Assembly: GCF_900102695.1 (NCBI RefSeq)
Contig: NZ_FMVW01000010.1
Span: 1 to 64,000 of the forward strand
Source of the DNA: Afifella marina DSM 2698
GTDB taxonomy: Bacteria; Pseudomonadota; Alphaproteobacteria; Rhizobiales; Afifellaceae
Direction of reading: 5' to 3'
DNA length: 64,000 bases
Below are positions 1 to 64,000 of this stretch, piece after piece. The first letter of the stretch is position 1. Each line of letters opens with the position of its first letter. The notes under the pieces are model-generated. The model was not told the origin of the DNA. It made no database searches and was given only the letters and a program-made list of their open reading frames with translations. Made by a program: the position numbers and the translations under genes.

Positions 1-189
1 CTTGAACATCAAGGTCGGATCGAGCGCCGGGCGGCCATTATCCGGACAGTAGAGCCCCGCAACCCGGTCATGGATGAACGAGAAGTCGATCACCGCGTCG
101 ATCTTGCGAAGCAGGTGATCCTTGGGAACCAATTGATCGAGTGTCACCATCTCGATCGCAGTCTGCTCAGGGGCCGGGCTCTTCAACAT
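1..189 (-). CDS. IS1182-family transposase, N-terminal fragment (runs off window)
   Basis: The reverse strand encodes 63 residues starting MLKSPAPEQTAIEMVTLDQL and ending PALDPTLMFK at the window edge. The segment with VPKDHLLRKID, FIHDRVAGLYC, DNGRP and LDPTLMFK is the typical N-terminus of IS1182-group DDE transposases, which act on their own IS ends. The DDE catalytic residues would lie outside the window, so intactness cannot be judged. The ATG at 187-189 is the first good start; no clear Shine-Dalgarno site precedes it. Confidence 0.75.
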   Translation of the reverse strand, partial: MLKSPAPEQTAIEMVTLDQLVPKDHLLRKIDAVIDFSFIHDRVAGLYCPDNGRPALDPTLMFK

Positions 190-241
190 GGCCCACTGAA
201 TCAAAAAGCCCCGGCTCACGCCAGGGCTTTGTCAGCAGTCT
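1..241 (-). mobile_element. End of an IS1182-type insertion sequence (cut by window edge)
   Basis: The left edge carries the 5' part of a transposase gene on the minus strand plus its outer end. Just outside the gene, AAAGCCC (204-210) and GGGCTTT (223-229) form a hairpin, and the sequence TTTGTCAGCAGTCTGA (226-241) resembles what I remember of IS1182-type terminal repeats. The exact tip is inferred. Immediately beyond lies a strong terminator hairpin (245-273), which fits the known preference of IS1182-type elements for palindromic targets. Confidence 0.6.
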
Positions 242-244
242 GAG

Positions 245-273
245 GGCGGCTCATGTGGTGAGCCGCCTTTTTT
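245..273 (+). terminator. Rho-independent terminator beside the IS end
   Basis: GGCGGCTCA (245-253) pairs perfectly with TGAGCCGCC (259-267) around a 5-base loop, followed by a run of T. It directly adjoins the inferred IS end and could be the palindromic insertion target. Confidence 0.7.
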
Positions 274-300
274 GTATCAGCGCCCTCGGTCGGGGGGCGG

Positions 301-335
301 ATCCGCCATCCGGCCGACGCGGCTGGCGGATTTTT
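301..335 (+). terminator. Rho-independent terminator
   Basis: ATCCGCCA (301-308) pairs with TGGCGGAT (324-331), followed by TTTTT. With the previous hairpin it isolates the downstream gene at 545. The rest of 336-544 holds no gene I can recognise and presumably carries the promoter of that gene. Confidence 0.6.
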
Positions 336-544
336 CGGCCGCGTCTTTTTCATCTCGCAAAACTCATTGTCGCCGCACGTGCCGTCCCATAGGACGGAGC
401 GGGTGGGAGGCGTCCGTCGCCGCTGGAAGCGACCGACCAGGGCGGAGCACGGCCCCATTTTGCTCTTGCGCCGGAACCTCGTTCCTGGCGCTCGGGTAGA
501 AAAGTGAAGTCTCCGAGAAGGACTCTCCAAAAAAGGACAATGCG

Positions 545-2083
545 ATGAACGGCGCACATAGCCTCGTCAAAACCCTCCTCAATCAAGGCGTCGACACCTG
601 TTTCGCCAATCCCGGCACGAGCGAGATGCACTTCGTTGCGGCGCTCGACCAGATCGACGGCATGCGCTGTGTCCTCGGTCTGCAGGAGAACGTCGTGACG
701 GGGATGGCCGATGGCTATGCGCGGATCGCGGGCAAGCCCGCCTGCACGCTCCTGCATTGCGGGCCTGGCCTCGCCAACGGCCTTGCCAATCTTCACAATG
801 CGCGCCGGGCAAGAGCCGCGATCGTCAACATCGTCGGTGACCAGGCGACGTATCATCGCCCGCATGACGCGCCCCTGACGATGGATACGAGCAGCCTCGC
901 TCATACGGTGTCCGGCTTCGTGCGTGCTTCAACTTGCGCTGCCGATGTCGGTCGGGATGCTGCGGCCGCGACGCAGGCCGCGCGTGCACTGCCGGGGCAG
1001 GTTGCGACCCTGATCCTGCCGTCCGACACATGCTGGAGCGAGGGCGGGATCGTGGCCGATGCTCTGCCGGCGCTGACCGCGGCACCGCTCGACCCGCATT
1101 CCATCGAGACGGCCGCGCGGATGCTGCGGAACGGCCGCGAGACCCTCATTCTCCTCGGGGGCGCCGGGCTTCTTCAGCCGGCCCAGGAGCTTGCCTGGCG
1201 CGTGGCGCAGGCGACCGGTGCCACGCTCATGGCGGATTTCGTTTGCGGGCAGGTGGCGCGGGGGCGGGGCCGCGTGCCGCTCGCCCGGGTCCCTTATGTG
1301 GCCGAAGCCGCGCGGGCCGCACTTGAGCGGTTCGAGCAGATCATCCTCGTCGCCGCGAAGCCGCCGGTCTCCTTCTTCGCGTATCCCGGTCAGCCATCGA
1401 TCGAATATCGTGCGGAGGCAGAGCTCCAGACATTGGCGCGCGGCGACCAGGACGTGGTTGCCGCCTTGCAGGCGCTTGTCGATGAGCTTGGAGCCCCTCC
1501 GGCGGCAATGCCGGATCCGGGAGCGCGGCCGGAGGTGGCACACGGCGCGTCGACGCCTGAAGGTCTCGCCCGTACCGTTGCGGCCCTCATGCCGGAGAAT
1601 GCCATCCTCTGTGAGGAGGCGATCTCCTATAGCCGTGGCTTGTACGATGAGACCTATGCCGCGCCCGCGCATGACATGCTGCACCTCGCAGGCGGGGCGA
1701 TCGGAGATGGCATGCCTGTTGCGACGGGGGCGGCTGTTGCAGGCTCCGGGCGCCGGGTGATCAATCTCCAGGCTGACGGGTCGGCCATGTACACGATCCA
1801 GTCGCTATGGACGCAGGCGCGCGAGAGACTGCCGGTCACGACCGTCATTTTGAACAACCGCCAATATGCGATCTTGCTCGGCGAGTACGCCAATGTCGGT
1901 GCGACGCCGGGAGAGACGGCGATGCAGATGCTCGATCTCGGCAATCCCGATCTTGGCTGGATCAATCTCGCCAAAGGCATGGGCGTGGAAGCCGCACGCG
2001 CCGAGACACTCGATGAACTCGCAGACCTGATGCGAGCAAGCTTCGAACGCGACGGGCCCTTCCTGATCGAACTGATGATCTGA
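545..2083 (+). CDS. TPP-dependent acetolactate synthase large subunit-like protein
   Basis: This 512-residue protein has the three-domain layout of the thiamine-diphosphate POX/AHAS family. FANPGTSEMHFV and LQENVVTGMADGYAR near residues 20-60 contain the conserved Glu that activates the cofactor. GDGMPVATGAAVA followed by ADGSAMYTIQSLW and LNNRQYAILL (residues 390-450) forms the metal/diphosphate site. It is shorter than true AHAS (about 570-590), and no ilvH small subunit follows, so branched-chain synthesis is unlikely. Benzoylformate decarboxylase-like or another 2-oxoacid decarboxylase activity is equally possible. The ATG at 545 follows AAAAAAGGAC. It is a single gene ended by a hairpin at 2089-2128. 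Confidence 0.8.
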   Translation: MNGAHSLVKTLLNQGVDTCFANPGTSEMHFVAALDQIDGMRCVLGLQENVVTGMADGYARIAGKPACTLLHCGPGLANGLANLHNARRARAAIVNIVGDQATYHRPHDAPLTMDTSSLAHTVSGFVRASTCAADVGRDAAAATQAARALPGQVATLILPSDTCWSEGGIVADALPALTAAPLDPHSIETAARMLRNGRETLILLGGAGLLQPAQELAWRVAQATGATLMADFVCGQVARGRGRVPLARVPYVAEAARAALERFEQIILVAAKPPVSFFAYPGQPSIEYRAEAELQTLARGDQDVVAALQALVDELGAPPAAMPDPGARPEVAHGASTPEGLARTVAALMPENAILCEEAISYSRGLYDETYAAPAHDMLHLAGGAIGDGMPVATGAAVAGSGRRVINLQADGSAMYTIQSLWTQARERLPVTTVILNNRQYAILLGEYANVGATPGETAMQMLDLGNPDLGWINLAKGMGVEAARAETLDELADLMRASFERDGPFLIELMI

Positions 2084-2088
2084 TTCGG

Positions 2089-2128
2089 CGATTCCGGCTC
2101 GCGTGATTCGCTCAGCTGGCCGGAATCG
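2089..2128 (+). terminator. Stem-loop after the TPP enzyme gene
   Basis: CGATTCCGGC (2089-2098) pairs with GCCGGAATCG (2119-2128) across a 20-base loop, 6 bases after the stop codon. There is no T run, so it may be a weak terminator or an mRNA-stabilising hairpin. Confidence 0.45.
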
Positions 2129-2274
2129 CACCGCATCAGTACACGAGACGCGGCCTGTGCGCGCTTATCGGCGGGCGCTCCAGGTCATGGGACGCGATTT
2201 GACGGTGATGTGAGAGAAGAAAGGCGCCTCGCGCCGCATTCTCCTGACGAATCGCATGTGCGACGCCGGGAGAA

Positions 2275-2350
2275 TGGTACGCCCAAGGGGAATCGAACCC
2301 CTGTTTCCGCCGTGAAAGGGCGGCGTCCTAGACCGCTAGACGATGGGCGC
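2275..2350 (-). tRNA. tRNA-Glu (anticodon UUC), CCA encoded
   Basis: The reverse strand folds as a standard cloverleaf: acceptor GCGCCCA pairs with TGGGCGT (a G-U at the first pair), the anticodon loop is CTTTCAC, and the T arm is GGGGTTCGAATCCCC, followed by A-CCA. The anticodon TTC reads Glu codons. Confidence 0.97.
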
Positions 2351-2485
2351 GTCGCGGCGCCTTATAGTCGGGTGCGGCGCCGCAAACAAGTCATGCAAGG
2401 AAAATCATGAAGGAAATTTGATTGCCCTTGTTCGCCCTCTCGCGCAGGCGGTCGGCAAGGGCCGCGCGCCTGCACGAAAGCGCTC

Positions 2486-2926
2486 TTACCAGGAGCCGGT
2501 GTTCTGCATCGAGGCCCAGGGTTCGGCCGGTGGCAGCGCGTCACCCTTTTGCAGAAGCTCGATCGAGATCCCGTCCGGGGACCGCACGAACGCCATGTGG
2601 CCGTCGCGCGGGGGGCGATTGATCGTCACACCGCCGTCCATCAGCTTCTGGCAGGTGTCGTAGATGTTGTCCGTGGCAAAGGCGAGATGGCCGAAATTCC
2701 GGCCGCCGTCGTATTCCTCTGGGTCCCAATTGTAGGTGAGTTCCAGGAGCGGCGCACGTTCCGTCTCCGCTCGGGCCTTGTCATTGGGCGCTGCGAGGAA
2801 GATCAGGGTGAAGCGGCCTTTCTCGCTCTCGCTGCGGCGGACCTCTTCCATCCCGAGCTTGTTGCAGTAGAAGTCGAGCGATTGGTCGACGTCTTTAATA
2901 CGCACCATAGTGTGCAGATATTTCAT
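2486..2926 (-). CDS. gloA: Lactoylglutathione lyase (glyoxalase I)
   Basis: This 146-residue protein of the vicinal-oxygen-chelate fold converts the methylglyoxal-glutathione hemithioacetal to S-lactoylglutathione. The four metal ligands expected of the Ni-type bacterial enzyme are visible: His5 (MKYLH), a Glu in [10 protein letters not shown], His in [10 protein letters not shown], and Glu in [10 protein letters not shown]. Length matches the short bacterial class (about 135-145). I start at the ATG at 2924-2926, because the frame upstream has no family similarity. It is divergent from the Sir2 gene, with 34 bases between them. Confidence 0.93.
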
Positions 2927-2960
2927 GCATGCCTCCGTGAGTGGGTTGGCGGGAAAGCTT

Positions 2961-3764
2961 ATGGCACAGATCCAAACTGACAATGACACGCTCTTGGGTG
3001 AGGCGGCGCATCTCCAGCGTCTGGTCGATGACGCGAAGGCGATCGTCGCCTTCTGCGGCGCTGGCATCTCGACCGAATCGGGGATCCCCGATTTTCGCTC
3101 GCCCGGCGGCATCTGGTCGAAAATGGAGCCGATCACCTACCAGGAATTCATGGCGAGCGAGGAGGTGCGGCTGGAGGATTGGCGGCGGCGTTTCATGCTC
3201 GACGAAATCTATTCGAAGGCCGAGCCGAACATCGCGCACCGTGTCCTTGCCCATCTCGTTGCGGAAGGGCGCTCGCCGGGGGTCGTCACCCAAAATGTCG
3301 ACGGATTGCACCAGCGGGCCGGTCTTTCGCCGGAATATCTCGTGGAGCTTCACGGCAATGCCACCTACGCGCATTGTCTCGACTGCCGCGAGCCTTTCAC
3401 GCTCGGCGAAGTCCGCAAAATGATCGAAGCGAAAGGTGAAAGCCCGCGCTGTCCCGATTGCGGTGGCTTCATCAAGAGCGCGATCATTTCCTTCGGCGAG
3501 GCGATGCCCGAGCATGAGATGCGGCGGGCGTTCGAACTCGCCAATGAATGCGACCTGATGATCGTCCTCGGCTCGTCGCTGGTGGTCCATCCTGCGGCCA
3601 CAATACCGCTCTTCGCCAAGCAATCCGGGGCGCGGCTGGTGATCTTGAACCGGGAGGAGACGCCGCTCGACGACGTCGCCGACATCCGTTTCTCGGGCGA
3701 GATTGGTGCGCTTCTTAGCGCTTTATTTCCCGAGCTGAGCGGTGGTGGGCAAGGAAAGCCGTGA
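2961..3764 (+). CDS. NAD-dependent protein deacylase, Sir2 family
   Basis: This 267-residue cytosolic sirtuin removes acyl groups from lysines using NAD. It has the NAD-binding signature [16 protein letters not shown] (about residues 33-48), [12 protein letters not shown], the catalytic His in LHGNATYA, and four zinc-binding Cys as CLDC and [15 protein letters not shown] loop completes the Rossmann fold. The ATG at 2961 gives the usual start just before the family core; an in-frame ATG at 2910 would overlap the divergent gloA. Confidence 0.92.
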
Positions 3765-3889
3765 AAACTTCTTAAAGGTCTTGTGGCCTCTGGCCGCACC
3801 GATGTTATGCTTTTTTGCACGAATCAATGGACCGATTTTGGAAGCTCTGCCGTTCGCAGGCTTGTGGGTCCTCGATGGAGTGGTCTCGT

Positions 3890-4465
3890 ATGGGCTTCAA
3901 GCCGCAAGCGGATGTCCGCGAAGACGCTGTTCGCGACGAGGCCGCGTCTGAGGTGATCGAAGTTTCGGGCCATATCAAATGGTTTGATGTCGCCAAAGGG
4001 TATGGCTTCATCGTGCCCGACAACGGCATGCCGGATGTGCTGTTGCATGTCACCTGTCTCAGACGTGACGGGTTCCAGGCCGCCTATGAGGGCGCCCGCG
4101 TCGTGTGCGAAGTGCTGCCGGGCGCGAGGGGGCTGCAGGCGATGCGCGTCCTTGCCATGGACGAAAGCGAGGCACCGCATCCCTCCACATTGCCACCCAC
4201 GAGCCAGCGCAGCACGGTGACGCCGACGAGCCCGCTCGTGACTGCCACGGTCAAATGGTTCAACCGTTTGAAGGGCTACGGCTTCGTCACGGAAGGCGAA
4301 GACGCTCCGGACATTTTCGTCCACATGGAGACCCTGCGGCGTTTCGGAATGGCCGAGCTCCGTCCGGGTCAGCTCGTGCTTGTGCGCTACGGCGAAGGCG
4401 AGAAGGGCCTGATGGCTGCCGAGATCCGGCCACATTCGGGCGGCCATATTCCGGTGTCCCACTGA
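3890..4465 (+). CDS. Cold-shock protein with two cold-shock domains
   Basis: This 191-residue RNA/DNA-binding protein has two CSD copies. The first ([15 protein letters not shown]) is divergent in RNP1/RNP2. The second ([15 protein letters not shown] with DIFVHMETL) is canonical. Such double-CSD proteins are typical of alphaproteobacteria. An acidic N-terminus and a Pro/Ser/Thr linker separate the parts. The ATG at 3890 follows GGAG at 3877; longer in-frame starts from 3815 are less likely. It probably acts as an RNA chaperone or transcript antiterminator. Confidence 0.88.
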
Positions 4466-4538
4466 TTCTACCCCACTGATTCCAACGTCTCGGGCGACTG
4501 GGACCGCATTTCTCATCTTGAACTGAAGGCTTGGTGTG

Positions 4539-4988
4539 ATGGCTGTCCGGCTGGTCTCTTTCTTCGTCAGTCTCATTTTCTTGGCTGCCGGCGCTGTGGC
4601 GCAGGGAGCGACAGAGCCGCTCACCATCAAGAGCGCCCAGGGCACGCACACTTTCGACGTAGAACTCGCTCTCACGCAGCAGGAGCGGTCGCGGGGTCTC
4701 ATGTACCGCCGCGAGGTGCCGCGCGGGACTGGCATGCTCTTCGATTTCGGCTCCGACCGCCCGATCACGATGTGGATGAAAAACACCTACGTGCCGCTCG
4801 ACATGGTGTTCATCGGATCGGATCACAAAGTCCAAAGCATTGCCAAGGAGACGACGCCCTTGTCTGAGACGACGATCGCCTCTGAGCGGCCGGTGCGTTT
4901 CGTGCTTGAGGTCGCTGGTGGGACGGCGGACCGGCTTCATATCCGGCCGGGCGACCTGGTTTCCGGCAAAGCGATCGAGCGAAACTGA
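4539..4988 (+). CDS. DUF192 family secreted protein
   Basis: The 149-residue product has an N-terminal hydrophobic signal segment ending near AVAQG (about residue 22). A DUF192 domain follows, with ERSRGLMYRREVPRGTGMLF and the conserved MWMKNTYVPLDMVF motif. The family is small and beta-rich; its biochemical function is unknown. GTG at 4536 is directly followed by ATG at 4539, so the start is uncertain by one codon. In many alphaproteobacteria DUF192 genes lie next to a cold-shock gene, as here. Confidence 0.85.
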   Translation: MAVRLVSFFVSLIFLAAGAVAQGATEPLTIKSAQGTHTFDVELALTQQERSRGLMYRREVPRGTGMLFDFGSDRPITMWMKNTYVPLDMVFIGSDHKVQSIAKETTPLSETTIASERPVRFVLEVAGGTADRLHIRPGDLVSGKAIERN

Positions 4989-5055
4989 CCTGCCGTCTGT
5001 TCGCCCTCGCAAGAAGCAGATAGGCCGCGTTCGATCGGCTGTTTCGCGCCTGCCT

Positions 5056-5418
5056 TCAGGCTGATCGGGCCCGCTTTCGTTCAGCCTTCTGATAATCCTC
5101 CAAAACCTTGGCGCCGGGCAGATTGGTGACGAAGCCGTGGAGGACGAGCGCCACCATGAACGCGGTGGTGAAATCGTCGAGATCGACATCGGGCCTGTCG
5201 CCCATGCGACGGATCCAGGAATAGACGGAGATGTCTTCAAACAGGCGGTCGGTCGGGACGGATTGTCCGCCACCCAGCCGTTCCAGCCCGAAATCGGTCA
5301 CCGCCCATTGGCGCCCTCGCCACAGAATCCCGTCTTCCGGGGCGATTGCGGGGGAGGGGGAGTTCGCCGCAGGCGATGATGCAGACATCGGTTGTTCGGT
5401 TGCGGGCGCGTCGTTCAT
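5056..5418 (-). CDS. Conserved small hypothetical protein
   Basis: This 120-residue protein has a low-complexity Ser/Pro/Ala N-terminus (first 30 residues) and a globular part containing WRGRQWAVTDFGLERL and DDFTTAFMVALVLHGF. I do not recognise a family with known function, and there is no signal peptide or convincing membrane helix. The start at 5416-5418 (ATGAACGAC) follows AGAGAA; the frame is open further upstream but there it runs through the tRNA-Pro gene. Confidence 0.6.
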   Translation of the reverse strand: MNDAPATEQPMSASSPAANSPSPAIAPEDGILWRGRQWAVTDFGLERLGGGQSVPTDRLFEDISVYSWIRRMGDRPDVDLDDFTTAFMVALVLHGFVTNLPGAKVLEDYQKAERKRARSA

Positions 5419-5675
5419 CGTTCTCTTCTCCAGTATTGCGAGGGGCTTAGCAGAGTGCCGGCGTTCTGGACAATGTCCGGAAGGAAGGCAGGAGGGAGCC
5501 GGAAGCGGCCTGAGCGCAACGCAAGCTGACTTTGAAAGTGTCGAGCGTGCGGGGCAGGGGTTGGGGAAAGGGGATGATGGTGCCGGTTTCCGGAATTTTC
5601 GGCTTTCGCCTCCACCCTCACTTTCCCGCTTGCGCCGGCGGCCCCAGCCTCCTAGTTTCCGCGCCATTGCGGCGT

Positions 5676-5752
<77 letters not shown>

Positions 5753-5890
5753 TTTAAGCTTCTGATATCAAGAAGATTTTGGGATCGCGGATCTTGGCGG
5801 ACAATCCACCGCCAAGGTGATCGGCAACGATACGCGGCCGCAGATTTGCAGCCGACGCAGCGTCGATACGGCTTTGACGAGTCGAGCCGT

Positions 5891-5987
5891 GTTTCGATCC
5901 ACGCCCCTGCGTGACGGGCGACGAGATCGGCCTGTCCCACCGGAACTGCATCACGGTTTCGATCCACGCCGCTGCGTGAGGGGCGAC
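5891..5987 (-). CRISPR. Minimal type I-C CRISPR array: two repeats, one spacer
   Basis: Two 32-base repeats (5891-5922 and 5956-5987, plus strand beginning GTTTCGATCCACGCC) flank one 33-base spacer (5923-5955). Read on the minus strand, the direction of the cas genes, each repeat ends in GTGGATCGAAAC, the type I-C hallmark. The copies differ at repeat positions 16 and 25, both C versus G. The arms CGCC/GGCG of the stem persist in both. I see no third copy on either side. Confidence 0.88.
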
Positions 5988-6204
5988 GGCCTCACGATAA
6001 AACGAGACCAGGGCAGAGAAAACGGCGATGTTTGCGCGAACCGTGCCTCGGCGTGCCTCTGGAAGACTGCGCGTCGGCAAGCGCTTCCGTTTCAGTGCAA
6101 TGTTTTCAGGAGGTTGGGGCGTGCGTGAACTTGCCGGGAAAACGCGGCACGCTTGCGGTTCGCGACAGCTCTTCAGCGTTGCCTCGGCTTTTGGTGGTGG
6201 AGGA
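5988..6204 (-). promoter_or_regulatory. Probable CRISPR leader region
   Basis: These 217 bases between the cas2 stop and the first (leader-side) repeat hold no supported gene. By position it should include the array promoter and leader. It is not notably A/T-rich, unlike many leaders. Small frames reading through it have no family features. Confidence 0.4.
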
Positions 6205-6495
6205 TCATACGATCAGGGGGCCTTCAAGATCGGATGCTGGCTTGGCGCCAACATGCTCGACGCGGCGTTGCCCTTTTGCGCCGAGATAATAATAGCGCAA
6301 GCTGTCGGCTGCCGGATCGATGATGCCTTCCAGCCGCGCCTTCAGTTTCGTCCATTGGGCCGGGTTGACCTCGATCTCGAAGACCGAGAATTGCACGCGC
6401 TGGCCGAAATCGCGGCAAGCCTTGGCGATGCGTCGGAGCCGCCTGGCACCACCCGGCTCACTCGTTCTCACGTCATAGGTTACGAGAACCAGCAT
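6205..6495 (-). CDS. cas2: CRISPR-associated endonuclease Cas2 (type I-C)
   Basis: This 96-residue protein starts [16 protein letters not shown], the usual Cas2 beta-1 strand with its conserved Asp. It continues [17 protein letters not shown], the typical core of I-C Cas2. In spacer acquisition Cas2 dimers bridge two Cas1 dimers. Here only 3 bases separate its ATG from the stop codon of a cas1 remnant, and no intact cas1 exists in the window, so it has no local partner. Confidence 0.95.
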
Positions 6496-6498
6496 CGT

Positions 6499-6582
6499 CT
6501 ATTTCCAGAACCAGGGCGGGTAGGCGTCGAGATCGCCGCCTCCTGCAGGAGCTTTTCTCCCGAGAAGATCCGCCGCCGCCAT
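6499..6582 (-). pseudogene. cas1: cas4-cas1 deletion scar retaining the Cas1 C-terminus
   Basis: A 27-codon frame begins with ATG 5 bases after the cas7 stop and ends 3 bases before cas2. Its last residues, DLDAYPPWFWK, match the C-terminus I know for type I-C Cas1 proteins (LRGDLDAYPPFLWK-like). The first seven, MAAADLL, sit where cas4 normally starts. The simplest reading is one deletion from early cas4 to the extreme end of cas1, removing about 1.6 kb. It is too short to be functional in integration. Confidence 0.8.
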
Positions 6583-6587
6583 CGCCG

Positions 6588-7541
6588 TCACAGCCGCTCG
6601 ATGATCTCCACCCCGTCCGGCAGGTTCTCCCGGTCGATCGTCACGGCATAGTCGGAGAAGGCGCGGGCGGGAGGCGCGTTGTCGAGGCGTTCGCTGCCCG
6701 GCTCGTACGTTTCGCCCTTGAAGGTGCGCCAGATCTTGACGCGATCGAAGAGGCTATGGGCGGGCGCATTGCCGAGCGCCGTTGCATGGCGGAAGACGAT
6801 GAGCTTCCTGGTCGCCATCTCGCCGCGTGCGGCGGAATGGTCATGCTCGAACATGGCTTCCAGCGCTTCCATGAGGAGTGCCAGGTCATCGTCCGAAAAA
6901 CCGGTACGCTCCGCAAGCTTTGCAGAGATGAAGCCATGAGCACGATAGAGGCCATAAGGGACAATGTGCTTGCGCCCCATGGTGCGGTTTTCCGTGCGGG
7001 CATTGTCGTCATCGGCCTCGCCTTCGCGGCGTTCTTCTTTTTCTCTGGCGGTGGTCGCTGCCATGCGGGTGATGGAAATCTCCTGCGGCACGATCGGTTC
7101 GGCCGACTGCGCAAAGGTCATCTGCACAGGCCCCCGCACCTGACCGCAATTGATGCCTGTCGACATGACGGCCCCGAAGGTGCGGACATCGAAGAAATTG
7201 TCGCACATGAAGCGGCGCAGCTTGTCGGCTTCCTCGTCGCCATGGGGGTTGAGCTTCGCACCATCGACCTTTTCGCCCGGCCGGATGGCTCTGTAAGCCT
7301 CACGGTGTTTTTCGTTCAGGATTGCGCCTTCTTGCACGTAGATGGCCCGGCCGCTCTCTCCTCTATGCGCGATCTCCATGTAATTGCGGATCTTGCGCTT
7401 CAGACTGACGTCGGAGACGAGGCCGTGGCCCGTTTCCGGATCGAGCCGGGGCAAGTTTCCCGCATCGGGATCGCCGTTCGGATTGCCGTTCTTGACGTCG
7501 AAGATCAGAACGAAGTCGTGGCGCTGCGCAAGATCAGGCAT
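6588..7541 (-). CDS. cas7: Type I-C Cascade backbone protein Cas7 (Csd2)
   Basis: This 317-residue RAMP-fold protein multimerises along the crRNA in Cascade/I-C. The opening HDFVLIFDVKNGNPNGDPDAGNLPR stretch (residues 9-33), with the glycine-rich NGDPD loop, is diagnostic of Csd2. FGAVMSTG and CGQVRGPVQ follow. Its start overlaps the end of cas8c by 8 bases, so it is translationally coupled. Full length for the family; no lesions are visible. Confidence 0.95.
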   Translation of the reverse strand: MPDLAQRHDFVLIFDVKNGNPNGDPDAGNLPRLDPETGHGLVSDVSLKRKIRNYMEIAHRGESGRAIYVQEGAILNEKHREAYRAIRPGEKVDGAKLNPHGDEEADKLRRFMCDNFFDVRTFGAVMSTGINCGQVRGPVQMTFAQSAEPIVPQEISITRMAATTAREKEERREGEADDDNARTENRTMGRKHIVPYGLYRAHGFISAKLAERTGFSDDDLALLMEALEAMFEHDHSAARGEMATRKLIVFRHATALGNAPAHSLFDRVKIWRTFKGETYEPGSERLDNAPPARAFSDYAVTIDRENLPDGVEIIERL

Positions 7542-9297
7542 CGGTCGAAGTCTCCTCAGACGAAATTTCTTTGGGCGCGAAAAAGGCGTTGCGTTGGTGG
7601 TAATAACCGAGGCCGAAAAGAGCCTGCTCGGTGGCCGATAAGGTCGCGGGGAAGGGGTCCGAATTCGGATCCATCAGGTCCATGATCTCGCCGATCGTGC
7701 GCTCCATATGGATGCGCTGGCCCGGCCGGACCTTGCCGATCTTCGACAGATGGTTGGCTGAACCTGCCTCCAGGCGTGCGAAGACTTTTCTGGGCTGGGC
7801 GGAGGCCGCGCCGTAGAATTTGTCCTTGATGGTGGCGTTGACGCTGCGGCCGAGTGCGCCGGTCTGGGCGTGCTCGTAGGCCGCGAAGAGGCGGCCGAGC
7901 AGATAGCCTTTGTTACGATTGTCCGGGTCGAGCGCCACAGGAGCCTCCTTTTCCTTACGGAAATTGCGAACGAGAATGGCCTTCAGCATCGATGCGCGGC
8001 GGGCGTTGATGATCCCGTCGGAGCGGATGCGCATGAGAACCGTATTGAGAAGCGTGAGCGGGTAGGGCGTGCCCGTCAGAATTGCGCGCGTCCACTCGCC
8101 GGCGAGGTTCGGCGGGACGTTTTCGCGCTTGCCGAGGACCGCCGTCTCGGAAAGATACTGCCAGAGCGCCCGCGTGCCGTGTGGGTCGGGCGGCGCGATG
8201 CGCATGTCCGCGCTGTAGCGGCCGTAGTTTTTCGCAAGCTCGCCGAAACTCTCCGCCAGCCAGAAGCGGACAGAAATGCGCGCAGCGTTCGGCGCCAGGC
8301 CCAGCACGTAAAAGCGAACGCCCTCGCCGAGCTTCGGTTCGACGTCTTTCAGCGCCTGGCCGGCGCGGATTTTCTCAAGCACGATGCCGACCCGCTTTGC
8401 CGCGGCTTCGTCCTCGGCGGCCGACGCCTTAGTGTCCGCTCCGCCGACCATCGCTCCGAAGATTTTCTCCGACAGAGCGGCCATTTGCGTGTCGTCTGCT
8501 TCCGCCCAGAACACGGTCGACGCGTCACCGATCTGCACGCGGTGTCCGGAATCCTTTTGGAGGAAATGGTTGAGTGCGCCGGCATAAGCTTCGGCGGCGC
8601 TTTCCGAGACCGGCGCGTTCTCACCTTGCTCATGGCCGTAGGATTCGAAGGCGTCGAGATTGAAAGACACGATCGAGCCGCCAGAGGATTGTCCGCCCCA
8701 AACGCCCTTGATCGCCGGGTGCAACCGCGCGACCGGCGCACGTTTTCCCGAGATGAGGCAGATCTGGCCGCCACCCTCTGTGTCGCCTGTATTGAGAATC
8801 TTAAGGGCTGCAGGGCGGCCATGCAGATGAATGTTTTGCAGCCGCTCGTCTTCCAGCGCGAAGACGACGTTCTCGTCCCTTAGATCCTCCGAAAAATGCG
8901 CTTCGAACATTTCGGGCTGCCACAGGTCGAGAAAACGGAGAAAGGCAAGCAAGCCCGGATCGTCTGTCGCGCCAATCAGTTTGCGGTGATGATCGACGAA
9001 GGCCTGATGCTCCTGCACCGTGCGCTTGCCAGATCCGGCGGTTACCCCCAACGCGTAAGACGTCTTGTCCCAGAACGTGTTCGGAAGGATCGCGACCGTC
9101 CGCTTCACCGGGGCCGGCACAGGCATCTGCCGCGCGACCTTCTTCTTGCCTTGAGCTTCCCGCAGGTCCGTGACGGTGGCGATCGTCCCACCGGGGTTTA
9201 GTCCAATGGCGAGCCCGATCTTCTGCATGGCGAAACCGGGCCGCGGCGCGTCGGGGATCCGCTCATAGGCGCGCGCCAGGGATTGCAGGATGGTCAT
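7534..9297 (-). CDS. cas8c: Type I-C Cascade large subunit Cas8c (Csd1)
   Basis: This 587-residue protein is of the usual Csd1 length (about 560-620). MTILQSLARAYERIPD at the start and RISVRFWLAESFGELAKN in the C-terminal half are family-typical. Cas8c recognises the PAM and starts target opening; in I-C its gene also makes the small Cas11c subunit from an internal start, which should be sought here in the C-terminal third. It overlaps cas5 by 4 bases (ATGA). The frame is intact. Confidence 0.94.
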   Translation of the reverse strand: MTILQSLARAYERIPDAPRPGFAMQKIGLAIGLNPGGTIATVTDLREAQGKKKVARQMPVPAPVKRTVAILPNTFWDKTSYALGVTAGSGKRTVQEHQAFVDHHRKLIGATDDPGLLAFLRFLDLWQPEMFEAHFSEDLRDENVVFALEDERLQNIHLHGRPAALKILNTGDTEGGGQICLISGKRAPVARLHPAIKGVWGGQSSGGSIVSFNLDAFESYGHEQGENAPVSESAAEAYAGALNHFLQKDSGHRVQIGDASTVFWAEADDTQMAALSEKIFGAMVGGADTKASAAEDEAAAKRVGIVLEKIRAGQALKDVEPKLGEGVRFYVLGLAPNAARISVRFWLAESFGELAKNYGRYSADMRIAPPDPHGTRALWQYLSETAVLGKRENVPPNLAGEWTRAILTGTPYPLTLLNTVLMRIRSDGIINARRASMLKAILVRNFRKEKEAPVALDPDNRNKGYLLGRLFAAYEHAQTGALGRSVNATIKDKFYGAASAQPRKVFARLEAGSANHLSKIGKVRPGQRIHMERTIGEIMDLMDPNSDPFPATLSATEQALFGLGYYHQRNAFFAPKEISSEETSTDA

Positions 9298-9992
9298 CGC
9301 AGGATCTCCGGCGAGCCGGGGGGCGGCACCTTCACGACGCCGTTTTCAAGCATGGCGCGAAAAAACAGCGACGGCCGCCCCTTCGCCTGGTGGTCGATGT
9401 CGAAGAGCATGAAACCGAGATCGCGTGGGGTGCCGTAGCCGAGCTCGGCCGTATGTGCGGAGCTGTCCGGCTCGGGGATCGGTTCATCCGGGTCGATCAA
9501 TCGGAAGCGGGCGTCGAACTCCCTCGTGCCGAGGCAGGGCTGGTGGAAGCACTGTCCATTGCGCGCCCGGCGATTGAACATGTCGAGATGCTTGCCTTCG
9601 TTGTCCTGCGGCCCGGCCTTTTCCGTCATCTCGAAATGCGCGGCGATGACGTAGGCGACGTCGACGAGGATGGTGGAGGCGCGCTGCTGGCGGTCTTCGT
9701 CGACGAGGAGGGCGAGGCCGGAGAGATCGCCGCGATTCATCGCCGTCTTGGCATTGCGGGCGGAGGCTTTGTGACCCACCTCGTTGCGCCGGATGGACCG
9801 GAAGCGGATCGGCTTCAGGATGTGGATCTCGTCGATCGCCCAACGGATCGCCGGCTTCCAGTGGATCGCCTCCAGAATGCCGCGCGCGGCCGAGGGCGTC
9901 ATCACATCATAGGAGACGCGCTCCACCTTCATTTCGGGTCGGGTGAAGCAGGCGAAGGGACCTGAGACCAAAAGACGGATGCCGTAGGTCAT
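9294..9992 (-). CDS. cas5: Cas5c, crRNA-processing subunit of type I-C
   Basis: This 232-residue RAMP protein takes over the role of Cas6 in subtype I-C, cutting pre-crRNA and capping the 5' handle. The N-terminus (VSGPFACFTRPEMKVERVSY, MTPSAARGILEAIHWKP) and LGTREFDARF are typical. Basic residues around SIRRNEVGHKASARN could bind RNA. Its presence intact suggests the single-spacer transcript could still be processed. A 96-base gap separates it from cas3 upstream. Confidence 0.94.
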   Translation of the reverse strand: MTYGIRLLVSGPFACFTRPEMKVERVSYDVMTPSAARGILEAIHWKPAIRWAIDEIHILKPIRFRSIRRNEVGHKASARNAKTAMNRGDLSGLALLVDEDRQQRASTILVDVAYVIAAHFEMTEKAGPQDNEGKHLDMFNRRARNGQCFHQPCLGTREFDARFRLIDPDEPIPEPDSSAHTAELGYGTPRDLGFMLFDIDHQAKGRPSLFFRAMLENGVVKVPPPGSPEILR

Positions 9993-10088
9993 GGTGAATC
10001 GCCCCCTTTTGTTTTCTCGGTTACTGATTATCCCGTCTCTTATGGAGATCGTGCAACTGGGCCGTGTGGCCGCAGAGAAGGTCGTTTT

Positions 10089-12377
10089 CTAAGCGATGGT
10101 GTTTTCGAGCGCCAAGTACTCTGCATTCTCCCAGAGCAGACCAACGTCTTCCTCGTAGAGCGCGTCCGTCTTCAGGATCGCGAACTGATCTCCCCGTAAA
10201 TCCGGATGTGCAAAGGCGATATGTTCGTTTGTCTTGAGGAGTGCCCGCGCCTTGGGCGGTACCAAAACGAGGTAGGGCTGCAGCTCGCGGGCGATCGCGC
10301 CCGAAGGGATGGTCGAGACTCCGAGCTTTGCGACGGCCTGCTCCGCGCGCTGGCCGCGGGCGACGATCACCGCCGCCATGCCGTCGTCGATCATCCGGTA
10401 GTGTTCGGCGATGGTGCGATAGGCAATGTCCGGACCGTAGCTCTGCGAGAATTGTGAAAGATCGAGGATGGGCTTGCCGAGGCGTGCCTCGCCGGCCTGC
10501 CAGTAGACCTCGTGAAAATAGCGCTCGATGGCCTCCGGCGCGAAATGGTTGTCGAAGAGATCCTTCATTCGCTCCATGCTGCCGATGAGGCTTTTGATTT
10601 CGGCCGGCGGCGCATGGTCCGGGTCGGACGGCTTGAAGACCGTGACGACGCTTTCCTCGACCGGTCGCCGCATCTCTCGGTTCACGCGACCGGCCGCCTG
10701 TGCGATCTGGTCGAGCCCCGCTTCGGCGCGCCAGGCGACGGGGAAATCGACATCGACGCCGGCTTCGATCAGCGACGTGGCGATCAGACGGCAGGGGCGT
10801 TCGTCTTTGAGACGCCTTTTCACGTCAGTGAGGATGTTGCGCCGGTGCATCGCATATTGCCGGGTCGTCAGATGCACGAGCCCGTCGAGCTCCTCGGCCT
10901 GTGCCGCCCTGTAGAGATCGAGAGCATGGCGACGACTGTTGACGATGACGAGCGCCTGCGGATGCTCCTTGAGAGCTTCCACGAGATCCTCGTCACTCAT
11001 CTCCCCGGCGAAGACGAGACGTCCGCGCTCAAAGGCCTTGTGAAGTCGCGGCGGGTCGGGAGCGAGCTCGCGGCCGTCGAGATCGAGCGCCAGGAGATGG
11101 TCTGGCTTCAGCGCCTTCAGCTTGCGTGCATCGAAAGCGGGCTGGGTCGCCGTGCACAGAACGATCGAGCAGTCGTAATTGCGGCAGAGCTCGTCGATCG
11201 CCCAGACGGTTGGTGCCAAGAGCTTCTTCGGCAGGGTCTGTGCTTCGTCGAGCACGATGACGCTGCCGGCGATGTTGTGGAGCTTGCGGCAGCGCGAGGT
11301 GCGGGCGGCGAACAGGCTCTCGAACAGCTGCACATGCGTTGTGACGATAACAGGTGCGGCCCAGTCTTCCATGGCGAACCGCATCTTGGCCTTCATCGAT
11401 CGGGTGCTGTCCGCTGCGCCGACGTGGTCGGTCTCTTCATCCTCGATGGCAGAATGATGCTCCAGCACAAGATCGTTGCCCAGGATCTCCCGGAAGATCG
11501 CGGTCGTCTGGTCGATGATGGAGGTGAACGGAATCCCGAAGATGATCCGGCGATGGCCGTGGTGTTTCGCATGGTCCAGCGCGAAGCCGAGCGAAGCGAG
11601 CGTCTTGCCGCCGCCGGTCGGCACGTTGAGTGTGAAGAGGCCGGGAGGCATCGCGGCGCGTGCCCGTGCAGTGGCAAGGATTTCGGCCCGCAATCGCCCG
11701 ATTTCGCTCTGCGGCTCGCCGAAAACGGCGATCCTCTTCTCAAAGGCGTCCAAAAACGTGGGTAGGCATTCCGCAAGGCTCGGCCAGTCGCGGTCCTTCG
11801 CGACGTCTCCGGTTTTTTGGTAGAAGAGCTCGGTCTCCTTGAAATCTGCGTCGACGAGGCAGGAGAAGAGCATGCGCCCGAGCATGGCGAAGCGAAAGGC
11901 GCAGCGCGGCCAGTCGGGGGCCGTCCAGTCGAAGGGCGGCACGAGTTCGGACGGCGTGTCGGGGAGGAGGTCGGCCCAGCCGGGCGCCAGAGCTTTCATA
12001 GTACAACCGCCCAGCCGCTCCTCCAGGGAGCTGGGCTGATGGCTGGCCCGATCCGGCAGTCCGGCATGGTGGCCGGCGATCGCCTGTGCCATGAGCCAGG
12101 CGATCCACTGGTTCGGGGCTTCCGTGAAGAGGTCGGGAACGGCCTTCGCACCGGCCGTGGAATGGTCGACCGGTTCGCTCGCGCCTTGCAGCCGCGCCTG
12201 GAACGCTGGCGAGAATTTTCCCAGGTCATGCAGGGCGCCGCAAAACGCGGCGGCCTCCGCGAGATTCAAGGGCGCTGCGAATTCGCGTGCCCGCCGCGCC
12301 ACGTCACTGAGGTGGTCAGAGAGAAGCTCCCAATCGCAGCAATCGGTCGCCTTGGTGGAATGGGCGTAGAATTCCAT
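10089..12377 (-). CDS. cas3: CRISPR-associated helicase/nuclease Cas3 (HD fusion)
   Basis: This 762-residue effector degrades DNA recruited by Cascade. An N-terminal HD domain (HLSDVARRA, then GALHDLGKFSPAF with the HD pair) is followed by an SF2 helicase. The helicase has Walker A NVPTGGGKTLAS, motif II VLDEAQTL (a DEAQ variant), CTATQP, and motif VI QAAGRVNRE. Length and order match I-C Cas3. The gene is first in the leftward operon; a perfect inverted repeat lies 75-98 bases upstream of its start. No disabling change is seen. Confidence 0.95.
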   Translation of the reverse strand: MEFYAHSTKATDCCDWELLSDHLSDVARRAREFAAPLNLAEAAAFCGALHDLGKFSPAFQARLQGASEPVDHSTAGAKAVPDLFTEAPNQWIAWLMAQAIAGHHAGLPDRASHQPSSLEERLGGCTMKALAPGWADLLPDTPSELVPPFDWTAPDWPRCAFRFAMLGRMLFSCLVDADFKETELFYQKTGDVAKDRDWPSLAECLPTFLDAFEKRIAVFGEPQSEIGRLRAEILATARARAAMPPGLFTLNVPTGGGKTLASLGFALDHAKHHGHRRIIFGIPFTSIIDQTTAIFREILGNDLVLEHHSAIEDEETDHVGAADSTRSMKAKMRFAMEDWAAPVIVTTHVQLFESLFAARTSRCRKLHNIAGSVIVLDEAQTLPKKLLAPTVWAIDELCRNYDCSIVLCTATQPAFDARKLKALKPDHLLALDLDGRELAPDPPRLHKAFERGRLVFAGEMSDEDLVEALKEHPQALVIVNSRRHALDLYRAAQAEELDGLVHLTTRQYAMHRRNILTDVKRRLKDERPCRLIATSLIEAGVDVDFPVAWRAEAGLDQIAQAAGRVNREMRRPVEESVVTVFKPSDPDHAPPAEIKSLIGSMERMKDLFDNHFAPEAIERYFHEVYWQAGEARLGKPILDLSQFSQSYGPDIAYRTIAEHYRMIDDGMAAVIVARGQRAEQAVAKLGVSTIPSGAIARELQPYLVLVPPKARALLKTNEHIAFAHPDLRGDQFAILKTDALYEEDVGLLWENAEYLALENTIA

Positions 12378-12451
12378 CGTCCTTCACCGTCGCGATTTTG
12401 CGAGTAAGACGTAAGGGATGGTTATGCTTCCCGAAAATATCGGGCGCGATT

Positions 12452-12475
12452 ATTGTTCAAAATGATCTGAACAAT
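12452..12475. promoter_or_regulatory. Perfect inverted repeat upstream of the cas operon
   Basis: ATTGTTCA (12452-12459) and TGAACAAT (12468-12475) form an 8+8 inverted repeat with an 8-base centre, in an AT-rich stretch 75 bases upstream of the cas3 start. The geometry suits a dimeric repressor. No regulator gene lies beside it, so its binder is unknown. Confidence 0.5.
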
Positions 12476-12479
12476 CCAA

Positions 12480-13494
12480 TTCGGAATCGATTATTGCAAG
12501 AATGCTCAAGTGTTATCGTGCAGCACCAGTTCTCGGGAGGAGAATATCGTCGCATGCTGGCGGTTGTCCCTGAGGTGGCAAGTGTGCGTCTCCCGGTGGT
12601 GAGGCGCTCCATGCACGGGCCGGGACCCAGTGGAGCCCGTGCATGGCGAGAGTAGCTTTTCTCTTAGAGCCCTGCATAATGCCGTCTTGCGTTACTTCGT
12701 TGACGGATCGGCAACCTGTTTGCCGCAGATGGGAAAGTGCGGCAGCCGCAAAGACAGAGGGGGTAATCATGGGCGCGCGCTGACATTGCCCCCGGGTGCT
12801 CTCTCTCTCTTGATTCTGGTCTGGCGGCGCGCTGCCGTGTGGCGGAGCCGTCTATCGGGTTTTCCCATTCAAACGTGATGTAAACAGGAATATTTACTGC
12901 CTGTTGTCTCGATTGTTTTCGTATCCGAGAGATCGTAATATCCCTCGGCAAAGTCATTCGTCTCGTTCTCGCAGAATTGGCGCGAGGAGGGCGGGCCTTC
13001 GAAGTTGTCGTTTTCTTCTGCATATGGGCAGCTTTTGCGTGTCACAAGGACGTGGCTAGTCCGTTCCTGGGAGGCCTCCGCTCCCGATCCCGCAGCTCGC
13101 GGTGCCGGCGGACCACGTGCTGCCGCGGCTTGTGAGCACCTGGTCGAGCCGTCGTGTCCTCAGCCCCTACGGAGGTTTTTCGGTGCGGCCAGAGGCAAGA
13201 TCGCTTTACCGTTGAAACTTGATTTTCCTTATCCGGCTTTTTCATCACAACCTGTTGAACGGGCTGCCGTTCCCGTCGGAATTTCGGTACCGTCTCTGTG
13301 CCGCGGTCGCGTCCGCGCTCGGATTCTTGAAGGTGCCCGACCCGGGGCAGGTGGCAACCGACCCGGCGGGCCAGGCAGGGCGCCCACCGCTTCGGGCAGG
13401 GAAGGTGCGACGCGTCCGACAGGGGTGTCGTACAGGACATCACCAAGTTGAGCGGTACGAGAGGACAAGGAGGGGTATGTGCGATATGCGCCGA
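12480..13494. other. 1 kb intergenic region, no gene recognised
   Basis: Neither strand gives a coding frame with family features, consistent codon use and a ribosome site. It separates the leftward cas operon from the rightward respiration operon. Part of it may be remains of decayed genes; I see no repeats, tRNA or CRISPR-like units in it. Confidence 0.5.
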
Positions 13495-13508
13495 TTGATA
13501 CAAATCAA
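13495..13508. promoter_or_regulatory. FNR/FixK-type box
   Basis: TTGAT-ACAA-ATCAA is a perfect match to the TTGAT-N4-ATCAA consensus of FNR, Anr and FixK regulators. It lies 206 bases before the cytochrome/DMSO-reductase operon. If it activates from the usual -41.5, transcription would start near 13543 and leave a leader of about 170 bases. This predicts induction at low oxygen. Confidence 0.75.
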
Positions 13509-13714
13509 AGGCATGGTGGGTGCATGCCGCTAAACTTACGTTCTGCTCGGCCGCGACCATCGTTCATGTTTTCCGTTACTCTCGGAACTTCCGTAAAAAT
13601 GGACAGATACATTTGCGATGCGCTGTTTTCGTGCCGACCGAGCGTCGCACTCCGCCGCCGGGCGCATCTCGTCCCGCCAATGGCCCCGTCCGAAGCCAAA
13701 CAAGGTAGATCGCG

Positions 13715-15412
13715 TTGAAGAACCCCCGCAAATTCGCCAAAACTCTCTCCATCGGGGTCGCGATCGTCGTGGTCGCCGGCCTCGTGGGCTTCCTGGTCCT
13801 CACCTCGCCCGTGACCTGGTCGCTGACGCATCCGGAACGCGATGTTGCCGATGCCGGCCCTGCCGATCTCAAGAACGGCCGCACACTTTTCCTGGCTGGC
13901 GACTGCGCCACCTGCCATGCCTCGCCGAGGCAGGACGATCCGCTCCTCCTTGGCGGCGGCCGCGAGCTCGATACCGAATTCGGGCTGTTCCACATGCCCA
14001 ACATCTCCTCCGATCCGGAACATGGGATCGGCGGATGGACGCTCGCCGAATTCACTCGCGCCATGCGCGAGGGGGTAGGTCCCGGCGGGATCCTGCCAGA
14101 CGGCCAGAACCTCTATCCGGCCTTCCCCTACACCTCCTATCAGAGGATGTCGGCAAACGATGTTCGCGACCTCTTCGCCTACATCAAGTCGCTTAAGCCG
14201 GTGGCGAGCGACGTGCCGGACCATGAACTGAAGTTCCCCTTCAATATCCGCCGCGGCGTCGGCGTGTGGCGCCTGGTCTTCCTCGACGGCAAGGCTTCGG
14301 CGCCGACGAGCACCAAGGCGCTCAAGGTCGCCAAGAACGAGGCAGACCCGATGAAGCCAGTCGTCATCGACGCGTCTCCGGAAGCGATCCGCGCGCGCGG
14401 CCAATATTTGGTCGAGGGTCCGGGCCATTGCGCCGAATGCCATTCGCCGCGCACCTTCATGGGCAATATCCCTGACGATCTGCGCTACGGCGGTGGCCCG
14501 ACACCGGAAGGTAACGGCTATTTCCCGAACATTTCGCCCGACGAGACCGGGATCGGCTTCTGGTCAGTCAACTCCACCGCCAATTACCTGCTCACGGGCA
14601 TCAGCCCGATCAACAAGCGAGCGGGTGGCGACATGGAGGAGGTGATCGCCAACACCTCGCAGATGTCTGCGGCCGACCGCTACGCCATGGCCGTCTATCT
14701 GAAGAGCATCAAGCCCGTCGACCGGCCGGCCCCAGGCCAGCCTGAACCGAACCACACCAGCCAGGTGGTCATGCTGCCGGAGGCCAAGGCCAAGGAAATC
14801 GTCTTCCCGACGTCCTCGGAAAATGCCGTGGAAGAAGCGAACACCGTCTACGTGATGCACACGAAGTCGTTCTTCCTCGATCCTGCCAATGTCGGTGCGG
14901 CCGAGACCTCGGCGGAAGGCTCCGAAGATGGCAAGTTCCTGGGCGGCACCGAGCTGCACGTCCTCGGACATGACGGCGACAAGGTCCAGGTCGCGCTCGA
15001 AGGCTGGCAGATGGAGGGCGCCGATTCGGTCGTCTACGCCCAGAAGGGTCAGCGTATCATGCAGGCGGTCCTCGCCGACAGCGCCATCGAAGCTCTCGAC
15101 AAGGGAGAGTCCGTCGTCGATCCCGATACGGAGCAGACCTGGACAAAGGTCAGCCTCAAGGGTTGGACCGAAGTCGATGGCGTACTCGTCGACCAGCCGG
15201 AGATGTGGCAGTTCACGTCCAACCTTTTCAACAGCACCTGCGCGGCGTGTCACACCCTGCCTGAGCCCAGCCATTTTCTCGCCAATCAGTGGATCGGCAC
15301 GCTCGGGGCGATGAAGCGCTTCACCTCGCTTGCGCCGGACGAATATCGCCTGCTTCTCGCCTATCTGCAGAACCATGCGAAGGATACCGCTGCGGCGGAG
15401 GAGGCGCATTGA
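13715..15412 (+). CDS. Membrane-anchored tri-haem cytochrome c: AdhB-like di-haem part fused to a DorC/TorC C-terminal domain
   Basis: This 565-residue protein has an N-terminal membrane helix (residues 12-30) and two cytochrome c domains with CATCH (64-68) and CAECH (about 239). These resemble the di-haem subunits of alcohol/gluconate dehydrogenases. The C-terminal 190 residues match the end of DorC/TorC: EGWQMEGADSVVYA, DPDTEQTW, CAACHTLPEPSHFLANQWIG and AMKRFTSL, with the third haem. The NapC-type tetra-haem part of normal DorC is absent. It would carry electrons to the periplasmic reductase encoded two genes later. The start is TTG at 13715, after AAGG at 13702; a TAG lies in frame just upstream. 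It overlaps the next gene by 4 bases. Confidence 0.88.
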   Translation: MKNPRKFAKTLSIGVAIVVVAGLVGFLVLTSPVTWSLTHPERDVADAGPADLKNGRTLFLAGDCATCHASPRQDDPLLLGGGRELDTEFGLFHMPNISSDPEHGIGGWTLAEFTRAMREGVGPGGILPDGQNLYPAFPYTSYQRMSANDVRDLFAYIKSLKPVASDVPDHELKFPFNIRRGVGVWRLVFLDGKASAPTSTKALKVAKNEADPMKPVVIDASPEAIRARGQYLVEGPGHCAECHSPRTFMGNIPDDLRYGGGPTPEGNGYFPNISPDETGIGFWSVNSTANYLLTGISPINKRAGGDMEEVIANTSQMSAADRYAMAVYLKSIKPVDRPAPGQPEPNHTSQVVMLPEAKAKEIVFPTSSENAVEEANTVYVMHTKSFFLDPANVGAAETSAEGSEDGKFLGGTELHVLGHDGDKVQVALEGWQMEGADSVVYAQKGQRIMQAVLADSAIEALDKGESVVDPDTEQTWTKVSLKGWTEVDGVLVDQPEMWQFTSNLFNSTCAACHTLPEPSHFLANQWIGTLGAMKRFTSLAPDEYRLLLAYLQNHAKDTAAAEEAH

Positions 15413-16047
15413 CCGATCTCGGCACCACGCGGCCCGGCGCGCACGAAGCGTCGGCGCCCGGCTTCGGTCGCGACGAAGAGACGATCTTCGTCGCCGACTG
15501 GCTGAGCGGTCTCTTCATCGCGCCGCTCGATGAGGGCGCGATCGAAGCCTACCGTTCCGGGCCCGCCGCGGCGCTATTGTTTGAGATCGCCGAGGCTTTT
15601 GGCTGCCCGGAAGCCGGCCGCCGCCTCGATGCGGTGCTTGCCTCGGGCGAGGCTCATGCCGTCGCCGGAGAGCTGTCGCGCCAATATACGCGGCTTTTCG
15701 ACGGCCTCGGCGGACCGCAAACGATCGCGCTTTACGAAAGCGCCACACGCGGCGGCCACCGCCTGTTTCAAGAACCCTTCGCGGAGATGCAGGCGGTGCT
15801 CCGTCACCTCGACGTGGCGGTCGGCCAAGCTTGCCCGGAACCGGCAGACCATCTTTCGATCGAGCTCGCCGCATTCGCCGCGGCGATGCGCCAGGGCGAC
15901 GGCGTCATGGCCGCAGCCCTTGCACAGCGCCTCAATGGTTGGGTGCCGCCGCTCGCCGAAGCAATTGCGAAAGCCGATCCCGAAGGCTTTTACGGTGCTG
16001 CCGGCCTCATTCTCGCAGGGTTTCTCAGAACCCTTTCATGCCATTAG
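15409..16047 (+). CDS. torD: TorD/DmsD-family molybdoenzyme chaperone
   Basis: This 212-residue all-helical protein has TorD-family features: DWLSGLFIAPL near the N-terminus, SRQYTRLFDG (the Y-x-R-L-F element), LYESATRGGHRLFQEPF and DHLSIELAAFA (like the DHL-x-EL core). TorD chaperones hold the Tat-exported apo-reductase until the molybdenum cofactor is inserted. The TTG start at 15409 overlaps the TGA of the cytochrome gene (TTGA), giving tight coupling. The gene directly precedes its likely client. Confidence 0.88.
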   Translation: MTDLGTTRPGAHEASAPGFGRDEETIFVADWLSGLFIAPLDEGAIEAYRSGPAAALLFEIAEAFGCPEAGRRLDAVLASGEAHAVAGELSRQYTRLFDGLGGPQTIALYESATRGGHRLFQEPFAEMQAVLRHLDVAVGQACPEPADHLSIELAAFAAAMRQGDGVMAAALAQRLNGWVPPLAEAIAKADPEGFYGAAGLILAGFLRTLSCH

Positions 16048-16096
16048 ACGCTTTCGGCCGCTCCCCGAAAGCGTTCTGCGAAAAGGTAGGAACTCC

Positions 16097-18595
16097 ATGT
16101 CCACCACCTCTACCCCCCAGCGCCCCGCCGTCTCGCGCCGTCATTTCCTGCAGGGGGCGGCGGCCCTCGGCGCCCTCGGCATGGCCGGCTCCTCGCTTCT
16201 CACCAAGGGCGCACTGGCGCAGTCGGCGAGCAAGGACACCATCTCGGCGTGCCATTGGGGCGTCTTCCGCGGCCACAAAGAGGATGGCCGTCTGACCGCG
16301 CTCACGCCCTGGGAGAAGGATCCCTTTCCCTCGCCGCAATTGCCGGGCGTGCTCGATTCGATCTATTCGCCGACGCGCATCAAGTACCCGATGGTGCGGC
16401 GCGCCTTCCTGGAGCAGGGTCCGGGTGCCGATCCCGAAGGCCGCGGCACCGGCGATTTCGTGCGCGTGAGCTGGGAGAAGGCGATCGAACTCGTCGCCAA
16501 CGAATTGGTGCGCGTGCGCGACACGTATGGCCCGACGGGCATCTTCGGCGGTTCCTACGGCTGGAAGAGCCCCGGCAAGATGCACAACTGCCAGACGCTG
16601 CTGCGCCGCCTCCTCAAGCTGAATGGCGGCTTCACCAACAGCTCGGGCGACTACTCGACCGGCGCCGCCCAGGTCATCCTGCCCTATGTCGTCGGCTCCA
16701 TCGAGGTCTACGAGCAGTGCACGACCTGGCCGGTGTTGGCGGAGAACACCGAGCTCATGGTCTTCTGGGGCGCCAATCCGCTGCGCAATTCGGAGATCTG
16801 CTGGCAGGTTGCCGATCACGGCTCGTTCGTCGGCGTCGATCTTCTGAAGAAGGCCGGCACCAAGGCCATCTGCATCGATCCGGTTCGCACTGAGACGGCG
16901 CAGCGCCTCGACGCCGAATGGATCGCGCCGCGGCCGCAGACCGACGTCGCCATGATGCTCGGCATCGCCCATACGCTCTACAGCGAAGGGCTGCACGACC
17001 AGGGCTTCCTCGACAAGTACACGACCGGCTTCGACAAGTTCCTGCCCTATCTGACCGGCGAGGTGGACGGCCAGCCGAAGAGCGCCGAATGGGCGTCGGC
17101 TATCTGCGAGATCCCAGCCGACACCATCAAGGATCTGGCGCGTCGCTTCGCCAGTCACCGCACCATGCTGGCCCTCGGCTATTCCACGCAGCGCCAGCAC
17201 CACGGCGAGCAGGTCCATTGGATGCTGATCACGCTCACGTCGATGCTCGGGCAGATCGGGCTGCCTGGCGGCGGCTACGGCTTGAGCTACCATTATGCCT
17301 CGGGCGGGGCGCCGACGCACAATTCGCCGATTCTCACCGCCATGTCGGACCAGCCGGGCGGCGGTACGGTTGCAGTCGGCGAGCCGGCTTGGCTGGCCGG
17401 CGGCGGCACGGCCTCCATCCCGGTCTCGCGCCTGGTGGAGACGCTGCTCAATCCGGGCAAGAAGATGGATTTCAACGGCCACGAGATCGAGTTGCCGACG
17501 ATCAAGCTCGCCTATTGGGTCGGCGGCAATCCGTTCTCGCATCACCAGGACCGCAACGAGATGGTGCGCGCCTGGCGCAATCTCGAGACGTTCATCGTCC
17601 ATGATTTCCAGTGGACGGCGACGGCGCGGCATGCCGACATCGTTCTGCCGGCGACCACCTCCTACGAGCGCAACGACATCTCGCAGGTTGGCGATTATGC
17701 GCTCAGCCACATCGTGCCGATGAAGAAGCTGATCGACCCGGTGTTCGAATCGCGCACCGACTACGACATCTTCACGGCGATCGCCCACAAGCTCGGCAAA
17801 GGCTACGAATATACAGAGGGCAAGACGGAGATGGACTGGATCCGCGGCTTCTACGAGGCCGCGATGATCGAGGCTCGCGCCAAGGGCATGGAGATGCCGG
17901 TCTTCGATGCCTTCTGGGATAGCGACGAAGCGCTCGAATTCCCGCTCCTCGACGAGCAGAAGAATTTCGTCCGCTATGCCGACTTCCGCGCCGATCCGCT
18001 CCTCAACGCACTTGGCACGGCGTCCGGCAAGATCGAGATCTTTTCGCGCAACATCGAGAAGATGCATTACGACGACTGCCCGCCGCATCCGAGCTGGATG
18101 GAGCCGGTGGAACGGCTGGACGGCCCGACCACCCGATATCCGCTGCACATTGCGGCGAACCATCCCGTGAAGCGCCTGCATTCGCAGCTCTGCGGCACCT
18201 CGCTGCGCGAGGATTATGCCGTCAAGGGACGCGAACCCTGCTGGATCCATCCGGAGGATGCGGCCGCGCGCGGCCTCGTCGATGGCGACATCGTGCGCGT
18301 CTTCAACGACCGTGGCCAGATCCTCGCAGGTCTCGTCGTCACCGACGTGATCCGCAAGGGCGTCGTGCGCATCAATGAGGGCGGCTGGTTCGATCCTGTC
18401 GATCCGCGCACGCCCGGTAGCCTTTGCCGCTACGGCGACGTCAACAATCTCACCGTCGGCATTGGCACCTCCAAGCTGGCGCAGGGAAATTGCGGACAGA
18501 CGGCCGTGGCCGAGGTGGAGAAGTTCGAGGGGCCTGTTCCGGAGATCATGGTCTTCAGCGAGCCAGCAGCCCAGAAAGACGCCTCGAAGACCTGA
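16097..18595 (+). CDS. dorA: Periplasmic DMSO/TMAO reductase, DorA type
   Basis: This 832-residue bis-MGD molybdoenzyme carries a Tat signal (SRRHFLQGAAALGALGMAG, residues 13-31). It matches Rhodobacter DorA closely: Ser187 in SGDYSTGAAQ is the Mo ligand (Ser147 of DorA), and Tyr154/Trp156 of SYGWKSPG correspond to DorA Tyr114/Trp116. Tyr114 favours DMSO over TMAO, so DMSO is the better substrate guess. There is no Fe-S motif at the N-terminus, as in DorA. The ATG at 16097 follows AGGAACTCC. It forms an operon with the cytochrome and chaperone genes. Confidence 0.93.
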   Translation: MSTTSTPQRPAVSRRHFLQGAAALGALGMAGSSLLTKGALAQSASKDTISACHWGVFRGHKEDGRLTALTPWEKDPFPSPQLPGVLDSIYSPTRIKYPMVRRAFLEQGPGADPEGRGTGDFVRVSWEKAIELVANELVRVRDTYGPTGIFGGSYGWKSPGKMHNCQTLLRRLLKLNGGFTNSSGDYSTGAAQVILPYVVGSIEVYEQCTTWPVLAENTELMVFWGANPLRNSEICWQVADHGSFVGVDLLKKAGTKAICIDPVRTETAQRLDAEWIAPRPQTDVAMMLGIAHTLYSEGLHDQGFLDKYTTGFDKFLPYLTGEVDGQPKSAEWASAICEIPADTIKDLARRFASHRTMLALGYSTQRQHHGEQVHWMLITLTSMLGQIGLPGGGYGLSYHYASGGAPTHNSPILTAMSDQPGGGTVAVGEPAWLAGGGTASIPVSRLVETLLNPGKKMDFNGHEIELPTIKLAYWVGGNPFSHHQDRNEMVRAWRNLETFIVHDFQWTATARHADIVLPATTSYERNDISQVGDYALSHIVPMKKLIDPVFESRTDYDIFTAIAHKLGKGYEYTEGKTEMDWIRGFYEAAMIEARAKGMEMPVFDAFWDSDEALEFPLLDEQKNFVRYADFRADPLLNALGTASGKIEIFSRNIEKMHYDDCPPHPSWMEPVERLDGPTTRYPLHIAANHPVKRLHSQLCGTSLREDYAVKGREPCWIHPEDAAARGLVDGDIVRVFNDRGQILAGLVVTDVIRKGVVRINEGGWFDPVDPRTPGSLCRYGDVNNLTVGIGTSKLAQGNCGQTAVAEVEKFEGPVPEIMVFSEPAAQKDASKT

Positions 18596-18719
18596 ACGGG
18601 TCCGACGCAGCGTGAAAAAGCAAGACCGCGCTGTAGGCCTCTGGTACCCGCCGCGCGGTCCATCTCATCTGCCTCACACGGCAGGGGCTCATAGAGCCGG
18701 CGATTAAGAAGAGAGTTCG

Positions 18720-18744
18720 GCGGCGCGCATGCGCGCCGCTATTT
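18720..18744 (+). terminator. Perfect palindromic terminator hairpin
   Basis: A 20-base perfect palindrome (18720-18739, GCGGCGCG arms around CATG) is followed by TATTT. It closes the reductase operon and also lies downstream of the convergent small secreted-protein gene. Confidence 0.7.
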
Positions 18745-18771
18745 CCTGATCGGTCGTCAGTCGACAACCCG

Positions 18772-19083
18772 TCAATTGGCTTCGCCGCTCTCTTCCTCGC
18801 TATAGGGCGAGACGCATTTCCGCTTGAAATTGTTGTCGCTGACGAAGGTGTCCGTCTGCGGATCGTAGGATTTGTAGCGCCCGGAGCACCAGGCTGCGTG
18901 AAGTGTGTCGGGGAGCGGGCCGGCAGGGCCAGGAGCGGGCTCGTCCTTGCTCTTGGCCTGGACATAATTCTCGTCCTGCGCCGGCGCCGGCGGCAGGTCG
19001 TAGGCGAGCGCTACGCTGCGCAAGGCCATGGAGAGAACGAATGCGGTGGCGGCCGCGGTGCCGAATGAGCGAAGCGTGGTCAT
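18772..19083 (-). CDS. Small secreted protein with a BA14K-like Cys motif
   Basis: This 103-residue protein has a signal peptide (RSFGTAAATAFVLSMALRSVALAY). The short mature region ends with WCSGRYKSYDPQTDTFVSDN and KRKCVSPYS. That pattern, an aromatic-Cys, RY-x-SYDP, then a second Cys, resembles the BA14K-like/lectin-like family of Rhizobiales; the assignment is from memory and tentative. The start at 19081-19083 follows a weak AAGGA. It is a single gene, convergent with the reductase operon. Confidence 0.6.
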   Translation of the reverse strand: MTTLRSFGTAAATAFVLSMALRSVALAYDLPPAPAQDENYVQAKSKDEPAPGPAGPLPDTLHAAWCSGRYKSYDPQTDTFVSDNNFKRKCVSPYSEEESGEAN

Positions 19084-19291
19084 GGGTGGGAATCCTTCCG
19101 GCCGGTTGGCCTGCTGCAATGCAGGCATTCAAGGGTCACAGTTAGGGCGCTCAGAAAAATGGCCAGACGTGAAACAAGATCGCTTAGTGGTTGATAGAAA
19201 ATATGTTTCTACTTCTGGGGCAGGAATGTTGTTGGCCTTTTTCTGAGGCGAGGTGGGGGCGTCCGTCCCGTTTGCGCGGCGGGAGGAGGTC

Positions 19292-19852
19292 ATGACCGAG
19301 GAGGCCGTTCCGCCCATGGCGGCCGTGCATGTCGAAGGCCGCGGAGGCACCGACCTCTTGTTGAGGGCCGTTGCCCGCGATCTCGCGGCGCGCGGATTTT
19401 GTATCACTGGCGTCGTCCAGTCGAACCCCGAACGTGCGGCTCGGACGCGTTGCGATATGGATCTCACCGTTCTGCCTGACGGCCCGACATTGCGTATCAG
19501 CCAGGATCGCGGCGACGGGGCGCGCGGCTGCCGCCTCGATGTCGGCGCGCTCGAAACCGCTGTGGCAGGCGTCGAGGCGATCCTGGAAAAGGGCGGGCTC
19601 GACCTTCTCCTCATCAACAAGTTCGGCAAGCGCGAGGCCGAAGGACACGGCTTTGCCGCAACCATTGGGACGGCGCTCAGCGTTGGCGTCCCCGTCCTCG
19701 TCGGCGTCAACCAGCTCAACCGGCCCGAGTTCGAGGCTTTTGCAGATGGCCTCGCAACCATGCTTCCGCCGCATCACGACGCAGTGCTTGCCTGGTGTCT
19801 CGCCGCAACCGGCACCACAACTGGAGACGAGCGGCCTGTATTTGCGGTCTAG
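19292..19852 (+). CDS. DUF2478 family protein
   Basis: This 186-residue protein has the DUF2478 pattern: ITGVVQSNPER, DRGDGARGCRLDVGAL, LLLINKFGKREAEGHGF and VPVLVGVNQLN. The family looks like a P-loop-derived nucleotide-binding fold and is often encoded near molybdate transport or molybdoenzymes. That fits the reductase operon just upstream, but function is unknown. The ATG at 19292 has a strong GGGAGGAGG 3 bases upstream. Confidence 0.8.
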   Translation: MTEEAVPPMAAVHVEGRGGTDLLLRAVARDLAARGFCITGVVQSNPERAARTRCDMDLTVLPDGPTLRISQDRGDGARGCRLDVGALETAVAGVEAILEKGGLDLLLINKFGKREAEGHGFAATIGTALSVGVPVLVGVNQLNRPEFEAFADGLATMLPPHHDAVLAWCLAATGTTTGDERPVFAV

Positions 19853-20047
19853 GTTCTGAACTCACAAACGGAATTCCGACCGGTTTTTAGGCTCCTCTAG
19901 GCGGTTCATCGTGGGGATTGCCGATGCCGGAACCCTCCGCGGCTCGCTCCTTGTGAGCCATGGCCATACGTGGCTTGCGAGCGGATCGCTTTCGTTGCGC
20001 CAATTGCGCTACTCTCCGATCCCCGCGTTCGAGCATGGCAAGCCCGC

Positions 20048-20974
20048 ATGAACATCACGCTGAAGCAGGTGCGCTATTTCATAGCTGTCGCCAGCGGCCA
20101 GTCGGTGTCGCTTGCAGCGCGCGATCTGCATATCTCGCAATCGGCGATCACCGTCGCATTGAAGCAGCTGGAGCAGGAAGTGGGGGCGGCGCTCTTCCTG
20201 CGCACGCCGCGCGGCATGGTGCTGACTCAGGAGGGCCACCAATTCCTGCGCCACTCGGAACGCATTATGGCGGTCGTGGCCGATGCGGGGCGCGCGCTCA
20301 AGGTTCGCGAGCCAACGGGCGGCGGGACCTTGACGATCGGTGTGACGGCGCTCGTCGCAGGCTATTATCTCGCTGACCTTCTGGCGCGCTATCAGCGCGT
20401 TTATCCGGAGGTGGACGTCAAGGTCGTGGAAGACCAGCAGCGCTTCCTCGAGCATCTCTTGATCGGCGGCGAGATCGATGTCGGCCTTCTCATCTCCTCG
20501 GCGCTGTCAAATCGGGATGCGCTCGCCAGCGATACCTTGCTGCGTTCGCCCTATCTCGTCTGGTTGCCGGCCAATCATCGGCTGTTGGCGCTCGATGAGC
20601 CCTCGCTCAGCGATCTCGCGGACCAGCCTCTGGTGCAGCTCACCACAGACGACATGCACGCCATCACGCAGAGGCACTGGCGCGAGGCCGGCATCAAGCC
20701 GCGCACCGTCTTGCGGACGAGTTCGGTGGAGGCGATCCGCTCGCTCGTCGGCACCGGGATCGGCCTCGCCGTTCTGCCGGACATGACCTATCGTCCATGG
20801 TCGCTCGAGGGTGACCGCGTCGAGGTTCGCCCTTTGAAGGAGGTGTTTCCGACGATCGATATCGGCCTCATCTGGCGGAAGGGAAGCCTTCTGCCCGAGC
20901 CGGCGCGAGCCTTCATCGAGCTTGCGCGCGAGCAGGCAAAGCTGCGCGCCCGCCAGTCGCGGCCGGGTCGATAA
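20048..20974 (+). CDS. LysR-family transcriptional regulator
   Basis: This 308-residue protein has an N-terminal winged helix (LKQVRYFIAVASGQSVSLAARDLHIS, residues 5-30; VALKQLEQEVGAALFLRTPRG) and a LysR substrate domain. It lies 165 bases upstream of the polyamine-type transport operon on the same strand, so it is the likely regulator. E. coli controls the equivalent ydcSTUVW genes with a MocR-type YdcR instead. The ATG at 20048 directly precedes the HTH; an ATG at 19970 would add a non-homologous tail. Confidence 0.9.
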   Translation: MNITLKQVRYFIAVASGQSVSLAARDLHISQSAITVALKQLEQEVGAALFLRTPRGMVLTQEGHQFLRHSERIMAVVADAGRALKVREPTGGGTLTIGVTALVAGYYLADLLARYQRVYPEVDVKVVEDQQRFLEHLLIGGEIDVGLLISSALSNRDALASDTLLRSPYLVWLPANHRLLALDEPSLSDLADQPLVQLTTDDMHAITQRHWREAGIKPRTVLRTSSVEAIRSLVGTGIGLAVLPDMTYRPWSLEGDRVEVRPLKEVFPTIDIGLIWRKGSLLPEPARAFIELAREQAKLRARQSRPGR

Positions 20975-21139
20975 CAGCTCTGGCACGCTGCCTTAAAAAT
21001 GAGCGCGATGAGCATGGCGACAGACCGTTCGATTTTTTTCATAGGCTCGCTTAGTTTTTCATATTTCTCACCGCGAAAGATTTCCGATTAGCTTCCTCTT
21101 GCCGATAGCGGCGCGGCTCAAAGAGGGGAGAGCAACGTC

Positions 21140-22303
21140 ATGCGCGAGAAAAGAATCCGTCGAGTGGTGGCAGCGACCACCGCATTTGTTCTGGCTGCGG
21201 GCCCGGCCTTTGCCGAGCCGCTGCAAGAGCTCGGCGATGCGGAAGGCGAGGTCGATATCGTCGCCTGGCCGGGCTACATCGAACGCGGCGAAAGCGATGC
21301 CGCCTATGATTGGGTGAGTGCCTTCGAGAAGGAGACCGGCTGCAAGGTCAATGTGAAGACCGCCGGGACCTCCGATGAAATGGTGGCGCTGATGAACGAG
21401 GGCGGCTTCGACCTCGTCACCGCCTCGGGCGATGCCTCCCTGCGCCTGATCGCCGGCGGGCGCGTCCAGGAAATCAACACCGCACTCATTCCCTCCTGGG
21501 ACAGCCTCGACGATCGGCTGAAGGATGCGCCCTGGCACACCGTCGAGGGCAAGCATTACGGCGTGCCCTATCAATGGGGCCCGAACGTGCTCGCCTACAA
21601 CACCGACGTCTTCAAGGATTCGCCGCCCGTTTCCTGGAATGTCGTCTTCGAGGAGCAGGATCTGCCGGACGGCAAAACCAACAAGGGTCGCGTCCAGGCA
21701 TTCGACGGGCCGATCTATATCGCCGATGCCGCGCTCTATCTGATGAGCACCAAGCCGGAACTCGGCATCAAGGATCCATACGAGCTCAACGAAGATCAGT
21801 ACAAGGCGGCGCTCGAGCTTCTGCGCGAGCAGCGCAAGCTGGTGAACCGCTACTGGCACGACGCCTTCGTGCAGATCGACGATTTCACCAATGAAGGCGT
21901 GGCCGCGTCCAGTTCCTGGCCGTTCCAGGTCAACCTCCTTAAATCGGAGAACCAGCCGATCGAGAGCGTCATCCCGAAAGAGGGGGCGACCGGCTGGGCC
22001 GATACGACGATGATGCATTCGGAGGCCGCGCATCCGACCTGCGCCTATAAGTGGATGGAGCATTCCATCGACAAGAAGGTGCAGGGTGACGTTGCCGCCT
22101 GGTTCGGCGCCAATCCATCCGTTCCCGCGGCTTGCGAGGGCAACGAGCTCCTCGGCGACAAAGGTTGCGAAACGAACGGTTTCGGCAAGTTCGACGAGAT
22201 CCATTTCTGGCGGACGCCCAGGGCCGAATGCGACAGCCAGGAGAGCTGCGTCCCTTATTATCGTTGGGTCTCCGATTACATCGCCGTTCTCGGCGGCCGT
22301 TGA
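21140..22303 (+). CDS. Polyamine-type ABC transporter substrate-binding protein (YdcS/PotD-like)
   Basis: This 387-residue periplasmic protein has a signal peptide (to about residue 25, AGPAFAEP). The bacterial SBP fold has EGEVDIVAWPGYIERGE, DLVTASGDASLRLI, YGVPYQWGPNVLAYN and FGANPSVP, as in YdcS/PotD/PotF. It should deliver putrescine/spermidine-like cations or related amines. Four Cys near the C-terminus (CEGNELLGDKGC, CDSQESC) may form disulfides. It is the first gene of an operon with ATPase, two permeases and an aldehyde dehydrogenase. GAGGGGAGAG precedes the start. Confidence 0.88.
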   Translation: MREKRIRRVVAATTAFVLAAGPAFAEPLQELGDAEGEVDIVAWPGYIERGESDAAYDWVSAFEKETGCKVNVKTAGTSDEMVALMNEGGFDLVTASGDASLRLIAGGRVQEINTALIPSWDSLDDRLKDAPWHTVEGKHYGVPYQWGPNVLAYNTDVFKDSPPVSWNVVFEEQDLPDGKTNKGRVQAFDGPIYIADAALYLMSTKPELGIKDPYELNEDQYKAALELLREQRKLVNRYWHDAFVQIDDFTNEGVAASSSWPFQVNLLKSENQPIESVIPKEGATGWADTTMMHSEAAHPTCAYKWMEHSIDKKVQGDVAAWFGANPSVPAACEGNELLGDKGCETNGFGKFDEIHFWRTPRAECDSQESCVPYYRWVSDYIAVLGGR

Positions 22304-22386
22304 ACGACCCGCATAGCCGGCGTGCCGCTCCGCCTATTGAGGCGGCGCGCCGGTCGTCCTCCGCCATTTCGCGCCAGGGATAGAAG

Positions 22387-23388
22387 ATGCAAGCCGAGGT
22401 GCGCTTCGATCACGTGACCTGCATGTTCGGCTCCGTGATCGCCGTCGACGACGTGACTTTCGATATTGCCGAGGGAGAGTTCTTCACCCTTCTGGGGCCG
22501 TCCGGCTCCGGCAAGACGACCTGCCTCAGGATGGTCGCCGGCTTTCAATATCCGACGTCGGGCCATGTCTATATTCATGGGAAAGACGACACCCGGCTGC
22601 CGCCGTTCGAGCGCGACGTCAACACGGTGTTTCAGGACTATGCCCTGTTCCCGCATATGAGTGTCGCCGACAACGTGGCCTATGGGTTGATGGTGCGCGG
22701 CGTCGGCAAGAAAGCGCGGCGCAAACAGGCGGAAGAGATGCTCGAACTCGTCCGCCTCGGAGGCTACGGGCACCGGCGTCCGATCGAGCTTTCGGGCGGC
22801 CAGCGGCAGCGTGTGGCGCTCGCCCGCGCTCTCATCAATCGCCCTCGCGTCCTCCTTCTCGACGAGCCTCTTGGCGCCCTCGACCAGAAACTGCGCGAAG
22901 AGATGCAGGTGGAATTGAAGGAGCTGCAGCGCGAGGTCGGCATCACCTTCGTCTTCGTCACGCACGACCAGACGGAGGCGCTGTCGATGTCGGATCGTCT
23001 CGCCGTCTTCAACAAGGGGCGCGTGGAGCAGATCGGTACGCCGCAGGAGGTCTATGACCGCCCGCTGACCCGCTTTGTCGCGTCTTTCGTCGGGGCCTCC
23101 AACATTGTCGAAGGGCCTCTCGCCGAACGGCTTTTCGGCAATTCTCAGCCGGTCTCGATCCGACCGGAGAAGATCGTTCTGTCGCGCGACGGGGAGGGGA
23201 TCGCCGCCACCATCCGAGAGGTCAATTTCATCGGTGCCGCCACGCGCTACCGCATCGCCGTTGACGGCGTGGAGGAGGCGGCGCTTCTCGTCACCTCGCC
23301 CAATGTTCTCACCGGCGACAACGCTTTTGCTGTCGGCACGCCAGTCCGCCTCGCCTGGGCGAAGGGCACGACGCAGGCGCTGAAATGA
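22387..23388 (+). CDS. ABC transporter ATP-binding protein (YdcT/PotA-like)
   Basis: This 333-residue ATPase energises uptake through the two permeases that follow. Walker [13 protein letters not shown] (about residue 36), Q-loop [10 protein letters not shown], signature [15 protein letters not shown] and Walker [13 protein letters not shown] are intact, with switch His in [13 protein letters not shown]-terminal TOBE domain ([10 protein letters not shown]) places it in the CUT1/polyamine class. Its stop overlaps the next start (ATGA at 23385). Confidence 0.93.
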
Positions 23389-24356
23389 CCGGCCCATCCG
23401 TCTCTTCGCCTGAGACGCTGCCGACACCGTCCGGCGATGCCGCTGCGGGGATCGGCCGGCGTATCTCGCGCTGGTTCTATGGCCGGCCTGGCATCTTTCT
23501 CCTGCTGCTTCTTCTGCCGCCGCTCCTCTGGCTCGGCATCGTCTATGTCGGCTCGCTGTTTGCGCTGCTGCTCAACTCCTTCTTCGCCATCGATCCCTTC
23601 ACCGGAATGGTGAAATACGAGCTGACGCTGGCGACCTGGAAGCAGCTCTTCACCCTCGCCAATTTCGACATCATCATGCGCACCGTGACGATGGCGGCGT
23701 GCGTGACCGTTGGTGCCGCGATCATCGGCTTTCCGCTGGCGCATTACATGGCGCGCTATGCCGGCCCTCGCATCAAGGGGCTTCTCTATCTCGCGGTGAT
23801 GCTGCCGCTGTGGTCGAGCTATCTCGTTCGCCTCTATGCCTGGAAATTGATCCTGGCCAAGGAAGGCATCATCAGCTGGATCGCGGCTCATACCGGGCTG
23901 AGCTGGCTTCTCGACGCTCTCCTGGCATTGCCGGTGATCGGCGGTCCGAGCCTCTCCGTCAGCTATATCGGCATGTTCCTGGTGTTTCTCTACATCTGGC
24001 TGCCCTTCATGATCCTGCCGATCGAGGCGGCACTTGAACGTGTGCCGCGGACGGTGACGGATGCCTCGGCCGATCTCGGGGCCCGGCCTGGCATGACCTT
24101 TCGCAAGGTGATCCTGCCGCTCGCTTTTCCAGGCGTCGTCGCGGGCTCGATCTTCACCTTCTCGCTGACGCTCGGCGATTACATCATCCCTGGCGTCGTC
24201 GGCTCGTCGCGGCTCTTCATCGGGCAGGCGGTCTATCTGCATCAAGGAACGGCCGGCAACCTGCCGCTGGCGGCGGCTTTCTCGACCGTGCCCATCGTCA
24301 TCATGGCGGCCTATCTGATGATCGCCAAACGCCTGGGGGCTTTCAATGCGCTCTAG
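23385..24356 (+). CDS. ABC transporter permease (YdcU/PotB-like)
   Basis: This 323-residue inner-membrane protein has six predicted helices, the first at ‘[19 protein letters not shown]’ (about residues 45-63). The EAA loop is visible as [20 protein letters not shown]. PotB/HisM-type permeases pair with a PotC-like partner, encoded by the next gene (11-base overlap). Length and topology are normal for the family. Confidence 0.92.
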
Positions 24357-25173
24357 ACGTCAGGCCAGCGCAAGGCCGCGGGCGAGCCTCCTCCTGAAGC
24401 TTGGAACGATCTTTTGTGTCCTGTTCCTGCATGTGCCGATGGCCTTCATCATCCTCTACGCCTTCACGACGGAGGACAAATCGTACGTCTTTCCGCCGCC
24501 GGGCCTGACGCTCAAATGGTTTGCCGTCGCCTGGGGGCGGCAGGATGTGTGGGATGCGCTGACGCTGTCCGTGCAGGTCGCCCTGACCGCGACGGTGATG
24601 GCGCTCATTCTGGGGACGCTCGCGGCGGCCGCGGTCAGTCGGGCTCGATTTTTCGGTCGCGAGGCGGTGAGCCTTCTCGTCATTTTGCCGATCGCGCTGC
24701 CGGGTGTCGTCACCGGTATCGCGTTGCGTTCTGCCTTCGGCCTCGCCGACATACCCTTTTCGTTCTGGACGATCGTCGTCGGCCACGCGACCTTCTGCGT
24801 CGTCGTTGTCTACAACAACGCCGTCGCGCGCCTGCGGCGCACTTCAGGCAGTCTCATCGAAGTGTCGATGGACCTTGGCGCCAACGGTTTTCAAACGTTC
24901 CGCTATGTCGTTCTGCCGAACCTCGCGACGGCGCTTCTCGCCGGCGGCATGCTCGCCTTTGCATTGTCCTTCGACGAGGTGATCGTCACCACCTTTACCG
25001 CCGGCCAACAGACGACCCTGCCGATCTGGATGCTGTCGGAGCTGGTGCGGCCGCGTCAGCGCCCGGTCACGAACGTCGTCGCCGTTTTCGTCATTGCCGT
25101 CACCTTCATTCCGATCCTGACCGCTTACTGGGCGACACGTTCGAGCGCCTTTGCGGAAGGGGGAGGCAAGTGA
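24346..25173 (+). CDS. ABC transporter permease (YdcV/PotC-like)
   Basis: This 275-residue partner permease has PotC-type features: [15 protein letters not shown] after the first helix, an EAA loop ([18 protein letters not shown]), and the [18 protein letters not shown] element that is highly typical of PotC. It overlaps the upstream permease and is followed after 28 bases by the aldehyde dehydrogenase. Confidence 0.93.
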
Positions 25174-25201
25174 ATTTCCATTCCAAGGGAGGAGTGAGAC
25201 C

Positions 25202-26644
25202 ATGAAGTTACCGCCGAGACTGCCTGCGAAACTTCTCATTGGAGGGGAGTTCGTTGCCGGTGCGGGCGCCGATGAGATGATCCTCAACCCGGCCACGGGC
25301 GAGGCGATCTGCGTCGTCCCGGAAGCCTCCTCCGAACAGGTCGATGCGGCGGTTGCCGCCGCAGAGGAAGCCTTCCCGGCCTGGGCACGCACCACACCGG
25401 CCGAGCGTTCGGCTCTTCTTTTTGAGCTGGCGAACCGGATCGAGAAGGAGGCGGAGGCGATCGCGAGCCTTGAAAGCCTCAATTGCGGCAAGCCCTATGC
25501 TTCGGCACTCGCTGACGAAGTGCCGGCGATCGTCGATTGCTTCCGCTTTTTTGCCGGTGCGGCACGCTGCCTGCCGGGCATGGCGGCCGGCGAATACCTG
25601 CCGGGCTATACCAGCATGATCCGCCGCGATCCTGTCGGCGTCGTGGGCTCGATCGCGCCCTGGAACTATCCTTTGATGATGGCGGCATGGAAGCTCGCCC
25701 CGGCGCTTGCGGCGGGCAACACCGCCGTCCTGAAGCCGTCGGAGCAGACGCCCCTGACGACGCTTTTCCTCGCCGAACTCGTCGCCGATCTCTTTCCGAA
25801 AGGTGTCCTCAACATCGTCACCGGACGAGGCGAGACGGTGGGGGCACCGCTCGTCGAACATCCGCGGGTGCGGATGGTGTCTTTGACGGGCGACGTTGCG
25901 ACCGGCCAGAAGGTGCTGCAGGCGGCAAGCCGTGCCATGAAGCGCACGCATCTGGAACTCGGCGGCAAGGCGCCGGTGATCGTCTTCGACGATGCGGATC
26001 TCGAAGCGGTGATCGAAGGCATACGAACTTTCGGCTATTTCAACGCCGGCCAGGATTGCACGGCGGCCTGCCGCGTCTACGCCGGCCCGAAAATCCATGA
26101 CCGGCTCGTCGCCGATCTCGCCGATGCGGTCTCGACGCTCAAATTCGGTGCTCCGGAGGACGAGGGCGTCGAAATCGGGCCACTGATTTCCGAAAGGCAG
26201 CGTTCGCGTGTGGCGAGTTTCGTCGAGAGGGCGTTGTCGCACGGGCACATGGAGGCGGTCACCGGCGGCAGCGCGGCCGAAGGGCCGGGATTCTTCTACA
26301 GGCCGACGGTGATCGCCGGCGCCTTGCAGAAGGACGAGATCGTGCAGCGCGAGGTCTTTGGTCCGGTCGTTTCCGTGACGCGCTTTTCCGAAGTCGACGA
26401 GGCGGTCGCCTGGGCAAATGACAGCGAATACGGTCTCGCATCATCCGTCTGGACGAAGGATGTCGGCCGCGCCATGGCCGCTGCCGCACAGCTGCAATAC
26501 GGCTGCACCTGGATCAACACGCATTTCATGCTGTGCAATGAAATGCCCCATGGCGGCATGAAGAGCTCCGGCTACGGCAAGGATATGAGCCTCTACGCGC
26601 TCGAAGATTACACGGTCGTCCGCCACGTCATGGCGAAGTGGTAG
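25202..26644 (+). CDS. patD: Gamma-aminobutyraldehyde dehydrogenase-like ALDH
   Basis: This 480-residue NAD-dependent aldehyde dehydrogenase shows the catalytic Glu in [11 protein letters not shown], the nucleophile Cys in [12 protein letters not shown] and the cofactor site [18 protein letters not shown]. Its place after a YdcSTUV-like transporter mirrors E. coli ydcSTUV-patD, where PatD oxidises 4-aminobutanal from putrescine to GABA. The exact aldehyde is inferred from context. The ATG at 25202 follows GGGAGGAG. A terminator lies 21 bases after the stop. Confidence 0.86.
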
Positions 26645-26664
26645 GCCCTCTCCGCGACCGGCAG

Positions 26665-26696
26665 GACAGGCGTCGCTTCACGCGGCGCCTGTCTTT
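26665..26696 (+). terminator. Terminator of the polyamine operon
   Basis: GACAGGCG (26665-26672) pairs with CGCCTGTC (26686-26693), then TTT. It begins 20 bases after the dehydrogenase stop. Confidence 0.65.
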
Positions 26697-26731
26697 GCGA
26701 GGGGACGAATCCACCTTCACGCGCTGGAGGC

Positions 26732-27283
26732 CTGCGCTTCAAGCCCGCGACGCGGCTCGAAAATGCCTGCGCCTCGGGATCAGCCGCGCTCTACGCGGCA
26801 ATCGACGCGATCGAGGCCGGCCGGACCGACGTCGCTCTCGTCGTCGGGACGGAGAAGATGACCCATCTGCCGGGCGTGCAGGTGACGGCCGCGCTTGGCG
26901 CTGCGAGCTACCAGAAGGACGAGGCGGGTGTCAGCGTCGCCGACATCTCCTTCGCGGAGGTGCACGACTGCTTCACAATCGCTGAGCTGATGACCATGGA
27001 AGCGATGGGTCTGGCGCGCCCCGGCGAGGCAGGCTTGCTCGTCGGCGAAGGCGTCACGCAGAAGGACGGAAGGTTGCCGCCGATCAATCGCTCGGGCGGC
27101 TTGAAGGCCAAGGGCCATCCCGTTGGTGCGACGGTGGTTTCCATGCACGTCATGGCCGCCCGCCAACTCACCGGGGACGCAGGCGACATGCAGCTTCAAG
27201 GCCCGAAACTCGGTCTCTGCTTCAACATGGGTGGAGGCGCCGTCGCAAGTTACGTTTCGATCCTCGAACCCCTGGAGGTCTGA
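26732..27283 (+). pseudogene. Thiolase (acetyl-CoA acetyltransferase, SCP-x type) remnant
   Basis: One open frame encodes LRFKPATRLENACASGSAAL, which contains the thiolase active-site Cys, then VALVVGTEKMTHLPGVQVTAALG. It jumps to SYQKDEAGVSVADISFAEVHDCFTIAEL and ends normally through GGLKAKGHPVGAT and CFNMGGGAVASYVSILE. About 85 N-terminal residues and roughly 130 residues between the two catalytic halves are missing compared with SCP-x thiolases. The frame is kept across the inner gap. No start codon fits upstream, although the ATG at 26858 could express a C-terminal piece. It lies 3 bases before the acyl-CoA ligase gene, presumably its former operon partner. Confidence 0.8.
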
Positions 27284-27286
27284 CCC

Positions 27287-28804
27287 ATGAACCTCGCGGA
27301 CTGGCTTCTTCGCACGGCGCGACGCATGCCCGATGCGCCGGCGCTTTTGCGTGGCGATGAACTCGTGGCGACCTATGGAGAGTTTGCCGAGCGGGCCGCA
27401 CGGCTCGGGCGCGCACTCAAAGAGGTGCATGGCGTCTCGCCGGGAGATCGGGTTGCGATCTTCATGGCCAATTCGACCGAGTATTTGGAGATCATGTATG
27501 GGATCTGGTGGGCTGGGGCGGCCGCCGTGCCGATCAACCACAAGCTTCATCCACGCGAGGCCGCCTATATCATCCAGGATTCCGGAGCAGATCTCGTCTT
27601 TGTCTCCGAGGGGGACGAAGGGCTGGCGCAACGCCTCGACGATGGCGTGCGTCTGATCACAGCGCCGGGTGAGGCATTCCAGACGCTGCTTGCCGCCGAA
27701 CCGCTTACCGCGCCACAGGCGATGTCGTCGGACGGGCTCGCCTGGCTCTTCTACACTTCCGGCACGACCGGCAATCCGAAAGGCGTGATGCTCTCGGTTG
27801 CCAATCTGCAGGCGATGAGCTTTGCCTATTTCGTCGATGTCGATGACGTGCGCACCGAGGATGCTGCCCTTTATGCCGCGCCGATGTCGCATGGGGCGGG
27901 CCTCTACAACTTCATGCATGTTCTGCGCGGTGCCCGCCATGTCATTCCAAAATCAAGCGGATTCGACGCAGAAGAAATCGCATCGCTTGCTCGTTCTGTC
28001 GGCAGCCTGTCTTTCTTCGCTGCGCCGACCATGGTGCGACGCCTCGTCCAGCACGCGAAGGCGACCGGCTACGACGGCGAGGGCATCCGCACCATCGTCT
28101 ATGGAGGCGGGCCGATGTATGTCGCCGATATCGAGGAGGCCGTCTCCCTCTTCGGACCGCGCTTCGTGCAGATCTATGGTCAGGGTGAAAGCCCGATGAC
28201 GATCACGGCCCTCTCTCGCGATTTGGTGGCCGACAGAAGCCATCCGCGCTGGAAGGAGCGCCTCGGCTCCGTCGGCACGGCGCAATCCTGCGTCGACGTG
28301 CGGGTGGCGGACGGCGACGGCAATACGCTCGCTCCCGGGGAGAGTGGCGAGATTCTGGTGCGCGGTCCGAGCGTCATGGCCGGCTACTGGCAAAACGAGA
28401 AGGCGAGTGCCGGATCTCTTCGCGACGGCTGGCTCTGGACCGGGGATGTCGGTGCGATGGACGAGGACGGTTTCCTAACGCTGATGGATCGCTCCAAGGA
28501 CGTCATCATCTCCGGCGGCACCAACATCTATCCGCGCGAGGTCGAAGAGGTGCTGCTGCGCCATCCCGCCGTTCAGGAGGTGTCTGTGGTCGGCCGGCCG
28601 AGCCCCGAATGGGGTGAGGACGTCGTCGCCTTCGTTGTCGCGCCGGAGAACACGCCGAGTGTCGACGAACTCGATGCCCTCTGCCGTGAGGAAATCGCCC
28701 GCTTCAAACGCCCGAAGGACTATGTCTTCCTGAACGAGCTTCCGAAGAACAATTACGGCAAGGTGCTGAAGATCGAGCTGCGCAGGCTGCTGGGGCAGGC
28801 TTGA
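27287..28804 (+). CDS. Acyl-CoA synthetase (AMP-forming fatty-acid--CoA ligase family)
   Basis: This 505-residue ANL-superfamily enzyme activates a carboxylic acid to its CoA thioester via the adenylate. P-loop YTSGTTGNPKGVMLS (about residues 161-175), IYGQGESPMTIT, WLWTGDVGAMDEDGF, the hinge DRSKDVIISGGTNIYPREVEEVL, and the catalytic Lys in NNYGKVLKIELRR are all present. The substrate cannot be read from the sequence; middle- or aryl-chain acids are as likely as long chains. It follows the thiolase remnant and may depend on its old promoter. Confidence 0.87.
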   Translation: MNLADWLLRTARRMPDAPALLRGDELVATYGEFAERAARLGRALKEVHGVSPGDRVAIFMANSTEYLEIMYGIWWAGAAAVPINHKLHPREAAYIIQDSGADLVFVSEGDEGLAQRLDDGVRLITAPGEAFQTLLAAEPLTAPQAMSSDGLAWLFYTSGTTGNPKGVMLSVANLQAMSFAYFVDVDDVRTEDAALYAAPMSHGAGLYNFMHVLRGARHVIPKSSGFDAEEIASLARSVGSLSFFAAPTMVRRLVQHAKATGYDGEGIRTIVYGGGPMYVADIEEAVSLFGPRFVQIYGQGESPMTITALSRDLVADRSHPRWKERLGSVGTAQSCVDVRVADGDGNTLAPGESGEILVRGPSVMAGYWQNEKASAGSLRDGWLWTGDVGAMDEDGFLTLMDRSKDVIISGGTNIYPREVEEVLLRHPAVQEVSVVGRPSPEWGEDVVAFVVAPENTPSVDELDALCREEIARFKRPKDYVFLNELPKNNYGKVLKIELRRLLGQA

Positions 28805-29089
28805 GCGAATCGGCCACTGGCCGTCATGACTTCCCGCGAACGCTTGCAGAAGCGTCCTGAAATGCGACAGCCAACGCCATCTTTGAGGCGTTCGTAACGC
28901 CCGGAACGTGACCCTGCTGCGAGCGGGGGAGAGGCTTAAGGTCTTGCTCCTCCTGCTTTGCGTCTCGCTTTCAGACTTGTCGAATGACTTCGAACGAGCT
29001 CCATGGCCAGCTCGATGCTGCATAGCCCGGAGGGAATGTGGCCGGTACCCGGCTTGACACCCCGATACCATCCGGCCTTTATCGCCATT

Positions 29090-29291
29090 GATGGTTCCCA
29101 GCGAAACGAAGACTTCGCTGGGTGAAAAGGGAATACGGTGCGGTGTAGCCAGTAGGCGCCAAATCCGTGACTGCCCCCGCAATTGTGAGCGGAGAGCGAC
29201 CCCGAACAATGCCACTGGGCGTGCGACGGACACCGTCTGACGCCTGGGAAGGCTCGGGGAAGCAGAGACCCGCAAGTCAAGAGACCTGCCA
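29090..29291 (+). ncRNA. Cobalamin riboswitch
   Basis: The conserved core is clear: GGGTGAAAAGGGAATACGGT (29120-29139), AATCCGTGACTGCCCCCGCA (29162-29181), GCCACTGGG (29211-29219), GCCTGGGAAGGC (29242-29253) and the B12 box AAGTCAAGAGACCTGCC (29274-29290). It should repress the downstream transporter when adenosylcobalamin binds. A 16-base perfect palindrome at 29347-29362 in the following stretch may be part of the expression platform. 28805-29089 holds no gene, only short hairpins such as 28887-28901. Confidence 0.93.
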
Positions 29292-29437
29292 TCATCATGC
29301 AACCAGACCCGGCGGGGATGTCGGGGGAAGGATCGAGATGACAACCTTGTCGTCGACGACAATGCGCGAGCTTCTTTTCGGGCAATCCATTCCGCCTGCC
29401 CCCGCGGTTCTCTCTCGGAACCAGGATAGCAGTCATA

Positions 29438-30445
29438 ATGCACCGAAACGTCGCGATCGGCCTTGCAGCGCTGGCCAGTCTTTCGCTTATCGATGCCGCG
29501 CATGCGGGTGAAACCAAATATCCGCTGACAATCGACAATTGCGGACAATCCATCACGTTCGAGGCCGCGCCTGAGCGCGATGTCACGGTCGGCCAGTCTG
29601 CGACTGAGATTCTCTACTCTCTCAGCCTTGGCGATAAGGTCGTTGGCACCTCTGTTTGGTTCAGCGATGTGCTGCCGGAGTTTGCCGACCTCAACAGCGG
29701 CATCGAACGGCTCGCGGACAACGATCCGAGTTTCGAAAGCGTCGTTGCCAAGAAGCCCGATCTCGTCTCGGTTTCTTATGAATGGCATATCGGGCCGCAG
29801 GGCATCGTCGGGACGCGCGAGCAGTTCCATGACGTCGGCATCCCGACCTACATCCTTCCGACCGATTGCGTGAAAGACAATTCCGCCGGCGTCGATGGCA
29901 CCCGGCTCGAGATGTACAACACCGACGCCCTCTACCGTGCGATCCGCGAACTCGCCGAGATCCATGACGTGAAGGAGAACGGCGAGGCGCTTGTCGCCGA
30001 TCTTTCGAAGCGCGAGGCCGCTGCTGTTGCAAAGGCGAAAGAGACGAAGTCCGGCGATGTTTCGGCCGTCTTCTGGTTTTCCTCCGCCGAGATGGATGTC
30101 GATCCCTATGTCGCCGGGCGCAAGGGCGTTCCCGGCTGGATGATGGAGAAGCTCGGCCTCCGCAACATCGTGGAAAGCGATGAAGAATGGCCGGTTGTCG
30201 GCTGGGAAACCATCGCCAAGGCCAATCCGGACATCATCGTCGTTGCCGAGATGACGCGCCGCCGCTTTCCTGCCGACGATGTAGAAAAGAAGCTCGAATT
30301 CCTGAAGACGGACCCGGTCGCCAAGGAAATGGACGCCGTCAAGGCGGGGCGGATTCTCGTGATGGATGCCCATTCCATGGATCCGTCCATCCGCAACATC
30401 TCCGCGCTCGAGATGCTTGCCGATGAACTTCCGAAGCTGAAATAG
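29438..30445 (+). CDS. Cobalamin-type ABC transporter substrate-binding protein (BtuF-like)
   Basis: This 335-residue protein has a signal peptide ending at AAHAG (about residue 23). The class III SBP fold of the BtuF/FepB group follows, with RDVTVGQSATEILYSLSLGDKVVGT and KPDLVSVSYEW. It binds a cobalt-corrinoid or a related chelate in the periplasm; cobalamin is inferred from the riboswitch that precedes it. No TonB receptor is encoded nearby. The ATG at 29438 follows CAGGATAG. Confidence 0.87.
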   Translation: MHRNVAIGLAALASLSLIDAAHAGETKYPLTIDNCGQSITFEAAPERDVTVGQSATEILYSLSLGDKVVGTSVWFSDVLPEFADLNSGIERLADNDPSFESVVAKKPDLVSVSYEWHIGPQGIVGTREQFHDVGIPTYILPTDCVKDNSAGVDGTRLEMYNTDALYRAIRELAEIHDVKENGEALVADLSKREAAAVAKAKETKSGDVSAVFWFSSAEMDVDPYVAGRKGVPGWMMEKLGLRNIVESDEEWPVVGWETIAKANPDIIVVAEMTRRRFPADDVEKKLEFLKTDPVAKEMDAVKAGRILVMDAHSMDPSIRNISALEMLADELPKLK

Positions 30446-30457
30446 CAGAGCCCGGAC

Positions 30458-31507
30458 ATGGCCACTTATCGACCCGGCCGCTGGCCGGGTCTCCTGACGT
30501 CGTTCTCATCGAAACTCGCAATTCTGGGCGCAGCTCTGATCCTCGGAGCTGCGATCGGAGAGACGCGCATCCCGCTGGAGACTGTGGGGCAGGTGCTTGC
30601 CATGAAGATGTTCGGAGGGAGCTATCCTGTCGATCCGATCGATCAGGGTATCGTCTGGAATTATCGCTTCAGCCGGGCAATCGTCGCGGCCTCCTGTGGC
30701 GCGGGCCTGGCCGTCTCGGGGCTGGTGCTTCAGACGCTGCTGCGCAACGTGCTCGCTGACCCTTATATTTTGGGAATCTCTGCCGGCGCGTCGACGGGAG
30801 CCGTGGCTGTCACAATCGCCGGGATAGGGGGCGGTCTTGTGTCGCTTTCTGCCGGCGCTTTCGTCGGCGCCCTCGTGGCGTTTGCGCTCGTCATCGGCCT
30901 GGCGCGGGCAGCCGGTGGCTTTGCGGGAACATCGACTGGGCAGGTGATCCTGGCGGGCGTGGCTGGGGCCCAGCTTTTCAATGCGCTGACCTCGCTGATC
31001 ATCGCGCATTCCGCCAACGCCGAACAGGCGCGCGGTATCATCTTCTGGCTCCTCGGCAATCTGTCCGGTGTGCGCTGGCCCGATGTGTGGCTCGCCGCAC
31101 CGGTCGCGATCCTGGTGCTCGTGATCATCACGGTCCATGCCCGGGCGCTCGATGCGTTCGCCTTCGGATCGGATGCGGCTGCCTCACTCGGTATCAACGT
31201 GTTGAAGACACAGGCGATCCTGATCGGGGCTGCCGCCCTGGTGACGGCCGTTATGGTCAGCATCGTCGGCGCAATCGGCTTCGTCGGACTCGTCGTTCCT
31301 CATGCCGCAAGGCTTCTGGTCGGTCCGCGCCATGGCCGGCTCATCCCGATGACGGCGATCACCGGCGCGGTTTTTCTCATCTTCGCCGACATCGTGTCGC
31401 GAATCATCATTCCGGGTCAGGTCCTGCCGATCGGTGTCGTGACGGCGCTCGTCGGCGCGCCGGCCTTCGCGCTGATCCTGGTGCGCGGTCGCGGAGGGGC
31501 GCGATGA
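30458..31507 (+). CDS. FecCD/BtuC-family ABC permease
   Basis: This 349-residue permease has nine to ten hydrophobic helices. BtuC/FecCD signatures are GIVWNYRFSRAIVAASCGAGLAVSG, LADPYILGISAGASTGAV and IGFVGLVVPHAARLLVGPRH. It forms the membrane channel of the riboswitch-controlled transporter. It starts 12 bases after the SBP gene and its stop overlaps the ATPase start by 4 bases. Confidence 0.92.
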   Translation: MATYRPGRWPGLLTSFSSKLAILGAALILGAAIGETRIPLETVGQVLAMKMFGGSYPVDPIDQGIVWNYRFSRAIVAASCGAGLAVSGLVLQTLLRNVLADPYILGISAGASTGAVAVTIAGIGGGLVSLSAGAFVGALVAFALVIGLARAAGGFAGTSTGQVILAGVAGAQLFNALTSLIIAHSANAEQARGIIFWLLGNLSGVRWPDVWLAAPVAILVLVIITVHARALDAFAFGSDAAASLGINVLKTQAILIGAAALVTAVMVSIVGAIGFVGLVVPHAARLLVGPRHGRLIPMTAITGAVFLIFADIVSRIIIPGQVLPIGVVTALVGAPAFALILVRGRGGAR

Positions 31508-32388
31508 CGCTGACGGCGCATGCTCTCGGTTGGTCCGCCGGCCGAACTCCGATCGTGTCAGACATCGATCTGAAGATCGAGCCTGGCGAGCTCTTCGGTC
31601 TCGTCGGGCCGAACGGCTCCGGCAAGTCGACGTTGTTGTTGCTGCTCTCGGGATTGCGGAGACCGTCGCACGGCCGGGTGATGGTCGGCGATATCGATAT
31701 CCAAAAAATCACGCGCTGCGAGGTCGCCCGGCGGATCGCCATCGTCGCCCAACAACTCGATACCTCCGACCGGCTCACCGTCCGCGAAACGGTCGAGCTC
31801 GGGCGCACGCCATGGCTGGGTCCGCTCACGCCCTTTGGGGCCGACGACGACGAGATTGTGGAAAAAGCGCTCGCCGAAACCGGCATTGGGCATCTCGCCG
31901 AGCGCCGGTGGCAGACGCTTTCAGGAGGCGAACGCCAGCGCGCCCATATTGCCCGCGCTCTGGCTCAAAAGGCCGACATTCTGATCTTGGACGAGCCTAC
32001 GAACCATCTCGATATCCATCACCAGCTTTCGATTCTCGCGCTTGTCCGGCGTCTGCCGATCACGGTGGTCGTCGCTCTGCACGATCTCAATCAAGCGATG
32101 GTGTGCGACCGGCTGGGCTTGATGGCGAAAGGCCGGCTGGAGGCGGTCGGTATGCCGAAGGACATTCTGACTGCAGCTCGGATCGAACAGGTTTTCGACG
32201 TCTGCTCGCGTTCAATCGGCGACCCGGCGAGCGGCGAACCCATCCTGCGCTTTGCATTATCAGGGGAAGAGTTTGATTATGAAGGGGTTTCTTGTTTTAT
32301 TTCTTGTTTTGGCGAGCAACATTGCGCATGCCGAGACCTTCGAGGTGAAGATGCTGAACCGAGGAGAGAAAGGCGCAATGGTCTATGA
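31504..32388 (+). CDS. BtuD/FecE-type ABC ATP-binding protein with an odd C-terminal extension
   Basis: This 294-residue ATPase has Walker A GPNGSGKSTLLLLLSG, Q-loop VAQQLDTSDRLT, signature LSGGERQRAHIARAL, Walker B ILILDEPTNHLD and switch His in ALHDLNQAM. The family normally ends near ILRFALSGEE (about residue 258). Here the frame runs another 35 or so residues (Cys-rich, then Glu/Arg-rich) through the first 110 bases of the pseudoazurin gene in a different frame. The tail is probably read-through after loss of the original stop and is unlikely to be functional. Confidence 0.9.
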   Translation: MTLTAHALGWSAGRTPIVSDIDLKIEPGELFGLVGPNGSGKSTLLLLLSGLRRPSHGRVMVGDIDIQKITRCEVARRIAIVAQQLDTSDRLTVRETVELGRTPWLGPLTPFGADDDEIVEKALAETGIGHLAERRWQTLSGGERQRAHIARALAQKADILILDEPTNHLDIHHQLSILALVRRLPITVVVALHDLNQAMVCDRLGLMAKGRLEAVGMPKDILTAARIEQVFDVCSRSIGDPASGEPILRFALSGEEFDYEGVSCFISCFGEQHCACRDLRGEDAEPRRERRNGL

Positions 32389-32707
32389 GCCGGATTTCCT
32401 GCGCGTGGCGCCGGGCGACACGATCCGCTTTGTCGCGACGACGCCAGGCCATAATGCCCGAACCATCGCCGGACTGGCGCCCAACGGTGCGGTGGAAATC
32501 AAGACGGCTCTCGGCGAAACGGCGGACGTGGTCGCCGCAACGCCGGGGATCTATGGCATCAAATGCAGCCCCCACTATGCGATGGGCATGGTGATGATGA
32601 TCGCCGTCGGGGAAGAGGCGGATCCGGGGGCGGTCGTGCTTCCGGAGGGCTTGCCCAGACGAGCCGGCGAAAGACTGGAAGAGATCATCGCCGAAAACCG
32701 CAAGTGA
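32279..32707 (+). CDS. Pseudoazurin (type 1 blue copper protein)
   Basis: This 142-residue periplasmic electron carrier has a signal peptide (to AHA, residue 18). The cupredoxin starts FEVKMLNRGEKGAMVYEP. The copper ligands His58 (TPGHNA), Cys96 and His99 (KCSPHYAMGM) and Met104 have exactly the spacing of known pseudoazurins (40/78/81/86 of the mature protein). Pseudoazurin usually feeds nitrite or nitrous-oxide reductase, but no such gene is in view; it could also serve the DMSO-reductase chain. Its start lies inside the 3' end of the ATPase gene. Confidence 0.92.
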   Translation: MKGFLVLFLVLASNIAHAETFEVKMLNRGEKGAMVYEPDFLRVAPGDTIRFVATTPGHNARTIAGLAPNGAVEIKTALGETADVVAATPGIYGIKCSPHYAMGMVMMIAVGEEADPGAVVLPEGLPRRAGERLEEIIAENRK

Positions 32708-32848
32708 GGGTGTGGTCGCAAGAGCCGCCGATGATAGGTTGTCGCGAGCTTGCCATCCTCTGCCGGTGAAGCAATGCCGCTCGGGCGATGGGATCGTTGT
32801 TCAACCATCGCGCGTTCTCCCCGTTGCCGCGTCCAGAGATGGCCCACG

Positions 32849-33595
32849 ATGCCTGCGAATCTCGTCACTCTCAGTTTCTTCCGCTATCCGCGCAGGCAGG
32901 CGTGGGGGGCTTTCCTGCGTATGGGATTTCCGGGAGTGATCGACGCCCCGACACGGCGATCCGGCGAATTGCGCCTGTTGGGTTGTGGCAGCGGCAGCGG
33001 CTTTTCCATCCTCCCAGACTTTACGCGCTACTGCCTGATGGGCGTGCCCGAGCGGCCGGAAGACTTGCCGCGCCTTCGCCAAACGCGGCTTTATCGCAGT
33101 GTCGCAGGGCCGAGCGTCGAACAGCTTCATATCACCGTCCGTCCGGCAAGCGGCCACGGTAGCTGGGACGGCGAACAGCTCTTCGACTATTCGGGACGTG
33201 AAGTCGGCGAGCATCCTTTTGCGGTTCTGACTTTGGCGACCGTCGCACCGAAGCGGGTTCGGGCTTTCTGGCGACAGGTGCCGGCGGTCGACCGTTCGCT
33301 CAGCCAGGCGGAGGGGTGCCTTTGGCATGTCGGTTTCGGCTCCCATCCCCTGTTGCAGCTCGCCACCTTCAGCGTCTGGGAAAACCTGGATGCCATGCGT
33401 GCCTTCGCCTATCGCGAAGGTCAGCATCCGACGGCGATCAAGAAGGCGCGCGGCGAAGACTGGCTGCCGGAATCGCTTTTCGCCCGCTTCGAGCTCGAGG
33501 CGATCGAGGGTGACGTCGATCGATATCCGCGGCTCGCAGCGCTTGTCGCTTCAGATCGCATCCCTCATCTGCAGGCGCTCTCCATCGCGTCCTAG
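32849..33595 (+). CDS. CrtA-like (spheroidene monooxygenase family) protein
   Basis: The 248-residue product resembles CrtA-type haem proteins: VTLSFFRYPRRQAWGAFLRMGF, KLL-like GCGSGSGFSILPDF, RVRAFWRQVPAVDRS, LWHVGFGSHPLLQLATFSVWENLDAMRAFAY and GEDWLPESLFARF. CrtA adds keto groups to carotenoids of purple bacteria. No other carotenoid or photosynthesis gene is in the window, so the substrate is unknown and the protein may be a non-photosynthetic relative. The ATG at 32849 begins the conserved part; the frame is open to 32750 upstream. Confidence 0.75.
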   Translation: MPANLVTLSFFRYPRRQAWGAFLRMGFPGVIDAPTRRSGELRLLGCGSGSGFSILPDFTRYCLMGVPERPEDLPRLRQTRLYRSVAGPSVEQLHITVRPASGHGSWDGEQLFDYSGREVGEHPFAVLTLATVAPKRVRAFWRQVPAVDRSLSQAEGCLWHVGFGSHPLLQLATFSVWENLDAMRAFAYREGQHPTAIKKARGEDWLPESLFARFELEAIEGDVDRYPRLAALVASDRIPHLQALSIAS

Positions 33596-33737
33596 GCGTC
33601 GCCTTTGACGGGCACGGCGCAGGTCATGCTGCGCTCATGCCTTTGCAAGCGGCCGCGCTGGCCCATCTATCGTGTCGAAGCAACCGGCTCCGCTGCGCCT
33701 AACAAGACGGCGGAGCCCAGCAAAGGAGCAACCGACA

Positions 33738-34169
33738 ATGGCGATCACCAAGCACGGATCAGCTGTCTGGAAGGGCGGTATCAAGGACGGAAGCGGCACC
33801 ATCTCCACGGAGACTGGAGCGCTTAACGCGCATCCTTACGGCTTTGCGAGCCGCTTTGAGAGCGGCAAGGGCAGCAACCCCGAGGAGCTTATTGCAGCCG
33901 CACATGCCGCCTGCTTTTCCATGGCGCTCTCGCTGATGTTGACCCAGGAAGGGATGGCGCCGGAAGAGCTCGATACCTCCGCTGCCGTCACCATCGAGCA
34001 GCAGGGGGAGGGATTCACCATCACCTCCAGCCGCCTGACGCTGAAGGCCAAAGTGCCCGGCATCGACGAAGCAAAATTCAAGGAGATCGCCGGAAAGGCC
34101 AAGGAAGGCTGCCCGGTTTCCAAGCTCTTGAACGCCGAGGTGACGCTCGAGGCAAGCCTCGTCGGCTGA
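33738..34169 (+). CDS. OsmC/Ohr-family peroxiredoxin
   Basis: This 143-residue thiol peroxidase reduces organic hydroperoxides. The two reactive cysteines lie in AAHAACFSMALS and EGCPVSKLLN, and GSNPEELIAAAHAACF with FASRFESGKG is OsmC-typical. Ending VTLEASLVG is usual for this subfamily. The ATG at 33738 follows AAAGGAGCAACC. It is a single gene. Confidence 0.92.
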   Translation: MAITKHGSAVWKGGIKDGSGTISTETGALNAHPYGFASRFESGKGSNPEELIAAAHAACFSMALSLMLTQEGMAPEELDTSAAVTIEQQGEGFTITSSRLTLKAKVPGIDEAKFKEIAGKAKEGCPVSKLLNAEVTLEASLVG

Positions 34170-34228
34170 CCTGGGATGTGTGGCGACGCCGTAGCCTCCG
34201 CCCCGAGGCGATGGCTGCGGCGCCGTGC

Positions 34229-35887
34229 CTAGAAGCCCACCGCCTGACCGTCCTTTCGGTGGTCGCTGCCGGCAATATAGCCGTCGGGGAGGCGACGAAT
34301 GAGCTGCGCGCCGCCGAAGCTGAAATCCACGTCCGGCGCGACGCGCTCGATCTGGTGGCCCATCCTTTCCAGCTTTGCCGCGACATCAGCGGAGATGCCC
34401 GTTTCGAGGGCAACCCGGCGCCCGGCGATAAAGCGCCAGCGCGGCGCGTCGCTCGCCGCCTGCGGGTTCTGCCGCCAAAGCTGCGTGCGCAAAACCATCT
34501 GTACGTGTCCCTGCGCCTGCATCGCGCCGCCCATGACGCCGAAGCTCATGAGGGGCGTGCCGTCACCCATGAGAAAGCCCGGAATGATCGTGTGGAAGGG
34601 GCGCTTGCCGCCTGCGACCTCGTTCGGGTGCCCCGGGGCGAGCACGAAACCGGAGCCCCGGTTCTGCAGGTGGATGCCGGTTCCCGGCACCACGACGCCG
34701 GACCCGAAGCCCGCATAATTCGACTGAATGAAGGAAACCATCCGGCCGGCGGCATCCGCGGCCGTGACATAGACCGTTCCGCCCCGCCTCGGTGCGCCGG
34801 CGGTGGCGTCGGAGGCGCGATTGCGATCGACCGCTGCGGCACGAGACGCAAGGTAATCGTCGTCGAGTAGAGCGTCGGGCGCGATCTCCATATTGACCGG
34901 ATCGCCGATGAAACGATGCGCGTCTGCGAGCGCAAGCTTCATCGCCTCGATTTCAAGATGGAGGGCCTCGGCGCCGTCGGGGTCGAGGTTTTCAAGATCG
35001 AGCCGATCCAGAATGCCGAGCGCGATCAGCGCGGCGATACCTTGCCCGTTTGGAGGGATCTCGTGGAGTTCGGTCCCGCGGAACGGCTGGCTGATCGTCC
35101 CGCACCAATCGCAGGGATGCGCGGCGAGATCCTCTTCGTCGAGAACAGCATCATGTTGCCGTGCGAAATCCGCGATCTTGCGGGCGAGCTCGCCGCGATA
35201 GAAATCCTCGCCACGACTGTCGGCAATTTTTCTAAGGGATCTGGCGAGGTCTGGATTGCGAAAGATCTCGCCGGGCCGGGGGACGCGGTCTTCGATCAGG
35301 AAGTGGGGCGCGAAGCCGGGTTCGTGGCGCAATCTGTCGGCACCTCGTGACCATTGCAGCGCAATCGACGGTGAAACGGCAAACCCTTCTTCGGCATAGG
35401 TGATCGCGGGTTCGAACAAGGCCGCGAAGGGAAGGGCGCCAAAACGCTCCGACAGAGCGACCCAGCCCGACACGGCCCCCGGGACGGTGACGCTCTCCCA
35501 ACCCTGCTGCGGCATTTCGGGAAGACCGCGGAAGCGCTCAGGCGACCAGGCGCGTGGCGAACGCCCGGAGGCATTGAGGCCATGGAGCTCGTTTCCGTCC
35601 CAGACGATGGCAAAAGCGTCGGAGCCGAGCCCGTTGCCTGTCGGTTCGACCACCGTCAAGGTGATTGCCGCCGCGAGTGCTGCATCGATCGCGTTTCCGC
35701 CGGCAAGGAGCATGCGCAGGCCGGCCTGCGCGGCCAGTGGCTGCGAGGTGGAGACCATGTTGCGCGCCATAATCGGGGTGCGCACGCTGACATAGGGATT
35801 GTCGTAAGAAAGGGCCGAGATGGTCGTTCTCCGTGGCGGCTGGCGCTTGCGGGACAGGCAATCTCGCGAGCTTCTTACAGCGGGCAC
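34229..35887 (-). CDS. Gamma-glutamyltransferase family protein
   Basis: This protein of up to 552 residues has the Ntn-hydrolase GGT layout: MVSTSQPLAAQAGLRMLLAGGNAIDAALA, ASGRSPRAW, IPPNGQGIAALIAL, then the small subunit. The small subunit would begin at Thr in RRGGTVYVTAADAAGR after self-cleavage, with VSFIQSNYAGFGSG and GGKRPFHTIIP. There is no signal peptide, so it belongs to the cytosolic GGT-like group, some members of which act on amides or cephalosporin-like substrates. The family normally starts just before SALSYDNPY, where no good start codon exists; the listed 5' end is therefore uncertain. Confidence 0.85.
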   Translation of the reverse strand: MPAVRSSRDCLSRKRQPPRRTTISALSYDNPYVSVRTPIMARNMVSTSQPLAAQAGLRMLLAGGNAIDAALAAAITLTVVEPTGNGLGSDAFAIVWDGNELHGLNASGRSPRAWSPERFRGLPEMPQQGWESVTVPGAVSGWVALSERFGALPFAALFEPAITYAEEGFAVSPSIALQWSRGADRLRHEPGFAPHFLIEDRVPRPGEIFRNPDLARSLRKIADSRGEDFYRGELARKIADFARQHDAVLDEEDLAAHPCDWCGTISQPFRGTELHEIPPNGQGIAALIALGILDRLDLENLDPDGAEALHLEIEAMKLALADAHRFIGDPVNMEIAPDALLDDDYLASRAAAVDRNRASDATAGAPRRGGTVYVTAADAAGRMVSFIQSNYAGFGSGVVVPGTGIHLQNRGSGFVLAPGHPNEVAGGKRPFHTIIPGFLMGDGTPLMSFGVMGGAMQAQGHVQMVLRTQLWRQNPQAASDAPRWRFIAGRRVALETGISADVAAKLERMGHQIERVAPDVDFSFGGAQLIRRLPDGYIAGSDHRKDGQAVGF

Positions 35888-36138
35888 GTATCGGCAAGCG
35901 GGCCGAGAGATTCCGGTCTCCGAGACGGTGTCTGAAACCGTGGAAATGAAACTCCGTGCTTGCAGAAAGAGTTTGCTTGCGGACGGGACTTTTCGTGGCC
36001 CCGACCAGATCCTATAGAGACGACGACCGAGCCGGCCGCGATGGCATGGAATTCGTCGGCATTCCTGCTAGTCTTCTGTTGAAGCGAGGCTGGAATCGCT
36101 GCGAAAGGTTTCGGCAAGGCAAAGGACGGCAGAGACGT

Positions 36139-36444
36139 ATGCAGGCGCGCATCTACAAACCGGCTCGCACGGCGATGAGCTCGGGCCAGGCCAAGACGCA
36201 CGAATGGGTCTTGGAATTCGAGCCGGAAACACCGCGCTCGATCGAGCCCCTGATGGGCTATACGGCTTCAAGCGACATGCGCTCACAGGTGCTTCTGCGG
36301 TTCCCCTCCAAGGAGGAGGCCGTGGCCTACGCCCAGCGCAACAAGATCGCCTATCGCGTCTATGAGCCGAAGGAAAAGAAGCGGGCGACGATCTCTTACT
36401 CCGACAATTTCAAATTCAATCGGCAGGTGCCGTGGACCCATTAG
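36139..36444 (+). CDS. NDUFS4-like complex I accessory protein (ETC complex I subunit)
   Basis: The 101-residue protein starts MQARIYKPARTAMSSGQAKT and contains WVLEFEPETPRSIEPLMGYT, SSDMRSQVLLRFPSKEEAVAYA and YSDNFKFNRQVPWTH. This is the bacterial counterpart of mitochondrial NDUFS4 (18 kDa subunit). In alphaproteobacteria it is an accessory subunit of NADH:quinone oxidoreductase at the matrix-arm side. It stands alone next to tRNA-Arg, as is common in this group. Confidence 0.92.
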   Translation: MQARIYKPARTAMSSGQAKTHEWVLEFEPETPRSIEPLMGYTASSDMRSQVLLRFPSKEEAVAYAQRNKIAYRVYEPKEKKRATISYSDNFKFNRQVPWTH

Positions 36445-36463
36445 GCGCGCCTTTGCGCCTTCC

Positions 36464-36539
36464 GGCCCCGTAGCTCAGTGGATAGAGCACCGGCCTTCTA
36501 AGCCGATGGTCGCAGGTTCGAATCCTGCCGGGGTCGCCA
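36464..36539 (+). tRNA. tRNA-Arg (anticodon UCU), CCA encoded
   Basis: The acceptor GGCCCCG pairs with CGGGGTC, the anticodon loop CTTCTAA gives TCT, and the T arm is GCAGGTTCGAATCCTGC, followed by G-CCA. It lies 19 bases after the NDUFS4-like gene. Confidence 0.97.
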
Positions 36540-36610
36540 TTGATCTTTTGAATGGAAAACTGTCGCCAACTGCCTGATGCCAAATAGTTTTGGGGCGCGT
36601 CAGTGTGCTG

Positions 36611-37885
36611 CTACAGAGCCAGGATCGCGCGGAAATCGTTGACGTTCGTCAGGGTCGGACCGCTGATGACGAGATCGCCGAGCGCTTCAAAGAAGCCGTA
36701 GGCGTCGTTGCGCGCCAGAGCTGCGTGCGGGTCGAGACCGAGTTCTTTGGCGCGTGCGAGCGTGTCGGGAGCACAAAGCGCGCCGGCATTGTCTTCCGAG
36801 CCGTCGATCCCATCCGTGTCGCAGGAGAGCGCATAGATCCCGTCTGCGGAATCGAGTGCGATCGCGAGAGCCAGAAGATACTCCGCATTGCGGCCGCCAC
36901 GGCCGTCCCCGCGTAAGGTGACGGTGGTTTCTCCTCCCGACAGAAGCACGAATGGCCGCGCCAGCTCGCCCCGGGCAAGTTTGGTGCGGGCCAGGCGGCC
37001 ATGCTCGGCGCCGAGCTGCCGGGCTTCGCCTTCCAGGTCGTCTCCGAGGATGAGCGGTGTAACACCACAATCGCGGGCGATCTTGGCCGCCTCTTCCAAA
37101 GAACGGTGCGGGGCCGCGATGAGGCGGAAGGTGCTTCGGGAGAGATGCAAGGCGCCGGGTTTCGGCGTTTCGGCCTCCGGGCGCGCAAGCCATGCCTCGG
37201 CCGCGGCCGGCAGCTCGATGCGGAAACGTGTGAGAACATTGCGTGCGTCGGCCAAAGATGTCGGATCGCCGACCGTTGGACCCGAGGCGATCCCGGCGGG
37301 ATCGTCGCCCGGGATATCCGATATGGCGAGGGTCAAGACAGGAGCTGGCCAGGCGGCGGCCGCCAGGCGACCGCCTTTGACGACGGAGAGATGCTTGCGC
37401 ACGCAGTTCATCGCGCCGATCGGGGCGCCAGAGGCGAGGAGTGCCCGATTGATCGCCTGCTTGTCGGCAAGGGTCAGGCCGTCCGCCGGAGCACTCAAAA
37501 GGGCCGAACCGCCGCCCGAGATCAGGGCGATGACGAGATCGTCCTCGGTGAGACCACGGAGGAGATCGAGGATGCGCCGTGCAGCCTTTTCACCGGAGGC
37601 ATCCGGGACCGGATGGGCTGCTTCCACGATCTCGATCGATCGGCATGGCACCGCATGGCCGTAGCGTGTCACCACCAGGCCTTCGAGAGGCCCCTCCCAA
37701 TTGTCTTCCAGCGCTTTGGCCATGGCGGCCGAAGCCTTTCCGGCGCCGATGACGATGGTGCGGCCGGCAGGCGGCGAGGGCAGGTGGGGCGGCAGACAGG
37801 TCGCCGGGTCGGCAGCGCGGACGGCCGCGGCAAAAAGCATTCGCAGGAAAGCCTTTGGCTGGGAAAGATTGGGAGCGCTCAACAT
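36611..37885 (-). CDS. Glycerate 2-kinase (GckA/TtuD, MOFRL family)
   Basis: This 424-residue protein has the DUF4147 N-terminal half (TIVIGAGKASAAMAKALE, VIALISGGGSALLSAPADGL, ADKQAINRALLASGAPIGAMNCVRKHLS) and the MOFRL domain (PFVLLSGGETTVTLRGDGRGGRN, SCDTDGIDGSEDNAGA). Such enzymes phosphorylate D-glycerate to 2-phosphoglycerate; older annotations say hydroxypyruvate reductase. It is a single gene, divergent from the glycolipid operon. ATG at 37885 gives the usual start; an in-frame ATG at 37921 is possible. Confidence 0.9.
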   Translation of the reverse strand: MLSAPNLSQPKAFLRMLFAAAVRAADPATCLPPHLPSPPAGRTIVIGAGKASAAMAKALEDNWEGPLEGLVVTRYGHAVPCRSIEIVEAAHPVPDASGEKAARRILDLLRGLTEDDLVIALISGGGSALLSAPADGLTLADKQAINRALLASGAPIGAMNCVRKHLSVVKGGRLAAAAWPAPVLTLAISDIPGDDPAGIASGPTVGDPTSLADARNVLTRFRIELPAAAEAWLARPEAETPKPGALHLSRSTFRLIAAPHRSLEEAAKIARDCGVTPLILGDDLEGEARQLGAEHGRLARTKLARGELARPFVLLSGGETTVTLRGDGRGGRNAEYLLALAIALDSADGIYALSCDTDGIDGSEDNAGALCAPDTLARAKELGLDPHAALARNDAYGFFEALGDLVISGPTLTNVNDFRAILAL

Positions 37886-37996
37886 CGAGATCCCATCGTC
37901 GCTGGCCCTTGTCGTTAGCACTGCTGCGCGCGGCGCTTGCGTGCCGGCCCTTGCCGGCTTAGCACCAGCCGCGAATGTTCAAAAGGCGAGACTTCG

Positions 37997-39721
37997 ATGT
38001 CTGAGGCACCGTTGGATGCGCGACGCTCGCGGCTTATCGGCTGGCCAAGCCGCTTTGCGCCCCTTGCGGGGCTGATCACGATCCTCGTCGCGATCATCCT
38101 GTTTCTGCCCGGTCTGACGACGCTGCCACCGATCGATCGGGACGAGGCGCGTTTCGTCCAGGCGACGAAGCAGATGCATGAAAGCGGCGATTTCGTCGAC
38201 ATCCATTTCCAATCCGAAACGCGCTACAAGAAGCCGGTCGGCATCTACTGGCTGCAGGCGGCTGCAACCGCGCCTTTCGGTGGAGCCGATGCCCCGATCT
38301 GGGCCTACCGGATTCCGTCGGCTGTCGGCGCGGTTCTTGCCGTGCTTGCCACCTATCTCGCCGGCCTGTCCCTGTTCGGCCGACGCGCGGCCTTCATCGG
38401 CTCGCTGCTCATGTCCGCCACGATCCTCCTCGGGGTCGAAGCGCGACTTGCCAAGACCGATGCCGTGCTGCTGGCGCTCACCGTCTTTGCGCAGGCGATC
38501 ATGGCGCGCGCCTGGATGGGCGGGCGAGGCGAGACGGAAGAGAGCGTCGGACTGACGGCGCCGCCTTCGCGAGAGCCGCTTTCCTGGCCGCTCGCCCTCG
38601 GATTCTGGATTGCGCTTGGCGCCGGGATCCTGGTCAAGGGCCCGGTCATCGTCATGGTCTGCGGCCTGACGCTGATTTCCTTGATGATCGGCTCGCGCTC
38701 GTTTGTCCCGCTCTTGCGTCTGAGGCCATTGCCCGGGCTCGTCGCAATGCTCGTCGTGACTTTGCCCTGGTTCGTGGCGATTACGCTCCTCTCCGACGGT
38801 GCCTTTTTCGGGGATTCGGTGGGTCATGATTTGCTGGCCAAGGTGGCGAGCGGGCAGGAGAGCCACGGCGCGCCTCCTGGAACCTATCTCGGACTTCTCT
38901 TCGCGACCGCCTGGCCTCTCACCCCCTTCGTGCTCCTTGCTCTGCCGATGATGGTCCGGCAGTGGCGCCATCCTGACATCTTCTTCTGTCTCGTCTGGAT
39001 CGTGCCAGCCTGGCTCGTCTTCGAGGCCGTGCCGACCAAGCTTCCCCATTACGTCTTGCCGCTCTATCCGGCTTTCGCGCTCCTTGCCGGTGCTGCGATT
39101 GCCCGCGGGGCAGTGCTCACGCGGACCTCGCTGCGGATTATTATCGGGCTGTTGGCGGCTACCGTTCCCGTCGTCGTCGCCATCGGCATTGTCGTCCTGC
39201 CGCTCTATCTGGAGAAGCGTCTTCCCGCCGGGGCGGATGTCGCTGCGGTGGCCGCTGCGGTCATGGGACTTCTCGCCGCCCGAGCCTTGATGAGGGGACG
39301 CGACGAGCGTGCCGTGGCCGCCTCGATCCTTTCCGCCGCGCTTCTTTATGTCGGAGCCTTCCAGCTTGCCTTTCCGGGTCTCGATGCGATTAGGGTCTCG
39401 GAACGTGTGGTCGCTGAAGCTGAGAAGGTGTCTTCGTGCCCCAACCCGGAGCTGGCGGCGACGGGTTACACCGAGCCGAGCCTCGTCTTCTTCGGGGGCA
39501 CGGATGTGGTTCTCGGATCCTCCGAAGACGTCGCAAAGTTTCTCGCAGAACCCGGATGCCGCGTCGGTCTGGTCGAGGCGCGGCGTGACGCTGAATTCCA
39601 CGCATCGGCCGCTGCCGATGGGCTGACGGTCGTGCGCAGGGGCGACGTCTCGGGCTACAATTATTCCCGCGGGCGGCCCGTCACGGTCGGCATCTACGAA
39701 ACGGTCCCGGCTGCCCAATGA
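37997..39721 (+). CDS. GT39-family membrane glycosyltransferase (ArnT-like)
   Basis: This 574-residue inner-membrane enzyme has about eleven helices and the GT-C signature in the first periplasmic loop: LPPIDRDEARFVQATKQM with the catalytic DE pair, then YKKPVGIYWLQAA. Relatives (ArnT, Rgt proteins) move a sugar from a polyprenyl phosphate to lipid A or LPS core. It is the first gene of a four-gene operon with a PAP2 phosphatase, a DPM1-like GT2 and a LAB_N protein, supporting lipid-A or envelope glycolipid decoration. It overlaps the next gene by 4 bases. Confidence 0.88.
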   Translation: MSEAPLDARRSRLIGWPSRFAPLAGLITILVAIILFLPGLTTLPPIDRDEARFVQATKQMHESGDFVDIHFQSETRYKKPVGIYWLQAAATAPFGGADAPIWAYRIPSAVGAVLAVLATYLAGLSLFGRRAAFIGSLLMSATILLGVEARLAKTDAVLLALTVFAQAIMARAWMGGRGETEESVGLTAPPSREPLSWPLALGFWIALGAGILVKGPVIVMVCGLTLISLMIGSRSFVPLLRLRPLPGLVAMLVVTLPWFVAITLLSDGAFFGDSVGHDLLAKVASGQESHGAPPGTYLGLLFATAWPLTPFVLLALPMMVRQWRHPDIFFCLVWIVPAWLVFEAVPTKLPHYVLPLYPAFALLAGAAIARGAVLTRTSLRIIIGLLAATVPVVVAIGIVVLPLYLEKRLPAGADVAAVAAAVMGLLAARALMRGRDERAVAASILSAALLYVGAFQLAFPGLDAIRVSERVVAEAEKVSSCPNPELAATGYTEPSLVFFGGTDVVLGSSEDVAKFLAEPGCRVGLVEARRDAEFHASAAADGLTVVRRGDVSGYNYSRGRPVTVGIYETVPAAQ

Positions 39722-40539
39722 GTGATTTCAAGGACCGCTGGAGCCTGACCGCGCGGCAGCATCTCGTGCGCGGACGCGAACGGGCGCTCGCCTTTTCGCG
39801 TCTTCTGAACGAGAGGCAGCGCGATCGCCGTCATCCGCCGTATCGTCCGACCCCCATCGGCTTTCTCAACGGCGTCGTGTTGATCGGGAGCCTGCTCGTC
39901 ATTCTTTTCATTCTCGCCGATCCCTATCTGACGCTGTTTCAGGCGACGATGCAGCCGGAGGTGCGCGACTTCCTCGAGTTCGTGACCGATATCGGCAAGT
40001 CCGATTGGATGCTCATCGCCACTGGCGGATTCCTCATCTACCAGATCTTTCGCGATATCTCGGTTCACGGCATCAGGCGGCGCGCCGCTTTCGTGCGGGC
40101 GTCGGCGACGGCGACCTATCTCTTCGTCTCCGTGCTGGCGGCCGGTCTCATCGTTCTCGTCCTGAAATACGTGATCGGGCGGGCGCGGCCGAAGCTTTTC
40201 GATACGGAAGGTCTGGCCGCCTTCCATCCGTTTTCGTTCGATCCGAGTTGGGCGAGCTTTCCTTCGGGCCATGCGACGAATGTCGCCGCACTCGGAGTGG
40301 CGCTGGCATTGCTGTTTCCGCGGGCGCGAATCGTCATCCTGACCGGGGCATTCTGGATCGCCGTCAGCCGCCTCGCGACGCGCTCCCATTATCCGACCGA
40401 TGTGGTCGCCGGTTTTCTTCTCGGTGGGGCAGTGGCCTGGCTCACCGCACGCATTTTCGCAGAACGCCGTCTCGTCTTCCGCCTGGACGAGGACGGCCGC
40501 ATTGAAAGGCGCCATGTGCACCAGAAAGGCACGTCATGA
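39718..40539 (+). CDS. PAP2-family membrane phosphatase
   Basis: This 273-residue protein has several helices and all three PAP2 motifs: KYVIGRARP, PSGHAT and SRLATRSHYPTDV, where both His are catalytic. It probably dephosphorylates a lipid phosphate, for example lipid A (LpxE/LpxF-like) or a polyprenyl diphosphate. It is coupled by ATGA overlaps to the genes on both sides. Confidence 0.9.
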   Translation: MSDFKDRWSLTARQHLVRGRERALAFSRLLNERQRDRRHPPYRPTPIGFLNGVVLIGSLLVILFILADPYLTLFQATMQPEVRDFLEFVTDIGKSDWMLIATGGFLIYQIFRDISVHGIRRRAAFVRASATATYLFVSVLAAGLIVLVLKYVIGRARPKLFDTEGLAAFHPFSFDPSWASFPSGHATNVAALGVALALLFPRARIVILTGAFWIAVSRLATRSHYPTDVVAGFLLGGAVAWLTARIFAERRLVFRLDEDGRIERRHVHQKGTS

Positions 40540-41279
40540 CTTCGCCTCTCTCGCCTGAAGTCTCGGTCATCGTCCCGTGCAAGGACGAGGCCGGCAATAT
40601 CGGCTTCCTGATCGACGAAATCGCAACGGCGCTTTCCGGGCGGTCCTTCGAAATCCTCGTCGTCGATGATGGATCGCGTGACGGGACCGGTGAAACCGTC
40701 CGCTCAAGCGCGCGGCAGCACCCACAGGTGCGTCTGTTGCGGCATGAGACGAGCGCCGGCCAAAGCGCCGCGATTCGAAGCGGCCTCGAAGCGGCGAAGG
40801 GGGATGCCGTCGTCACGATCGACGGAGACGGTCAGAACGATCCCGCTTATATTCCCGCACTTCTCGATGCGCTCGCAGCCGGTGGCGACAAGGTCGGCCT
40901 GGCGGCCGGGCAGCGGATCGGGCGCAAGGCGAGTTTTGCCAAGCGCTACGGCTCGCGTATCGCCAACCGCGTGCGGCGCTCACTCCTCGATGACCAGGTG
41001 CGAGACACCGGTTGCGGCCTCAAGGCCGTCCGCCGCACGTTGTTCTTGCGGCTGCCTTATTTTGATGGTTGGCACCGCTTTCTGCCCGCACTGGTGAGGC
41101 GGGAAGGCTACGAGATCGCACTCGTCGATGTGGCGGACCGGGAACGACGGCATGGCACCTCGAAGTACGGCATCTTCGATCGCCTTTGGGTTGGCATTGC
41201 CGATCTTTTCGGGGTGTGGTGGTTGGCCAGCCGGCGCAGGGTGCGTCCGCAGCTGAGCGAGGAGAATCTGGATGAGTGA
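40536..41279 (+). CDS. GT2-family glycosyltransferase (polyprenyl-phosphate sugar synthase type)
   Basis: This 247-residue cytosolic-face GT-A enzyme has SVIVPCKDEAGNIGFLIDEI, ILVVDDGSRDGTGE, the DXD-like IDGDGQNDPAYIP and RDTGCGLKAVRR. It resembles DPM1, ArnC and rhizobial RgtE, which load a sugar onto polyprenyl phosphate. It has no C-terminal membrane helices of its own; the LAB_N protein encoded next (8-base overlap) may anchor it. Confidence 0.9.
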   Translation: MTSPLSPEVSVIVPCKDEAGNIGFLIDEIATALSGRSFEILVVDDGSRDGTGETVRSSARQHPQVRLLRHETSAGQSAAIRSGLEAAKGDAVVTIDGDGQNDPAYIPALLDALAAGGDKVGLAAGQRIGRKASFAKRYGSRIANRVRRSLLDDQVRDTGCGLKAVRRTLFLRLPYFDGWHRFLPALVRREGYEIALVDVADRERRHGTSKYGIFDRLWVGIADLFGVWWLASRRRVRPQLSEENLDE

Positions 41280-41592
41280 CATGTGGAACTGGATCCACGA
41301 GGTCTTTGTCGAGCAGTTCACCTTGTGGATCGCGCTCGGCTTCGTCGCCCAGTTCATGTTCATGATGCGCTTCGTCATCCAGTGGCTGGCGAGCGAAAGG
41401 GCAGGGAGGTCTGTCGTTCCCGTCGCCTTTTGGTTCTTCTCCGTCTTTGGCGGGTTCCTGCTCTTTATCTACGCGCTGCATCGGCAAGACCCCGTCTTCA
41501 TCCTCGGCCAGGGTCTCGGCCTCTTCATCTATTTCCGCAACTTGTGGCTGATTTTTCGCGAGGCGAAATCGCCCATGAAAAATGCCGGCTGA
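41272..41592 (+). CDS. LAB_N (lipid-A-biosynthesis N-terminal domain) membrane protein
   Basis: The 106-residue protein consists of a LAB_N domain with three helices: WIALGFVAQFMFMMRFVIQWL, VPVAFWFFSVFGGFLLFIYAL and FILGQGLGLFIYFRNLWLIF. This small domain is often fused or coupled to GT2 enzymes acting on polyprenyl phosphates. It is the last gene of the operon; its stop codon lies inside a terminator palindrome. Confidence 0.9.
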   Translation: MSDMWNWIHEVFVEQFTLWIALGFVAQFMFMMRFVIQWLASERAGRSVVPVAFWFFSVFGGFLLFIYALHRQDPVFILGQGLGLFIYFRNLWLIFREAKSPMKNAG

Positions 41593-41608
41593 GAGGCTCT
41601 CAGCCGGC
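41584..41608. terminator. Bidirectional terminator-like palindrome
   Basis: GCCGGCTGAGAG (41584-41595) and CTCTCAGCCGGC (41597-41608) form a 12-bp stem with one central base. It includes the stop codon of the LAB_N gene and lies 34 bases from the end of the convergent metC-like gene. Confidence 0.65.
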
Positions 41609-41641
41609 CTGCCATTTACGCGTTCGACGGCCTGATGCCGG

Positions 41642-42829
41642 TCAGGCTGCGATCGCCGCAAGAGCCTGCTCGAGGTCTGCGATCTGGTCCTCGACCGCTT
41701 CCAGGCCGATCTGAAGACGGATCACGGGGCCGGCCTGCCAGGTCGTGACGCTTCGCGTTTCCCGAAACTCCGCCAGCGTGGCCAGGCTTTCGAAACCGCC
41801 CCAGGAAAAGCCGAGGCCGAAGAGGCGCAGAGCATTCAGGAAGGTCGCGGCGTCGTCTTCGGTGCCCGAGAGCTCAAACGCGAAGAGCCCGCTTGAGCGA
41901 CCGAAATAGCGCTTCCAATTCTCATGCCCTGGGCAGCTTTCCATCGCCGGGTGGAGAAGCCGTGCGACTTTCGGCTGGTTAGCCAGCCATTTCGCCACTT
42001 CAAGGGCCTGACCTTCGTGCTGATCCATGCGCAGCTTCATCGTGCGCAGGCCGCGCATGGCGAGGTAGATCTCGTCGGGGCCTGCCTGGATGCCGAGATT
42101 GGCGTGCGTTGCGGAGAGTTTCGGCCACATCCTCTCATTGGCGCTGATCGAGCCGATGAGCACGTCGGCATGACCGCCGACATATTTGGTGCCTGCCTGA
42201 ATGGAGAGGTCGAAACCTTCGGCGATCGGCTTGTAGAGGAGCGGCGTCGCCCATGTGTTGTCGATCATCGTGACCGCACCGGCGGCTTTGGCGAGTTCGA
42301 GTGTCGCTCCGATATCGGGAACTTCGAAGGTGAGAGAGCCTGGGGCTTCGACGAAGACTGCGCTTGCTCCGCCATCGAGAGCTGATTTCAAAGCCTCGAG
42401 ATCCATCGGATCGTAGTAGCTCGTCCTCATCCCCCAGCGCTTCAATGTCTGATTGCAGAACCGTCGGGTCGGCCCATAGACGTTGTCCGGCACGAGGATC
42501 TCTTCTCCGGCCGAGAGTGCCGACAAGATCGCCACCGTGACCGCTGCGAGGCCTGAAGGGACGAGCACAGTCCCGGCGGCCTCTTCGAGCTCGGTCCAGA
42601 CCTCGTTGAAGGCCTCGATCGTCGGCGTGTTCATTAGACCATAGGCGTAGCGGCTCTCGCGCCGGCCTTTCATCTCGTCCACGTCGTTGAAGAGAACGGT
42701 CGATGCCCGAACCAGAGGCGGATTGATGAAACCGTGGAATTCCTTCGGGTGACGCCCACCGTGGGTGACGAGAGTTGCCGCTTTGCGGGGGGTGTCGGAC
42801 ATGATTGTTTCGTCCTTGTTTTTACTCAT
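41642..42829 (-). CDS. metC: Cystathionine beta-lyase (PLP, Cys/Met metabolism family)
   Basis: This 395-residue type I PLP enzyme has the cofactor Lys in IQAGTKYVGGHADVLIG, the diphosphate-binding site VPSGLAAVTVAIL and substrate Arg in ETRSVTTWQAGPVIRLQIGLE. TRKAATLVTHGGRHPKEFHGFINPPLVRAST-type N-terminal wording (residues 14-45) fits the alphaproteobacterial MetC branch. It would cleave cystathionine to homocysteine, pyruvate and ammonia. ATG at 42829 has GGAG 6 bases upstream; a second ATG at 42799 is possible. It is divergent from aapJ. Confidence 0.88.
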   Translation of the reverse strand: MSKNKDETIMSDTPRKAATLVTHGGRHPKEFHGFINPPLVRASTVLFNDVDEMKGRRESRYAYGLMNTPTIEAFNEVWTELEEAAGTVLVPSGLAAVTVAILSALSAGEEILVPDNVYGPTRRFCNQTLKRWGMRTSYYDPMDLEALKSALDGGASAVFVEAPGSLTFEVPDIGATLELAKAAGAVTMIDNTWATPLLYKPIAEGFDLSIQAGTKYVGGHADVLIGSISANERMWPKLSATHANLGIQAGPDEIYLAMRGLRTMKLRMDQHEGQALEVAKWLANQPKVARLLHPAMESCPGHENWKRYFGRSSGLFAFELSGTEDDAATFLNALRLFGLGFSWGGFESLATLAEFRETRSVTTWQAGPVIRLQIGLEAVEDQIADLEQALAAIAA

Positions 42830-43058
42830 GCGGGTCTCCGCGTCATTTGATCGCCTCTCGAAATTGCCTCTGTTTGCCTCATACGACCTCAGGGCCGCAG
42901 GCTTGACCGGGGCCAGTAGATAGCTTTCGATGGCCGCATGGACGGGGTTGCGTCAAGCGGCGTCTGGCAGGGAAGAGCGAGGCGGGTCTGCTTCGCTTTG
43001 GATGCATGACTGCAAATCATCGTTCTAAGAACCAAACCGGTGAACAGGAAATCGTCAT

Positions 43059-44075
43059 ATGAAGAAATCCATCGTACCGCTCGTAGCCGGGGCGGCCCTG
43101 GCTGTGTCGGCCGTCTCCGCTTCTGCAGCGACGCTTGACGACGTGAAGGCCAAAGGCTCCGTGCAATGCGGCGTGAGCCAGGGCCTGCCCGGCTTCTCGA
43201 ACCCTGATTCCCAGGGCAATTGGACCGGCCTCGACGTAGACACGTGCAAGGCGATCGCCGCCGCTATCTTCGGCAACGCGGACGCCGCGAAATTCACGCC
43301 TCTCTCGGCGAAAGAGCGCTTTACTGCGCTGCAGTCGGGCGAAGTCGACGTTCTCACGCGCAACACCACCTGGACGATGTCGCGCGATACCGATCTCGGG
43401 CTGAACTTCACCGGCGTGAACTATTACGACGGCCAGGGCTTCATGGTGCCGAAAGATCTCGGCGTCTCATCGGCTCTGGAGCTTTCGGGCGCCAGCGTCT
43501 GCACGAACACCGGCACCACGACCGAACTCAATGTCGCGGATTATTTCCGCAGCCACGACATGGATTACGAAGTGGTCGCCTTCGAAAAGGCCGATGAGGT
43601 CGTGGCCGCCTACGATGCTGGCCGCTGCGATGTCTATACGACCGATCAGTCGGGCCTTTATGCCCAGAAGCTGAAGCTCACCAATCCCGACGACCATGTC
43701 ATCCTGCCAGAGATCATCTCCAAGGAGCCGCTTGGCCCGGCCGTTCGCCAGGGTGACGATCAGTGGTTCAACGTCGTCAAGTGGACGCTGTTTGCGCTCA
43801 TCAACGCCGAAGAGCTCGGCGTCACTCAGGACAACGTCGACGAGATGAAGAACTCCGACAACCCCTCGATCAAGCGCCTTCTCGGGACGGAAGGTTCGTT
43901 CGGCGAATCGATTGGTCTCGACAAAGAATGGGCGGTGAACGCGATCAAGGCGGTCGGCAATTATGGTGAGATGTTCAACCGCAATGTCGGCCCGGACACG
44001 GAGCTCGGCATCGACCGCGGGCTGAACAAGCTCTGGAGCGATGGCGGCCTGCAGTACGCGCCGCCGGTTCGCTAA
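43059..44075 (+). CDS. aapJ: General L-amino-acid ABC transporter, substrate-binding protein AapJ
   Basis: This 338-residue periplasmic protein has a signal peptide ending SASAATLD. AapJ features are VKAKGSVQCGVSQGLPGFSN, WTGLDVDTCKAIAAAIFG, LTRNTTWTMSRDTDLGLNF and YDGQGFMVPKDLGV. It captures a broad range of L-amino acids for AapQMP. A strong hairpin (44086-44113) follows before aapQ, typical of systems that make extra binding protein. Confidence 0.95.
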   Translation: MKKSIVPLVAGAALAVSAVSASAATLDDVKAKGSVQCGVSQGLPGFSNPDSQGNWTGLDVDTCKAIAAAIFGNADAAKFTPLSAKERFTALQSGEVDVLTRNTTWTMSRDTDLGLNFTGVNYYDGQGFMVPKDLGVSSALELSGASVCTNTGTTTELNVADYFRSHDMDYEVVAFEKADEVVAAYDAGRCDVYTTDQSGLYAQKLKLTNPDDHVILPEIISKEPLGPAVRQGDDQWFNVVKWTLFALINAEELGVTQDNVDEMKNSDNPSIKRLLGTEGSFGESIGLDKEWAVNAIKAVGNYGEMFNRNVGPDTELGIDRGLNKLWSDGGLQYAPPVR

Positions 44076-44085
44076 GAATAAACAT

Positions 44086-44113
44086 GGGCCCGGCCGAGCG
44101 ATCGGCCGGGCCC
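44086..44113 (+). terminator. Strong intra-operon hairpin between aapJ and aapQ
   Basis: GGGCCCGGCCG (44086-44096) pairs perfectly with CGGCCGGGCCC (44103-44113) around AGCGAT. There is no T run, so it more likely attenuates read-through or stabilises the aapJ mRNA 3' end than ends transcription fully. Confidence 0.7.
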
Positions 44114-44174
44114 CTTGCCATCAAACCGGGCGCTCACGATCCGGGATGGCATGGAACCTGCTAGCCGAGGGGAC

Positions 44175-45386
44175 ATGGCTGCTCAGGACGTATTGCCGAG
44201 CCGAAAAGGCTCGAGTGGATTTTCTGCACTCAACGATCAGCGCGTACGTGGCGTGATCTTTCAGGTTCTCCTGATTGTCGCAATCGTCAGTTTCGCCTGG
44301 TGGATCATCCACAACACCGCCGCCAATTTGCGGGCACAAGGCATCGGTTTCGGCTTCGGCATCTTGCGGGATTCGGCCGGTTTCCAGATCAATCAGACAT
44401 TGATCGACTACCAGGAAACCTCGTCCTACGTCCGCGTCTATTTCGTCGGGCTGCTCAACACGCTGCTGGTCTCTTTCATTGGCGTGATCCTCGCCACGAT
44501 CATCGGTTTTATCGTCGGGATCTCCAGGCTTTCTAAGAACTGGGTCGTCGCCAAGGCAGCCTATGTCTACATCGAGGTTCTGCGGAACATCCCGCTGCTG
44601 TTGCAGATCTTCATTTGGTATTTTGCGGTTCTGCGGCTCCTACCTGCCAAGCGCGATGCGATCGATCTCGGACCGTTCGGGCTTCTCAACATCGCCGGCT
44701 GGTACGCACCCAATCCGGTTCTCGGGCGGGGCTTTGCGCTCGTGGCGGCTGCCTTCATAATAGGCATCGTCGCAACTTTTGTTCTTCGCGCTTGGGCGAG
44801 ACGGCGACAGATGGCCACTGGTCAGATCTTTCCGCTCTTCCGCGTGGCCCTCGCGCTCATCATCGGGCTGCCGCTCGTTGCCTATTTCGTTGCCGGCTTC
44901 GCGTTCGCCAATCCACCATTCTCTCTAGAATACCCGACCCCGGGCAATTTCGGTCCACGCGGCGGCCTGCGGGTCTTCCCCGAATTCATCGGGCTTTTGA
45001 TGGCGCTTAGCTTCTACACGGCCTCCTTTATTGCGGAGATCGTGCGGGCGGGGATCCTTGCAGTGCCGAATGGCCAGACAGAGGCGTCTTATTCCCTCGG
45101 ATTGCGGCCCGGTCACACTTTGAGGCTTGTGGTTATCCCGCAAGCCATGCGCGTGATCATACCTCCGCTCACAAGCCAGTATCTCAATCTGACGAAGAAC
45201 TCCTCGCTTGCGGTCGCAATCGCCTATCCCGACCTGGTCTCGGTTTTCGCGGGGACTGCGCTCAACCAGACGGGACGCGCGGTGGAGTTCATCCTCATCA
45301 CCATGGCGACCTATCTGACGATCTCGCTTGTGACCTCGCTCTTCATGAACTGGTACAACCGCAGCGTCGCGCTGGTGGAGCGCTGA
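44175..45386 (+). CDS. aapQ: General L-amino-acid ABC transporter permease AapQ
   Basis: The 403-residue permease (rhizobial AapQ is about 400) has helices from residue 30 onward and a long periplasmic loop. FVGLLNTLLVSFIGVILATIIGF starts the HisMQ domain, and the EAA loop reads SYSLGLRPGHTLRLVVIPQAMRVIIPPLTSQYLNL. It partners AapM. ATG at 44175 follows GAGGGG; in-frame ATGs at 44151 and 44115 are weaker candidates. Confidence 0.92.
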   Translation: MAAQDVLPSRKGSSGFSALNDQRVRGVIFQVLLIVAIVSFAWWIIHNTAANLRAQGIGFGFGILRDSAGFQINQTLIDYQETSSYVRVYFVGLLNTLLVSFIGVILATIIGFIVGISRLSKNWVVAKAAYVYIEVLRNIPLLLQIFIWYFAVLRLLPAKRDAIDLGPFGLLNIAGWYAPNPVLGRGFALVAAAFIIGIVATFVLRAWARRRQMATGQIFPLFRVALALIIGLPLVAYFVAGFAFANPPFSLEYPTPGNFGPRGGLRVFPEFIGLLMALSFYTASFIAEIVRAGILAVPNGQTEASYSLGLRPGHTLRLVVIPQAMRVIIPPLTSQYLNLTKNSSLAVAIAYPDLVSVFAGTALNQTGRAVEFILITMATYLTISLVTSLFMNWYNRSVALVER

Positions 45387-45389
45387 GCC

Positions 45390-46775
45390 ATGTCCGATAT
45401 CCAATCCGAAACTGATCTCGTCTATGTCCGCGACGAGATGTTGTCTCAGTCTCCGCCGCCGCATCGTGAGAGCGGACCCGTGGGCTGGCTGCGCAAAAAC
45501 CTCTTCTCGAGCTTGTCGAACACGGTTCTGACGCTGATCGCGCTTTATGTGATCTGGATCGTCGTGCCGCCTCTCATCGATTTCGCTTTGGTGCAGGCCG
45601 TGTGGTCCGGCGATAGCCGCGACGTCTGCACCACGATCAACCAGGGCGGCATCCAGCCGAATGGATGGTTCGGGGCCTGCTGGCCTTACGTGAAAGACTA
45701 TTTTGCCCAGTTCATCTATGGGCGCTATCCGGTCGAGGAGCGTTGGCGCGTCAACATCGTCTTCGTTCTCTTCGTCATCGGCGTCGTGCCGCTCCTCGTT
45801 CCGACGGCCCCCTTCAAGAGCATCAACCTCATCTATATGGCCGTGGTCTTTCCTGTTGCCGCACTCCTGCTTTTGACCGGTGGTCACATGGAATTCGAGA
45901 GCATGATCGGCATCGGGCGGGAGCTTGCGCCGCTCGGCAGCGGCCTCGATTTCTGGATCGAGTATGCGCTTTTGACGCTGGTCGTGCTCGGGATTGCCTA
46001 TGCGTGGGCGCGGGGAACCGGAGCTCCGGCCGGCGGGCTTCTGAAGCTCGTCTTGACGATGATGCTCGCGCTTGCGGCAGTTATCTTTGTCCTCAGCCTG
46101 GATCTTGGGCTCGAATTCGTTCCGACATCGATCTGGGGCGGTCTGCTCGTCACCCTGGTGATTGCCATCACGGGCATTGCCGCGTCGCTGCCGCTTGGTG
46201 TCGTGCTTGCTCTCGGACGTCGCTCGGACATGCCGATCGTGCGCTTCGCCTGCGTCGTCTTTATCGAATTCTGGCGCGGCGTTCCCTTGATCACCGTCCT
46301 GTTCATGTCCTCGGTGATGCTGCCGCTGTTTTTGCCGGAAGGCGTTTCCTTTGACAAACTCCTGCGGGCGCTGATCGGCGTGGCGTTGTTTTCAGCCGCC
46401 TATATGGCCGAGGTCATCCGGGGCGGGCTGCAGGCGATCCCGAAGGGGCAGTATGAGGGCGCAGACGCGGTCGGTCTTGCGTATTGGCAGAAAATGCGGC
46501 TCATCATTCTGCCGCAGGCGCTGACGCTCGTGATCCCGGGCATCGTCAACACCTTCATCGGCCTTTTCAAGGACACGACGCTCGTTTTGATCATTGGCCT
46601 TTTCGATTTTCTCGGCCAGATCCAGTCGAGCTTTACCGACCCCAGCTGGTCGACGCCGGTTCAGGCGACGACCGCCTATTTCTTTGCGGCCTGCGTCTAC
46701 TGGATTTTCTGTTTTTCCATGTCGCGGTATTCGATCTTCACCGAAAACCGTCTTCGCACTGGCCATGCGCGTTAG
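45390..46775 (+). CDS. aapM: General L-amino-acid ABC transporter permease AapM
   Basis: This 461-residue permease has an N-terminal membrane segment followed by a Cys-containing periplasmic loop (SRDVCTTINQGGIQPNGWFGACWPYV). Several extra helices precede the HisMQ domain (IWGGLLVTLVIAITGIAASLP), whose EAA loop is GADAVGLAYWQKMRLIILPQAL. It seems longer than the rhizobial AapM I recall (about 385). It starts 3 bases after aapQ. Confidence 0.92.
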   Translation: MSDIQSETDLVYVRDEMLSQSPPPHRESGPVGWLRKNLFSSLSNTVLTLIALYVIWIVVPPLIDFALVQAVWSGDSRDVCTTINQGGIQPNGWFGACWPYVKDYFAQFIYGRYPVEERWRVNIVFVLFVIGVVPLLVPTAPFKSINLIYMAVVFPVAALLLLTGGHMEFESMIGIGRELAPLGSGLDFWIEYALLTLVVLGIAYAWARGTGAPAGGLLKLVLTMMLALAAVIFVLSLDLGLEFVPTSIWGGLLVTLVIAITGIAASLPLGVVLALGRRSDMPIVRFACVVFIEFWRGVPLITVLFMSSVMLPLFLPEGVSFDKLLRALIGVALFSAAYMAEVIRGGLQAIPKGQYEGADAVGLAYWQKMRLIILPQALTLVIPGIVNTFIGLFKDTTLVLIIGLFDFLGQIQSSFTDPSWSTPVQATTAYFFAACVYWIFCFSMSRYSIFTENRLRTGHAR

Positions 46776-46787
46776 GAGCCCCCTTTG

Positions 46788-47594
46788 ATGAGTGATACCG
46801 AGACAAGCGCCCATATCTCTGCAGACGAGAACGGCGCGGCCGACATGATGGACCCGAACGCCGGTCCTGCCGTGGAGATGCGCGGCGTCAACAAATGGTT
46901 CGGCGAGTTCCATGTGTTGCGCGATATCAATCTGAATGTGCGCCGTGGCGAGCGTATCGTGGTGTGCGGCCCTTCGGGTTCGGGCAAGTCGACGATGATC
47001 CGCTGCATCAATCGGCTCGAAGAGCATCAGAAGGGCGACATTATCGTCGACGGGATTGAGCTCACCAACGACCTGAAGAAGATCGACGAAATTCGTCGCG
47101 AGGTCGGCATGGTGTTCCAGCACTTCAATCTCTTCCCGCATCTCACGATCCTGGAGAATTGCACGCTGGCGCCGATTTGGGTGCGCAAGATGCCCAAGCG
47201 CGAGGCCGAAGAGGCGGCAATGCATTATTTGGAGCGGGTGAAGATCCCCGAGCAGGCCAACAAATATCCAGGGCAGCTTTCGGGCGGCCAGCAGCAGCGT
47301 GTGGCGATTGCCCGCGCCTTGTGCATGAACCCGCGCATCATGCTCTTCGACGAGCCGACCTCCGCGCTCGATCCGGAGATGATCAAGGAGGTGCTCGACG
47401 TGATGGTGGATCTCGCCAAATCCGGCATGACCATGCTCGTCGTCACGCATGAGATGGGCTTTGCCAGACAGGTGGCGAACCGGGTCATCTTCATGGATGC
47501 CGGTCAGATCGTTGAACAGAACGAACCCGAGCAGTTCTTCACGAACCCGCAGCACGATCGCACCAAGCTCTTCCTGTCGCAAATCCTGCACTGA
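46788..47594 (+). CDS. aapP: General L-amino-acid ABC transporter ATP-binding protein AapP
   Basis: This 268-residue ATPase has Walker [14 protein letters not shown]-loop [11 protein letters not shown], signature [15 protein letters not shown], Walker [16 protein letters not shown] and switch His in [13 protein letters not shown]. Polar amino-acid class (GlnQ/AapP). The ATG at 46788 is preceded by AGGAG at 46772; TTG at 46785 is the only alternative. Last gene of the aap operon. Confidence 0.95.
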
Positions 47595-47801
47595 GCATCG
47601 GGCAAGCGGGCATTATCCGACAGGCCGGCGGCGGCTCGGCCTCGTCGCGACGTTCGGCCGGCGAGCTGGCGCGAGCGGGGGCAGTCGCGCGGTCGAGGAA
47701 AATCTAAGGCAGCTAGGAAGTTATTGAAACCGCCGCTGATTATGGCGGAACTGAGGAGTTTGCAGGGCGTTTGAAGCGGGTAGCAGACACCCGCCAGGCC
47801 C

Positions 47802-48992
47802 ATGACTTCAACCGATTCCGAAGCCGACGACCGTCCCTCGGAGACGACGCCCCCACAAGCCGACGCTTCCGTTGTGCCCCAGCGCCAGAGCGCGCCGTGG
47901 CCTCTGACCGGTCTGTTTCTGATCGCTCTTATTGGCTCGCTTTATCTGGCGAAGGGGTTCTTCCTGCCGGTCGTGCTGGCGTTCCTGTTTGCGCTCGTCT
48001 TGAGCCCCGTGGTGCGTTTCTTTTCGCGGCGGGGAATCGCGGAGTGGGTGACGGGCGCGCTTCTCGTCTCCTCAACCTTCATCATGCTCGTCGGCGGCTC
48101 CTACATCCTGAGCGATCCGATCGGGGAGTGGGTCGATCGCGCGCCCAGCATTGCGCGGGAGATGGAGCGAAAAGTCGGCTATCTGCGTGGTTCCGTCGAG
48201 CAGCTGCAGCGCGCATCCAAAGAGGTGGATAAGTTCACCACCGGCAAAGGGGGGCCAGCGCCCGGAGCGGCACAGGAGGTGGTGCTGCGGGAGCCGGGGC
48301 TCTTGTCGGATGTCGCGACCAGCACACCCGATATCCTGGCGCGCGTTCTCCTTTGCCTCGTACTGCTCTTTTTCCTGCTTGCGTATTCGGAACTCTTCTA
48401 CGTCAAGCTCGTGCGTTCGATGCCGTCGCTCAGTGACAAGAAGCGAGCCTTGCGGATTGCGCACGACATCGAGCGCGAGCTTTCTCGCTATCTTTTCACT
48501 GTCACCTTCATCAACACGATGCTGGGCATCGCGATCGGCTCGGGCATGTGGGTCATCGGCATGCCCAACCCGCTGCTTTGGGGCATCCTGGCGACGTTGC
48601 TGAATTTCATCCCCTATGTCGGGTCGATGATGGGCATCGGGCTTTCGGCCGTGGTCGGCATCGTCACGTTTCCGACCCTCGGCGAAGCTTTCTATCCGCC
48701 GCTCGTTTATCTCTTCTTCACCGCCATGGAAGGCAATTTCGTCACGCCGATGGTGGTCGGACGGCGGCTTGAGATGAACCCGGTGGCGGTCTTCCTGTCG
48801 ATCGCCTTCTGGGGCTGGCTTTGGGGCTTCGTCGGCATGTTCATGGCCGTGCCGCTTCTCGTCGCGATCAAGATCTTCGCTACGAATATCCCGAGCCTCG
48901 GAGCCGTGGCCGAGTTTCTCTCCGGCGACCCTCGGCGCTCGGTCGAGGAGCCGGATGAGGCCGATGAAGCGAGCGCGCCGAGCGGGGGCTAG
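47802..48992 (+). CDS. AI-2E family (PerM-like) transporter
   Basis: This 396-residue membrane protein has two helices at each end of a soluble middle and the family core LWGILATLLNFIPYVGSMMGIGL. EGNFVTPMVVGRRLEMNPVAVFLSIAFWGWLWG follows (residues 306-340). The family includes TqsA exporters and Na+/H+ antiporters; the substrate cannot be told here. Acidic tail (EEPDEADEAS). Its stop codon directly abuts the stop of the convergent marR gene, with no base between. Confidence 0.88.
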   Translation: MTSTDSEADDRPSETTPPQADASVVPQRQSAPWPLTGLFLIALIGSLYLAKGFFLPVVLAFLFALVLSPVVRFFSRRGIAEWVTGALLVSSTFIMLVGGSYILSDPIGEWVDRAPSIAREMERKVGYLRGSVEQLQRASKEVDKFTTGKGGPAPGAAQEVVLREPGLLSDVATSTPDILARVLLCLVLLFFLLAYSELFYVKLVRSMPSLSDKKRALRIAHDIERELSRYLFTVTFINTMLGIAIGSGMWVIGMPNPLLWGILATLLNFIPYVGSMMGIGLSAVVGIVTFPTLGEAFYPPLVYLFFTAMEGNFVTPMVVGRRLEMNPVAVFLSIAFWGWLWGFVGMFMAVPLLVAIKIFATNIPSLGAVAEFLSGDPRRSVEEPDEADEASAPSGG

Positions 48993-49520
48993 TCACTCTT
49001 TCTGAGGCTTCGCCTTTCGCTGCCGAGCGGGTTTGGATCGCGGGGCCCTGGGTCGCGGTGACGGGGAGGGAAGCTCTTCCGTCATCTCCTTGAGCGAGTC
49101 CGATAGGGCAAGATTCACCTGCGCGAGCATCTGCGCGAACTTTTCTCGGTCAGTCTGTTTCCAGGCCCCAAACAGCGTCTCGATCCGCCCGAGCCTTGCC
49201 AGACGCATCGTCTCGGCGCTCTCGGCGCCAAGCCGTGTGCGCTCGATGAGGGTGCTGCGCCCGTCGGCCGGATTCTTGACGCGGCGGATCAGGCGGCGCC
49301 GCTGCATGGCGGCGATCTGCCTCGTTACGGTCGAATCGTCGAGGTCGAGGTGGTGGGCGAGGTCTGTGACGCTTGCAGGGCCTTCGCGCAATTGCAGCAG
49401 CAAAAGATAATGAGCGCGCTCAAGAGGATAGCCGCGTTTGCGATGAACTGCTTCCAGCCTTCGCGCAAAGAACGCCAGCTCGCGTTCCAGTTTCTCGATC
49501 ACCGCTGTCGTGTCAGTCAT
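48993..49520 (-). CDS. MarR-family transcriptional regulator
   Basis: This 175-residue winged-helix protein has RAHYLLLLQLREGPASVTDLAHHLDLDDSTVTRQIAAM (residues 42-80) followed by RRRLIRRVKNPADGRSTLIERT, the HTH and wing of MarR. A long basic tail (SPSPRPRAPRSKPARQRKAKPQKE) is unusual. It is divergent from a decayed MFS gene, and two palindromes in the gap are its likely operators. ATG at 49520 gives the usual N-terminus; 49541 is an alternative. Confidence 0.9.
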   Translation of the reverse strand: MTDTTAVIEKLERELAFFARRLEAVHRKRGYPLERAHYLLLLQLREGPASVTDLAHHLDLDDSTVTRQIAAMQRRRLIRRVKNPADGRSTLIERTRLGAESAETMRLARLGRIETLFGAWKQTDREKFAQMLAQVNLALSDSLKEMTEELPSPSPRPRAPRSKPARQRKAKPQKE

Positions 49521-49556
49521 GCCGACCTCCCGCCCATGCACGGCTCATCACAATAC

Positions 49557-49621
49557 CTGTATTATACACCTTGTTTTTGGGTGCGGGCCACGCGTATCCC
49601 TGTATCGTACACCTGTTTTTG
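49557..49621. promoter_or_regulatory. Two repeated palindromic operators of the MarR regulator
   Basis: TGTATTATACA (49558-49568) and TGTATCGTACA (49601-49611) are palindromes embedded in a longer direct repeat (CTGTATnnTACACC, then TGTTTTTG). The copies are 43 bases apart, close to four helical turns. They lie between the divergent marR and the MFS remnant, where MarR proteins usually bind. Confidence 0.7.
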
Positions 49622-49636
49622 ACGTTCAGGATCCGC

Positions 49637-50067
49637 ATGTCCGCCATTTCCGCATCTCCCCATTTTCTGGATCAGCCAAAAGCCGTTTGGGGCGACTGCA
49701 TTCGCATGTGTCGTCAGCTTCATGTCGATCGGTCTGGTCGATCCCATTCTCACTTCGATCGCAGCGGGCCTCAACGCATCCCCCAGTCAGGTATCGCTAC
49801 TGTTTACCAGCTACTTTTTCGTCACCTCGGTGATGATGCTGGTCACAGGTTTCGTTTCGAGCCGGTTGGGCGGCCGCAAGACGTTGATGGTGGGGGCCCT
49901 TCTCATCGTCGCGTTCTCCGCGCTTGCCGGAACCTCGGGGTCTGTTGGCGAACTGGTCGCGTTCCGAGCCGGGTGGGGTCTCGGCAACGCGACGATATCG
50001 GAAATCTCGTCCATGGATGCGTTGTCGACGCGATGGAACGTCAGGCTGGACAGGGGCCGTGCCTCGT
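49637..50067 (+). pseudogene. Major facilitator superfamily transporter remnant
   Basis: The frame starts MSAISASPHFLDQPKAVW and then breaks. One G too many in TGGGG near 49690-49693 shifts the frame; removing it restores ATAFACVVSF leading into MSIGLVDPILTSIAAGLNAS, two further helices and SSRLGGRKTLMVGALL. Similarity ends after FRAGWGLGNA (about 49990), so only about 120 of roughly 400 residues remain. The MarR regulator and its operators next door are intact. Either lesion alone would inactivate it. Confidence 0.8.
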
Positions 50068-50122
50068 GACCGTGTCTGGGCCGGAGACCGGATCCGTTGC
50101 GAGCGCCCACTGAAGATGGGCC

Positions 50123-50164
50123 GCAAAGAAAATGGGCCCGCTATGGCAGACCCATTTTCTTTGC
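50123..50164. terminator. 14-bp stem terminator
   Basis: GCAAAGAAAATGGG (50123-50136) pairs perfectly with CCCATTTTCTTTGC (50151-50164). It lies 27 bases beyond the stop of the leftward OmpA-like gene and also closes the MFS remnant. Confidence 0.7.
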
Positions 50165-50190
50165 AGGCAGCACACAGGAAGAGCGGCGAT

Positions 50191-51939
50191 TTACCGGCTC
50201 GTGCTTTGAATGAGCGGCGTGATGCGGCGCACGGCGACGCGCCGGTTCGAACGTTCCGCCGTCTCCGTCGGCACTTTGAGGTATTGTTCGCCGTAACCCT
50301 GGGTGACGAGATTCTCAGGCGGAATATCGAAATTTTCCGACAGAACGATAGCAACCGATTCCGCGCGGCGGTCTGAGAGGGCGAGGTTCGACACGTCCGA
50401 GCCGACGGCATCGGTATGGCCTTCGACGAGGAAGATCTCGTTGGGATTGCGCGACAGCACGTCTTCGATGGCCTGGCCGATCGCTGAGAGCTCACCTATC
50501 TGGCTGCGCGATATCGCGGCGCTGCCCGTGTCGAAGGTGATCGCATCCAGGTCGACGCGACGGAGCTTGTCGCGCAAACGCGAGCTGTCGCGGACCTCCT
50601 CCAATGTATAGATCCGCTCGACGCCTTCGACCGGCGGTGCCATCAAGGCATCTTCGAGCTCGCGTTCAGATGCGCGCTGCATTTCGACGATGTAGCGATC
50701 TTGCGGCATTTGCAGGTCGAGCGGGGGCAGCGAGCGCTCGAAATAGCCTGGCTCATATTCGCGATCGCGACGATCGTAGCCGCGCTCGTCGATCAGCACG
50801 ACCTGGTTGCCGTCCGGATACTGGCGGACGCGCCGGATGATCTCGCCGTCATAATCCCGCTCGGTGATGACGCGGATTCCGTCGGGACGGGTCACGATCG
50901 TGCGCGTCCGTCCACCGCCCAGCTCGTCGACCGAGACATCCCGTGCGCGGCGCAGAAGACGGTCGGTTTCGCTGTCGGAGCGAATGAGAAGCTGACCATT
51001 CCGCCGAACGATGACGCGGTCGCCCGAATCCTGGACGATGTCGCCTGAGGCGAAGGGGAGCATGAAGCCCGCCGCGCCGCGGGGAGGGCCGCGGCGATCT
51101 CGCCGGTCATCTTCGACCGGCCGCTCGCGACCATCCCGTCCGCGACGACGGGCCTCGTCGCGATCTGGCCTATCTGCCTGCCGCACAGCCTCGCGTCGCT
51201 GCTGATGCAATTTCTGGCGCAGCTCGCGCACTCGCGGATCTTCACGCTCGCCGGCGATGCCGAGCTGGGGCGTTTGCGAAGCGGCCGCTTCGCCTCTCGG
51301 CTCCGCCTCCGGCCGCTGCTGCACGTTGCGCTTTGGTGGTGTTGCTTCCGGCTTTGGCGGGACGGGTGCCTTGGCGGGCGCTTCCGCGGGCCGCTTCCGC
51401 CGTTCGTTCGCCTGTTCCTTTTGCCGATGCAGGAATTCCGCTCCTGGCCCTGCTTTCTCCCGGCGCGGATCTGCTTGACGAGACGGCCCTTCGCCTCGTG
51501 GTGGCGCGGCAGCGGGTCTTTCTGGGCGTGCCGGTTCTGCACGCTTCGGTGCGGGCTGGGGTGCGGATTTACGAGGCGGCTCGGCTTGTCGCTGCGGCGC
51601 CTGCTTCGGGGGCTGCTGCGGCCGTTCGGCCCGAGGTGCAGGCGGTGCAGGTTGCATTGGGCCCGGACCTTGAGGCGGCCTCTGGGGCTTGTTCGCTTGC
51701 GGTTGAGGAGCCTTTTGTGGAGGCGGGCCGGGTTGTCCGAGCTTTGGACGTTCGCGGTTTTGCTCGCGCTTCTTCTCACCCTCGCCGTTGCCGCGTCTCG
51801 GGCCGATGTTGGGCGGCCAGTCGGGCTGTCCCGCTTGCGCAAGGAGGGTCGGGCGCTCCACGCCGGCAGTGCCGGCGGAGGCGGTGTGGGCGAGCGGCAG
51901 AGTGAGCGCCGTCGCCGCGAGTATGGCTGCAAATCTCAT
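50191..51939 (-). CDS. OmpA-family protein with long Pro/Arg/Ala-rich region
   Basis: This 582-residue exported protein has a signal peptide (ILAATALTLPLAHTASAG). About 220 residues follow of low-complexity P/R/A/Q/E sequence, then a middle part with repeated RVIVRRNGQLLIRSD and TIVTRPDGIRVITERDYDGE elements. A C-terminal OmpA peptidoglycan-binding domain ends it (ITFDTGSAAISRSQI, FLVEGHTDAVGSDVSNLALSDRRAESVA). It likely sits in the periplasm or outer membrane and ties the envelope to peptidoglycan. ATG at 51939 opens the signal peptide. Confidence 0.88.
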   Translation of the reverse strand: MRFAAILAATALTLPLAHTASAGTAGVERPTLLAQAGQPDWPPNIGPRRGNGEGEKKREQNRERPKLGQPGPPPQKAPQPQANKPQRPPQGPGPMQPAPPAPRAERPQQPPKQAPQRQAEPPRKSAPQPAPKRAEPARPERPAAAPPRGEGPSRQADPRREKAGPGAEFLHRQKEQANERRKRPAEAPAKAPVPPKPEATPPKRNVQQRPEAEPRGEAAASQTPQLGIAGEREDPRVRELRQKLHQQRREAVRQADRPDRDEARRRGRDGRERPVEDDRRDRRGPPRGAAGFMLPFASGDIVQDSGDRVIVRRNGQLLIRSDSETDRLLRRARDVSVDELGGGRTRTIVTRPDGIRVITERDYDGEIIRRVRQYPDGNQVVLIDERGYDRRDREYEPGYFERSLPPLDLQMPQDRYIVEMQRASERELEDALMAPPVEGVERIYTLEEVRDSSRLRDKLRRVDLDAITFDTGSAAISRSQIGELSAIGQAIEDVLSRNPNEIFLVEGHTDAVGSDVSNLALSDRRAESVAIVLSENFDIPPENLVTQGYGEQYLKVPTETAERSNRRVAVRRITPLIQSTSR

Positions 51940-52004
51940 CGACCTATCCGTGTTCCGAGCCCCCTCGGACACGGCTAAATCCGCCGATGGCGAATTGTTC
52001 CGTC

Positions 52005-52565
52005 TTACGGTGAATTCGCGGCCGGGACGTGGGTGGGCAGGGTGAAGCCTTCCGGGACCGGTAGCTGATGCTCTCGCCGCCCGACGGCCTCAAATCCCAG
52101 GCGCTGGTAGAGCGGCAAGGCTGCCGGGTGATCCATCGTGCACGTGTTCACGGTGACCGCTTCCGCACCGCGCGAAAAAGCTTCGTTGACGGCAGTGCCG
52201 AGGAGCCAGGGTCCGATGCGGCGGCCCTTCCAGTCCGGCATGAGGCCGAAATAGACGAGGTCGACGGTTGTGGGATCGGCGAAGTTGAGCTCGAAGAAGC
52301 CGGCCGGTGCGCCATTCCCATAAAGCACCCAGACTTCGATGCCGTCCCCGTGGATGCGTTCCGCCAAGGTCGCATCGTCGAGCCCGTGCCGTTCGACCCA
52401 CAGATAGCTCCGACCAATCGTGGCGTAGAGATATCGGTAGAAATGCAGGGGGCAGTTTTCGGCACGCATCAGCGCGAGACGAATGCCGGCCGGAGGCGGG
52501 GGAAGGTGCCGCGGGGGCGCACTCATCCGCAGATCCGTGATCGTGGTCGGAACCAGACGCGTCAT
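52005..52565 (-). CDS. GNAT-family N-acetyltransferase
   Basis: This 186-residue protein has a GNAT fold: YGNGAPAGFFELNF (beta-4), DLVYFGLMPDWKGRRIGPWLL with the acetyl-CoA loop (Q/RxxGxG/A variant GRRIG), and NTCTMDHPAALPLYQRLGFEAVGR. The substrate is unknown. Its ATG overlaps the sseA stop (ATGA at 52562), making it the last gene of the cysK-alaX-sseA operon. Confidence 0.87.
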   Translation of the reverse strand: MTRLVPTTITDLRMSAPPRHLPPPPAGIRLALMRAENCPLHFYRYLYATIGRSYLWVERHGLDDATLAERIHGDGIEVWVLYGNGAPAGFFELNFADPTTVDLVYFGLMPDWKGRRIGPWLLGTAVNEAFSRGAEAVTVNTCTMDHPAALPLYQRLGFEAVGRREHQLPVPEGFTLPTHVPAANSP

Positions 52566-53410
52566 TCGCTTCCTCGTTCGATGGGTGTGTCGGTTCTGCC
52601 GCCCCATTCCGCCCACGAACCATCGTAAAGAGCCACATCCCGCTTGCCCGCCGTGGCAAGCGCGAAGCTCAAGACTGCGGCCGTCACGCCCGAACCGCAG
52701 GATGTGATGATGGGTCTGTGCCAGTCGACGCCGGCTTGCTCGAAAAGCCGACGGATGGTGCCGGGTTCCGCCAGGCTTTTGCCGTCTTCTGCGAAAAGTG
52801 CGCCGAAGGGCAGATTGAAAGAGCCTGGCATGTGGCCGCTCTTCAGACCGGGGCGCGGCTCGGCCGCTTCGCCGCTGAAGCGCGTTGCGGGCCGTGCATC
52901 GACCACCTGCGCGTTCTTGTTGACGATCGCATTGCGGACCCGCTCAAGATCGGCAACCGCGTCTCGGTCGAACCGAACGGTGAAGGTTGTCTCGGGAGGT
53001 GAGGGCGTTTCGGTCTCCAACGGCAGTCCTGCCGCGCGCCAGGCCGGCAGACCGCCATCGAGGAGGCGCACATCGGTCGCGCCGAAGGTCTTGAGCGTCC
53101 ACCATACGCGCGGAGCGGAGAAGCAGCCCATTCCGTCGTAGACGATGATCGTATCCTTCTCCGACAGCCCGAGCTTTCCCGCTGCTTGCGCGAAAGTTTC
53201 GCGGCTCGGCAGCATGTGCGGCAGCTCCGTGTCGGGATCGGCGATCCGGTCGATGTCGAAATAAACCGCACCGGGAATATGTCCGGCCTGGTACTCCGCC
53301 TTGGCATCGCGCGCATGGGCGGGGAGGTACCAGGAGGCGTCGACGACTTTTACCTTTTCGTCCGCAAGGTGCTCGTTGAGCCATTTGGGACTGACCAGCA
53401 TGGTGCCCAT
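52562..53410 (-). CDS. sseA: 3-mercaptopyruvate sulfurtransferase
   Basis: This 282-residue tandem-rhodanese enzyme has an inactive N-terminal domain and an active C-terminal one. The active-site loop CGSGVTA follows IITS; CGSGVT distinguishes mercaptopyruvate sulfurtransferase from thiosulfate enzymes. It moves sulfur from mercaptopyruvate, derived from cysteine, to thiol acceptors. SGHMPGSFNLPF is another family motif. It starts 2 bases beyond the alaX stop; ATG at 53410, with another ATG three codons later. Confidence 0.9.
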   Translation of the reverse strand: MGTMLVSPKWLNEHLADEKVKVVDASWYLPAHARDAKAEYQAGHIPGAVYFDIDRIADPDTELPHMLPSRETFAQAAGKLGLSEKDTIIVYDGMGCFSAPRVWWTLKTFGATDVRLLDGGLPAWRAAGLPLETETPSPPETTFTVRFDRDAVADLERVRNAIVNKNAQVVDARPATRFSGEAAEPRPGLKSGHMPGSFNLPFGALFAEDGKSLAEPGTIRRLFEQAGVDWHRPIITSCGSGVTAAVLSFALATAGKRDVALYDGSWAEWGGRTDTPIERGSE

Positions 53411-53412
53411 CG

Positions 53413-54144
53413 TCAGTTCGCCCGCTGCAAACGGATGCGTCGGTTCTGGCGGCCCTTTTTCTCGACCTTGCCGATTTTGAGGCCGCCGATTTCGCCGGTT
53501 GTGCGCACATGGGTGCCGCCACAAGGCTGAAGATCGACCGAACCATCGGCGCCAATCGCCACGAGCCGCACCTTGCCGGAGCCGGTTGGCGGCTTCACGC
53601 TCATGGTGCGAACGAGATCCGGGTTGTCGGCGAGTTCTTCATCCGTAATCCAGCGTGTTGTCACGGCGTGGTCAGCTTTCACGAGTTCGTTGAGCGCATC
53701 GGTCAGCGCGTCCTTGTCGATGGCATCCGCCTCGGCGATATCGAAATCGAGCCGGCTTTCCGCCGCTCCGATCGATCCTCCCGTGACGGGGAAGGCGATC
53801 AGCGAGCAGAGGAGATGCAGGGCGGTGTGCATGCGCATATGCGCGTGACGTCGGTCCCAGTCGAGGATGACTTTCACTTGCTCCCCAACTGAAGGGAGCT
53901 TCGTCTCGCCAGCCGGCACATGCACGATCTCAGATTTGTCGTCGCCATAGACGGTGGCGCTGATCGCGGCCTCTCCGTCGGCGAAGAGAAGGCGTCCTGT
54001 GTCGCCAGGCTGGCCGCCGCCGGTGGCGTAGAAAACGGTTTTGTCCAGGATGACGCCGCCACGATCGTTGATGGCGACAACCTCCGCCTCGCATTCTTTC
54101 AGATAGGCATCGTCGCGAAAGAGAAGTTCAGTCGGCCCACTCAC
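53413..54144 (-). CDS. alaX: Alanyl-tRNA editing protein AlaX
   Basis: The 243-residue protein is a free-standing copy of the AlaRS editing domain that hydrolyses Ser-tRNA(Ala) or Gly-tRNA(Ala). The zinc/catalytic motifs are HTALHLL (HxxxH) and CGGTHVRTTGEIG (Cys and His). DKTVFYATGGGQPGDTG is the N-terminal family motif. It overlaps the cysK stop by 4 bases and is followed by sseA. Confidence 0.92.
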   Translation of the reverse strand: MSGPTELLFRDDAYLKECEAEVVAINDRGGVILDKTVFYATGGGQPGDTGRLLFADGEAAISATVYGDDKSEIVHVPAGETKLPSVGEQVKVILDWDRRHAHMRMHTALHLLCSLIAFPVTGGSIGAAESRLDFDIAEADAIDKDALTDALNELVKADHAVTTRWITDEELADNPDLVRTMSVKPPTGSGKVRLVAIGADGSVDLQPCGGTHVRTTGEIGGLKIGKVEKKGRQNRRIRLQRAN

Positions 54145-55190
54145 TCGGGCACCTCCTCGAATGGGATATCGATCGCCGGCGGCTGTGACAGCCAGGTCGG
54201 CACAGGCAGGTTCTTAGCGCGCAGGAAGTCGGGATTGAACAATTTCGTGGCGTAACGTGCGCCATGGTCGCACAGAATGGTCACGATACGGTGGCCCGGA
54301 CCCAGCTCGCGGGCCATGCGGATGGCTCCCGCAACATTGATCCCCGACGAACCACCCAGGCACAGCCCCTCCTTCTCGACGAGGTCGAAGAGGACGGTCA
54401 TCGCTTCCGAATCGGGAATGTTGAACGGCATGTCGACGGCAGCACCTTCAAGATTGGCCGTGATCCGACCCTGGCCGATGCCCTCCGTGACGGATGAGCC
54501 GGAGGATTTGAGCTGGCCATGGGCATAGTAATTGTACAATGCCGCGCCATCTGGGTCCGCGAGCCCGATCTTGATCGAACTGTTCCTCTCTTTCAGCGCC
54601 ATGCCGCATCCGGCGAGTGTGCCGCCCGTTCCGACGGCGCAGATGAAGCCGTCGAGCTTGCCATCCGTCTGCCGCCAGATTTCCGGACCCGTCGTTTCGA
54701 TATGGGCGTTGCGGTTCGCGGTGTTGTCGAATTGGTTGGCCCAGATCGCGCCGTTTGGCTCCTCTGCGGCGAGCTTCTCGGCAAGTCGTCCCGAGACTTT
54801 GATGTAGTTGTTGGGGTTGCGGTAGGGCACCGCCGGGACTTCCAGGAGGCGCGCGCCATGCAGACGAAGAGCCTGCTTCTTCTCCTCAGACTGCGTTTGC
54901 GGGATGACGATGACGGCGCGGTAGCCAAGCGCTTTCGCAACGAGAGCGAGCCCGATGCCCGTATTGCCGGCTGTCCCTTCGACGATGGTCCCGCCCGGTT
55001 GCAACAATCCACGCTTTTCCGCGTCGCGGATGATGCCAAGGGCGGCCCGGTCTTTGACAGACTGGCCAGGGTTGAGAAACTCGGCTTTGGCGAGGATTTC
55101 GCAGCCGGTCATCTCCGATGCGTGACGCAGCCGCAAAAGCGGTGTGTTGCCGACCGTTTCCAGAACGGACGGTGTGATGGCAGCGGGCAT
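54141..55190 (-). CDS. cysK: Cysteine synthase (O-acetylserine sulfhydrylase family)
   Basis: This 349-residue PLP enzyme has the Schiff-base Lys46 in NPGQSVKDRAAL, substrate loop EGTAGNTGIGLALVA and cofactor phosphate loop CAVGTGGTLAG. It would make cysteine from O-acetylserine and sulfide, although longer members of this group include cystathionine beta-synthase-like variants. First gene of the leftward operon with alaX, sseA and GNAT. The ATG at 55190 follows AGGAGAATCT. Confidence 0.9.
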   Translation of the reverse strand: MPAAITPSVLETVGNTPLLRLRHASEMTGCEILAKAEFLNPGQSVKDRAALGIIRDAEKRGLLQPGGTIVEGTAGNTGIGLALVAKALGYRAVIVIPQTQSEEKKQALRLHGARLLEVPAVPYRNPNNYIKVSGRLAEKLAAEEPNGAIWANQFDNTANRNAHIETTGPEIWRQTDGKLDGFICAVGTGGTLAGCGMALKERNSSIKIGLADPDGAALYNYYAHGQLKSSGSSVTEGIGQGRITANLEGAAVDMPFNIPDSEAMTVLFDLVEKEGLCLGGSSGINVAGAIRMARELGPGHRIVTILCDHGARYATKLFNPDFLRAKNLPVPTWLSQPPAIDIPFEEVPE

Positions 55191-55453
55191 AGATTCTCCT
55201 CGCGTCTTGCACTCGCGGCGGAACAGGGGTCGGCGCCGCAGAGTTATGGGGTAGCGCAGGCGAATGCACCTTCGCTCGGGCGTATCTGTCTTCACATTTA
55301 TGCCCCGCGCACGCGCCGTAAAGGACAATCTCGATTGCAAGCCTGGAGCGATCTTTAGGGTTTACTGGAACCAAGTGACGCCCTATCGAGATGCCTCTCG
55401 GCACCGGCCCGACTGCACGCCTTGGGGGGCAGCATAGCGGAAGGGTTTCGCGG

Positions 55454-55470
55454 GATAACCTTGGGTTATC
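55454..55470. promoter_or_regulatory. Inverted repeat upstream of the HutP-like gene
   Basis: GATAACC-TTG-GGTTATC is a perfect 7+7 inverted repeat, 37 bases before the HutP-like start codon. It could be an operator or an mRNA hairpin near the ribosome site. I found no second copy in an intergenic region of the window. Confidence 0.5.
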
Positions 55471-55507
55471 GCGGGCCGGGCATGTTCTCGCACAAGGAAA
55501 TCCCCCA

Positions 55508-55924
55508 ATGGACATCAATCCTGACCGTCTGGGTAAGGTCGCGATCATTGCTGCGATCAGCTCGCGCGAGGAGGAAGAGGTCTTCAAGCAGTATATCGCT
55601 GCGAGTACGCGCTTGAAGCTCGGCATCACCTTTGTCAGCGGCATTCGCACGGATGTGACGAAGACATTCGTGAAGTCGCTCGTCGCCTGCGCGCTTCAAA
55701 GCCATATCATCCATCACCATCACAACGAGATCCACGCCGTGATCCATGCGGGCCTCGAATGCCTGAAGGGCGTCAGCTCGGACGTGGCGGCAGAATCGAG
55801 CCTGAAGCTCAAGGTGGCGATCGTTTCCGACGGACGGTGGCTCGCCATCGCTGCGCACGGCGAATCGGCTTTCCACCCCGAAACGAACCATGAGCGCATG
55901 GGCTTTGGGGTCATGCATCTCTAG
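55508..55924 (+). CDS. HutP-like RNA-binding antiterminator protein
   Basis: This 138-residue protein aligns over its whole length with Bacillus HutP, the histidine- and Mg-dependent antiterminator of the hut operon. EIHAVIHAGLECLKGV corresponds to ESHALYHATMEALHGV, DGRWLAIAAHG to GDWIAVSLYG, and NHERMGFGVMHL to EHETFGVGINHI. The three metal-binding His of HutP (73, 77, 138) are kept as His76, His80 and His128. No histidine-utilisation gene is nearby. The gene points toward the malonate decarboxylase operon, with a hairpin-rich stretch between. AAGGA precedes the ATG at 55508. The homology is judged from memory of HutP; the ligand and RNA target are unknown. Confidence 0.8.
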   Translation: MDINPDRLGKVAIIAAISSREEEEVFKQYIAASTRLKLGITFVSGIRTDVTKTFVKSLVACALQSHIIHHHHNEIHAVIHAGLECLKGVSSDVAAESSLKLKVAIVSDGRWLAIAAHGESAFHPETNHERMGFGVMHL

Positions 55925-56207
55925 GCGCCGAACCCGACGCCTCCCAGATCCGTGTGGCGCATGGGACAGGGCAGGCCAGACGCCCATTTCCCCAGTGACG
56001 GCCATGCTTTGGAACCTCCCTCCGCTTCAGCGGCCCCGTTTCGCTGAAGATCCCGCACCGAACGCGGTGAATGACCTGATCGCGGCTCGCGTTCGCCTCC
56101 GTCCGGCTTGAGGACGAGAGGCATTCTGTCAGCGCATTTTTCATGACCGGGAGGAGCGCTGTCTCGGATGCGGCCAGGATCAGGCGGCGGTTCGTCGCTT
56201 CGCCGCA

Positions 56208-56240
56208 TCGGCCGGTTGTGCTGTTCGGCCGGTCTTTTCT
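56208..56240 (+). terminator. Possible terminator after the HutP-like gene
   Basis: CGGCCG (56209-56214) and CGGCCG (56226-56231) can pair across an 11-base loop, followed by GTCTTTTCT. It would end transcription about 285 bases after the HutP-like gene, separating it from the malonate operon. Confidence 0.45.
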
Positions 56241-56279
56241 GCCGAAGAGCATCGCCCGTGTGCATGCGGGCGCGATTGA

Positions 56280-56581
56280 GCGCGGCGATATCTGATCACG
56301 TGATTGTACGTGCAAAATTAAAAACGACGATCTCAATCGTGTTCAATTTGCGGCCGACGAGCAGCGAAAACGTCGCGTTTTCAGATGTTTAGAATGCATT
56401 ATAGAAGTCGCATTTCAGCGCCTCTGCAACCCGTATGGGCGGCGGTAATTCCGCGGATGGCCTTCGCCGACATCATTCTAAGAGACTGAAAAACAACAAG
56501 AATATCTCCTTGTACGTCTGGCTTATAATGATGCCATTTTGCCGCAACCTTTGACCGGACAGAGGTCTGGACTCTTCGGCT
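56280..56581. promoter_or_regulatory. AT-rich control region before the hairpin cluster
   Basis: Composition falls sharply in A/T here compared with the flanks. It contains the palindrome ATCACGTGAT (56295-56304), the hairpin GAAAACG-TCG-CGTTTTC (56366-56382) and a perfect TATAAT (56524-56529) without a clear -35. No gene is seen. It is the probable promoter region of the malonate operon. Confidence 0.45.
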
Positions 56582-56860
56582 TCATAGTGAGATATACGAC
56601 TTAAGTCGGGGGTACCGATACGGGAACTCGACGGGCCCTCGGGCCATGTGATGCTCCGCCTGGCGGAGATGTACTGCTCTTTCGAGAGCTAGTGATACAG
56701 TGATCAGGGGTGACGCCGACCGCATTCGCGGAGGTGAGCACCTATCTTCAGAGCCCCTCTGGGGCGTGTGATCTCGTGACTGGAGCAGCTTGGGCGCCCC
56801 TTCGGGGAGTTCGTTCCATCCTTTGCTCAACCCCATTCCTCACCAGTGAATCAGTGTTCT
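56582..56860 (+). ncRNA. Hairpin-rich presumptive leader RNA of the malonate operon
   Basis: Six short GC hairpins occur within 175 bases: 56633-56645, 56654-56668 (CTCCGC/GCGGAG), 56676-56689 (GCTCT-TTCG-AGAGC), 56720-56731, 56753-56765 (GCCCC/GGGGC) and 56797-56807 (CCCC-TTC-GGGG). Between them are TAG-tgata-CAG-tgat-CAG (56690-56707) and CAG-tgaat-CAG (56844-56854). HutP is known to bind NAG triplets spaced by four bases, so this is a plausible target of the neighbouring HutP-like protein. No known riboswitch core is visible and no terminator with a T run was found. Confidence 0.5.
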
Positions 56861-57053
56861 CCGTGCCGGTGAACTCCTGAATCTCCTTGCGACTTTCGGC
56901 GCTTATCTGCGCTCGAGGTCAACGGGGAATTGCGCCCTCGCGCCGCCCGCTATGAGCGTCGTCCGGACGCGGCGAAATCGCCGATGCAGGCCTATGCGCA
57001 AGCGACGATTGTCATCGAAGCGCAGCCTGGGGAGGCGAAATGAGTACGAGATT

Positions 57054-58043
57054 ATGCAAGCCCCTCAGCAACTTACAGCGAACAATCCGGAGCAGACCCC
57101 CGCTTTCGAAGCCGGCGTAAGCGCCGTTGCCTGGCGCATCGGGTCGGCATTCCTCGCCGGCGCATTGCTCGAAGTCGCAACCCATCCGAAGCCTGGTCTC
57201 GTAACGGCCCGCTCCAACGGCGCACACCGCGACATGGACATCTCCACCTTCATGGTGTCCTCGGCCGCGATCGCTCCCTGCTTTTTTCAATGTGCTGATG
57301 CCGGCCAACGTCATGAAGGGCAGGTGGGCAGCCTTCTCCCGGTCGTGCGCGCCATTGGTTCCCATTATGAAGGCCTGCTTCTCGCCGCCACCGGCGGCGT
57401 CAACACACAACGCGGTTTTCTCTTCTCCGCCGGTATTTTGAGCGCTGCGGCTGGTCTGCTGGCGCGCGAACCGGCGGCCATGAGCGCCGATGCTCTCTTC
57501 GCGACTGCGGCCTTGATGGTCGACGGGCTTTGCGCCCGCGAGCTCTGCAGTCTTGCCGATCGCGAACCGGCGACTGCCGGCGAGTGGCTCTATCAACGCT
57601 ATGGTGTTCAGGGCATCCGCGGCGAAGTGGAGGCGGGTTTTCCCACCGTCGCCGAAGCGGGGCTCCCCGCTTTTCGGGCGGCCCGCGAAGCGGGAGCCTC
57701 TGTCCAGACGGCGCTCATTCACACCCTCATTTCCCTGATGGCTGTCGCCGAAGACACGACGCTTCTGTGGCGCGGCGGCTTTGCGGCGCTCGACTTCGTC
57801 CGTGCGGAAGCCCGCGAAGTGCTTCGTCTCGGCGGGGCGCTGAGCGAGGCCGGCATGGCCGCGATCCGCCGTCTCGATGCGGCATGCATCACCCGAAATA
57901 TCAGCCCCGGAGGCTCGGCCGATCTTCTGGCCATCACCTTCGGCGTCGATGCGCTCTTGAGCGGCCATCCCGCCCCCGGAGCCGCCTTCACCGACCGGCC
58001 CCGCACGGCGGGTCAGTCCCCCAACCCCCCGAGGATCTCATGA
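57054..58043 (+). CDS. mdcB: Triphosphoribosyl-dephospho-CoA synthase of malonate decarboxylase (MdcB/CitG family)
   Basis: This 329-residue enzyme condenses dephospho-CoA with ATP to form the precursor of the ACP prosthetic group. CitG-family motifs are LLEVATHPKPGLVTARSNGAHRDMD, GVNTQRGFLFSAGIL, ALIHTLISLMAVAEDTTLLWRGG and the ending NISPGGSADLLAITF. It precedes the pump and decarboxylase genes, as in mad/mdc clusters. The start is uncertain: the strong GGAGG (57031) best serves an ATG at 57040, which lies in another frame and stops after 26 codons. Its stop overlaps the next small gene (ATGA). Confidence 0.88.
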   Translation: MQAPQQLTANNPEQTPAFEAGVSAVAWRIGSAFLAGALLEVATHPKPGLVTARSNGAHRDMDISTFMVSSAAIAPCFFQCADAGQRHEGQVGSLLPVVRAIGSHYEGLLLAATGGVNTQRGFLFSAGILSAAAGLLAREPAAMSADALFATAALMVDGLCARELCSLADREPATAGEWLYQRYGVQGIRGEVEAGFPTVAEAGLPAFRAAREAGASVQTALIHTLISLMAVAEDTTLLWRGGFAALDFVRAEAREVLRLGGALSEAGMAAIRRLDAACITRNISPGGSADLLAITFGVDALLSGHPAPGAAFTDRPRTAGQSPNPPRIS

Positions 58044-58153
58044 ACATCATTGTCTATGCCGGGATGTCCTACCTCATCACCGCAATCATCGCTTTCGGCG
58101 TGATCGGCGTGATCGTCGGCATCTCCAAATTCCTCTCGCAGCCTTCCGAATAG
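58040..58153 (+). CDS. 37-residue single-helix membrane peptide before madB
   Basis: The peptide is mostly one hydrophobic helix (YLITAIIAFGVIGVIVGISK, residues 11-30) with a short polar tail, KFLSQPSE. The ATG overlaps the mdcB stop (ATGA), GAGG lies 6 bases upstream, and only 12 bases separate its stop from madB. Position and size recall the small anchor subunits (gamma/epsilon) of Na+-pumping decarboxylases such as OadG, but I see no sequence match and it lacks OadG's C-terminal His/Pro-rich part. A role in assembling or stabilising MadB is inferred. Confidence 0.7.
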   Translation: MNIIVYAGMSYLITAIIAFGVIGVIVGISKFLSQPSE

Positions 58154-58165
58154 ACCGGCGAAACC

Positions 58166-59374
58166 ATGTTACATCAACTCCTTAGCATCTTCCCGGGTAT
58201 CGGGACGCTCTTCGTTCAGGATCCGGTTATCGCGTTTTCGCGCATCGGCCTCATCATCCTCGGCTTCACGCTCGCCTATCTCGGCTTCAAGCGTACGCTC
58301 GAACCCTTGATCATGGTCCCGATGGGCCTCGGCATGATGGCGGTCAACGCCGGCGTCATGTTCCTGGAGGCCGGCAAGATCGGCACTCTCATCATCGCGC
58401 CGATGGTCTCCGAGACGGGCCCCTTGGTCGACATCATGCAGATCAACTTTCTGCAGCCGATCTACAACTTCACCTTCGTGAACTCGCTCGTTGCCTGCAT
58501 GCTCTTCATGGGCATCGGCACGATGGCCGACATCTCCTTCATTCTGGCGCGCCCTTGGGCTTCGATCACGGTTGCGGTCTGCGCCGAGCTCGGCACCTTC
58601 GTGACGCTGGTGATCGGCTACTACTTCGGCTTGACGCCGGGGCAGGCGGCTGCGGTCGGCACGATCGGCGGCGCGGACGGCCCGATGGTGTTGTTTGCCT
58701 CGCTGATCATGGCGAAGGACCTCTTCGTCCCGATCTCCATCATCGCCTATCTCTATCTGTCGCTGTGCTACGCTGGCTATCCGTACCTCGTGCGTTGGCT
58801 GGTGCCTGAGAAGTACCGTGGCATCGAGGTCGAGATCGACTTCCCTGATGTCTCCCCGCAAGCGAAGTTCATCTTCACCATCGTTGCTGCGGGACTCCTC
58901 TGCCTGCTGCTGCCGGTGGCATCTCCGTTGATCCTGTCCTTCTTCATGGGCGTTGCGATCAAGGAAGCAGAGATCGAGCCCTACCAGAAGCTCCTTGAGA
59001 ACACGATCACCTACGGGTCGACCCTTTTCCTCGGCCTTGTGCTCGGCGTGCTTTGTGAGGCTTCGACCCTGCTTGATCCGCGTGTGGCGATCCTGCTCGT
59101 CCTCGGCATCACGGCGCTCGCCGTCTCCGCTCTCGGCGGTATCGGTGGTGGCTGGCTGGTCTGGTTCCTGAGCAAGGGCAAGTACAACCCTGCCACGGGC
59201 ATCGCCGGTGTCTCCTGCATGCCGTCCACCGCCAAGATCGCCCAACGCTGCGCCTTCGAGGCGAGCCCCTACGCCATGATTATGCCTCTGGCCATGGGTG
59301 CCTCGATCTGCGGCGTCATCGTCTCCGCCATTGCCGTCGGCGTCTTCGCTTCGACGATCGGCCTGGTCGGATGA
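58166..59374 (+). CDS. madB: Na+-translocating malonate decarboxylase beta subunit (MadB/OadB/GcdB family)
   Basis: This 402-residue membrane protein has about nine to eleven helices and the conserved beta-subunit motifs. TIGGADGPMVLFASL (about residues 166-180) contains the Asp essential for Na+ transport in OadB. GVSCMPSTAKIAQR near residue 352 matches the conserved Na+-binding region VIII. It decarboxylates carboxybiotin and pumps Na+ outward. Its presence separates this cluster from the soluble biotin-free Mdc enzymes of aerobes. It overlaps the biotin-ligase gene by 4 bases. Confidence 0.92.
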   Translation: MLHQLLSIFPGIGTLFVQDPVIAFSRIGLIILGFTLAYLGFKRTLEPLIMVPMGLGMMAVNAGVMFLEAGKIGTLIIAPMVSETGPLVDIMQINFLQPIYNFTFVNSLVACMLFMGIGTMADISFILARPWASITVAVCAELGTFVTLVIGYYFGLTPGQAAAVGTIGGADGPMVLFASLIMAKDLFVPISIIAYLYLSLCYAGYPYLVRWLVPEKYRGIEVEIDFPDVSPQAKFIFTIVAAGLLCLLLPVASPLILSFFMGVAIKEAEIEPYQKLLENTITYGSTLFLGLVLGVLCEASTLLDPRVAILLVLGITALAVSALGGIGGGWLVWFLSKGKYNPATGIAGVSCMPSTAKIAQRCAFEASPYAMIMPLAMGASICGVIVSAIAVGVFASTIGLVG

Positions 59375-60303
59375 CGGAGCGTCCGGTGTCTGCGCGCCCC
59401 CCAACCCTGCAGACACCGGACGTCATCCTTCAACGTATCGAAACCCTTACTCCGGACGAAACCATGTCCACCTTCTTCGCCCTCGCTGCCACGCCCGCCG
59501 ACCTCGCAAGCCATTGCGGTGTCGAGCGCCGCAGCGGCGGGATCGACCCAGTCTATCGTATCTCGGCCGTCGATTCGACGAACCGGCTTATCCGGGATCT
59601 CGCTGGTGAAGGGGCAGGGCCGGGTCTCGCGGTGGTGGCCGATCATCAGACGGCCGGCCGCGGTAAGGGCAAGCGTTTCTGGTTTTCGGAGCCGGGCAAG
59701 GGCTTCGCTCTGTCGCTGCTGTTGCGGCCGGAGCGGCCGGTGGAAGAAGTCCCCCAGCTTACCCTCGTGCTGGGCGTGGCCGTCGCTGAGGCCATCGTGC
59801 AGGCAACCGGCGTCGCCGCCGAACTCAAATGGCCAAACGATATCCTCGTCGACGGTCGCAAGCTTTGCGGCATCCTGTGCGAGCTCGTCCTGACCCCGGA
59901 AGGGGACATGGCCCACGTGATCGCCGGTATCGGCCTCAACGTGAACGTCAAAGCGTCCGATTTTCCTCAAATCCTTGAGGGCATTGCCACATCTCTCGCG
60001 ATCGAAGCCGGTCGGACGATCGATTCCGAAGCGGTTCTGTCGGCGGTTTTCGACTCGGTCGAGCGGTGGATGAGGCGCTGGGAAGACGAAGGCTTCGACC
60101 CCATTCGCCAGGCCTGGATCGCACGCTCCTGCACAATTGGGCGGGAGATCTCCTTCGACGCAGGCGATGCGCGCTGCCGAGGCGTCGCAACCGACCTCGG
60201 CCCTGACGGCAGTTTAAGTATTCGAGACGGAGGCGGCGCTCTACACCGCTTCTACTACGGAGAAGCGTGTCATTCGCCCGCTATCGCGAGCGTTGCGCGC
60301 TAA
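59371..60303 (+). CDS. Biotin--protein ligase (BirA/BPL family) of the malonate operon
   Basis: This 310-residue protein has the ligase core VDSTNRLIRDLAGEG, ADHQTAGRGKGKRFWFSEPGKG with the biotinyl-AMP loop, and LKWPNDILVDGRKLCGILCE. The family C-terminal domain follows. It has no N-terminal HTH, so it is a ligase rather than the BirA repressor; the first 50 residues are extra. It would biotinylate the pump's carrier protein (MadF type), which should be encoded beyond the right edge. The ATG overlaps the madB stop; an internal ATG at 59464 is possible. Confidence 0.87.
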   Translation: MTERPVSARPPTLQTPDVILQRIETLTPDETMSTFFALAATPADLASHCGVERRSGGIDPVYRISAVDSTNRLIRDLAGEGAGPGLAVVADHQTAGRGKGKRFWFSEPGKGFALSLLLRPERPVEEVPQLTLVLGVAVAEAIVQATGVAAELKWPNDILVDGRKLCGILCELVLTPEGDMAHVIAGIGLNVNVKASDFPQILEGIATSLAIEAGRTIDSEAVLSAVFDSVERWMRRWEDEGFDPIRQAWIARSCTIGREISFDAGDARCRGVATDLGPDGSLSIRDGGGALHRFYYGEACHSPAIASVAR

Positions 60304-60326
60304 TATAAGGAAACAGAGGTTGTTCC

Positions 60327-62000
60327 ATGTCCACTAACTCTACAGAAAAGAAGTGGGACCGCCGCTCTGCAGATACTGCGGAGAGGCTGGAGGCTGCCTC
60401 CCGGTACATTGGTCCGGGAAAGCAGTTCAAGCCGGAGGATACGGTCGCGCTGCTTGAAGCGGTGATCCGCGCCGGCGACCGGGTCAATATCGAAGGCAAC
60501 AATCAGAAGCAGGCCGATTTCCTCGCCGAATGCCTCAACAAGGTGGACAAGTCGAGGATCCACGATCTGCACATGGTGCAGTCGGCCGTGCCGCTGCCCG
60601 TCCATCTCGACCTGTTTGAGAACGGGATCGCCAAGAAGCTCGACTTCGCATTCGGCGGACCGCAGGCCGGCCGGGTCGCCAAGTTCATCAGCGAAGGCAA
60701 GCTCGAGCTTGGAGCCATCCATACCTATCTGGAGCTCTTTGGCCGCTACTTCCTCGACCTGACGCCGAAGGTGTCTCTCATCTGCGCCTACAAGGCGGAC
60801 CGGGAGGGCAACCTCTACACCGGCTTCAACACCGAAGACACGCCGACGATCGTCGAGGCCACGAAGTTCCGTCAGGGCATCGTGATTGCCCAGGTCAACG
60901 AGATCGTCGACAAGCTCCCGCGCGTCGACATTCCGGCCGACTGGATCGACGCCGTTGTGGAGTCGCCGAGGCCGTTCTTCATCGAGCCGTTGTTCACCCG
61001 TGACCCGGGGCTCGTCACGGAGAGCCAGATCCTCCTCGCGATGCTGTGCCTCAAAGGCATCTACGCCGAATACGAGGTCAAGCGGATCAACCATGGCATC
61101 GGCTTCCTGACGTCGGCCATCGAACTGCTTCTGCCGACCTACGGCGAAGAGCTGGGCCTCAAGGGCAAAGCCTGTACGCATATGATCCTCAACCCGCATC
61201 CGACGATGATCCCGGCGATCGAATCGGGCTGGGTCGATACGATCCACTGCTTCGGCGGCGAGCTCGGCATGGAGAAGTACGTTGCGGCGCGGCCGGACGT
61301 CTTCTTTACGGGCCCCGACGGCACGCTGCGCTCCAACCGCGCTTACGCCCAGACCGCCGGCCATTACGCCCTCGACATGTTCATCGGCGGCACGCTGCAG
61401 ATCGACAAATACGGCAATTCCTCCACGGCGACCGCGTCGCGCGTGGCTGGCTTCGGCGGCGCACCGAACATGGGTTGCGATGCCAAAGGCCGTCGTCATG
61501 TGACCGATAGCTGGCTGAAGTGCGGCAAGGAAATGCCGACGCTCGATCGTCAGATCGGCAACATGCCGCGCGGCAAGCGCCTTGTGGTGCAGGGTGTTGA
61601 AACGTTCGGCGAGGGCAGGGCGCCCGTTTTCGTGGAAGAGCTCGACGCCTGGAAGCTGGCCGAAAACGCCAATCTCGATCTGCCGCCGGTGATGATCTAC
61701 GGCGACGATCTCACCCACGTCGTGACCGAGGAAGGCATCGCCTACCTCAATCGCTGCGCGGACATCGATGCGCGCATGGCCGCCATTCGTGCGGTCGCCG
61801 GCTACACCGAGATCGGCATCAAGGCCAATCCGGACGAAACCCGGCAGCTGCGTGAAGCCGGCATCGTCAAGACGCCGGAAGACCTGGGCGTCGATCGCTC
61901 CCGTGCCAACCGCTCGCTGCTCGCAGCCCGCAACATCCGCGACCTCGTGAGCTGGTCGGGCGGCCTCTACAACCCGCCGGCCCGGTTCCGCAACTGGTGA
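60327..62000 (+). CDS. madA: Malonate decarboxylase alpha subunit (acetyl-ACP:malonate transferase)
   Basis: This 557-residue enzyme exchanges acetyl for malonyl on the ACP. The sequence is typical of MdcA/MadA throughout: IGPGKQFKPEDTVALLEAVI, VNIEGNNQKQADFLAE, DLHMVQSAVPLPVHLDLFE, LNPHPTMIPAIESGWVDTIHCFGGELG, YGNSSTATASRVAGFGGAPNMG and PPARFRNW at the end. Length is normal (about 550). AAGGAAACAGAGG lies upstream of the ATG at 60327. It is followed after 17 bases by the ACP gene. Confidence 0.95.
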   Translation: MSTNSTEKKWDRRSADTAERLEAASRYIGPGKQFKPEDTVALLEAVIRAGDRVNIEGNNQKQADFLAECLNKVDKSRIHDLHMVQSAVPLPVHLDLFENGIAKKLDFAFGGPQAGRVAKFISEGKLELGAIHTYLELFGRYFLDLTPKVSLICAYKADREGNLYTGFNTEDTPTIVEATKFRQGIVIAQVNEIVDKLPRVDIPADWIDAVVESPRPFFIEPLFTRDPGLVTESQILLAMLCLKGIYAEYEVKRINHGIGFLTSAIELLLPTYGEELGLKGKACTHMILNPHPTMIPAIESGWVDTIHCFGGELGMEKYVAARPDVFFTGPDGTLRSNRAYAQTAGHYALDMFIGGTLQIDKYGNSSTATASRVAGFGGAPNMGCDAKGRRHVTDSWLKCGKEMPTLDRQIGNMPRGKRLVVQGVETFGEGRAPVFVEELDAWKLAENANLDLPPVMIYGDDLTHVVTEEGIAYLNRCADIDARMAAIRAVAGYTEIGIKANPDETRQLREAGIVKTPEDLGVDRSRANRSLLAARNIRDLVSWSGGLYNPPARFRNW

Positions 62001-62017
62001 CGAAGGACATTTGAATC

Positions 62018-62335
62018 ATGGCTTTGAATACCTTGGAATTCGACCTCAAGCTCGATGAGGTGACGCATTCGATCGACACGCCGATCCATCTCGGCGTCGT
62101 CGGTTCGGGCGACATGGAAGTCCTGATGGAGCCCAAGGATCTGAAGGGCGCGGTCTCGGTCCGTATCGTTACCCCGGTCGCTGGCTTCGACGAACTGTGG
62201 AAGCGCGTGGTGGAGAAGTTCGTCTCCGAAACGCTCCTCGGCGATGTCCACCTCGAGATCAACGACAACAACGCCACGCCTGCCGTGGTCCTGCTGCGCC
62301 TGCGCCAGGGCTTTGCGGAAGCGACCGGCGAGTAA
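62018..62335 (+). CDS. mdcC: Malonate decarboxylase acyl carrier protein (delta subunit)
   Basis: The 105-residue ACP carries the 2'-(5''-triphosphoribosyl)-3'-dephospho-CoA group. The attachment Ser is in VVGSGDMEVLME (Ser29 or so), preceded by THSIDTPIHLG. NDNNATPAVVLLRLRQGFAEA closes the fold. Named MadE in Malonomonas. It lies between the alpha subunit and carboxyltransferase genes, as in all known clusters. Confidence 0.93.
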   Translation: MALNTLEFDLKLDEVTHSIDTPIHLGVVGSGDMEVLMEPKDLKGAVSVRIVTPVAGFDELWKRVVEKFVSETLLGDVHLEINDNNATPAVVLLRLRQGFAEATGE

Positions 62336-62346
62336 GGAGAGATCTG

Positions 62347-63303
62347 ATGCCGAAATGGAATGATCTTCAGGAGCAGAGCTTCCTGGAATCTGATGCGCGC
62401 GCCCGGGCCGTTGGCCTGGTCGACGAGGGCACCTACACAGAACTCGCGGGTCCGTTCGACAGGTTCTACAGCCCGCACCTGGAAGTCTTGGGCGAAGCCG
62501 TCGAATTCGACGATGGAATCGTCACCGCGGTTGGCAAGATCGGCAAAACCCCGGTTTTCGTCATCTCGCAGGAAGGCCGCTTCATTGGCGGTTCCGTCGG
62601 CGAGGTCGGTGGCGCGAAGATGGTCAACACGATCCGTCTCGCCATCGAGTTCCACGACAAGCTGGTGGCGGACTATCCGGACATCTCCGACGAGGAGAAG
62701 CCGGTCGTCGTCATCTCTTTCGAAACCGGCGGCGTGCGCCTGCATGAATCGAATGCAGGCCTTCTCGCCCATGCCGAGGTGATGGACCAGTTGCAGAAGG
62801 CACGCCACAAGGTGCCGGTCATCACGCTTATCGGCTCGAAGGTCGGCTGCTTCGGCGGCATGGGCTTTGTCGCGGCGGCAACGGACGCCATCGTGATGAG
62901 CGAGTTCGGACGTCTCGGCCTGACCGGCCCTGAAGTCATCGAACAGGAGATGGGCAAGGAAGAGTTCGATTCTTCCGATCGTGCGCTCGTCTTCCGCACC
63001 ACGGGCGGTCGGCACAAGTACATCATGGGCGATTGCAACGTCCTCGTGCACAACACGATCGGCGCCTTCCGTGAAGCCGTTGCCAAGCTCGCCGTTCTTC
63101 CGGTCTCCGAATTTGAGAAGATGCGCCGCATCGGCTCGCCCGAGGCCGTCGAACGCCAGCTGCGTGCAGTCGCGCTCGCTGCCGAGATGCAGCCGCAGGA
63201 TGCCCGTGACGTCTGGGTGAAAGCCGGCAATCCCGATCCCGTCGCTCTTACCGACATTCCGCTCGACGAGTTCCTCGCCGACGTGAAGCGGCTGTCGGTC
63301 TGA
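62347..63303 (+). CDS. mdcD: Malonate decarboxylase beta subunit / carboxyltransferase (MadC-MdcD type)
   Basis: This 318-residue crotonase-fold protein forms half of the malonyl-S-ACP decarboxylase or, in biotin systems, malonyl-S-ACP:biotin carboxyltransferase. Family motifs: SFLESDARARAVGLVDEGTY, GKTPVFVISQEGRFIGGSVGEVGGAKM, ETGGVRLHESNAGLLAHAEVM and SKVGCFGGMGFVAAATDAI. With the MadB pump and a biotin ligase in the same operon, the transferase role is the better guess. ATG at 62347 has GGAGAG upstream; the frame is open farther 5' but through the ACP gene. Confidence 0.93.
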   Translation: MPKWNDLQEQSFLESDARARAVGLVDEGTYTELAGPFDRFYSPHLEVLGEAVEFDDGIVTAVGKIGKTPVFVISQEGRFIGGSVGEVGGAKMVNTIRLAIEFHDKLVADYPDISDEEKPVVVISFETGGVRLHESNAGLLAHAEVMDQLQKARHKVPVITLIGSKVGCFGGMGFVAAATDAIVMSEFGRLGLTGPEVIEQEMGKEEFDSSDRALVFRTTGGRHKYIMGDCNVLVHNTIGAFREAVAKLAVLPVSEFEKMRRIGSPEAVERQLRAVALAAEMQPQDARDVWVKAGNPDPVALTDIPLDEFLADVKRLSV

Positions 63304-63337
63304 GCCCGGTCACAAATCCCTTAATCAGGAGACAATC

Positions 63338-64000
63338 ATGGAAGCCACTGAGACCATGATGGGAAGAGGTCGGGACGCGATCGACATGATCGTCGATGCC
63401 GACAGCTTCAACGAGGGCACCATCGGTGCCAAAACCTTCGACGATCCCGAATTCGGTCCGGGTGCGGTTGTCGGAACAGCAGCCCTCAATGGCGAGACGG
63501 TGACGATCATCGCCTCCGACGCCAACGCCTTCAACGAGAAGTTCCCCGTCGTCTATGCCGGCATCATCGGCATGGAGGAGGGCTACAAGATGGCGCAGGC
63601 CGTCTATGCCTCCCTCGAAGCCGATAAGGCCAAGCCGGTCGCCGAGAAGCGCCCGCTCGTCCTCATCGTTGACACCCCAGGAAACGGTCCGGGCAAGGTC
63701 GAAGAGATCTTCGGCATGAACAAGGCGACCGGCGCCTATCAGCTGGCGCTCGCTGAGGCTCGGCTTGCGGGTCATCCGATCGTTGCCATGGTCATCGGCC
63801 GGGCGATCTCGGGCGCCTTCCTGTGCCATGGGCTACAGGCGGACCACATCGTGTCGCTCGATGCCAACTTCGGCACGATGATCCACGTGATGCCGCTCAC
63901 CTCGGTGTCGCGCATCATCCGCAAGGATCTCGAGACGCTGCAGGAATTGTCGAAGGGCAATCCGGTCTTCGCCGCCGGCCCGCGCTTCTTTTACGCCCTC
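63338..64000 (+). CDS. mdcE: Malonate decarboxylase gamma subunit / carboxyltransferase (MadD-MdcE type), runs off window
   Basis: The first 221 codons are present and open to the edge. The frame starts MEATETMMGRGRDAIDMIVD and includes FGPGAVVGTAALNGETVTII, PLVLIVDTPGNGPGKVEEIFG, GHPIVAMVIGRAISGAFLCHG and NFGTMIHVMPLTSVSRI, all typical of MdcE/MadD. It pairs with the beta subunit encoded 34 bases upstream. AGGAGAC precedes the ATG at 63338. Confidence 0.93.
   Translation, partial: MEATETMMGRGRDAIDMIVDADSFNEGTIGAKTFDDPEFGPGAVVGTAALNGETVTIIASDANAFNEKFPVVYAGIIGMEEGYKMAQAVYASLEADKAKPVAEKRPLVLIVDTPGNGPGKVEEIFGMNKATGAYQLALAEARLAGHPIVAMVIGRAISGAFLCHGLQADHIVSLDANFGTMIHVMPLTSVSRIIRKDLETLQELSKGNPVFAAGPRFFYAL

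Follow-up and report, generated by a model that had tools for sequence, protein, structure and literature searches.

A HutP-family protein linked to malonate decarboxylase operons appears to act through an RNA hairpin in several alphaproteobacteria

HutP is known from Bacillus and related bacteria as an antiterminator that responds to histidine, and there the regulator gene lies ahead of the hut operon. It forms a hexamer with two RNA faces, and its binding of RNA depends on ligand and metal. Symmetric proteins that wrap spaced RNA triplets are known elsewhere, as with TRAP and others, whose fold and target are unrelated to those of HutP. The RNA target in the Bacillus hut leader consists of clusters of three spaced triplets, as set out in one account (PMC7430163). 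No link between HutP and malonate was found in the literature searched. Here we describe such a link in Afifella marina DSM 2698, starting from a window (the whole stretch of DNA analysed) of 64,000 nucleotides, in which the following features matter:

55508..55924, + strand: HutP-family protein, 138 aa, with the metal-site triad His76/His80/His128 (profile, fold, alignment)
56568..56596, + strand: possible promoter (TGGACT-N17-GATATA) where the conserved part of the leader begins (by eye)
56692..56712, + strand: GUG cluster 0, GTGATACAGTGATCAGGGGTG (motif reading)
56768..56778, + strand: GUG cluster I, GTGATCTCGTG (motif reading)
56841..56871, + strand: GUG hairpin (cluster II), stem CACC/GGTG, 23-nt loop GTG-N5-GTG-N6-GTG, the proposed HutP site
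57054..58043, + strand: mdcB, triphosphoribosyl-dephospho-CoA synthase, first gene past the leader (TIGR03132, 305.8 bits, cut-off 282.35)
58040..58153, + strand: hydrophobic microprotein (37 aa) encoded between mdcB and madB
58166..59374, + strand: madB, carboxybiotin decarboxylase subunit (TIGR03136, 783.7 bits, cut-off 596.9)
59371..60303, + strand: biotin-protein ligase, start codon uncertain (TIGR00121, 182.6 bits, cut-off 83.1)
60327..62000, + strand: mdcA/madA, malonate decarboxylase alpha (TIGR01110, 964.3 bits, cut-off 789.15)
62018..62335, + strand: mdcC/madE acyl carrier protein (TIGR03130, 118.6 bits, cut-off 84.1)
62347..64000, + strand: madC and the beginning of madD; the operon continues beyond the window to madM (tblastn of R. 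capsulatus proteins against locus L009)

The operon downstream of HutP is a Na+-dependent malonate decarboxylase (mad) operon, because the MadB and MdcA models (TIGR03136 and TIGR01110) are both matched above cut-off. A preliminary description of this DNA had the HutP gene pointing at a mad/mdc operon, and MdcB, MadB, the biotin ligase, MdcA and MdcC, all passing curated cut-offs, confirm that reading. It had also seen no hut gene nearby; in a search that covered hutH, the two hutH-like matches of the genome sit on contigs C10 and C13 and the window on contig C5.

The 138-aa protein matches the Pfam profile PF09021 (HutP) over all of its length (112.3 bits, E 2.4e-32, profile positions 1-128 of 128, cut-off 25); the profile is matched by all 17 aligned sequences. 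Compared as a single sequence by phmmer, it is weakly similar to Bacillus-type HutP (E 0.033-0.052), and a profile of the 17 sequences reaches three HutP sequences of the PDB over their full length (E 9e-10 to 2e-7). Its structure, predicted as a monomer with a pLDDT of 90, retrieves nine matches at E <= 0.001, all of them HutP, with TM scores of 0.66-0.80. Its histidines 76, 80 and 128 occupy the alignment positions of Bacillus His 73, 77 and 138, which we take to be metal ligands of Bacillus HutP, and the triad is retained in 15 of the 17 alignment rows, the window among them. Thus the end-to-end HutP match and the three metal-binding histidines (76, 80, 128) of the preliminary description are both borne out, the former by profile and fold and the latter by the Bacillus alignment, and the structural comparison with B. 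subtilis HutP that it proposed places the protein among HutP structures (TM up to 0.80), as the HMM comparison does. The protein is nevertheless not a hut-operon HutP by NCBI's curated model, since it scores 25 bits against the hut equivalog NF002838 of NCBIfam, whose cut-off is 155.

That score bears on whether we are looking at a conventional, histidine-sensing HutP that ties malonate use to histidine supply. The metal-site histidines and the presence of hutH in the genome would suit such a role, which we nevertheless find unlikely: hutH is above cut-off in only 7 of the 14 HutP-bearing genomes searched, a genus member that has no HutP also has hutH, the contig of the window carries none, and the equivalog score is not reached. 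Moreover, Arg88 and Glu90 of Bacillus HutP, presumably the contacts to the histidine side chain, fall on Ser91 and Val93 in the window protein, in a region where the alignment is gapped.

We find HutP closely linked to mad in the Proteobacteria in which it occurs. Within a sample of the class, one genome of 385, that of the window, has HutP above cut-off, and the same genome is the only one of the 385 with MadB above cut-off; sub-cut-off HutP matches in three further genomes (G097, G458, G632) were partial, lay in frames of 540-564 aa and were taken as chance. A pattern-based scan of the genomes of 84,980 species gave 17 confirmed HutP loci, 15 of which adjoin mad genes. Among alphaproteobacterial HutP genes, 17 of 18 adjoin mad, in four arrangements, the contig of the eighteenth being too short. 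Of the five genomes of the genus, four have HutP together with MadA and one has neither. MadB-like matches are found in 99 of 398 genomes of the phylum at E <= 0.001, the best besides the window's own being 57% identical, and no genuine mad operon that lacks HutP came to light; 15 of these loci, considered as HutP-less mad controls, were dropped for having neither mdcA nor mdcB in the stretch examined. The survey of HutP genes beside malonate genes suggested by the preliminary description therefore finds both the gene linkage and the leader RNA, described below, in other genomes. HutP could sit beside mad by chance, as a hitchhiker, since operons move as blocks and the HutP copy of R. capsulatus SB1003, RCAP_RS18130, is plasmid-borne. 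Against it stand the four arrangements and the RNA motif that accompanies them, one instance of which was found blind on a separate contig, and we give this idea hardly any credence.

From about 56568 onward, members of the genus share a conserved leader, and the 55925-56510 spacer is not conserved (both by eye). The possible promoter at the start of this block agrees with the consensus at 7 of 12 positions (count by eye). G001 and G003 retain it, and G004 reads AATATA there; the promoter scanner made no call. The preliminary description spoke of a hairpin-rich leader. The fold of the whole leader is not exceptional against shuffles (z -1.27); what stands out is a single small motif rather than the stability of the whole. 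Taken alone, neither the window hairpin (z -0.32) nor the cluster I region (z 0.76) folds better than shuffles.

The motif is a hairpin with a loop of 22-23 nt that reads GUG-N4/5-GUG-N5/6-GUG, and it is present in all 18 alphaproteobacterial mad leaders examined, about 130-290 nt ahead of the aligned mdcB start; shuffling yields it in 0-6% of shuffles per leader (17 leaders tested). The first GUG of the loop is preceded by A or C, the second by A or T and the third by C or G. In an alignment (A5) of ten sequences cut to equal flanks, which excludes five Afifella/Breoghania rows and a near-copy from R. capsulatus, the stem pairs covary, with 94% of cells paired, a value reached in 0 of 500 shuffles. 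An earlier count on a 16-row MAFFT alignment (A3) was set aside, giving 47.5% paired against 76.3% when slid by -1, because the Afifella and Breoghania rows stood one column off. In a tally of 17 distinct hairpins the constancy of stem pairs 1, 2 and 4 follows from the selection pattern, which was made from the same sequences and fixes stem bases and triplets while allowing loops of 18-24 nt. Upstream of the hairpin, 16 of the 18 leaders hold a further GUG pair, not always a triple (Azospirillum and a Phyllobacteriaceae MAG have none); the cluster I form GTGATC(T/C)(C/A)GTG recurs in 11 of 18, and the third GTG of cluster 0 is absent from G004.

A covariance model (R1) built without the clade of the window found, blind, a match of 38.2 bits (E 1.2e-7) in genome G802, where an mdcB match starts 164 nt downstream and HutP is located on another contig than this mad operon. 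Against the window hairpin R1 is weak (20.6 bits, E 0.048), this being the top match of the genome among 150 of 797 candidate places scored; the HutP-less relative G002 has a 22.1-bit match, elsewhere, that exceeds it, and the Breoghania hairpin is missed. None of the 4227 Rfam models matches the leader of the window or of seven other loci at gathering score, so that the three-GUG hairpin is an RNA element without an Rfam match; a lax threshold added two matches only, below gathering score and outside the motif, which were taken as chance.

Could the repeat instead be the DNA operator of a transcription factor, with HutP acting elsewhere? Any stem doubles as an inverted repeat in DNA, LysR or GntR regulators are frequent at mad and mdc operons, and a LysR gene adjoins the Klebsiella operon. 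We consider this very improbable, because the loop holds three direct GTG repeats on one strand, the hairpin lies downstream of promoter-like sites (by eye) and the hairpin and HutP go together in 18 of 18 alphaproteobacterial cases. An equally slim prospect is that the leader works as a riboswitch or attenuator in its own right, with HutP a mere passenger of the operon. Conservation of the leader within the genus would fit, but the HutP linkage survives rearrangements, the motif repeats triplets as the HutP target does, and the two enterobacterial leaders examined have no hairpin where their HutP has lost the histidines. The gene itself, which shows 48 synonymous and 6 non-synonymous codon differences from the G004 copy, is to judge by these changes under strong purifying selection.

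Thus, several alphaproteobacteria seem to have put a HutP relative in charge of malonate-use genes, by way of an RNA hairpin. We regard it as likely that this HutP-family protein is an RNA-binding protein whose dedicated role is to regulate the mad operon; it would bind the nascent leader RNA at the three-GUG loop and switch, presumably on, mdcB and the genes after it. Three GUGs spaced at about 8 nt would fit one three-fold RNA-binding face of a HutP hexamer, and clusters 0 and I may offer second sites. As for the ligand, we infer a replacement of L-histidine by some metal-chelating carboxylate, malonate being the simplest candidate.

The preliminary description had called the protein a HutP-like antiterminator. 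HutP family, mad link and leader motif hold, but antitermination of the Bacillus type is not borne out, as no convincing intrinsic terminator is found in the 18 alphaproteobacterial leaders: 13 have no terminator-like site and five have weak ones (-5.1 to -10.1 kcal/mol), one with a T run after the hairpin. The output may instead be that Rho-dependent termination is relieved, or a block on translation lifted. In Rhodobacter an arm of the hairpin can pair with sequence just ahead of the start codon, mostly through invariant pairs, which is only a hint of translational control. A leader peptide from GTG-NNN-NNN-TGA mini-ORFs was considered and dropped; such frames arise in several leaders because of the 8-nt period and are lost in the Phyllobacteriaceae and Rhodobium loops (by eye).

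On the proposed reading, this protein-RNA pair, with its change of specificity (in the triplet from NAG to GUG, in the ligand from histidine to something else), is open to direct test, could lead to the roles of other HutP-family proteins and would explain how Na+-pumping malonate operons are controlled in phototrophs such as Rhodobacter capsulatus. We also envision, as a possibility that falls a little short of an even chance, a protein-dependent RNA switch of a new class, in which malonate would complete the His3-metal centre of HutP, the three GUGs would be read in a fixed 23-nt loop, control of mad would need no intrinsic terminator and would run through Rho or translation, and a terminator-based form would precede another Na+-pump decarboxylase in a Firmicute.

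A candidate for that Firmicute form occurs in a Halothermothrix MAG with three HutP-family proteins, of which one carries a fusion to CBS-like domains and another is encoded ahead of a decarboxylase gene, so that the earlier statement that HutP control is known only for histidine use in Firmicutes was too narrow. The last of these (L033) resembles the window protein (41% identity, His triad, AGTGA repeats in the leader) and precedes the beta subunit of a Na+-pump decarboxylase, which passes TIGR01109 but fails the malonate-specific TIGR03136; unlike the mad leaders, its leader has a terminator-like hairpin and T run that overlap the second repeat pair (z -3.2). The HutP-family protein of Klebsiella and Phytobacter adjoins the same kind of operon, mad, but this enterobacterial type is 26-30% identical to that of the window and has lost all three histidines, and neither of the two leaders examined has the GUG hairpin, a LysR gene being adjacent in Klebsiella. 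With TRAP our system would share a symmetric protein that reads spaced triplets, and differ in fold and target. With Bacillus HutP the window protein shares the fold, the full-length profile match, the metal-site histidines and a gene placed ahead of the operon, and the alphaproteobacterial mad leaders, like the hut leader, hold clusters of three spaced triplets. Yet it stands beside malonate rather than histidine genes, and these leaders use GUG instead of NAG, with a period of about 8 and within a hairpin loop, and dispense with a convincing intrinsic terminator. Most likely, the HutP family here controls a pathway other than that of Bacillus, in another phylum, and does so with its own RNA triplet and with a hairpin that is compact.

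The product of the gene that precedes the malonate decarboxylase (mad) operon is a HutP-family protein, but not a hut-operon HutP equivalog, since it reaches 25 bits on the NCBI curated hut-operon HutP model, below the cut-off of 155. The features on which the argument rests are these:

55508-55924, forward strand: ORF of 138 aa, HutP-family protein
56841-56871, forward strand: GUG hairpin, leader core, CACC-A-GTG-AATCA-GTG-TTCTCC-GTG-CC-GGTG
54-74 nt upstream of the hairpin, in 11 of 18 leaders: second GUG cluster, GTGATC(T/C)(C/A)GTG
58040-58153, forward strand: hydrophobic microprotein of 37-40 aa, MNIIVYAGMSYLITAIIAFGVIGVIVGISKFLSQPSE, between mdcB and madB

In fact, the preliminary description had related the protein to HutP from end to end, and its match to Pfam HutP does extend along the entire profile (112.3 bits, E 2.4e-32, cut-off 25), single Bacillus-type HutP sequences being only weakly similar (phmmer E 0.033-0.052). 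A 17-sequence profile finds three PDB HutP sequences (E 9e-10 to 2e-7). With the 17-sequence alignment as input, AlphaFold2 returned a model (pLDDT 90.1, pTM 0.86) for which all nine Foldseek matches in the PDB at E <= 0.001 are HutP (TM 0.66-0.80), so the structural comparison agrees with the proposed family. The three metal-binding histidines claimed at 76, 80 and 128 are likewise kept: they align with Bacillus His73, His77 and His138, which we take to be the metal-site residues.

Downstream of this gene, MdcB, MadB, biotin-protein ligase, MdcA and MdcC each pass the NCBIfam cut-off and are followed by MadC and MadD, the remaining genes to MadM lying outside the window. The operon is that of a biotin- and Na+-dependent malonate decarboxylase. 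The MNIIVYAGMSYLITAIIAFGVIGVIVGISKFLSQPSE microprotein was found by tblastn in 20/20 mad loci examined, of alphaproteobacterial and enterobacterial type; the R. capsulatus and Klebsiella gene tables, which are incomplete, list no CDS at its position. Possibly this protein belongs to the Na+ pump as a small subunit.

HutP is rare in the samples searched: it passes the Pfam cut-off in 4/61 genomes searched as relatives (one of the four being the window's own), all within the genus, in 1/398 of the phylum sample and 1/385 of the class sample, each time the window's own, and in 1/248 of the Rhodobacter aestuarii family, the centre genome itself. In the class sample, MadB is above cut-off in the window's genome only (1/385), and among five genomes of the genus four have HutP and MadA together and the fifth has neither. 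A pattern-based scan of genome contigs from 84,980 species yielded 17 confirmed HutP loci, 15 of them adjoining mad genes; the other two are a 3.7-kb contig (L029) and a Halothermothrix MAG locus (L033), where HutP stands before a subunit of a different Na+-pump decarboxylase. With the window's genome, two relatives (G001, G003) and R. capsulatus SB1003 added, there are 18 alphaproteobacterial HutP cases, of which 17 are next to mad, in keeping with the earlier proposal that the protein is aimed at this operon. HutP lies upstream on the same strand in Afifella, Breoghania, Rhodobium and Rhodobacter, divergent in L031, downstream on the same strand in L030, L032, L034, L035 and Klebsiella, and downstream but convergent in L022. 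This linkage survives rearrangement and thus, on genome context, points to a functional link. Histidine use and HutP occurrence are not coupled, because hutH passes its cut-off in only half of the HutP-bearing genomes searched (7 of 14; one more has a match under the cut-off and six have none), yet is present in the HutP-less genus member.

Some loci deserve separate mention. The contig L035, filed under a MAG with the name Sporobacter termitidis, has a mad operon of enterobacterial type together with HutP and is probably misbinned. CP125156 (L017/L018) is labelled a plasmid, yet is evidently a chromosome, given its 5.37 Mb and its rpsO, pnp and deaD genes. In the Halothermothrix MAG, an ORF located after ispD/ispF-like genes (L041, 6426-7196) combines a HutP-family domain with domains that look CBS-like by eye, which would be another HutP-family role.

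By eye, the spacer at 55925-56510 has diverged within the genus, and strong conservation of the leader sets in at about 56568 and reaches as far as G004, a more distant relative. The leader RNA element suspected between HutP and mdcB proved to be a hairpin with three GUG triplets, found before mdcB in 18/18 alphaproteobacterial mad leaders examined (17 distinct sequences), also where the HutP gene is downstream or divergent. In 17 leaders the four core pairs enclose a loop of 23 nt; the remaining leader has 22 nt. Dinucleotide shuffles gave a GTG triple with a stem of at least 4 in 0-6% per leader (17 tested), and each of the 39 matches to a hairpin-derived pattern in the loci examined (1.37 Mb over both strands, loci overlapping) is a mad-leader copy. 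At stem pair 3, 13 of the 17 distinct hairpins have A-U and four have G-C, the latter seen in Rhodobacter as well as in Breoghania; pair 5 is formed in 13, as U-A, G-C, C-G or U-G. A ten-sequence alignment has 94% of stem cells paired, a count inflated by related rows; 0/500 shuffles were as high, slid registers gave at most 56%, and 47.5% of cells paired in an earlier alignment in which the Afifella rows were shifted by one column. The hairpin is missing from the Klebsiella and Phytobacter mad leaders, and none of the three metal-site histidines is left in the HutPs of these genera. The second GUG cluster is carried by four genus members, Breoghania, Rhodobium and 5/7 Rhodobacter. Any GTG pair within 200 nt upstream of the hairpin occurs in 16/18 leaders (absent in Azospirillum and a Phyllobacteriaceae MAG), which is weaker evidence than the hairpin, since loosely spaced GTG pairs are not rare.

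A covariance model (R1) was trained on ten hairpins, leaving out the Afifella-Breoghania group and G802, and searched against 24 whole genomes with 150 candidate places scored per genome. It gave one strong match (38-48 bits) in each of ten genomes, nine being sources of training sequences. The remaining genome, G802, has its R1 match (38.2 bits, E 1.2e-7) and its HutP gene on different contigs, and an mdcB match starts 164 nt downstream of this hairpin (59% over 96 aa, up to the contig end). In the four HutP-bearing genus genomes the mad leader is the top match, but at just 19.9-21.0 bits (E 0.034-0.084); these are not significant individually, as the HutP-less relative G002 has a 22.1-bit match elsewhere. 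R1 missed the Breoghania mad leader, and in none of the Halothermothrix, Phytobacter or Sporobacter-named genomes did it match a mad leader.

We envision that HutP, with metal at the three histidines and a chelating carboxylate, would grip the three GUG triplets round a three-fold axis. Malonate, a bidentate chelator, would for that reason be the simplest candidate ligand, a reading also tied to Ser91 and Val93, which align with Bacillus Arg88 and Glu90, presumably the readers of the histidine side chain. The leader matches no Rfam family. Among 5.39 million open papers, a set that lacks most subscription papers, HutP with malonate brought up two unrelated papers, and no paper names a HutP family, a HutP-like protein or a HutP homolog. 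On our reading, the probable HutP-type control here would act on a pathway and an RNA target that are both new for HutP. Elsewhere in the window, 29077-29307 (forward strand) is a cobalamin riboswitch (125 bits).

The protein had been described as an antiterminator, and here the earlier reading is weakened: classical antitermination is unlikely in alphaproteobacterial mad leaders because 13 of 18 scanned have no terminator-like site and five (Rhodobacter TJ_12, Azospirillum, L037, L038, L075) have weak ones, the T run following the hairpin only in Rhodobacter TJ_12. Rho-dependent or translational control would be the remaining outputs. In the Rhodobacter consensus fold the hairpin 5' arm pairs with the bases immediately before the start codon, an arrangement that would suit translational control, but the pairs involved hardly vary. 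Two other elements follow the HutP gene. The first (56210-56234, forward strand; 1.0 expected by shuffling), a hairpin that has a T run and resembles a terminator, is not kept in the genus relatives compared by eye. The near-palindrome TTGTACGTGCAA (56304-56315), kept in G001, with one change in G003 and its region missing from G004, is a possible operator of another regulator.

The Halothermothrix leader, between the HutP gene and the decarboxylase beta subunit (L033, 9402-9833), is built differently. Its AGTGA repeats run into and overlap a hairpin that has a T run and resembles a terminator (z -3.2); a simpler scanner that admits only loops of 3-8 missed it. This leader has the layout of classical antitermination, in contrast to the alphaproteobacterial leaders with their absent or weak terminator-like sites.
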